Below are positions 1 to 23,560 of a stretch of DNA of 23,560 nt, piece by piece; position 1 is the first letter of the stretch, and every line of letters starts with the position of its first letter. The notes beneath the pieces were generated by a model. That model worked only from the letters and a program-made list of their open reading frames with translations. It was not told where the DNA came from and made no database searches. A program made the position numbers and the translations under genes. Origin of the DNA: a virus. The stretch covers positions 1 to 23,560 of the IMG/VR virus record IMGVR_UViG_3300018083_000113; one strand, given 5' to 3'.

Positions 1-2
1 AA

Positions 3-725
3 TCGGAAGATCTGCGCCTCGAGCTCGTCACCGTCTCCGTGGGCTTCGATGACATGCTCGACGTGACGCTGGCGGCGAATCACCCGCACGTCGACCCGCT
101 GATCGTCGTCACCAGCCACGACGACAAGAAGACGCACGCGGTGTGCCATAAGCACGGCGCCACCTGTGTGCAAACCGATTTGTTTTCGAAGAACGGCCGT
201 AAGTTCAACAAAGGCGCCGCCATCAACGCCGGCTTCAACTACTTCCAGTATTTCGGGTGGCGGCTGCATATGGACGCCGACATCATGCTCCCGGATAATT
301 TCCGGCGCCTGCTGTTCAATTCGCACGCGCTGTCGACGGATACGCTCTACGGCGCTGACCGGGTCGACGTGATAGGGCGCGCGGAGATTGACGCGATTCA
401 CTGTGCGAGCCCGCAGCATCGGCACAAGGTGCTCATCGAGTCGCAGCAGCCGCGGAAGATTGGCGCCAGGTTCCTGTGTCCGCTGAACGGATACCTACCG
501 TTGGGTTATTTCCAGCTGTGGCACGCGAAGTCGCAGAAGGCGTATCCCTACAGCTTGGGGACGGCGGCTCACGATGACACGATGTACGCCGCGCTCTGGC
601 CGCGAAGCCGCCGGCATATTCTCCAGGGCGTGCTCGTGTATCACATCTTGGAGCGGCCGAGTCTGTGGGGTCAGAACTGGGAGGGCCGGAAACATCCGCG
701 ACTCGGGAGCACGAAACAGAAGTGA
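3..725 (+). CDS. Glycosyltransferase family 2-like protein, 5' end outside window
   Basis: The frame is open to the left edge (in frame from base 3), so the true start lies outside; the GTG at 39 is an internal codon. The visible 240 residues resemble a GT-A glycosyltransferase. An early beta strand ends in VVTSHDD, a 'KFNKGAAINAGF' stretch marks the nucleotide-sugar fold, and HMDADIMLP carries the DxD metal/sugar-nucleotide motif. Enzymes of this type move a sugar from a nucleotide donor onto an acceptor in the cytoplasm. In phages they modify phage DNA, virion proteins or host surface sugars; the acceptor cannot be told here. The stop overlaps the GTG of the next gene, so the two are probably translationally coupled. 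Family is fairly sure, substrate unknown. Confidence 0.75.
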   Translation, partial: SEDLRLELVTVSVGFDDMLDVTLAANHPHVDPLIVVTSHDDKKTHAVCHKHGATCVQTDLFSKNGRKFNKGAAINAGFNYFQYFGWRLHMDADIMLPDNFRRLLFNSHALSTDTLYGADRVDVIGRAEIDAIHCASPQHRHKVLIESQQPRKIGARFLCPLNGYLPLGYFQLWHAKSQKAYPYSLGTAAHDDTMYAALWPRSRRHILQGVLVYHILERPSLWGQNWEGRKHPRLGSTKQK

Positions 726-1009
726 GCCGGTACGCTCGAAGGGTCGACCGAAACCAGCCCGAGATTGTCCAGACCCTACGAGCCTGTGGCTGGTTCTGGT
801 TCGCGCTCTCCAATGCCGGCCGTGGCGCGCCAGACGGCATCGCGACAAAGGCCGGACGGTTGCGGCTGGTCGAAATCAAAGACGGCGAACGCAAGCCAAG
901 CGAGCAGAGGTTGACGAAGGCTGAAGCGGATGTCCACGCCGCGTTCAAAGCCTCCGGGGTGCCGATTGTGATTCTGCGCAGTGTCGATGATGCGCTGGCG
1001 CTCAGGTGA
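722..1009 (+). CDS. VRR-NUC-type small nuclease
   Basis: A 95-residue protein of the PD-(D/E)xK superfamily. Visible core: GRGAPDGIA (PD), then about ten residues later LVEIKDG (ExK), followed by PSEQRLTKAE and a C-terminal beta strand VPIVILRS. This is the layout of phage stand-alone VRR-NUC nucleases, thought to act on branched or Holliday-type DNA during recombination or packaging. The start is GTG at 722, overlapping the glycosyltransferase stop (GTGA). A longer frame from 665 lies wholly inside the upstream gene and is rejected. It is not next to the ERF/YqaJ recombination genes in this window, but would fit their pathway. Exact substrate is inferred only. Confidence 0.75.
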   Translation: MSRYARRVDRNQPEIVQTLRACGWFWFALSNAGRGAPDGIATKAGRLRLVEIKDGERKPSEQRLTKAEADVHAAFKASGVPIVILRSVDDALALR

Positions 1010-1138
1010 GCTGGCAGCACGATCCAGACTGCACCAAAAGGGGCGCGGTGACGCACAATCGTCGGTTCGGTCTTGCTTCGCATGAGTCGGCCGTGTAGGC
1101 TTCCGACTTCCAAAATTCCGAACCTTCAGGGGTTTCCC

Positions 1139-1372
1139 ATGCGGCGGCATCTGCGTCTCGTCTCGTCTCTCGCCACGCTCAGCCTGTCCAACACTCCCAC
1201 GGCAGACGGCCCGATCCCATCACCTATCGTCGCCGAATGCGTCGAGGTGGCGATGCTGGCTGCGCAGTTATCGGTGCAGGAGCGTCGAGACTTGCTGGCG
1301 TTGGCGGCTTGTACCGTCCGAACAGCGTTACGTCGGTCCAGTGCGTCACCTGGCGAATCTCGTCGGGCGTGA
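1139..1372 (+). CDS. Possible small hypothetical protein, convergent with repressor
   Basis: A 77-residue frame with ATG at 1139 and an AGGGG six bases upstream. Its last 149 bases overlap the 3' end of the minus-strand repressor, and that part of the repressor is low-complexity (Pro/Ala/Arg), so one of the two reading frames is under weak constraint. The middle of this protein could form amphipathic helices (AECVEVAMLAAQL, RRDLLALAACTV). No family recognised. The ribosome-binding site is the main support; it may be spurious. Confidence 0.35.
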   Translation: MRRHLRLVSSLATLSLSNTPTADGPIPSPIVAECVEVAMLAAQLSVQERRDLLALAACTVRTALRRSSASPGESRRA

Positions 1373-1742
1373 GCTTGCGCAGTTGCGCGAGCAGTTCCAC
1401 CTCGGCCGGCGTCACCCCGACAAGGTAGTCGGCGAGCAGCATCAGGTGGTCCCGCACGGGCGCTGGCAGCATGCGCATCGCTGAGACCACGCGGCGTTCG
1501 CTTGGACTGAGTTCGTAGCCATCGTCGTCACTGACCCGGATCAGGTCGGATGGCGGGATGTTCAGGAACGAGGCGGCGCGGTCAATCTCGTCGAGGCTTA
1601 GGGCGAAGCGTCCGGCGAGTAAGTTGGACACCCACTGGTCTTTGTGGCCCATCCATTCCCCGAAGGCGCGACCCGTCTGACCACGCTTCTCCAGCAACCA
1701 TTTTATGCGCTGGCGAACGCGCGACCGGGCGTCGGTAGGCAT
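1224..1742 (-). CDS. XRE-family repressor (CI-like)
   Basis: A 172-residue protein if started at the ATG reading from 1742; an in-frame ATG at 1853 would add a non-conserved leader. Residues about 8-67 form an XRE helix-turn-helix: RQRIKWLLEKRGQ, FGEWMGHKDQWVSNLLAGR (recognition region), then LDEIDRAASFLNIPPSDLI. The rest is helical (RDHLMLLADYLVGV, PAEVELLAQLRKLTPDEI) and ends in a Pro/Ala/Arg-rich tail. It lacks the S24/LexA-type serine peptidase domain of lambda CI, so RecA-driven self-cleavage is not expected. It diverges from a Cro-like gene, the classic arrangement of a lysogeny switch, and likely represses the rightward early promoter. Role as the master repressor is inferred from position and fold. 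Confidence 0.75.
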   Translation of the reverse strand: MPTDARSRVRQRIKWLLEKRGQTGRAFGEWMGHKDQWVSNLLAGRFALSLDEIDRAASFLNIPPSDLIRVSDDDGYELSPSERRVVSAMRMLPAPVRDHLMLLADYLVGVTPAEVELLAQLRKLTPDEIRQVTHWTDVTLFGRYKPPTPASLDAPAPITAQPASPPRRIRRR

Positions 1743-1859
1743 TGTCGAATGCTCGCTTGTACCACGATCCCACAAGCCGTGTAAATCACTGAGGCGGCGG
1801 CTCAGCATAGTGGGTTTTGCCGCTAAATCCGCGATTATCTGGTTCGGGTGCATTTGGCC

Positions 1860-1888
1860 TTGACAGATTCACAAATCGGATAAACAAT
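1860..1888 (+). promoter_or_regulatory. Candidate rightward early promoter (PR-like)
   Basis: A perfect -35 TTGACA at 1860-1865, 17 bases, then AACAAT at 1883-1888 (4 of 6 to TATAAT). It sits between the divergent repressor and the Cro-like gene, 27 bases before that gene's ATG. GATT-CACA-AATC at 1866-1877, a short dyad in the spacer, is a possible operator. An AATCACT element occurs at 1784-1790 and again at 1886-1892. Promoter is credible; operator assignment is a guess. Confidence 0.55.
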
Positions 1889-1915
1889 CACTCCCGTTGC
1901 CCCGAACAGGAGAAC

Positions 1916-2197
1916 ATGCCTAAGCACACATCACCCGAACCGCGCTCCCTGCAAGAGTGGATGGAGCGCAACAACGTCACGTCGCGCCGCCTCTTGGAAC
2001 TGGTCAAGGCGGAGACCGGCCACGTCATTTCTGAGTCGATGCTGTCGTTCATTTTGCGCGGCTCGCGTCGGTGCTCGCGGTTCAATGCCTTTGCCATCCA
2101 CATGGTGACGAAAGTACCAATGGACGCGCTGACCGAATGGCCGCGTGTCTCGGAGGTGGATAAGGCTTCGGGTAAAGGACAGAACCATGCCGCGTGA
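1916..2197 (+). CDS. Cro-like small HTH protein
   Basis: A 93-residue protein starting at ATG 1916, with AGGAG just upstream (1908-1912); an in-frame ATG at 1817 lies upstream of the promoter and is rejected. The sequence SLQEWMERNNVTSRRLLELV followed by ISESMLSFILRGSRRCSRF reads as a helix-turn-helix with a C-terminal helix. As the first gene right of the divergent repressor it holds the cro position and probably competes for the same operators, or acts like CII. Its stop overlaps the next start by 11 bases. Function is by position and fold, with no close family recognised. Confidence 0.6.
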   Translation: MPKHTSPEPRSLQEWMERNNVTSRRLLELVKAETGHVISESMLSFILRGSRRCSRFNAFAIHMVTKVPMDALTEWPRVSEVDKASGKGQNHAA

Positions 2198-2735
2198 TAC
2201 CTGTTTACAAAGTCCAGAGTCGTATAATACACGTTCTGGTTTGTATACCAACACGGTAAACAGTGTTGTGTATTCAGACAGCGACCAAGCGCGGTTCCAC
2301 GCCAAATACCACCGCCGCGGCGACCACGAATGCTGGCCGTGGCTGAGCAACAAGCAGACGAACGGCTACGGCACGCTGTTCGTTCAGGGGAAGCCTCGTA
2401 AGGCGCACCGCATCGCATGGGAGTTAGCGAACGGCCAGCCGGTGCCGGACGGCCTGTGCGTCTGCCATCGCTGCGATCAGCGGGACTGCGTCAATCCTCA
2501 GCATCTCTTCGCCGGCTCCCACAAGGAAAACATGGAGGACGCGGCCTCCAAGCACAGGCTGTCGACCCCGCGGTCATCGCGCCACAAGGTCACTGACGAG
2601 CAGTGCGCTCGGATGTGCGAGTTGGTCGCGTCCGGCTGCAAGCAAATCGACGTGGCGCAAGTGTATGGCGTCACCAAGGGCTTTGTCTCGCTGCTCGTGA
2701 AGGGCAAGCGGCGGCAGTACCGGAAAGCGTCATGA
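2187..2735 (+). CDS. HNH endonuclease with C-terminal HTH
   Basis: A 182-residue protein with ATG 2187 and AAAGGA upstream. Residues about 36-120 form an HNH domain of the group I-homing/phage type: ECWPW, a GYG turn, KAHRIAW, then CHRCDQRDCVNPQHLFAGSHKENM, which supplies Cys pairs and the His/Asn/His residues for metal binding and DNA cleavage. Residues about 130-175 (TDEQCARMCELVASG, DVAQVYGVTKGFVSLLVKGK) look like a DNA-binding helix-turn-helix. The first 30 codons lie in an AT-rich patch and are not part of the conserved domain; GTG 2268 is an alternative start. It may be a free-standing homing endonuclease inserted next to the switch. The stop overlaps the next start (ATGA). Confidence 0.8.
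   Translation: MPRDTCLQSPESYNTRSGLYTNTVNSVVYSDSDQARFHAKYHRRGDHECWPWLSNKQTNGYGTLFVQGKPRKAHRIAWELANGQPVPDGLCVCHRCDQRDCVNPQHLFAGSHKENMEDAASKHRLSTPRSSRHKVTDEQCARMCELVASGCKQIDVAQVYGVTKGFVSLLVKGKRRQYRKAS
2201..2268 (+). promoter_or_regulatory. AT-rich patch with TATAAT and inverted repeats
   Basis: A clearly AT-rich stretch in a GC-rich genome, inside the 5' end of the HNH gene. It holds a perfect -10 hexamer TATAAT (2223-2228), an inverted repeat CTGTTTAC (2201-2208) / GTAAACAG (2256-2263), and CAACAC (2249-2254) / GTGTTG (2263-2268). No well-spaced -35 is seen (TTTACA at 2204-2209 is only 13 bases away). It could be an operator or a second early promoter. Confidence 0.35.
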
Positions 2736-2911
2736 CTGACCGTCCCACCGTCACCATTTACCAGGCGTGCGAGCTCGTCGGCGTCAAGCGTCGCACCATC
2801 CACAACTGGATCGCGGCCGGCAAGGTCGAGTACGTCAAGACCGCTGGCGGCCGGATTCGCATCTATCGCGACAGCCTCTTTCGACCGGGCAACGTCGAGG
2901 TGTCGCGATGA
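2732..2911 (+). CDS. Excisionase-like / MerR-type HTH protein
   Basis: A 59-residue protein starting at ATG 2732 inside the HNH stop (ATGA). Nearly all of it is one winged helix-turn-helix of the HTH_17/excisionase type: TIYQACELVGVKRRTIHNWI, then a wing AGGRIRIYRDSLF. Such proteins bend attachment-site DNA during prophage excision or regulate early promoters. No integrase is visible in this window, so an Xis role is not shown. It overlaps the next gene by four bases (ATGA). Confidence 0.7.
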   Translation: MTDRPTVTIYQACELVGVKRRTIHNWIAAGKVEYVKTAGGRIRIYRDSLFRPGNVEVSR

Positions 2912-3117
2912 GCCCCACCATCAAGACACTCATCGCGGCCAAGCAACGTCCGGACACCTCGAAGGAGATCGCGGAACGTATCCGTCGCATCGCGGCGGGC
3001 CGGTGGGCACACGAAGAGACGATGGCGAAGTTCGGAGCCATCACGGCTGACAACATCCGCGAGGCGCTCGACTTCCAAGCCAAGCGCATGGCCGAACTTG
3101 AAGCCGGGGGCGACTGA
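2908..3117 (+). CDS. Hypothetical helical protein
   Basis: A 69-residue protein from ATG 2908, overlapping the previous stop. It is charged and helical (KEIAERIRRIAAGRWAHEE, NIREALDFQAKRMAELEAG), with no signal or membrane segment. No family recognised. Its place in the chain of coupled early genes is the main support. Confidence 0.6.
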   Translation: MSPTIKTLIAAKQRPDTSKEIAERIRRIAAGRWAHEETMAKFGAITADNIREALDFQAKRMAELEAGGD

Positions 3118-3118
3118 C

Positions 3119-3301
3119 ATGGTCATCACGATTTGTCTCGGTCTGGTGTGCGTATGGGCCGGGTCGTTTGCCGTCGATCTGGCTGAGGCTGCAAGCCGCG
3201 ACGAGCGAGCAGCGCAAGCCAAAGCGCGTGCGAATACGTCCCCGGCACGGGCGGCCACACCTTCAGCGTCCATTCAGGATCGTCGTCTACATCGGAGGTA
3301 A
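3119..3301 (+). CDS. Small single-pass membrane protein
   Basis: A 60-residue protein with ATG 3119, one base after the previous stop. Residues 1-20 (MVITICLGLVCVWAGSFAVD) are a hydrophobic N-terminal segment, followed by a charged, Arg/Ala-rich cytoplasm-like tail. It resembles the small phage membrane proteins often found in early regions, but has no recognisable family. Inner-membrane location is inferred. Confidence 0.55.
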   Translation: MVITICLGLVCVWAGSFAVDLAEAASRDERAAQAKARANTSPARAATPSASIQDRRLHRR

Positions 3302-3304
3302 GCG

Positions 3305-3634
3305 GTGCATTACTCACTTTTCTCGCCCCTCGTCAAATCGGTCAATCGCGACCTGCATCTCTCTGATGGCGTCAATCAGGCGCGGGCGCACGCCGACATG
3401 GGGGACATCGGGTTTCGCGGGCAGTGGGCGCACTACTGCCTCTGTGGCGCGTTCTGGTTTGAGTATCCCGGCGGGACCACGGGTTGCCCGGTGGCGAACG
3501 TGGAAGCGGAGTATGCGGCCGCGCTCGCGCTGATGCGGTCGGAGTGGGACGCGGCTGTCGCGCGGTGCTTGGCTAACGCGGAACGTGAGCGGGCGTCGTT
3601 TGAGATGGAGTTGACCGCGGCGCGGTCTGCGTAA
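3305..3634 (+). CDS. Hypothetical protein
   Basis: A 109-residue protein starting at GTG 3305; GGAGG at 3294-3298 is ideally spaced and fixes this start. A central WAHYCLCGAFWFEYPGG...GCPV segment has three Cys and one His and might bind a metal. The C-terminal half is helical (EAEYAAALALMRSEWDAAVARC). No family recognised. Confidence 0.6.
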   Translation: MHYSLFSPLVKSVNRDLHLSDGVNQARAHADMGDIGFRGQWAHYCLCGAFWFEYPGGTTGCPVANVEAEYAAALALMRSEWDAAVARCLANAERERASFEMELTAARSA

Positions 3635-3644
3635 CGGTTGAGCC

Positions 3645-3992
3645 ATGCCGCGCAGTGTGCCGTTGCATCTCGTTCCCCCGCCAGTCAAGAGAATTGACGA
3701 GTCAGGGAAAACCCGTACCGCCGAACCGCATCTCCCGGAGATGAGCCTGGAAACCGCGAAGGCGCAGATTGGGCAGGCTGGGGAGAAAGCCATCGGCGGG
3801 CGCGCGCGCAAGGAATTCGGCGACCCGGCGCAGGTCACGCGGTTTTGCCAGGGCGAAGTGTCCAGCGTGCTCGCGCGCATCTGGCAGCGGCCGGAAACCC
3901 GCGGGCAGTGGATTGAGGAATTGGCGCGGTCCAGCGGGCTCTATGACGTGAACACGCGAATGATTCGGGAACGACGCAAGACCGGCGAATAG
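3645..3992 (+). CDS. Hypothetical protein, possibly DNA-binding
   Basis: A 115-residue protein from ATG 3645, with only a weak upstream purine stretch. The first 35 residues are Pro-rich and probably disordered. From about residue 36 the protein is helical (LETAKAQIGQAGEKAIGGRARKE, GDPAQVTRFCQGEVSSVLARIW), with a turn that could be part of a helix-turn-helix. It lies just before the ERF recombinase gene, separated by a hairpin. Function unknown. Confidence 0.55.
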   Translation: MPRSVPLHLVPPPVKRIDESGKTRTAEPHLPEMSLETAKAQIGQAGEKAIGGRARKEFGDPAQVTRFCQGEVSSVLARIWQRPETRGQWIEELARSSGLYDVNTRMIRERRKTGE

Positions 3993-3996
3993 AAAA

Positions 3997-4017
3997 GGCC
4001 GCGGTGCAAGCGCGGCC
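3997..4017. terminator. GC hairpin before ERF gene
   Basis: A perfect 7-bp stem GGCCGCG (3997-4003) / CGCGGCC (4011-4017) with a 7-base loop. A run of four A on the left (3993-3996) means a U-tract would only form on the minus-strand transcript, so it looks like a terminator for leftward transcripts, or a processing or stability hairpin for the rightward message. Confidence 0.45.
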
Positions 4018-4047
4018 CCACCACCAGCGCATTGGAGGCGCTAGCAG

Positions 4048-4848
4048 ATGGCTCAGGCTAACACAGTGGTCAAGGAATTGAGAACGGTCGACGAAACCGC
4101 GGTGGCGCCGGTCGTCCTGCCCGATGCTGGCGTCTCGATGTTCGAACGCCTGGCGCGTGACCCGAACTGCGACCCCGACAAGCTCGAGCGCCTGATGGCG
4201 CTCTATGAGCGCGCCGAGACGATGCGCGCGGAAGCGGCGTTCAACGACGCGATGTCGGCCGCGCAGGAAGCCCTGCGCCCGGTCGCCGCGGATGCCGAGA
4301 ACCCGCAGACGCGCAGCCGCTACGCGTCCTACACCGCGCTTGACCGGGCAGTGCGACCGATCTACACGAAGCACGGTTTCGCGCTGTCGTTCGACACGGC
4401 TGACAGCCCGCTGGACGGGCACATCCGCATCGCGTGCTACGTGACGCGGTCGGGCCTGAAGCGGACCTATCACGTCGACATGCCGGCCGATGGCAAGGGC
4501 GCGAAGGGCGGCGACGTGATGACCAAGACGCACGCGGCCGGCGCGGCGCTCTCCTACGGGCAGCGGTATCTGCTCAAGCTCATTTTCAACATCGCGGTCG
4601 GCGAGGACCGGGACGGCAACGCGCCAGGCAACGTGCCGCAGGCAACCACTAGCCAGAACACCGGCACGCCGCCGGAGGGATTCGAGCAGCAGTGGCTCGA
4701 TCTTGAAGTGCTCGCCGCTGAGGGTTGGCCGCGCGTCGAGTCGGCCTGGGCGGCGTGCAACGGTGCCTTCAAGAACTTCGTGTCGAAGCATCGCAAGGAG
4801 CAGTGGAACGCGCTGAAGGCGAAGGCGCTGGCGGTGAAATCGCGATGA
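4048..4848 (+). CDS. erf: ERF-family single-strand annealing protein
   Basis: A 266-residue protein from ATG 4048 with GGAGG at 4034-4038. It matches the ERF superfamily (P22 Erf type). The N-terminal region is followed by a conserved block: RYASYTALDRAVRPIYTKHG, a YHVDMPADG strand, and THAAGAALSYGQRYLLKLIFNIAVGEDRDG, the family's signature end. ERF proteins form rings, bind single-stranded DNA and anneal complementary strands in phage recombination and genome circularisation. The C-terminal 60 residues are a separate helical tail (FEQQWLDLEVLAAEGWPRV). The stop overlaps the YqaJ exonuclease start by four bases, so the annealing protein and its exonuclease partner are probably made together. 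Confidence 0.92.
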   Translation: MAQANTVVKELRTVDETAVAPVVLPDAGVSMFERLARDPNCDPDKLERLMALYERAETMRAEAAFNDAMSAAQEALRPVAADAENPQTRSRYASYTALDRAVRPIYTKHGFALSFDTADSPLDGHIRIACYVTRSGLKRTYHVDMPADGKGAKGGDVMTKTHAAGAALSYGQRYLLKLIFNIAVGEDRDGNAPGNVPQATTSQNTGTPPEGFEQQWLDLEVLAAEGWPRVESAWAACNGAFKNFVSKHRKEQWNALKAKALAVKSR

Positions 4849-5546
4849 CGCCCTACACCGTCATCGAATGCGCGCAGCGGTCGGCCGAGTGGTATGCGGC
4901 GCGCCGCGGTCGGCTCACAGGTTCCGCAGCAGCTGCCGCTATCTCGTTCAAGGTCAAGGGCGGCGAGACGGCCAAGCGTGCGGAGCTCCGCGCACGGCTC
5001 GTCTGCGAACGGCTGACCGGTCGCGCGCTCGACGATGACACGTTCGTCACGCGGGCGCTTCAGCGCGGCATCGACAAGGAAGGTGATGCCGCTATCGCCT
5101 ACGAGGCCGAAACCGGCCTGATGGTGCGCTGGTCCGGCTTCCTGTCCCATAACAGCCTGATGGTCGGCTGTTCGCTCGACGGGCACGTCGGCGACCCGCT
5201 CGTCGGCATTGTCGAAATCAAGTGCCCTGACTCCACGACGCATCTCGGCTACCTGCAAAGCGGTGGGGTGCCGGACGACTACCTGCCGCAAGCGACGCAC
5301 AACCTGTGGGTGTCCGGCGCGGAGTGGTTGGATTTCGTCAGCTTCGATGACCGGTTCCTCGACGAGAACTTGCAGTTGTTCCGGGTCCGCATCACGCGCG
5401 AGGAGGTCGACATCGCCGGCTACGCGGAGAAAGCGGAAGCGTTCCTCCGCGACGTGGACTTCGCCTGCGCGCATGTGCAGCCGAAGCCATTGATCGAGAC
5501 GCTGCGTGAAGCCGTGGCCCTACATGAAGCCGCGAGGGCGTTGTGA
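4845..5546 (+). CDS. YqaJ-family recombinase exonuclease
   Basis: A 233-residue protein from ATG 4845 (ATGA overlap). It is a lambda-exonuclease-like PD-(D/E)xK nuclease. Visible motifs: QRSAEWYAARRGRLTGSAAA (N-terminal RxGxxTGS), RGIDKEGDAAIAYEAETG (the conserved Glu helix), CSLDGHVGD then VEIKCP (Asp and ExK metal-binding residues), and DDYLPQATHNLWVSG. It should resect double-strand ends 5' to 3' to give the strands that ERF anneals, a Red alpha/beta-like pair. A longer frame from 4725 lies inside the ERF gene and is rejected. The GTG of the next gene overlaps its stop. Confidence 0.9.
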   Translation: MTPYTVIECAQRSAEWYAARRGRLTGSAAAAAISFKVKGGETAKRAELRARLVCERLTGRALDDDTFVTRALQRGIDKEGDAAIAYEAETGLMVRWSGFLSHNSLMVGCSLDGHVGDPLVGIVEIKCPDSTTHLGYLQSGGVPDDYLPQATHNLWVSGAEWLDFVSFDDRFLDENLQLFRVRITREEVDIAGYAEKAEAFLRDVDFACAHVQPKPLIETLREAVALHEAARAL

Positions 5547-5761
5547 CCAGCATGGACGCGCTCTATTTCGGCATCGAGTGCGACGGGTTGCTGCGCTGCA
5601 TCCAGACCGCGCTCGAGACACCAGCCCGCAACGACTGCCACGACGGGCAGCGCGCGTACTACGGCGATGTAGACGGCCGGGCCGCCTGGCAGGCGCGCCA
5701 CGTCTACCGCGAGGCCGCCAAATTGGGACTCATCGAGCGACGTCAGGACGTGGCGGCATGA
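5543..5761 (+). CDS. Hypothetical protein
   Basis: A 72-residue protein from GTG 5543 (GTGA overlap); ATG 5552 is the alternative. It contains a GIECDGLLRCIQTALET helix, NDCHDGQRAYYGDVDG, and a helical end ending RRQDVAA. No domain recognised. It is part of the tight recombination operon and coupled on both sides. Confidence 0.55.
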   Translation: MTSMDALYFGIECDGLLRCIQTALETPARNDCHDGQRAYYGDVDGRAAWQARHVYREAAKLGLIERRQDVAA

Positions 5762-5937
5762 GCGATACCCAGCGCGCGGGCTGGCAGTATGCCGGTTCCT
5801 TCTGCGCCACCTGTGACCGGGAGATCGAAGAGGCCGACGTCGTCAACGTCGACCCTGACGGCGACAGCACGGGTGATGGGGGCTGGATAGACCTGACGGT
5901 CGTGAAGCACGTCGAGTGTCCCGAGGACGAGGAGTGA
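5758..5937 (+). CDS. Small zinc-ribbon-like protein
   Basis: A 59-residue protein from ATG 5758 (ATGA overlap). C16-A-T-C19 and H51-V-E-C54 bracket an acidic middle and could make one zinc knuckle. It is strongly acidic. No family recognised. It overlaps the NinB-like gene by four bases, with purines (GAGGACGAGGA) forming that gene's ribosome-binding site. Confidence 0.6.
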   Translation: MSDTQRAGWQYAGSFCATCDREIEEADVVNVDPDGDSTGDGGWIDLTVVKHVECPEDEE

Positions 5938-6416
5938 ATCCAGAGGCCACCTTCTACGGGCGCGTCGACATCCAGGGTCGGCTGCGGATGGAGCGCGTCG
6001 AGCGCATCCGTCACGACGCCCGCATTGTGGCCCTGACCGGCAAGGACGTCGTCGTCACCATCCGCGACGCCAAGGCGACCCGCAGCGAGCGCGCCAATGC
6101 CTATCTCTGGTCGACCGTCTACAAGCTCATGGCGCTCGAGCAGTGCGGGAAAGACAGCGAAGAGGCGAAGTCGGCGATTCACGACGCGATGTGCGAGCGG
6201 TTCCTGACGAACCAGCGGCGCCAGGTGGAGTTCTTTAACCGGCTCACGGGTGAAGTGCTGACGGTCGACACGGACCCGCGGCGCTCGTCGAAGCTGGCCG
6301 GCGACGCGTTCTTCGATTTCGTCGAGGACGTGCGCGAGTTCGCACGGACGTGGATGCAGGTCGAGACACCGGACCCTGATCCGGACTACTGGCGGAAACG
6401 CGCGGAGGTTGCGTGA
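5934..6416 (+). CDS. ninB: NinB/Orf-like recombination protein
   Basis: A 160-residue protein from GTG 5934, overlapping the previous stop; GTG 5916 is possible but has no overlap logic. The pattern VVVTIRDAKATRSERANAYLWSTVY resembles the NinB/Orf 'VTI...RS..QN..LW' block. It is followed by a helical MCERFL region, a RLTGEVL turn and a C-terminal FFDFVEDVREFARTWMQVETPDPDP that matches the family's end. Lambda Orf helps load recombinases onto SSB-coated DNA, which fits a place right behind ERF and YqaJ. Similarity is moderate, and a generic recombination-linked protein is the alternative. Confidence 0.6.
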   Translation: MNPEATFYGRVDIQGRLRMERVERIRHDARIVALTGKDVVVTIRDAKATRSERANAYLWSTVYKLMALEQCGKDSEEAKSAIHDAMCERFLTNQRRQVEFFNRLTGEVLTVDTDPRRSSKLAGDAFFDFVEDVREFARTWMQVETPDPDPDYWRKRAEVA

Positions 6417-6562
6417 TGGACATTATCGACATCGGCTATTCCCTGCTCCTGATCGGCATCGCGGCGGCGGTGATGGCGGGCGGCGCATGGCTCGACCATC
6501 GGTCACGGTCGAAGCGCAGGGCTGACTGGTCGAGCGAATCGAACGGAAGGGCGCAGCGATGA
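6416..6562 (+). CDS. Tiny membrane protein (48 residues)
   Basis: ATG 6416 shares its A with the previous stop (TGATG). Residues 7-26 (GYSLLLIGIAAAVMAGGAWL) make one transmembrane helix. The tail is basic (DHRSRSKRRADW), so the C-terminus should stay in the cytoplasm. No family recognised. Support comes from coupling on both sides and the clear membrane segment. Confidence 0.5.
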   Translation: MDIIDIGYSLLLIGIAAAVMAGGAWLDHRSRSKRRADWSSESNGRAQR

Positions 6563-6654
6563 GGCGTCTGCTGTCCTGGCGTCCGCGCTGGTGGCGCTTC
6601 CAGCCTGTCGTGGTGACGTGGAAGGCACTGCATCAGCAGCCGGTGATCCGGTGA
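6559..6654 (+). CDS. Tiny basic protein (31 residues)
   Basis: A 31-codon frame from ATG 6559 (ATGA overlap) to a stop that shares a base with the next ATG. It is rich in Arg and Trp (RRLLSWRPRWWRF). It may be a real micro-protein or only a coupling frame that carries ribosomes to the next gene. No family recognised. Confidence 0.35.
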   Translation: MRRLLSWRPRWWRFQPVVVTWKALHQQPVIR

Positions 6655-6794
6655 TGGATGGACTCACTGATTTGATTGGCGGCATGGTGATAACCGTGGC
6701 CGCGGTCGCCTTCGCGGCTGGCGTGGCGACCGTTGGTGTTGGCTGGCTGCTGTGGCACTACGTGCTGTCGCATCTCTCGGTCGGCTGGGCGTAG
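6654..6794 (+). CDS. Tiny membrane protein (46 residues)
   Basis: ATG 6654 in a TGATG overlap. Residues 6-35 (DLIGGMVITVAAVAFAAGVA...) form one long hydrophobic helix ending WLLWHYV. Second micro membrane protein in this stretch. The stop TAG overlaps the GTG of the HNH-like gene. Confidence 0.5.
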   Translation: MDGLTDLIGGMVITVAAVAFAAGVATVGVGWLLWHYVLSHLSVGWA

Positions 6795-7189
6795 TGGTGC
6801 ATCAGACGTTCTTCAAGCACGACATGCCCACCCGTGCGCGCGTCAAGCGGCGCGCGTCGAAGGCTGAAGCCGTCATCAAGAAGCACGTCAGGGCCGAGTG
6901 CGTCGAGCGGGACGGAGCCTGTCGCATTGGTGACTGGGAAATGAACCCTGACGATCTACACGATGACGACCTAGAACACGACCCGTGTGACGGACGGTCG
7001 GAGTGGGCGCATCTCGGAGAGAAGAAGCGGTTTAAGACGCGCGGACAAGCTCCGGATGTTCGGCACACGACCGCTGGAAGCCTGATGCTGTGCCGCCACC
7101 ATCACGGGCGATACGACGCCGGCAAGTTGGCGATCACTGGGTCAGCGGATGGAGTGCTCGAATTCTGGATAAAGGAAAAGGTCGCCTGA
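6794..7189 (+). CDS. HNH-like nuclease
   Basis: A 131-residue protein from GTG 6794, which overlaps the previous stop; ATG 6824 would give 121 residues. CVERDGACRI, DPCDGRSEWAHLG and SLMLCRHHHGRYDAG give four Cys and several His in the spacing of an HNH/zinc nuclease. The AHLG...RHTTAGSLMLC..HH..YD pattern is typical of phage HNH proteins that sit where lambda keeps ninG-type genes. It probably cleaves or processes DNA in recombination. Exact family not certain. Confidence 0.65.
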   Translation: MVHQTFFKHDMPTRARVKRRASKAEAVIKKHVRAECVERDGACRIGDWEMNPDDLHDDDLEHDPCDGRSEWAHLGEKKRFKTRGQAPDVRHTTAGSLMLCRHHHGRYDAGKLAITGSADGVLEFWIKEKVA

Positions 7190-7449
7190 TGGCTGACGAC
7201 TACGAAGTGCTCTTCGACGGGACCGCGGCCACCAGATACGGCAAGTATCTCTGCGTCGATCCAGACGACCCGAAACAACCGCATCGGTCCTATCGGGCGA
7301 TGCGTGACTTGTCGGATGCGGAGCGCCAGGAGATTCTCCGCGAGTTGCGCTTCGATACGGTGCGGACTGTCGCGGCCCGGTGGCAGATTCGACCGGCGAC
7401 CGTGGAGTACATCCGGGACAACATCGCGTGGCTGGCGGGGGAATCGTGA
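7189..7449 (+). CDS. Small HTH-containing hypothetical protein
   Basis: An 86-residue protein from ATG 7189 (TGATG overlap). The N-terminal half has no motif (YGKYLCVDPDDPKQPHRSYRAM). The C-terminal half reads as a helix-turn-helix: AERQEILRELRFDTVRTVAARWQIRPATVEYI. Possible regulator; no family recognised. Stop overlaps the next GTG. Confidence 0.55.
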   Translation: MADDYEVLFDGTAATRYGKYLCVDPDDPKQPHRSYRAMRDLSDAERQEILRELRFDTVRTVAARWQIRPATVEYIRDNIAWLAGES

Positions 7450-7649
7450 ACGCTGTCCAGGGGTCCATCTTCGACGGCTGGCCTGAAGCAGAGCGAGTCA
7501 TCGAAATCCCGGTCACGTCAGAACGGCTCATCGGGTGGTTCTGTCATCGCAACGCCTACAACTCGACGCACCGCGGACTGCTCGAGATGGAGCTCCGCGC
7601 GCTACTGGCCGACCTGGCCGCGCTCGAAAGGGGGAATCGTGACGTGTAG
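7446..7649 (+). CDS. Hypothetical protein
   Basis: A 67-residue protein from GTG 7446 (GTGA overlap), with an aromatic middle (LIGWFCHRNAYNSTHRG) and a helical end (LLEMELRALLADLAALERG). Function unknown. It overlaps the next gene by 11 bases. Confidence 0.5.
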   Translation: MNAVQGSIFDGWPEAERVIEIPVTSERLIGWFCHRNAYNSTHRGLLEMELRALLADLAALERGNRDV

Positions 7650-7908
7650 TTATCCAGGCTGCGTTGCCATCGTCGAGGCCGGCGGCGCCTGCCCGGCGCA
7701 TCGATCCAAACTCGGCAAGGTCTGCGCCGGCTGCCGCGGCAGCGGTCACACCGCGCGGTTCAACGAAGTCACCGGACAGCAGGAATTGGGCGCCTGTGGC
7801 CCCTGCTGTGGCACGGGCCGGGCGGATGCGAAGGTTCACCAACCGCGGCGCCGGCCGGACGACGACCCGGTCGACAAGCGCGACCTGATGGGGCTGATGC
7901 AGCCGTGA
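7639..7908 (+). CDS. Zinc-finger protein with DnaJ-like CxxCxGxG
   Basis: An 89-residue protein from GTG 7639, behind AAAGGGGGA. It carries two putative zinc sites: C3-x4-C8-x9-C18-x2-H21, and C29-A-G-C32-RGSG paired with C53-GPC56-CGTG. The second resembles half of the DnaJ CxxCxGxG zinc domain. The C-terminus is Arg/Asp-rich and likely disordered. It may bind nucleic acid or a host chaperone or polymerase; no function is shown. Overlaps the next gene by four bases. Confidence 0.65.
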   Translation: MTCSYPGCVAIVEAGGACPAHRSKLGKVCAGCRGSGHTARFNEVTGQQELGACGPCCGTGRADAKVHQPRRRPDDDPVDKRDLMGLMQP

Positions 7909-8132
7909 GTCACACCAACGGACAGCACGCCAGATGCCGGCAGTTGGTTCGCGTCCTGAGACTGCGTCGCCTGGTCGGCATGCGCGACACCGTCGATCTT
8001 CGGGTGCTGGCGGCCGAACTCAACGTCACGACGCGGACCATCCGACGAGACTTCGCGGCGCTCATCGCAGCCGGCGAGCGGATGCCGGCCTTCTTCAGCG
8101 AGTACGACATCACGAGCCACCACGCACCATGA
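7905..8132 (+). CDS. DeoR/HTH_11-like small regulator
   Basis: A 75-residue protein from GTG 7905 (GTGA overlap). DLRVLAAELNVTTRTIRRDF followed by AALIAAGERM is a textbook DeoR-type helix-turn-helix. Nothing of an effector domain follows, so it is a bare DNA-binding domain. Target unknown. Confidence 0.65.
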   Translation: MSHTNGQHARCRQLVRVLRLRRLVGMRDTVDLRVLAAELNVTTRTIRRDFAALIAAGERMPAFFSEYDITSHHAP

Positions 8133-8485
8133 GCCTACCCGCGAATCGCTACGTCAACCTGGCCTGTCGACTTCACGGCGGCATCAGTGACTCAGTTGGC
8201 TGTCGATGGTGTCTCGAGCCGGAGCCGCTACCACCGGGCGAGGCGGCAGAGGACGAGATGGGGCCAGAGAGCGCGCTGCAGGCGCTGTACGCCGCCATTG
8301 ACGGTGTCAGGCCAATGAGGACGCAACACATCGCGGTGCGCGACATTGAGGCGCACAGCAGCGCCAAGGGCGTGGCGTTGTCCTTCTCGTGGAAGGTCGG
8401 CCGAACGAAGCATCACGTCACGGTGCGGTTATCTCGCGCGCAGGGCCGAAGCCTGGCGGCGCGGCTGGAAAAGGCGGTCGAGTAA
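8129..8485 (+). CDS. Hypothetical protein with Cys/His knuckle
   Basis: A 118-residue protein from ATG 8129 (ATGA overlap). C13-x2-H16 and C25-R-W-C28 form a likely zinc knuckle at the N-terminus. A helix (ESALQALYAAIDGV) and a basic beta-like end (LSFSWKVGRTKHHVTVRLS) follow. No family recognised. The coupled chain stops here: the next gene is 124 bases away. Confidence 0.55.
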   Translation: MSLPANRYVNLACRLHGGISDSVGCRWCLEPEPLPPGEAAEDEMGPESALQALYAAIDGVRPMRTQHIAVRDIEAHSSAKGVALSFSWKVGRTKHHVTVRLSRAQGRSLAARLEKAVE

Positions 8486-8548
8486 TTTGGCGAAAGTGGC
8501 GCTGATTGCGCTGGAAAAGAGTATAGGGATGGGCGAAGATACAGGGGT

Positions 8549-8578
8549 TGATCGGACGGCTGTAACACCGTCCGATCA
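8549..8578. repeat. Perfect 11-bp inverted repeat before replication gene
   Basis: TGATCGGACGG (8549-8559) and CCGTCCGATCA (8568-8578) with an 8-base loop. One U-G plus one G-C pair could extend it. There is no T-tract. It fills the only real gap in the early operon, 31 bases before the DUF1376 start. Possible terminator, RNA processing site or replication element. Confidence 0.7.
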
Positions 8579-8609
8579 GCACGCCGAAGCGGTTGGAGGC
8601 CGCGACGAC

Positions 8610-9458
8610 ATGCCTTCCCCAAAACAGAAGCGTACCACAGGTCCGGCCTTTCAGTTCTACGCGTCCGATTTCCTGGGCGACGACAAAGTTCACCGAATGA
8701 CGCTGACGGAAGTCGGCGCCTACATCAAGCTCCTGGCCTTCAGTTGGAACCTTGACGGGCTTCCGGTTGACCACGATAAGTTGGCGTCGATGCTCGGCGT
8801 TCCGCGCAGCCGATTCGACCGGTTATGGGATGGCGTACTCGGAGAATGTTTTCTAGAGTTGTCCGGCCGGTACAGAAACCCGCGACTAGAGTTGGAGCGC
8901 GCGAAGCAAGTTAGTAACTCGCAGCGACAAAGCAACAAGGCTAACTCACGGTGGAATAAGGAACACGGGCATGCCGCGGCAATGCCGCGTGACGGAGCGC
9001 GGCAGGCGTCCGGCAATGCTCTCCTATCTCCTATTCCTATTCCTACTCCAAAGAAAGAAAGAAAGCCAACCGTGTCGCGTCACGCGACCACGGCCGAAGT
9101 TTTGACCTTTCCGACGAAAGGCGATCCGCAGACGTGGGTGCTCTACGACGGACAGGTGCAGGAGTGGGCTGGGCTGTTCGTTGGGATTGACATTCTCGGC
9201 GAGTGCAAGCGGGCGCTGGCGTGGGTCCACGCGAACGGCGGCAAGACCGCGAGCGGAATGCCGGCGTTCCTCGTCCGTTGGCTGAACACGGCGACCGATA
9301 AGCCGCGCCTCGCGTCCGTTGCGACGCCTCAGCGTTCACGGCCGCTCGGCGTCCCAAGTTGGCAGGACAACTGCCCACACACGCCGGCCTGCGCGAACGC
9401 CAATCATTGCCTCGGCCGCCAGATCGAGGACCGTCAACCGCGGGAGGTCATCCAATGA
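8610..9458 (+). CDS. DUF1376 replication protein
   Basis: A 282-residue protein from ATG 8610, with GGAGG at 8595-8599; ATG 8529 would place the hairpin inside the gene and add an unconserved leader. Residues about 13-85 match DUF1376: FQFYASDFLGDDKVHRMT, EVGAYIKLLAFSWN, GLPVDHDKLASMLGV. This is a winged-helix domain of phage replication initiators. A low-complexity linker (SPIPIPTPKKERKP) follows, then a helical region (LGECKRALAWVHANGGKTASGM) like primosome loaders, and a Cys/His cluster at the end (CPHTPACANANHC). It likely binds the phage origin and helps load host helicase. The linker DNA itself is repeat-rich. Stop overlaps the next ATG. Confidence 0.8.
   Translation: MPSPKQKRTTGPAFQFYASDFLGDDKVHRMTLTEVGAYIKLLAFSWNLDGLPVDHDKLASMLGVPRSRFDRLWDGVLGECFLELSGRYRNPRLELERAKQVSNSQRQSNKANSRWNKEHGHAAAMPRDGARQASGNALLSPIPIPTPKKERKPTVSRHATTAEVLTFPTKGDPQTWVLYDGQVQEWAGLFVGIDILGECKRALAWVHANGGKTASGMPAFLVRWLNTATDKPRLASVATPQRSRPLGVPSWQDNCPHTPACANANHCLGRQIEDRQPREVIQ
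8905..9065. other. Repeat-rich linker DNA, candidate internal origin
   Basis: Inside the replication gene. It contains an 11-bp palindrome AGTTAGTAACT (8909-8919), CGGCAATGC twice (8977-8985, 9011-9019), tandem TCCTAT-type repeats (9022-9046) and four AAAG-type units (9051-9065). Lambda keeps its origin in the matching linker of gene O. Here only the repeats are seen; origin function is inferred. Confidence 0.3.
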
Positions 9459-9700
9459 CGCGCCATGTGTCCAGCCCGTTCGCCTGGGTCCGTGTGCGTA
9501 TGCGCATGCTCTGCAACCGGTGCGAGCGGGAGCTACCGGCCGGAACGTGGATGCGCTCGAGGCGAGGCGACCACCGCGGCATGCACAGCTGCCAGTGGTG
9601 CTTGGCAGAGCAGGGCATTCCCTGCCCTGATGGACTGTTCACGTTCAAGAAAGATGAATCGGTCGACGTGCGCGCTCGACAAGCCGGGACCGATGAGTAA
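9455..9700 (+). CDS. Small zinc-ribbon protein
   Basis: An 81-residue protein from ATG 9455 (ATGA overlap), with GGGAGG upstream. C20-N-R-C23 and C46-Q-W-C49 make a four-Cys zinc ribbon, with basic residues between (MRSRRGDHRG). Such proteins often bind nucleic acid. No family recognised. Confidence 0.6.
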   Translation: MTRHVSSPFAWVRVRMRMLCNRCERELPAGTWMRSRRGDHRGMHSCQWCLAEQGIPCPDGLFTFKKDESVDVRARQAGTDE

Positions 9701-9821
9701 CACCAAGATGGCCGACTCGATGAATCAGGACGGCGTCGCGAGCGCGGCAGGTCCAGCCCGGCCAGTGTCGGGCGAGATCCGACGTCGAGTCGGCCCTAGT
9801 TTCCCAAAGGGGGATGCATGA
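9693..9821 (+). CDS. Short hypothetical protein
   Basis: A 42-residue frame from ATG 9693, overlapping its neighbours at both ends. Composition is polar and low in structure (Ala/Ser/Arg). The tight coupling is the only support. Confidence 0.4.
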   Translation: MSNTKMADSMNQDGVASAAGPARPVSGEIRRRVGPSFPKGDA

Positions 9822-10228
9822 CACCAGACCCGCCACCCATGACCACACCCAGTGCGACCACACGAGCCGAGCATTGGCAAGAGTTGTTTTGGGCGCTGCC
9901 ACCCGGACCGATGCGCAGCAAGTTACGGTCGATGGAAGTTGAGTTCGGCCGCCTCCTCACCGAGATCCAACAGCTCAGGTCGACCACTGAGGCAGGCGAA
10001 CCCGTCGTCAGTTGCGCATCGTGCGGCTGCGTTGGTGAACTGACCGTCACCAACGAGGAAGACGTAATCCAGCATCTGCACAAGGGTGAAATACGGGCCG
10101 TGGTGCCGGTGTGGACGTGCAATGTCTGCGGAGCGTCATGGACGGGCGATGTTGCCGAGCGCATTCGGGATGCTGCCGTCAAAGCCGCGCCCCTACCTGC
10201 TCCTCCCGTCTCCGGTGATCAGGGATGA
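9818..10228 (+). CDS. Zinc-ribbon hypothetical protein
   Basis: A 136-residue protein from ATG 9818 (ATGA overlap). A helical N-terminal half (MRSKLRSMEVEFGRLLTEI) is followed by a zinc ribbon built from C66-A-S-C69-G-C71 and C101-N-V-C104. No family recognised. It overlaps the next HTH gene by four bases. Confidence 0.6.
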   Translation: MTPDPPPMTTPSATTRAEHWQELFWALPPGPMRSKLRSMEVEFGRLLTEIQQLRSTTEAGEPVVSCASCGCVGELTVTNEEDVIQHLHKGEIRAVVPVWTCNVCGASWTGDVAERIRDAAVKAAPLPAPPVSGDQG

Positions 10229-10431
10229 CGACAGCAGACCGCCAGATGTTGACCACGGGTGAATGCGCGCGAGCTCTCGGCGTCTCTCCACAGTTCATCC
10301 GCGGCGAGATTCGGGACAAGCGCCTGGCCGCCATCGTCTCAAAGCCTGCGGGCCGCCAGCGCGCCAAATACCGCATCGCGGTGGAGGACTTCGACGCCTA
10401 CCGCGCGACACATTGGGCAAAAACGGCCTGA
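10225..10431 (+). CDS. Excisionase-like HTH protein
   Basis: A 68-residue protein from ATG 10225 (ATGA overlap). LTTGECARALGVSPQFIRGEI, a wing (GRQRAKYRIAVEDFDAYR) and little else: a MerR/excisionase (HTH_17) domain. It ends 20 bases before the perfect palindrome at 10451, so it is a natural candidate to bind it, although its fold usually binds non-palindromic sites. Confidence 0.7.
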   Translation: MTTADRQMLTTGECARALGVSPQFIRGEIRDKRLAAIVSKPAGRQRAKYRIAVEDFDAYRATHWAKTA

Positions 10432-10450
10432 AAGGATTTCTCTTGCATTT

Positions 10451-10469
10451 GATTATCACTGTGATAATC
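10451..10469. promoter_or_regulatory. 19-bp perfect palindrome, likely operator
   Basis: GATTATCAC-T-GTGATAATC, an AT-rich island in GC-rich DNA. GATAAT (10463-10468) could be a -10 element, and TTGCAT (10443-10448) sits 14 bases before it, short for a -35. It lies in the leader of the DUF932 gene, 51 bases before its start. Confidence 0.65.
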
Positions 10470-10519
10470 TCTGTCCTGTTAGGTTGGCAATCACGCCACT
10501 CCATCAGGAGCGAGAGCAG

Positions 10520-11644
10520 ATGACCACAATGACCACGTCCACCGTTCAGCAGACCATGACCTCGGCCGATGTTGCGACCGCCGCGCAGCGTCAGTATTTC
10601 AGCCGCCCGGCCGACCAGAAATTCTCCACCCTGGACGAGCTCTATGCTTCGGTCCAGGCTCGCCGGATGCACGCGCTCGAGCTCGAGAGCGACGTCATCG
10701 ACCTCCGCGCGTATCAGAGCGACGACCGCGGCGTCGTGTTCAACGTCAAGGGCGAGCAGATGGCCCCCACGCATTGGGCGTTCGGGCAGACCTGCTCGAT
10801 GATCGGCGCGCCAGCGGCGTATCTCCGCAAGGTCGCGGCGCAGGGCAGCGAAGACCTGGTCGTGAACCTGCTCAACCACGGCATCGCGAAGCGCGAGTCG
10901 GCCGGCTTCAAGTTCCTCGCGGTCGACGACCCGGACTCTGGTGACTCCACGCTCTACGCCGCGACCTCGCCGGCTTACGGGCGCATCTGGGACGCTGACG
11001 TCGTCGAGTCGGTCAAGACCGTCATCGATGCGCAGGACGGCAAGTTCTACTCCCCGTGGGCCTGGGGTCACGCGCACCGGGCGCTGTTCGCCTCGCATCA
11101 CGACGTGTTCATGTATTTCATCGACGGCGGGTCGATTGTTGACGGTGGCGGCGAGCGCGACCAGCTGCACCGTGGGATCTACGTGTGGAACAGCGAAGTG
11201 GGCGCCTCAACCTTCGGCATCGCGACGTTCCTGTTCCGTGAGACATGCGGCAATTTCCTCGTCTGGGGCGTCGAGAACGTCAAGATTCTGAACATCCGGC
11301 ACACCAGCGGCGGGCCCGCCAAGTTCGTCAACGAGGCGATCCCGGCGTTGCGTGAGTTCGGCTCGTCGTCGGTGGCGCAGCTGGAAGCTGGCGTCCAGGC
11401 CGCCAAGTCGTTCATCCTCCCGGCCGACGATGACGACATCATCAAGTTCGCCGGCAAGAACGGCTTCAACCGCGCCGAAGCGAAGCGCGCTATCAACCAG
11501 GCGCGACTCGAGGAAGGGCAGTGCACCACGCTCTGGAACCTCGTGAACGGCTTCACGGCCAGCGCCCGCCTGATGGCGTTCGCAGACGCCAAGGCCGACC
11601 TCGAGCTCCGCGCCGGTAAGCTGATGAAGGTCGTCAGCGCGTAG
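10520..11644 (+). CDS. DUF932 phage/plasmid protein
   Basis: A 374-residue protein from ATG 10520, with AGGAG at 10506-10510; the frame's upstream extension to 10259 overlaps the HTH gene and is rejected. It belongs to the DUF932 (TIGR03299-like) family, widespread in phages and plasmids with no proven function. Family-like blocks: THWAFGQTCSMIGAPAAYL near residue 90, SPAYGRIWDADVVESV, a long middle with YFIDGGSIVDGGG and LHRGIYVWNSEVGASTFG, then ETCGNFLVWGVENV and a helical C-terminus. It stands alone between a palindromic operator and a strong hairpin, so it is probably a separately controlled unit. Roles in replication or defence escape have been proposed for the family but cannot be judged here. 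Confidence 0.85.
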   Translation: MTTMTTSTVQQTMTSADVATAAQRQYFSRPADQKFSTLDELYASVQARRMHALELESDVIDLRAYQSDDRGVVFNVKGEQMAPTHWAFGQTCSMIGAPAAYLRKVAAQGSEDLVVNLLNHGIAKRESAGFKFLAVDDPDSGDSTLYAATSPAYGRIWDADVVESVKTVIDAQDGKFYSPWAWGHAHRALFASHHDVFMYFIDGGSIVDGGGERDQLHRGIYVWNSEVGASTFGIATFLFRETCGNFLVWGVENVKILNIRHTSGGPAKFVNEAIPALREFGSSSVAQLEAGVQAAKSFILPADDDDIIKFAGKNGFNRAEAKRAINQARLEEGQCTTLWNLVNGFTASARLMAFADAKADLELRAGKLMKVVSA

Positions 11645-11657
11645 TCACGCAACCACT

Positions 11658-11703
11658 GGAAGGGGCCGCCACGAGCTCGCACGAGCCACGGGCGGCCCCT
11701 TCC
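11658..11703 (+). terminator. Strong hairpin after DUF932 gene
   Basis: A perfect 13-bp stem, GGAAGGGGCCGCC (11658-11670) with GGCGGCCCCTTCC (11691-11703), and a 20-base loop. It begins 13 bases past the DUF932 stop. There is no long T run, so termination may be partial or Rho-assisted. Confidence 0.7.
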
Positions 11704-11723
11704 GCATCTGATGGGGATTAGCG

Positions 11724-11879
11724 GTGGGCAACTACATCCTGCGAACGATTGACCCGGCTCTCTGGGCGCGCGTCAAGGCTCGAGCACTGACTGACGGCAT
11801 GCCTCTGCGCGGTGTCATTCTGAAGCTGCTCGCGCTCTACGCTGATGGGAAGATTGCGATCAACGCCCGTAAGTCGTGA
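11724..11879 (+). CDS. Small Arc/ribbon-helix-helix-like protein
   Basis: A 51-residue frame from GTG 11724, with GGGGA a few bases upstream. The sequence reads as a beta strand (NYILRTID), a helix (PALWARVKARALTDG) and a second helix (PLRGVILKLLALYADGK), the pattern of Arc/CopG ribbon-helix-helix repressors and of a common small phage protein. It sits at the early/late border and could regulate the late promoter. Family by pattern only. Confidence 0.55.
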   Translation: MGNYILRTIDPALWARVKARALTDGMPLRGVILKLLALYADGKIAINARKS

Positions 11880-11940
11880 CGATGTTCCACGGCCAACGGT
11901 AAGCAACGCAGCAAAACTAGATCCCGCAGGAACAAACCTC

Positions 11941-11969
11941 TTCACACCTGATCGACTGGTCCGTATCCT
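11941..11969 (+). promoter_or_regulatory. Candidate late promoter
   Basis: TTCACA (5 of 6 to consensus), exactly 17 bases, then TATCCT (4 of 6). It is placed 25 bases before the small terminase ATG. The leader would be very short, and no Shine-Dalgarno is seen before that ATG. Confidence 0.45.
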
Positions 11970-11994
11970 CGGACTGTCTTTCCACCCATAACCG

Positions 11995-12396
11995 ATGCTA
12001 ACCGCACGCGAACAAGCGTTCGTGCTCGCCTTTGTGGGCGAAGCTGCAGGAAATCAGGCAAAAGCTGCCGAACTGGCCGGCTACGCCAAAGGCTCCGCGA
12101 AGGTCACCGCCTGCCGGCTGATGCAGAAAGCTAACGTCAAGGCGGCAATTGCTAACCGTGCTGCTAACCTCACGCGGCAATCGATTGCGGATGCCGCGGA
12201 GCGGCGGGAGATTCTGACGGCTATCGCGCGCAGCAAGGACAGCGAGCATCGCGACGTGGCGAAGGCAATCGACGTCCTGAACAAGATGGACGGGCTGTAC
12301 ATCCAGAAGGTCGAACACTCGGGTAACGTCGACATCGTGCATCGCCTGGCGCAAGGCCGTGCTCGAGTCTCACAGGCCAGACAAGCGCATGCCTGA
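11995..12396 (+). CDS. terS: Terminase small subunit
   Basis: A 133-residue protein from ATG 11995. The N-terminus matches the Terminase_2 family: LTAREQAFVLAFVGEAAGNQAKAAELAGYA, a DNA-binding helix-turn-helix, then LMQKANVKAAIANRAA and a helical oligomerisation part (ERREILTAIARSKD). It recognises the packaging start on phage DNA and hands it to TerL, whose gene overlaps its stop by eight bases. No clear ribosome-binding site is present; a start a little downstream is not evident. Confidence 0.85.
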   Translation: MLTAREQAFVLAFVGEAAGNQAKAAELAGYAKGSAKVTACRLMQKANVKAAIANRAANLTRQSIADAAERREILTAIARSKDSEHRDVAKAIDVLNKMDGLYIQKVEHSGNVDIVHRLAQGRARVSQARQAHA

Positions 12397-13879
12397 GGCC
12401 GCCGCGCTGACCAGCGACGAACTCCTAGCCGACGAGGTCGCGCAGTATTACGCGGACCCGCTTGGGTTTGTGCTCGCGATGTATCCGTGGGGCGAGCCTG
12501 GCGAACTGCAGAACGATACCGGCCCCGATGACGTCCAGCGCGAGTTCCTCGAGCAGTTGGGCGAGCAGGTCAGGGCGCGCGGATTCGACGGCCAGATGCC
12601 CGTCAGCGCCATCCGTGAAGTGGTGTCCAGTGGTCACGGTATCGGCAAGTCAACGCTCTGTGGCTGGCTCGTTGACTGGCTGATGAGCACGCGGCCGTAT
12701 TGCCGCGGCACGATCACCGCCAATAACTTCACGCAACTCGAGACGAAGACCTGGGCCGCCATCAAACGGTGGACAAAGCTCTGCCTGACCGGGCACTGGT
12801 TCATCGTGCTCGACACGCTGATGTATCACCGTGAGCACAAGGCGTCATGGTTCTGCGCGCCACAGAGCTCGAAAGAGGAAAACTCAGAATCGTTCGCCGG
12901 CCAGCACGCGAAGAACTCGACCAGCTTCTACATCGTGGACGAAGCCTCAGCCGTCGTAGATGCCATCTTCGAAGTCGCGGAAGGTGGCCTAACCGATGGC
13001 GAGCCGATGATTTTCCTTTTCGGCAACGCGACGCGGTCGGTGGGGAAGTTCCACCGCGTGTGCTTCGGGTCGGAGCGGGCGCGCTGGCATCAGACCATCG
13101 TCGACTCGCGGCGCTCACGGTTCACGAACAAGGAACAGATCGATGAGTGGATCCAAGACTTCGGAGAAGACTCCGATTTCGTCCGCGTGCGCGTGCGCGG
13201 CCTGCCACCTCGTGCGTCAGATGCGCAGTTCATCGATTCCGACAGAATCCTTGCCGCCCAAAAGCGAACAGTTGTTGTATTGCCAGATGAACCCCTCCTC
13301 GCGGGATGCGACCTGGCTTGGGGCGGCGCCGACGACAACGTCATCCGATTCCGTCGAGGACTCGACGCCCGTTCTATTCCAGCCGTCCGCATCAAAGGCG
13401 AGTTCACGCGCGACCCAGCGGTCCTGACAAACCGCCTGGCTGACGTGCTGACGCAGACCTACGACGGCGTCAAGGTGGCGATGTTGTTCCTCGACTCTGC
13501 GGGTATCGCCGGCCCGATTGCGGCCCGGCTGCGACAGCTTGGCTTTGCGAACCGCGTGATGGAAGTGAACTTCGGGTCAGACTCACCGGACGCGAAGTGT
13601 CGCTACATGCGGGACCACATCTGGAACCAGGGCAAGCAATGGCTGATGACCGGCGCCATCGATTCGTGTCCGCAGTTGGAGGCCGACCTGGCCGGGCCCG
13701 GCGTGCGTCACGACAACCGCCAGCGCATCTGGCTCGAGTCGAAGAAGGAGATGAAGGCGCGCGGCGTCGACTCTCCCGATGATGGCGATGCGCTGTTCCT
13801 GACGTTTGCGGCGCCCGTGGCCGCGGTAGTGAAAAAGCCGGCGAAGCGTCGGGTTGAGGGTGGCACATGGATGGCGTAG
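12389..13879 (+). CDS. terL: Terminase large subunit
   Basis: A 496-residue protein from ATG 12389; GTG 12359 is a weaker alternative. ATPase domain: Walker A GHGIGKST at residues 82-89, Walker B YIVDEA with D184-E185, and a coupling FGN at 211-213. RNase H-like nuclease domain: D308 in GCDLAWGG, D369 in LFLDSAG, and the Asp cluster near 464-467 (SPDDGDALF). Both activities look intact. It powers DNA into the empty head through the portal and cuts concatemers. The stop lies 13 bases inside the portal gene, so packaging motor and portal are coupled. Confidence 0.95.
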   Translation: MPEAAALTSDELLADEVAQYYADPLGFVLAMYPWGEPGELQNDTGPDDVQREFLEQLGEQVRARGFDGQMPVSAIREVVSSGHGIGKSTLCGWLVDWLMSTRPYCRGTITANNFTQLETKTWAAIKRWTKLCLTGHWFIVLDTLMYHREHKASWFCAPQSSKEENSESFAGQHAKNSTSFYIVDEASAVVDAIFEVAEGGLTDGEPMIFLFGNATRSVGKFHRVCFGSERARWHQTIVDSRRSRFTNKEQIDEWIQDFGEDSDFVRVRVRGLPPRASDAQFIDSDRILAAQKRTVVVLPDEPLLAGCDLAWGGADDNVIRFRRGLDARSIPAVRIKGEFTRDPAVLTNRLADVLTQTYDGVKVAMLFLDSAGIAGPIAARLRQLGFANRVMEVNFGSDSPDAKCRYMRDHIWNQGKQWLMTGAIDSCPQLEADLAGPGVRHDNRQRIWLESKKEMKARGVDSPDDGDALFLTFAAPVAAVVKKPAKRRVEGGTWMA

Positions 13880-16071
13880 AGCAGACCGACGACGACCAGA
13901 CGCCGGACGTCGACCCGAATGTCGCCCTGTTGGCGGCCCAGCGGGAAGAGATGGAGTTGTCGGACACGGCGACCGGTGAGCAGCGCAAGCGCGAGATCGC
14001 CGACCTCGATTTCGAGCAGGGCAACCACTGGACCGACGAGGACATCAAGAAGCGCAAGCTCCAGCACAAGCCGACATTCGTCATCGACCACATCTCGGGG
14101 CAGATTCAGCAGGTCACGAACCAGCCTGTACACCGCATCGTCGTGACGGCTGTCGGGCGGAATGCGGACCCGACGAGCGCAGAGGACTGGCAGGGCTACT
14201 GCCGGCGTGTCGAGAACCTGTCGAACGCCGAGGACGTCTACAAGTGGGCGCGCATGCACGCGGCGAAGATGGGCCGCGGTTTCTGGCGCATCCGGCCGGA
14301 CGTCTTCGCGATGCCGGAGTTCGGCCCTGGCGTGCAGTTGGACGGCTCAATCTTCAATCAAGACCTGCGCATCGAAGCCATCGTCAACCAGCACTCGGTC
14401 TACGAAGACCCGCGCTGTCGGATGCTGGACTTCTCCGATCAGCGGTTCTGTAACATCGCTGAGGACATGCAGTGGTCGGAAATCAATCGGCTCTATCCGC
14501 GGCGTGACAAGGTCGAGCGGACGGGCGACACGGTGCGCGCGACTGGCGACTGTCCGGCGGAATGGGCGACCGAGAAGACCGGGCGCGTCATCGAGCGGTA
14601 CTGGATCGACGACGAAGTGCTGTCGTTCTGCATGCTCAAGACCGGCGAAGTCGTCCTGAAGGACGGCAACGCCAAGTATCCGGCCGACTCCATCGCTCGA
14701 GAGCACACGTTCCGCGTTCCAAAGGTGAAGTGGCTGAAGTCGATAGCCGGCGTCGAAGTGGTCGAAGGCCCGGTCGGCGTGCCTGGGAAATACATTCCGG
14801 TCGTGAAGATTGTCGGCGAGCGCCGCATTGTCGACGGCAAGGAAGACAACCGCGGCATGGTCCGAATGGCGAAAGACCCGGCGCGCCTGCTCGATTTTAT
14901 GGAAACGCGGTTGGCGCAGGCGGTCGACATCGGCACCATCGATACATGGCTGGTCGCCAGCGAGTCTATCGGCGACAGCACGGACTGGGACGACCTGGCG
15001 GCTGGCGGGCGGCCGGCGCGGCTGATGTTCGACGCCGTTGATAAGACGCATCCTGACGGGCCTCGACTCCCGACGCCACAACACGTCTCGGCGGCTCCGG
15101 TGGTTGCGCCGATTGTGAACGCGGCCACGCGCGCCTCGATGAACCTGCGGCACGTCCTGGGGATTCCAGACGTCGCGCCGGAAGAGAAGGTGTCCGAACA
15201 GAGCGGGCGCGCCATCAACGCACGCCGGCAGCAGCAGCAGGTCGCGACGAGCCACTACGCCGATTCGACCGCGGCCGGTATTCGCCTGACGGGTCGCATC
15301 ATCATGGCGATGGCTCGAGAAATTCTCGACGTCCCACAGGTCTTGCGCATCATGGGCGCGGACGAAAAGCCGGTGGAACTCGTCGCCTACAAGGGTGGCG
15401 ATCCACAGCGCGAGCAGATGGCGCAAGAGATGATGCAGGAGCGCCCGGCTGCGGCCGGGCAGAACGGCCAGGCGCAAGCGCAGGCGCAGGCCCGCCGGAT
15501 GCTACGGGTCGACCTGGGCGAGTTCGATGTGGACGTGACCGCCGGCAAGGGCTACCAGAGCGGTCGACAGGAAACCGTCGACAACCTGACGAACATGATT
15601 CAGGCGGCGCCTCAGATTGCCCCGAAAGCCATTCCCGTCATGCTGAAGAACAGCGACTGGCCCGGCGCGATGGAGTTGGCGAAGGCGCTCGAGCCGGACC
15701 CTGACGGCGCCACAGTGCCGCGGGAAGAGGCCGAGAAGGCCCAGAAGGTCATCGACATGCTCGTCGAGAAGGTCGACGGGCTCGAGAAGCAAGTGCAGTC
15801 CAACGAGCGCGACCTGCAATCGAAGGAGAGCATCGCGCAGCAGGACAACGCCGCCAAGGTGCAAATCGAGCAGATGAAAGCGGATCTCGAGCAGCAGCGC
15901 ATGGCGTTCGAATTCCAGTTGGAGGAGCGGAAGATTCAAGCGGACATCGACAAGATGAACGCGCAGATCGCCGCCGACATCGAGAAGGCGAACATCAGCG
16001 CGCAGGCGGCAGTGGAAACCGCGAGGCTGAAGCCGGAGCCGACGTTCGCACCTGAAGGCGGGGTTGCATGA
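13867..16071 (+). CDS. P22-type portal protein
   Basis: A 734-residue protein from ATG 13867. The N-terminal part matches P22-like portals: DFEQGNHWTDEDIKKRK, KPTFVIDHISGQIQQVTNQP, then VENLSNAEDVYKWARMHAAKMGRGFWRI. P22 gp1 is about 725 residues, so length fits. Residues about 620-715 form a long coiled coil (DMLVEKVDGLEKQVQSNERD...), like the barrel helices of P22 portals. A short Gln/Ala repeat (QAQAQAQAR) lies near 535. Twelve copies would make the head vertex that DNA passes through. Its stop overlaps the next ATG. Confidence 0.92.
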   Translation: MDGVEQTDDDQTPDVDPNVALLAAQREEMELSDTATGEQRKREIADLDFEQGNHWTDEDIKKRKLQHKPTFVIDHISGQIQQVTNQPVHRIVVTAVGRNADPTSAEDWQGYCRRVENLSNAEDVYKWARMHAAKMGRGFWRIRPDVFAMPEFGPGVQLDGSIFNQDLRIEAIVNQHSVYEDPRCRMLDFSDQRFCNIAEDMQWSEINRLYPRRDKVERTGDTVRATGDCPAEWATEKTGRVIERYWIDDEVLSFCMLKTGEVVLKDGNAKYPADSIAREHTFRVPKVKWLKSIAGVEVVEGPVGVPGKYIPVVKIVGERRIVDGKEDNRGMVRMAKDPARLLDFMETRLAQAVDIGTIDTWLVASESIGDSTDWDDLAAGGRPARLMFDAVDKTHPDGPRLPTPQHVSAAPVVAPIVNAATRASMNLRHVLGIPDVAPEEKVSEQSGRAINARRQQQQVATSHYADSTAAGIRLTGRIIMAMAREILDVPQVLRIMGADEKPVELVAYKGGDPQREQMAQEMMQERPAAAGQNGQAQAQAQARRMLRVDLGEFDVDVTAGKGYQSGRQETVDNLTNMIQAAPQIAPKAIPVMLKNSDWPGAMELAKALEPDPDGATVPREEAEKAQKVIDMLVEKVDGLEKQVQSNERDLQSKESIAQQDNAAKVQIEQMKADLEQQRMAFEFQLEERKIQADIDKMNAQIAADIEKANISAQAAVETARLKPEPTFAPEGGVA

Positions 16072-16205
16072 CGAACGAGAGCCGGCGCGACACCATCGCC
16101 TACGCGGTGATCATCGCCTCAGTATTTCTCATCTATGTCGCGTTCCTGCTGGCAGCCGCTGGTCCGGATATGTCGTGGAATCTGTGGTGGAGTGGGTATC
16201 GATGA
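16068..16205 (+). CDS. Tiny membrane protein (45 residues)
   Basis: ATG 16068 in an ATGA overlap with the portal stop. Residues 9-31 (TIAYAVIIASVFLIYVAFLL) are one transmembrane helix, followed by a Trp-rich end (SWNLWWSGY). It could be a holin-like or membrane-associated protein, but nothing recognisable as a lysis cassette follows. Confidence 0.5.
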   Translation: MTNESRRDTIAYAVIIASVFLIYVAFLLAAAGPDMSWNLWWSGYR

Positions 16206-16399
16206 GCGTCTGGGCACCGTTCACGCTCAATAGGCAACGGCGCCGGGAGCGCGGCCGCGGCGTGGTCGCGCTGAAGACATTGAAGTGGAAGATTGCGCAC
16301 CGTCGACCGTTGACGCCCGCCGACGAGCGGTTGATTGCGCGGTGCGGTCCGAACATGCTGGCGTGGCTCGGTATCGAGCCGAAGGCGCAGGCGCTGTGA
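16202..16399 (+). CDS. Small basic hypothetical protein
   Basis: A 65-residue protein from ATG 16202 (ATGA overlap). It is highly basic (LNRQRRRERGRG, KWKIAHRRPL), with a helical end (NMLAWLGIEPKA). May bind nucleic acid. No family recognised. Confidence 0.5.
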   Translation: MSVWAPFTLNRQRRRERGRGVVALKTLKWKIAHRRPLTPADERLIARCGPNMLAWLGIEPKAQAL

Positions 16400-16596
16400 G
16401 GCTGTTGACGCAGTGGGAATACCGGCATGCTGGGAGTCGTATCCCGGCCGGCTGGCGCATGGTTGGTTATCGCCCTGAGACAGCGGAATTGGAAATCGTC
16501 CGCGTGTGGTGGGCGCCGTTCGCGGTGACCTGGCGATTGTGGTCGGATGCGTCTCGACGTTACATGCTGAGTGCGCGAAGTAGGGCGCGACTATGA
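16396..16596 (+). CDS. Small hypothetical protein
   Basis: A 66-residue protein from GTG 16396 (GTGA overlap), rich in Trp and Arg with beta-like strands (GWRMVGYRPETAELEIVRV). No family recognised; overlaps its neighbours at both ends. Confidence 0.5.
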   Translation: MRLLTQWEYRHAGSRIPAGWRMVGYRPETAELEIVRVWWAPFAVTWRLWSDASRRYMLSARSRARL

Positions 16597-16766
16597 GTCT
16601 ACCGCCCGCGGCTGAAGCTCTCGTCGCGCAGTTGGTGCAGGCGCTTGGCCTACAGGCGTTACCGCTCGAGTTCTTGGAAGTGCATTTCGACAAAGACGGC
16701 GTGGCGCAGAAGGTCAAGCCGAAGCTGTCCTTTGAACGCCGCAAGACGGAGAGGTCGACCACATGA
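16593..16766 (+). CDS. Small hypothetical protein
   Basis: A 57-residue frame from ATG 16593 (ATGA overlap). An amphipathic helix (AAEALVAQLVQALGLQAL) is followed by a charged tail (KVKPKLSFERRKTERS). No family recognised. It overlaps the next gene by four bases. Confidence 0.5.
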   Translation: MSLPPAAEALVAQLVQALGLQALPLEFLEVHFDKDGVAQKVKPKLSFERRKTERSTT

Positions 16767-17464
16767 TTCGCTACGCGCTGGTGCTCTGTGTGGGGATGCT
16801 GATCGGAACCGGGCTCGTCGCCGGCATCATGCGCTGGACGGAGCACGACGTCATTGCCCCGATTGCCGTGACGGAGACGAACGGGGCGTGGACGATTACC
16901 GAGGCAACGCCCTGTGTGCCGTTGGAACCTGGGGCGCCTGTGTTGCAGGTTGCAGCCCCCACAATCCAACGCGGTGAAGAGGGTAAAGCCGTCGCGCTCT
17001 ATCCCGATGGCTGGCTCGGTGGTAGTTCGGATGTTGACATCACCGGCACGGGCGGGTTGTATGCGGACCTGAGCGCCAACAGCTACATCCGGATGGGCGC
17101 CGAGACACGCGAGCAGGTCATCGCGTTCCTGCGCACGCTGGAGCCCGGCCTGTTGGCGTCAGTCGGCTACATCGGCGACGATGGCGACTGGCACGCGCTG
17201 ACCAAACGCGACTTAGCAGGCGACTTTCAGCCGTTCACGGTTCAGGGGCAGACAGGCGATCCCAGCTTCCAGATACCAGTAATGGGCTTGCCGCGCCACG
17301 AGCGCGAACCGATGACCGCTGGATTTATCCAGAGCGCCACGACAGGGAGATGCTACGTCGAGTTTTGGCCCAAGCGAACCGCGGAAGAATTGACGCAGGC
17401 GGTTATCAGGGACGACAAAGAGGACGTCGAAATAGTGTGTCCGGTGGTGTTACAGCAAAGATAG
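16763..17464 (+). CDS. Hypothetical membrane-anchored or exported protein
   Basis: A 233-residue protein from ATG 16763 (ATGA overlap). Residues 1-24 (MIRYALVLCVGMLIGTGLVA...) are a hydrophobic anchor or signal. The rest looks globular and beta-rich: TETNGAWTITEATPC, a GGLYADLSANSYIRMGAE segment, and C-terminal CYVEFWPKR and VEIVCPVVL. Four Cys fit disulphides outside the cytoplasm. It ends the portal-linked run, just before the RNA-like unit at 17466. Unknown function; superinfection exclusion or an envelope role are guesses. Confidence 0.55.
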   Translation: MIRYALVLCVGMLIGTGLVAGIMRWTEHDVIAPIAVTETNGAWTITEATPCVPLEPGAPVLQVAAPTIQRGEEGKAVALYPDGWLGGSSDVDITGTGGLYADLSANSYIRMGAETREQVIAFLRTLEPGLLASVGYIGDDGDWHALTKRDLAGDFQPFTVQGQTGDPSFQIPVMGLPRHEREPMTAGFIQSATTGRCYVEFWPKRTAEELTQAVIRDDKEDVEIVCPVVLQQR

Positions 17465-17465
17465 C

Positions 17466-17493
17466 TTGACAAGCGCGACAGATAACCCATACT
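17466..17493 (+). promoter_or_regulatory. Promoter before RNA-like unit
   Basis: A perfect -35 TTGACA (17466-17471), 16 bases, then CATACT (4 of 6). It begins two bases past the previous stop. Predicted start of transcription is near 17500. Confidence 0.55.
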
Positions 17494-17499
17494 TGACCG

Positions 17500-17714
17500 C
17501 GTAGTTAGACTCGCGCGGCAAGGGCGCGGGGCAACAAATCACAGCCGCTGGCGCAAAGGGCGCAGCCGACAGATGTCGGCGCCGGTTCGACTCCGGAGGT
17601 AATCCGGTTCGATTCCGGCGCGGCAAAACAATCCAGCGCATACGCTGGGCCGACTGGCACAACCAAGGCCCGGTGGAACTTCTCTCTTCGGAGGGGCGTT
17701 CCGCCGGGCCTTTT
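17500..17714 (+). ncRNA. Putative structured small RNA, tRNA-like
   Basis: Non-coding block of about 215 bases between promoter and terminator. Hairpins seen: GCGC/GCGC (17551-17563), GCCGAC/GTCGGC (17565-17580), CCGG-TTCGACT-CCGG (17582-17596), CCGG-TTCGATT-CCGG (17604-17618) and CCAGCG/CGCTGG (17633-17648). The two CCGG hairpins have 7-base loops of the tRNA T-loop type. No consistent acceptor stem, anticodon arm or CCA end was found, so it is not called a tRNA. It may be a free small RNA or the regulated leader of the capsid genes. Confidence 0.4.
17665..17714 (+). terminator. Intrinsic terminator before scaffold gene
   Basis: A 15-bp stem with one G-U pair, AAGGCCCGGTGGAAC (17665-17679) with GTTCCGCCGGGCCTT (17698-17712). 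A 5-bp inner helix is capped by a UUCG tetraloop (17682-17695), and TTTT runs from 17711 to 17714. It sits 15 bases before the scaffold ATG. A complete Rho-independent terminator or attenuator. Confidence 0.8.
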
Positions 17715-17729
17715 CGCGTTTCAGGACAT

Positions 17730-18740
17730 ATGAACGAACCGACTGCCACAGTCGAGACACCAGCAGCGTCACGCGAGACGTTTAGCCTGGCGAAATTCCG
17801 CGAGTCAGAGACTCGTGAGACTCCTGCTGTACCCGCGGTCGATGACGCGCCAGACCCCGAGGTCGAAGCCGACCCGGAACTGCGCAAAGCCATCGACGAA
17901 CTCGAGGCACCGAAGCCTGAAGAGACACCGCAGGAGAAGCGTGCGCGCACGCTCAAGCACAAGGCCGCAGCCCGCAAGGGTTTCGAGACGCGCCAGGCGA
18001 ACAAAGTCATTCGCCTCGAGCGCGAGATTGAAGAGTTACGCCGGGCCCCACAGGCGCCGGCAGGCGGGCCCACAGCGCCCGTTGCAGCGAACCAGCCCGC
18101 GGCACGACAGGCTGAGACAGACGCGAGTGACCCCGAACCGACGTTCGAATCCTTCGCCGCCGCGCATCCGGACCACCCCGACGTCTATGCCGGGTTTGTT
18201 CGGGCGCAGGCCGCCTGGGACCGCCGAGAGGAGCAGCGCGCGGACAAGCGCACGGCTGACGCCTCAAAGCGAGACGCGACACAGCGCGAGCTCGTGACGC
18301 GTTTCGGCGAACACCGGGACGCGGGCAACTCGAGTCATGCGGACTTTGAAACGTCCCTTGGTGCTCTCGGTTCCGCGCTGCGGAACCATCCGGCTGATGA
18401 AGTGGTGTTCAAGGCGGTAGGCGCCATCCCCGACAAGGCTGTCGGCGGGGAAGTGCTCTATCGCCTGGGCCGCGACATCGCCGAGACACGCGCGGCCGCC
18501 GAACAAGGCGAAATCGCGCTCCTGATGCACATCGGACAGGTCAGAGCCGTCGTCACCGCGGAGGCGAAGGCGAAAGCCGTGCCCACCGCATCACCTGTTG
18601 TCACGAACGCGCCGCCACCGCACACACCGGTTGGCGCCGTTACACATGGCACCCCGCAGAATCCTGCGTCGAAGGCCGGCACAAAGCTCTCCCTGCGAGA
18701 ACTGCGCGCCTTCGAAGCGGCTCACGGGCGCCGGAGATAA
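17730..18740 (+). CDS. Probable scaffolding protein
   Basis: A 336-residue protein from ATG 17730 with AGGA upstream; the frame's extension to 17673 lies in the terminator. It is highly charged and Ala/Glu/Pro-rich, with predicted helices (KVIRLEREIEELRR, DRREEQRADKRTAD, ETRAAAEQGEIALLM), and ends in a basic helix (LSLRELRAFEAAHGRRR) like the coat-binding end of P22 gp8. Its place between portal and coat and its length agree with a P22-type scaffold that guides shell assembly and then leaves. No direct family motif; identification is by position and composition. Confidence 0.7.
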   Translation: MNEPTATVETPAASRETFSLAKFRESETRETPAVPAVDDAPDPEVEADPELRKAIDELEAPKPEETPQEKRARTLKHKAAARKGFETRQANKVIRLEREIEELRRAPQAPAGGPTAPVAANQPAARQAETDASDPEPTFESFAAAHPDHPDVYAGFVRAQAAWDRREEQRADKRTADASKRDATQRELVTRFGEHRDAGNSSHADFETSLGALGSALRNHPADEVVFKAVGAIPDKAVGGEVLYRLGRDIAETRAAAEQGEIALLMHIGQVRAVVTAEAKAKAVPTASPVVTNAPPPHTPVGAVTHGTPQNPASKAGTKLSLRELRAFEAAHGRRR

Positions 18741-18746
18741 GCCGCT

Positions 18747-19964
18747 ATGGCAATGCTGACCAACGACGAGATCACAGCGAAGGCGCTGGACATTCTCGAG
18801 TGCGAGTTCGGCCCGGCCGCGCACACCACGCGCGACTATCAAGGGCTGTTCGGCCCCCAGCCGGGGATGTCGAACAAGGGCGCGACGTACCAAATCAGGA
18901 AGCCGCCCCTGTACGAGGTCAACGAAGCCTGGGCCGCGTCGTACCAGGGCGTTGACGACGATTACGTTCCGCTGACCATCGACAAGCCGCGCTCCGTCGA
19001 TGTGCGGATCACGGACGAAGAGTTCCACCTGAACATGACGTCGTTCGAAGACCAGGTGCTGAAGCCGGCAATGTCCGCGCTGGCGCACAAGGTCAATCTC
19101 GACGTGATGTCGCTCTACAAGAAGGCGTGGAACTACGTCGGCGTGCCCGAAGTCATCACGTCGGCGACCGCGGATTTCCTGACCGCGGGCGCCATCATGG
19201 ACGAGAACTGCGCGCCCCGTGACGGCTCGCGGGCCATCTTCCTGCCGCCGGCCGGCATGGCCGCGGCGGTCGAAGCGCAGAAGTCGTTGCAGAACGATCA
19301 GAAGAAGATTTCTGACCAGTTCCGCCGCGGCATGATCGCCAAAGACGTTCTGGGCTTCGACTGGCACATGACGCAGGTCGTCCGCAATCACCTGTCCGGT
19401 GCGAACACCGGGGCGGGCCTGTGGGACGGCGCGAGCCAGACCGGCGCCTCGCTTCTCTTCGACAGCTTCACGGCCTCATCCGCCGCGTTGAAAGAGGGCG
19501 ACATCATCGTCACGCCGTACTACGACGTGAACCCGGTCACGAAGGAGCGCACCCGCCGCCGTAACGTCGTCGTGACATCAGATGTCACCTCGGACGCCAC
19601 TGGCGACGAGACGCCCGTGCCTGTCGCGCCCGCGCTCATCGCGGCCGGCAAGACGCAGAATTTCACCGGCACGCAGTCGGACGCCGATGACCTCCTGCTC
19701 TTCAACCACGTCTCGAGCTACGTCAACAAGACGTTCGCGCAGGGCATGGCGTGGCCGAAGCAGGCCATCGCGATTGCGTTCTGCGAGCTCAAGGTGCCGA
19801 AGGGTATGGACATCGGCGCGACCAAGACCGATGAAGACCTGGGCATCTCCGTCCGCATGACGCGCACCTGGGATCAGGACTCGTCCTCGTGGAAGGTTCG
19901 ATTCCAGATTTTCTACGGCCTCGCGGTGCTGCGGCCCGAGTGGCTCGTTCGGATTCTCTCGTAA
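18747..19964 (+). CDS. Major capsid protein, P22 coat-like
   Basis: A 405-residue protein from ATG 18747, six bases behind the scaffold stop. It follows the P22-coat/HK97-fold pattern: an N-terminal helix (LTNDEITAKALDILECEFGP), a strand block (YVPLTIDKPRSVDVRITDEEFHL), the long spine helix (LKPAMSALAHKVNLDVMSLY), and a C-terminal beta/helix end (KVRFQIFYGLAVLRPEWLVRIL). P22 gp5 is 430 residues. A beta-rich insert near residues 245-300 corresponds roughly to the place of the P22 I-domain. It forms the icosahedral head. A hairpin follows the stop. Confidence 0.88.
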   Translation: MAMLTNDEITAKALDILECEFGPAAHTTRDYQGLFGPQPGMSNKGATYQIRKPPLYEVNEAWAASYQGVDDDYVPLTIDKPRSVDVRITDEEFHLNMTSFEDQVLKPAMSALAHKVNLDVMSLYKKAWNYVGVPEVITSATADFLTAGAIMDENCAPRDGSRAIFLPPAGMAAAVEAQKSLQNDQKKISDQFRRGMIAKDVLGFDWHMTQVVRNHLSGANTGAGLWDGASQTGASLLFDSFTASSAALKEGDIIVTPYYDVNPVTKERTRRRNVVVTSDVTSDATGDETPVPVAPALIAAGKTQNFTGTQSDADDLLLFNHVSSYVNKTFAQGMAWPKQAIAIAFCELKVPKGMDIGATKTDEDLGISVRMTRTWDQDSSSWKVRFQIFYGLAVLRPEWLVRILS

Positions 19965-19983
19965 GCAGGTTCCACCCGTTCGA

Positions 19984-20010
19984 CCGGCTGGCGCGTCTGA
20001 CGCCAGCCGG
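19984..20010 (+). terminator. Hairpin after coat gene
   Basis: A perfect 10-bp stem CCGGCTGGCG (19984-19993) / CGCCAGCCGG (20001-20010) with a 7-base loop, 19 bases past the coat stop. It has no T-tract, so it may mark partial termination or protect the abundant coat message. Confidence 0.6.
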
Positions 20011-20035
20011 AACCATCCATTCAGGAGTGATAGCC

Positions 20036-20851
20036 ATGAGAACGATTCGAAGCCTGATGGTGGCGGTGGGCCTGATTCTGCTCACCGTTCCATCGTTTGC
20101 ACAGACGACCCTGTCGTCCACCACGCTCGCGGCGGCGGTCACGTCGACCGCGTCGCAAATCAACGTCGCCTCGGCCTCGGGGATCGAAGTCAACGACCGC
20201 GTCGCGATTCTCGGCGGTGGTCAGCGCGTCGCCGAGTTCGTGCGCGTGCTTGCCATCAACGGGACGTTCCTCACTGTCTCGAGAGCCGTCGATAGCCGCT
20301 CGTTGGCGCACGCCAGCGGCGCCACGGTCTATCACGGACCCGAAGCGCAGTACTACACGAGCGACCCGACGCCTGGGGCAACCTGCACGCAGGCGAGCGA
20401 GCTCTACCTGCCGCACATCAACAAGGCGAGTCGGCTGATCACGCAGTGCTCGCCAGCGTCCGTCTGGTATCGGCTCGATCAGACGTTCACGATTTCGTGC
20501 CGTGCGCTGCTCATCGCCGACATGGTCGACCAGTCGTGCTGGAACGTTGATGCGAGTTACGTGCTCGTCGGCATCAAAGAGGTTCACAAGACCAAGGAAG
20601 CCGGCGGCACGCTCACGCTCATCGCGCGCCGGCAGCAGACCACGGAAGCGCCGGCCTCTGGCGATGCGCTGAATACCGCTCTGGACATGGCGGCGGCGGC
20701 CACGGACGAAACCGTGCGCTCGGCGACGTTGACGACCACGGGGTCATTTCTCCTGCTCTCGGCTGGTGAACGGCTCGGGCTGGACTTCACGGACGACACC
20801 GCGGGCGAGCTCGCGGGGGTCACGGTGACGTTCGTCCTGGCGCCGCGGTAA
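20036..20851 (+). CDS. Exported virion-region protein with signal peptide
   Basis: A 271-residue protein from ATG 20036 with AGGAG upstream; the frame's extension to 19889 overlaps the coat gene. Residues 1-22 are a classic Sec signal: basic start, LMVAVGLILLTV core, and a PSFA-Q cleavage site. The mature part is beta-rich. The segment ATSTASQINVASASGIEVNDRVAILGGGQRVAEFVRVLAI looks like a small phage beta domain also seen in head or tail proteins. It later has several Cys. A signal peptide is unusual on a protein made between coat and tail genes, so it may be exported to the host envelope, or the hydrophobic end may be used otherwise. Function unknown. Confidence 0.65.
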   Translation: MRTIRSLMVAVGLILLTVPSFAQTTLSSTTLAAAVTSTASQINVASASGIEVNDRVAILGGGQRVAEFVRVLAINGTFLTVSRAVDSRSLAHASGATVYHGPEAQYYTSDPTPGATCTQASELYLPHINKASRLITQCSPASVWYRLDQTFTISCRALLIADMVDQSCWNVDASYVLVGIKEVHKTKEAGGTLTLIARRQQTTEAPASGDALNTALDMAAAATDETVRSATLTTTGSFLLLSAGERLGLDFTDDTAGELAGVTVTFVLAPR

Positions 20852-20870
20852 CTCGCGCAACTGGCGCAGG

Positions 20871-20900
20871 CCGGAGGTGAGAACAACGGCTCACCTCCGG
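20871..20900 (+). terminator. Hairpin after exported protein gene
   Basis: A perfect 11-bp stem CCGGAGGTGAG (20871-20881) / CTCACCTCCGG (20890-20900) with an 8-base loop. Its left arm contains GGAGGTGA, a Shine-Dalgarno-like stretch hidden in the stem, but no start follows it. Likely a weak terminator. Confidence 0.6.
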
Positions 20901-20934
20901 TTGGTTCCTCACACCCGACACAGGAGCGATCCCG

Positions 20935-21123
20935 ATGGCCGAGTTTCACCCCTATCCGGCTCGTCGCTATCACGCGACGGAGCCGTCTCGTGTTGTGCAG
21001 AGCGAAGCCGAAGAGGCGGCGCTTGGTCCCGAATGGGTCGATGACCCGTCGAAGGCGGCCGACCAGCCTGCGGCGCCGCGTGGACTCTTCAAGAAGCGGA
21101 AGACCGCGGAGCCGGCCGAATGA
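20935..21123 (+). CDS. Small conserved head-region phage protein
   Basis: A 62-residue protein from ATG 20935 with CAGGAG upstream. FHPYPARRYHATEPSRVV followed by EEAALGPEWVDDPSK matches a very common short phage protein found downstream of coat genes ('YH.te...V.s..ee.alG..W...P'). Function is unknown; it is usually thought to be virion-linked. The Lys/Arg tail (FKKRKTAEPAE) is variable. It overlaps the fibre-like gene by four bases. Confidence 0.7.
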   Translation: MAEFHPYPARRYHATEPSRVVQSEAEEAALGPEWVDDPSKAADQPAAPRGLFKKRKTAEPAE

Positions 21124-23560
21124 CGCGCAGACTCCTTCTCACGCTCGCTGCGCTACTCGGCCTGGTCGCGCCTGCTGGCGCACAGACCTATCGCGAGTCA
21201 CAACCCAAGCTCCTGACATCCACTGACGACCGCGTCTCGCTGGATACGAAGGGCATGGGCACGGCGACCGTGTCGATCACCGGCACGTTTACCGGCACCG
21301 TCTCGTTCTACGTCGAAGACGCGTTCGGCGGCCGAAAAGCCGTCAACTGCAACGCGCCGGACTCCTCGACGTCTGTCACTACGGCGACAGCGGTCGGTAG
21401 CTTCGGTAGTTGCAACGTGGCCGGCTGGCCGACGTTCAGTGCCGTGTTCTCGACCCCGACGTCAGGCTCACCGCGGGTGGTGCTGGGCGCAGCGGCGACC
21501 GGCGGCGGTGGCGGTGGCTCGCTTGGCGAAATCACGCTCGGTGACGTCACGGTCGGAGACGTCGGCATCACCAGTATTGCCGCGGGCGATACCAACATCG
21601 GCAATGTCGACCTGGCCTCGGCAATCCCGGCCGGTAACAACAACATCGGCGACATCGACATCGCGAGCATCGCCGCCGGCAATAACAACATCGGTGACGT
21701 GGACGTAGCGTCCTCAGCCCTGCCGACCGGGGCATCGACCTCGGCGCTGCAAACCACCGGCAATTCATCGCTCTCGAGCATCGACGGAAAAATCACAGCC
21801 GTCAACACGGGCGCCGTCGTCATTGCCTCGGGCACGGTGACAGCGGTCACAGCGATCACGAACGCGCTCCCCGCCGGCACGAACGCCATCGGCAAGCTCG
21901 CAGCGAACTCTGGCGTGGACATCGGCGATGTGGACGTCACGTCGTCAGCTCTGCCAACGGGCGCGTCTACATCAGCCAAGCAGGACACCGAGATTACCGC
22001 GCTACAACTGATTGACAACCCGGTCGGCTCGGCCTCTGGCGGCACCGCTGGCACGTCGTCATTCCTTGCCGGCGGTCAATACAACTCCGGCGGCATCACG
22101 CTGACGAACACGCAGCAGGCGGCGCTACAGGTAAACTCCGCGGGCGCGCTGCTGGTGTCCGGCGCGGCCGGCGGCACGAGCGCGTCGGACAATTCCGCGT
22201 TTACGACCGGCACGACCTCGTTGACGCCTGGTGGCGGCCTCTACGACTCGACGCCGGATTCCCTGACGGATGGCCGGACGGGCGTCTTTGCGCTGACCAT
22301 CAAGCGGGCGCTGCACACGTCGCTCTACGACACCACGGGCACATCCGCGTTCGGCACGGCTGGCTCGAGTGCGACGCCTGTCCTGAGTGTGCAAGGCATC
22401 GCCAGCGGCACGGCTCTACCTGTCAGCGTCGCGACGATTCCGAGTCACGCAGTGACGAACGCCGGCACGTTCGCGGTACAGGAGAGCGGCGCGGCGCTAA
22501 CCGCCTTGCAGTTGATCGACAACCTGCCGAACACCATCGGCAGCACGACCTCGGGGCAGTATGGCGCGCTCGTGCAGGGTGCGGTGACGACCGCGGCGCC
22601 GACCTATTCGAATACGCAGACGCATCCGCTGTCGCTGACCACCGCGGGCTCCTTGCGCGTGGACGTGATGAACGGCGCCGCCGGGGGCACGGCCCTCGCG
22701 GATAACGGGACGTTCACAACGAGCTCGACGAACATGACGCCCGCGGGCGGGTTCTATGAGGCGTCGCCGACCACCTGCACCACCGGCAAGGCGTGCGCGA
22801 TCGGGCTGACGACGAACCGCGAGCAGAAAGTGGCGCTCTACGCGGGCGGAACCGCGCTGACGCAGGATACCGGCGGCACGCACGATACGACGCTGGGCAC
22901 GATTACCAGTATCACGGGCGGGGTGTGGGGCGGCTACGCGAATTCATCGGCTCCGACGAACGTCACGGCTGGCGATTGGACGGTCGGATGGTTCGACCTG
23001 GCCGGCCGTACGCACGTCACGGGCGATGCCTCGATGGCGCAGTTGCTGGTCGGCGACGGGTCTGGTTCGTTCAACACGATTGTTGACTCCGGCACGATCA
23101 CGACTGTCTCGACCGTCACGAACCTGGCGCAGATGGGCGGCGCGGCTATCACGATGGGCGCGGGCGGGACGGGCACGGGCGTGCAGCGGGTCATCGAAGC
23201 GAACGACTCGCAGCTTTCGGCTGGCGTCGGTGCGACTGGTGACGCGGCGGCCACGGCCGGCAGCACGGGCAGTGTCACCGCAAAGCTCCGTCTGCTCACG
23301 ACGCAGATGGACACGAACAACACGGCACTGGCGGCCATTCAGACCGCGGTGCAGTTGATCGACAACGACCAGACCGGCTGGTCGAAGCATGCGGTGACAT
23401 CGACCGCGTCGACCAACGACACCGTCGTCAGTGCCAGCGCCGGGCGCCTGAGCAGCATCGCGCTCATCAACACCACGGCGACCCTGTATTACCTCCGGCT
23501 CTATGACATCGCGTCCGGCGATGCGACCTGCTCGAGCGCCACGGGGTTCTTTGTGTCGCT
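21120..23560 (+). CDS. Large repeat-rich fibre-like virion protein with signal peptide, 3' end outside window
   Basis: Starts at ATG 21120 (ATGA overlap) and stays open to the window's end: at least 813 residues. Residues 1-22 look like a Sec signal (RRLLLTLAALLGLVAPAGA-Q). Residues about 30-125 form a beta-sandwich of the kind common in phage adhesion proteins (ATVSITGTFTGTVSFYVED). Then come GGGGGG and tandem NIGDVD-type repeats (about 137-205). Two copies of a domain follow at about 349 and 520 (FTTGTTSLTPGGGLYDSTP... and FTTSSTNMTPAGGFYEASP...), with an ALQLIDN-type motif three times. It reads as a trimeric fibre or receptor-binding protein, with domain types known from uncultured podoviruses. 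The receptor is unknown. Confidence 0.75.
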   Translation, partial: MTRRLLLTLAALLGLVAPAGAQTYRESQPKLLTSTDDRVSLDTKGMGTATVSITGTFTGTVSFYVEDAFGGRKAVNCNAPDSSTSVTTATAVGSFGSCNVAGWPTFSAVFSTPTSGSPRVVLGAAATGGGGGGSLGEITLGDVTVGDVGITSIAAGDTNIGNVDLASAIPAGNNNIGDIDIASIAAGNNNIGDVDVASSALPTGASTSALQTTGNSSLSSIDGKITAVNTGAVVIASGTVTAVTAITNALPAGTNAIGKLAANSGVDIGDVDVTSSALPTGASTSAKQDTEITALQLIDNPVGSASGGTAGTSSFLAGGQYNSGGITLTNTQQAALQVNSAGALLVSGAAGGTSASDNSAFTTGTTSLTPGGGLYDSTPDSLTDGRTGVFALTIKRALHTSLYDTTGTSAFGTAGSSATPVLSVQGIASGTALPVSVATIPSHAVTNAGTFAVQESGAALTALQLIDNLPNTIGSTTSGQYGALVQGAVTTAAPTYSNTQTHPLSLTTAGSLRVDVMNGAAGGTALADNGTFTTSSTNMTPAGGFYEASPTTCTTGKACAIGLTTNREQKVALYAGGTALTQDTGGTHDTTLGTITSITGGVWGGYANSSAPTNVTAGDWTVGWFDLAGRTHVTGDASMAQLLVGDGSGSFNTIVDSGTITTVSTVTNLAQMGGAAITMGAGGTGTGVQRVIEANDSQLSAGVGATGDAAATAGSTGSVTAKLRLLTTQMDTNNTALAAIQTAVQLIDNDQTGWSKHAVTSTASTNDTVVSASAGRLSSIALINTTATLYYLRLYDIASGDATCSSATGFFVS
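21525..21735 (+). repeat. Tandem NIGDVD-type repeats in fibre gene
   Basis: Units of about 45-48 bases encode GDTNIGNVDLASAIPA, GNNNIGDIDIASIAA and GNNNIGDVDVASSALP, preceded by LGEITLGDVTVGDVG. A more distant copy (NAIGKLAANSGVDIGDVDV) lies near 21880-21945. Period and sequence suggest a beta-helical shaft segment. Confidence 0.75.

Follow-up and report, generated by a model that had tools for sequence, protein, structure and literature searches.

A tRNA-like RNA element with two T-arms in a phage head gene cluster and its family in other phages

What does the long gap directly upstream of the scaffold gene in this phage encode, and does it serve the capsid genes that follow or form a gene of its own? 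The window, by which we mean the whole 23.6-kb virus record analysed, carries a P22-type head cluster made up of terminase, portal, two unassigned genes, scaffold and coat (Table 1). A first-pass annotation had described a 265-base gap ahead of the scaffold gene with a perfect −35 and a fair −10 element, several small hairpins, and a terminator with a 15-bp stem, a UUCG cap and TTTT ending 15 bases before the scaffold, all of which we were able to confirm.

The gap before the scaffold gene

The promoter-like site matches the consensus at 10 of 12 bases and is unique within the 10.5 kb scanned; shuffles yield 1.0 such site, an ordinary count, and its weight comes solely from its position directly upstream of the RNA and on the correct strand. 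From the sequence, transcription is expected to start near 17500. The series of hairpins in 17500–17720 folds with −120.6 kcal/mol (z = −6.25 against dinucleotide shuffles), and folding equal to that of the terminator hairpin (17665–17712, 15 bp plus 6 bp) was reached in only 3 of 2,350 segments of the same size. A simple terminator scan overlooked this hairpin because its T-run is just four long.

Table 1. Features of the gap and the neighbouring head genes, in window coordinates.
Feature	Position	Strand	Details
P22-type portal gene	13867–16071	+	PF16510, E 1e-88
Intergenic gap	17465–17729	+	265 nt, from stop of last unassigned gene at 17464 to scaffold ATG at 17730
Sigma-70-type promoter-like site	17466–17493	+	TTGACA (−35, 17466–17471), 16 nt, CATACT (−10, 17488–17493); position-specific support only
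Leader hairpin	17510–17530	+	7 bp, 7-nt loop; fold
tRNA-like core, five-arm cloverleaf with two T-arms	17544–17624	+	Covariance model match 17543–17625; constrained fold
Acceptor-like stem, 5′ strand	17544–17548	+	GCCGC; 5 bp, family norm 7
Arm 1, D-arm-like	17551–17563	+	GCGC-AAAGG-GCGC; GG in loop
Arm 2	17565–17580	+	GCCGAC-AGAT-GTCGGC; tetraloop, without 7-nt anticodon loop
T1 arm	17582–17596	+	CCGG-TTCGACT-CCGG; motif and fold
Linker	17597–17603	+	AGGTAAT; fits family GG(n)AAU linker
T2 arm	17604–17618	+	CCGG-TTCGATT-CCGG; motif and fold
Acceptor-like stem, 3′ strand	17620–17624	+	GCGGC; then AAAAC, CCA not encoded
Hairpin	17633–17648	+	CCAGCG-CATA-CGCTGG; fold
Intrinsic-terminator-like hairpin	17665–17714	+	UUCG loop and TTTT; −38.8 kcal/mol
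Head scaffolding protein gene	17730–18740	+	PHROG 8865, E 1.7e-12; SD AGGA 17723–17726
P22-type coat protein gene	18747–19964	+	PF11651, E 1e-25; PHROG 283

The Rfam search that the first-pass annotation had proposed gave no match in the window at gathering level and chance-level matches only at permissive thresholds; ARAGORN called neither a tRNA nor a tmRNA in the window, and when the gap was compared with named phages by similarity, only chance matches of 21–22 nt appeared. What the earlier reading overlooked is a tRNA-like core, and the family to which it belongs. Exact tRNA T-arm motifs begin at 17584 (GGTTCGACTCC) and 17606 (GGTTCGATTCC), 22 nt apart, where 0.02 such motifs are expected per shuffled window. 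When only the sequence outside the two T-arms was shuffled, 0.4% of shuffles reached the native energy of the constrained cloverleaf. The acceptor is separated from T2 by one unpaired C. A third, lone T-arm-like motif lies within the coat gene (19895–19907) and is probably a chance occurrence.

A family of twin-T-arm RNAs in phages

A search of IMG/VR with the pattern T-arm, 5–20 nt, T-arm gave at least 120 matches. Those listed are mixed, comprising tRNAs with a stray T-arm, one coding repeat, RNAs of a kind that we refer to as ‘class B’, and a large group resembling the window core. In this last group a 7-bp acceptor and a 5-bp T2 stem stack in exactly the manner of tRNA, and the remaining parts are a short arm with a (U)GG loop, a tetraloop arm, T1 and a linker of the GG(n)AAU type; GACG is the commonest arm-2 tetraloop, and the window has AGAT in this position. 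A covariance model built from 15 members (R1) found at least 37 distinct sequences above 33 bits, and a second model (R2) was built from 37 sequences that did not include the window. In an alignment of 42 members, 92.1% of cells pair versus 57% in shuffles, and compensatory cells number 337 versus 104, figures to be read with the lean of model-fitted alignments toward the model structure in mind; a MAFFT seed alignment, built without structure, agrees. Sliding the partners abolishes the signal, and covariation is present in every helix of the family.

Conservation of T1 is partly a matter of selection, because T1 belonged to the first search pattern, from which the linker was absent. Searches without T1 in two subfamilies recovered members with the loop UUCGAUU, among them L156, which retains this loop despite an altered closing pair. 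The sole exception seen is phage B23, found by BLAST, with the T1 loop UUUGAUU; three extra BLAST baits from other subfamilies added nothing new among named phages.

Membership of the window copy rests on architecture together with score. R1 scores the window core at 24.1 bits (E 1.5e-4) and R2 at 32.9 bits (E = 1e-6 for the window, next match 12.9), and in 736 kb comprising the window and its relatives R2 found nothing else above 17.4 bits; R2 also gives ordinary tRNAs up to about 38 bits, so that score alone cannot separate the core from tRNA. It differs from tRNA in having a second T-loop and the family linker and in lacking an anticodon loop, and the family features that it carries are tandem T-arms with UUCGANU loops, the GG(n)AAU linker, the GG loop of arm 1 and the tetraloop of arm 2. 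It is the weakest of the 42 members aligned, with a 5-bp acceptor, 4-bp T-stems and no CCA. Assignment to class B, which has an 11–12-nt gap and a GTGCAGGTGCAA tail, was rejected, the conserved blocks of that class being missing from the window.

Many family members lie within phage tRNA arrays and others alone near varied genes; in the cultured Synechococcus phage S-CREM1, one sits unannotated between tRNA-Phe and tRNA-Ile. Each of 36 whole records searched has one strong copy plus low-scoring matches, mostly tRNA-sized. By eye, NCCA is encoded directly 3′ of the acceptor in about 8 members (L013, L027, L068, L077, L080, L097, L113 and, from a bacterium, L322), against a chance expectation of fewer than 1 in about 42. 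The family is nearly absent from cells, with 3 matches to a linker-containing pattern in 85,000 cellular genomes. The bacterial copy (L322 6079–6154, on a Bradyrhizobium huanghuaihaiense contig) is a compact, possibly four-arm version with an encoded GCCA, perhaps within a prophage or island.

ARAGORN calls several family members (L054, L020, L058 and L109) tRNA-Ser(CGA), apparently by reading T1 as an anticodon arm, and phage annotations may thus hold false tRNA-Ser genes. Full-text literature searches turned up no account of a phage RNA with twin T-arms, which is weak evidence of novelty given that most subscription papers fall outside their coverage. The family appears to be an overlooked, so far unannotated kind of phage RNA.

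Capsid loci and alternative readings

The element is missing from all 87 loci of phages that have a related portal or coat gene (a few of these loci are short fragments that may stop before the scaffold), and the genes preceding the scaffold are close-set in annotated relatives, with little or no space between them. The window coat protein, used as a single-sequence bait in IMG/VR, gave no matches. In two unrelated phages (L036 and L263, portal PHROG 1216) an element scoring 59–60 bits occupies the same place, between a small post-portal gene and a scaffold-like gene. A close relative of L036 with 93% portal identity, L264, is without it and reads GTTAAGTCCAACCACAGAGG at the site, where L036 has about 100 nt including the element between GTTAA and CAACCACAGAGG; L265 and L266 have unrelated filler at this insertion site. 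The pre-scaffold spacer serves as an insertion site for an element that is present or absent as a unit; the L036/L263 position is used independently of the window copy, and the window element is not a conserved part of the capsid operon. Conserved folding, which the first-pass annotation had proposed to check in related phages, is absent from the loci of the capsid-gene relatives and is found, with covarying helices, in the twin-T-arm family elsewhere. The unit in the window brings along its own promoter-like site and terminator and is missing at this place in the relatives; judged by these elements it fits a moron. As a separate observation, L036, L178/L263 and L264–L266 appear to read TAG as glutamine: the portal motif IITQKADM of L036 is IIT-TAG-KADM in L178, and scaffold genes contain in-frame TAG codons.

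These distributions bear on the idea, also raised in the first-pass annotation, that the gap is a cis-acting leader or attenuator of scaffold and coat, its terminator governed by alternative folding or antitermination. The terminator does end 15 nt upstream of the scaffold ATG, and a 1:2 / 2:3 / 3:4 scheme can be drawn with an antiterminator CTGGGCC (about 17646–17652) at −19.6 kcal/mol; complementarity as good as this, however, arises in 17% of shuffles and in 9% of coding controls, a chance level, the structure is missing from all of the relatives’ loci, and the many family members in tRNA arrays lie away from capsid genes. Attenuation of the capsid genes is possible but unsupported, and we regard it as unlikely. 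The other possibility that the annotation had named, a free small RNA of the phage that carries a promoter and a terminator for itself, is backed by the sequence; the packaging role suggested for it found no support.

We consider it unlikely that the window copy is a decaying tRNA or family member with a duplicated T-arm and no function in this phage. Its short acceptor, its 4-bp T-stems and its lack of both an anticodon arm and CCA would suit decay, but the architecture is conserved with compensatory changes across dozens of phages, and the linker and GG loop are retained in the window.

The minimum-energy fold pairs T1 with T2 (−49.1 versus −37.4 kcal/mol for the cloverleaf, in energies that leave out T-loop/D-loop tertiary contacts), a pairing made possible by the palindromic CCGG of the T-stems and TCGA. 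It would favour a simple imperfect palindrome (GCCGGUUCGA...UCGAUUCCGGC) that acts, for example, as a protein-binding or processing site and resembles T-arms by accident. A pair of T-arm motifs at such spacing arose in 0 of 400 shuffles, however, and the acceptor, two more arms and the family linker are also there, which makes an accidental likeness very unlikely. Phage attP cores often mimic a T-arm and the 3′ strand of an acceptor, but an attachment site copying the 3′ end of a host tRNA gene is highly implausible for an element with both acceptor strands, all arms and two T-arms, located inside a head cluster.

Proposed role, known analogues and other tandem T-arm elements

Taking together the sequence elements, the predicted fold, the covarying family, the absence from relatives and the presence/absence pattern near L036, we think it probable, with moderate confidence, that the gap holds a stand-alone RNA gene with a twin-T-arm core, acquired as a moron-like insertion, that is processed like a tRNA and acts as a tRNA mimic. 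Such a gene would run from the promoter through a transcript of about 215 nt to the terminator, and would have reached the pre-scaffold spacer by a moron-like insertion. Transcription may begin at its own promoter, at about 17500, or arrive by read-through, and mRNA for scaffold and coat would need late read-through or a downstream promoter. Host tRNA-maturation enzymes could recognise the acceptor/T-arm unit and trim the RNA, its ends being made by RNase P-type and CCA-type enzymes; for the relatives, this kind of end formation is supported by their location in arrays and by the encoded NCCA. The GG loop of arm 1 and the GG of the linker would be natural partners for the two T-loops, and a doubled tRNA elbow is therefore expected. 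The mature RNA might then, as a stable mimic of tRNA, occupy a factor binding the tRNA elbow or T-loop, with tRNA-modifying enzymes, RNase P, EF-Tu-like factors and tRNA-cutting defences as candidate partners.

More tentatively, and with somewhat less than even confidence, we propose that phages widely carry a dedicated class of tRNA-like RNA that has two T-arms, lacks an anticodon and is usually present once per genome. During infection it would imitate tRNA or serve as a decoy for it, and it could move into capsid operons as a self-contained gene. Such a decoy would be aimed at factors that bind, modify or cleave tRNA, host defences included. Phage tRNA arrays are usually regarded as translation aids; if the reading is right, they have a recurrent non-decoding member, missed or miscalled as tRNA-Ser, that makes up an overlooked structured phage RNA, and some phage ‘tRNA-Ser(CGA)’ calls are wrong. 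A covariance model is available for the family, S-CREM1 is a cultured phage that carries a member, and the structure predicted, with two T-loops and two GG motifs, is clear.

The closest known analogue of the twin-T-arm RNAs is T4 stable RNA C (species 1 RNA, rnaC), likewise a small non-decoding RNA from a phage tRNA cluster, in whose 3′ part a canonical T-arm is enclosed by an acceptor-like stem of 7 bp (CGGAACG/CGTTTCG); unlike the family, it has only one T-arm, is about 140 nt long and has other inner arms. Homology with T4 RNA C or D was considered and is unsupported by score, R1 giving RNA C 17.9 bits, no better than T4 tRNAs. With tRNA (RF00005) the family shares the acceptor–T-arm stack, a D-arm-like GG hairpin and, in some members, an encoded CCA, but it differs in the second T-arm, the extra tetraloop arm and the lack of a 7-nt anticodon loop. 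tmRNA also has a tRNA-like domain without an anticodon arm, whereas neither a tag reading frame nor pseudoknots were found in the twin-T-arm core, which spans only about 80–100 nt. GOLLD and ROOL RNAs are likewise structured and tied to phage tRNA arrays, but are hundreds of nucleotides long with another structure; a ROOL match occurred in 1 of 20 loci scanned (L039), adjoining a different tandem T-arm motif. Like phage morons, the window unit occurs sporadically between conserved head genes with its own promoter-like site and terminator, but it codes for RNA rather than protein.

Other tandem T-arm elements were seen alongside the family. Class B (L025 7977–8009, minus strand; L048 12178–12210; L024 10153–10185, minus strand; further loci in L065, L075, L079, L091 and L119) has the order TGAAGC/TGCAGC, T1, AAAC, 4–5 nt, T2, GTGCA-GGTGCAA, apparently with a variable outer closing stem, and its conserved blocks differ from those of the window’s family. 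In L014, L021, L069, L071, L089, L105, L106 and L121, a phage tRNA or tRNA-like T-arm has another T-arm directly behind it and then a conserved block such as CGAATGTGGTTCGATTCCACTCGTTGATTGAGGTT.TGGTAAGT, which looks like a further conserved RNA joined to tRNA 3′ ends. L109 566–632 is a closed element with three consecutive T-arms and the acceptor TAAGAGAGT/ACTCTCTTA.
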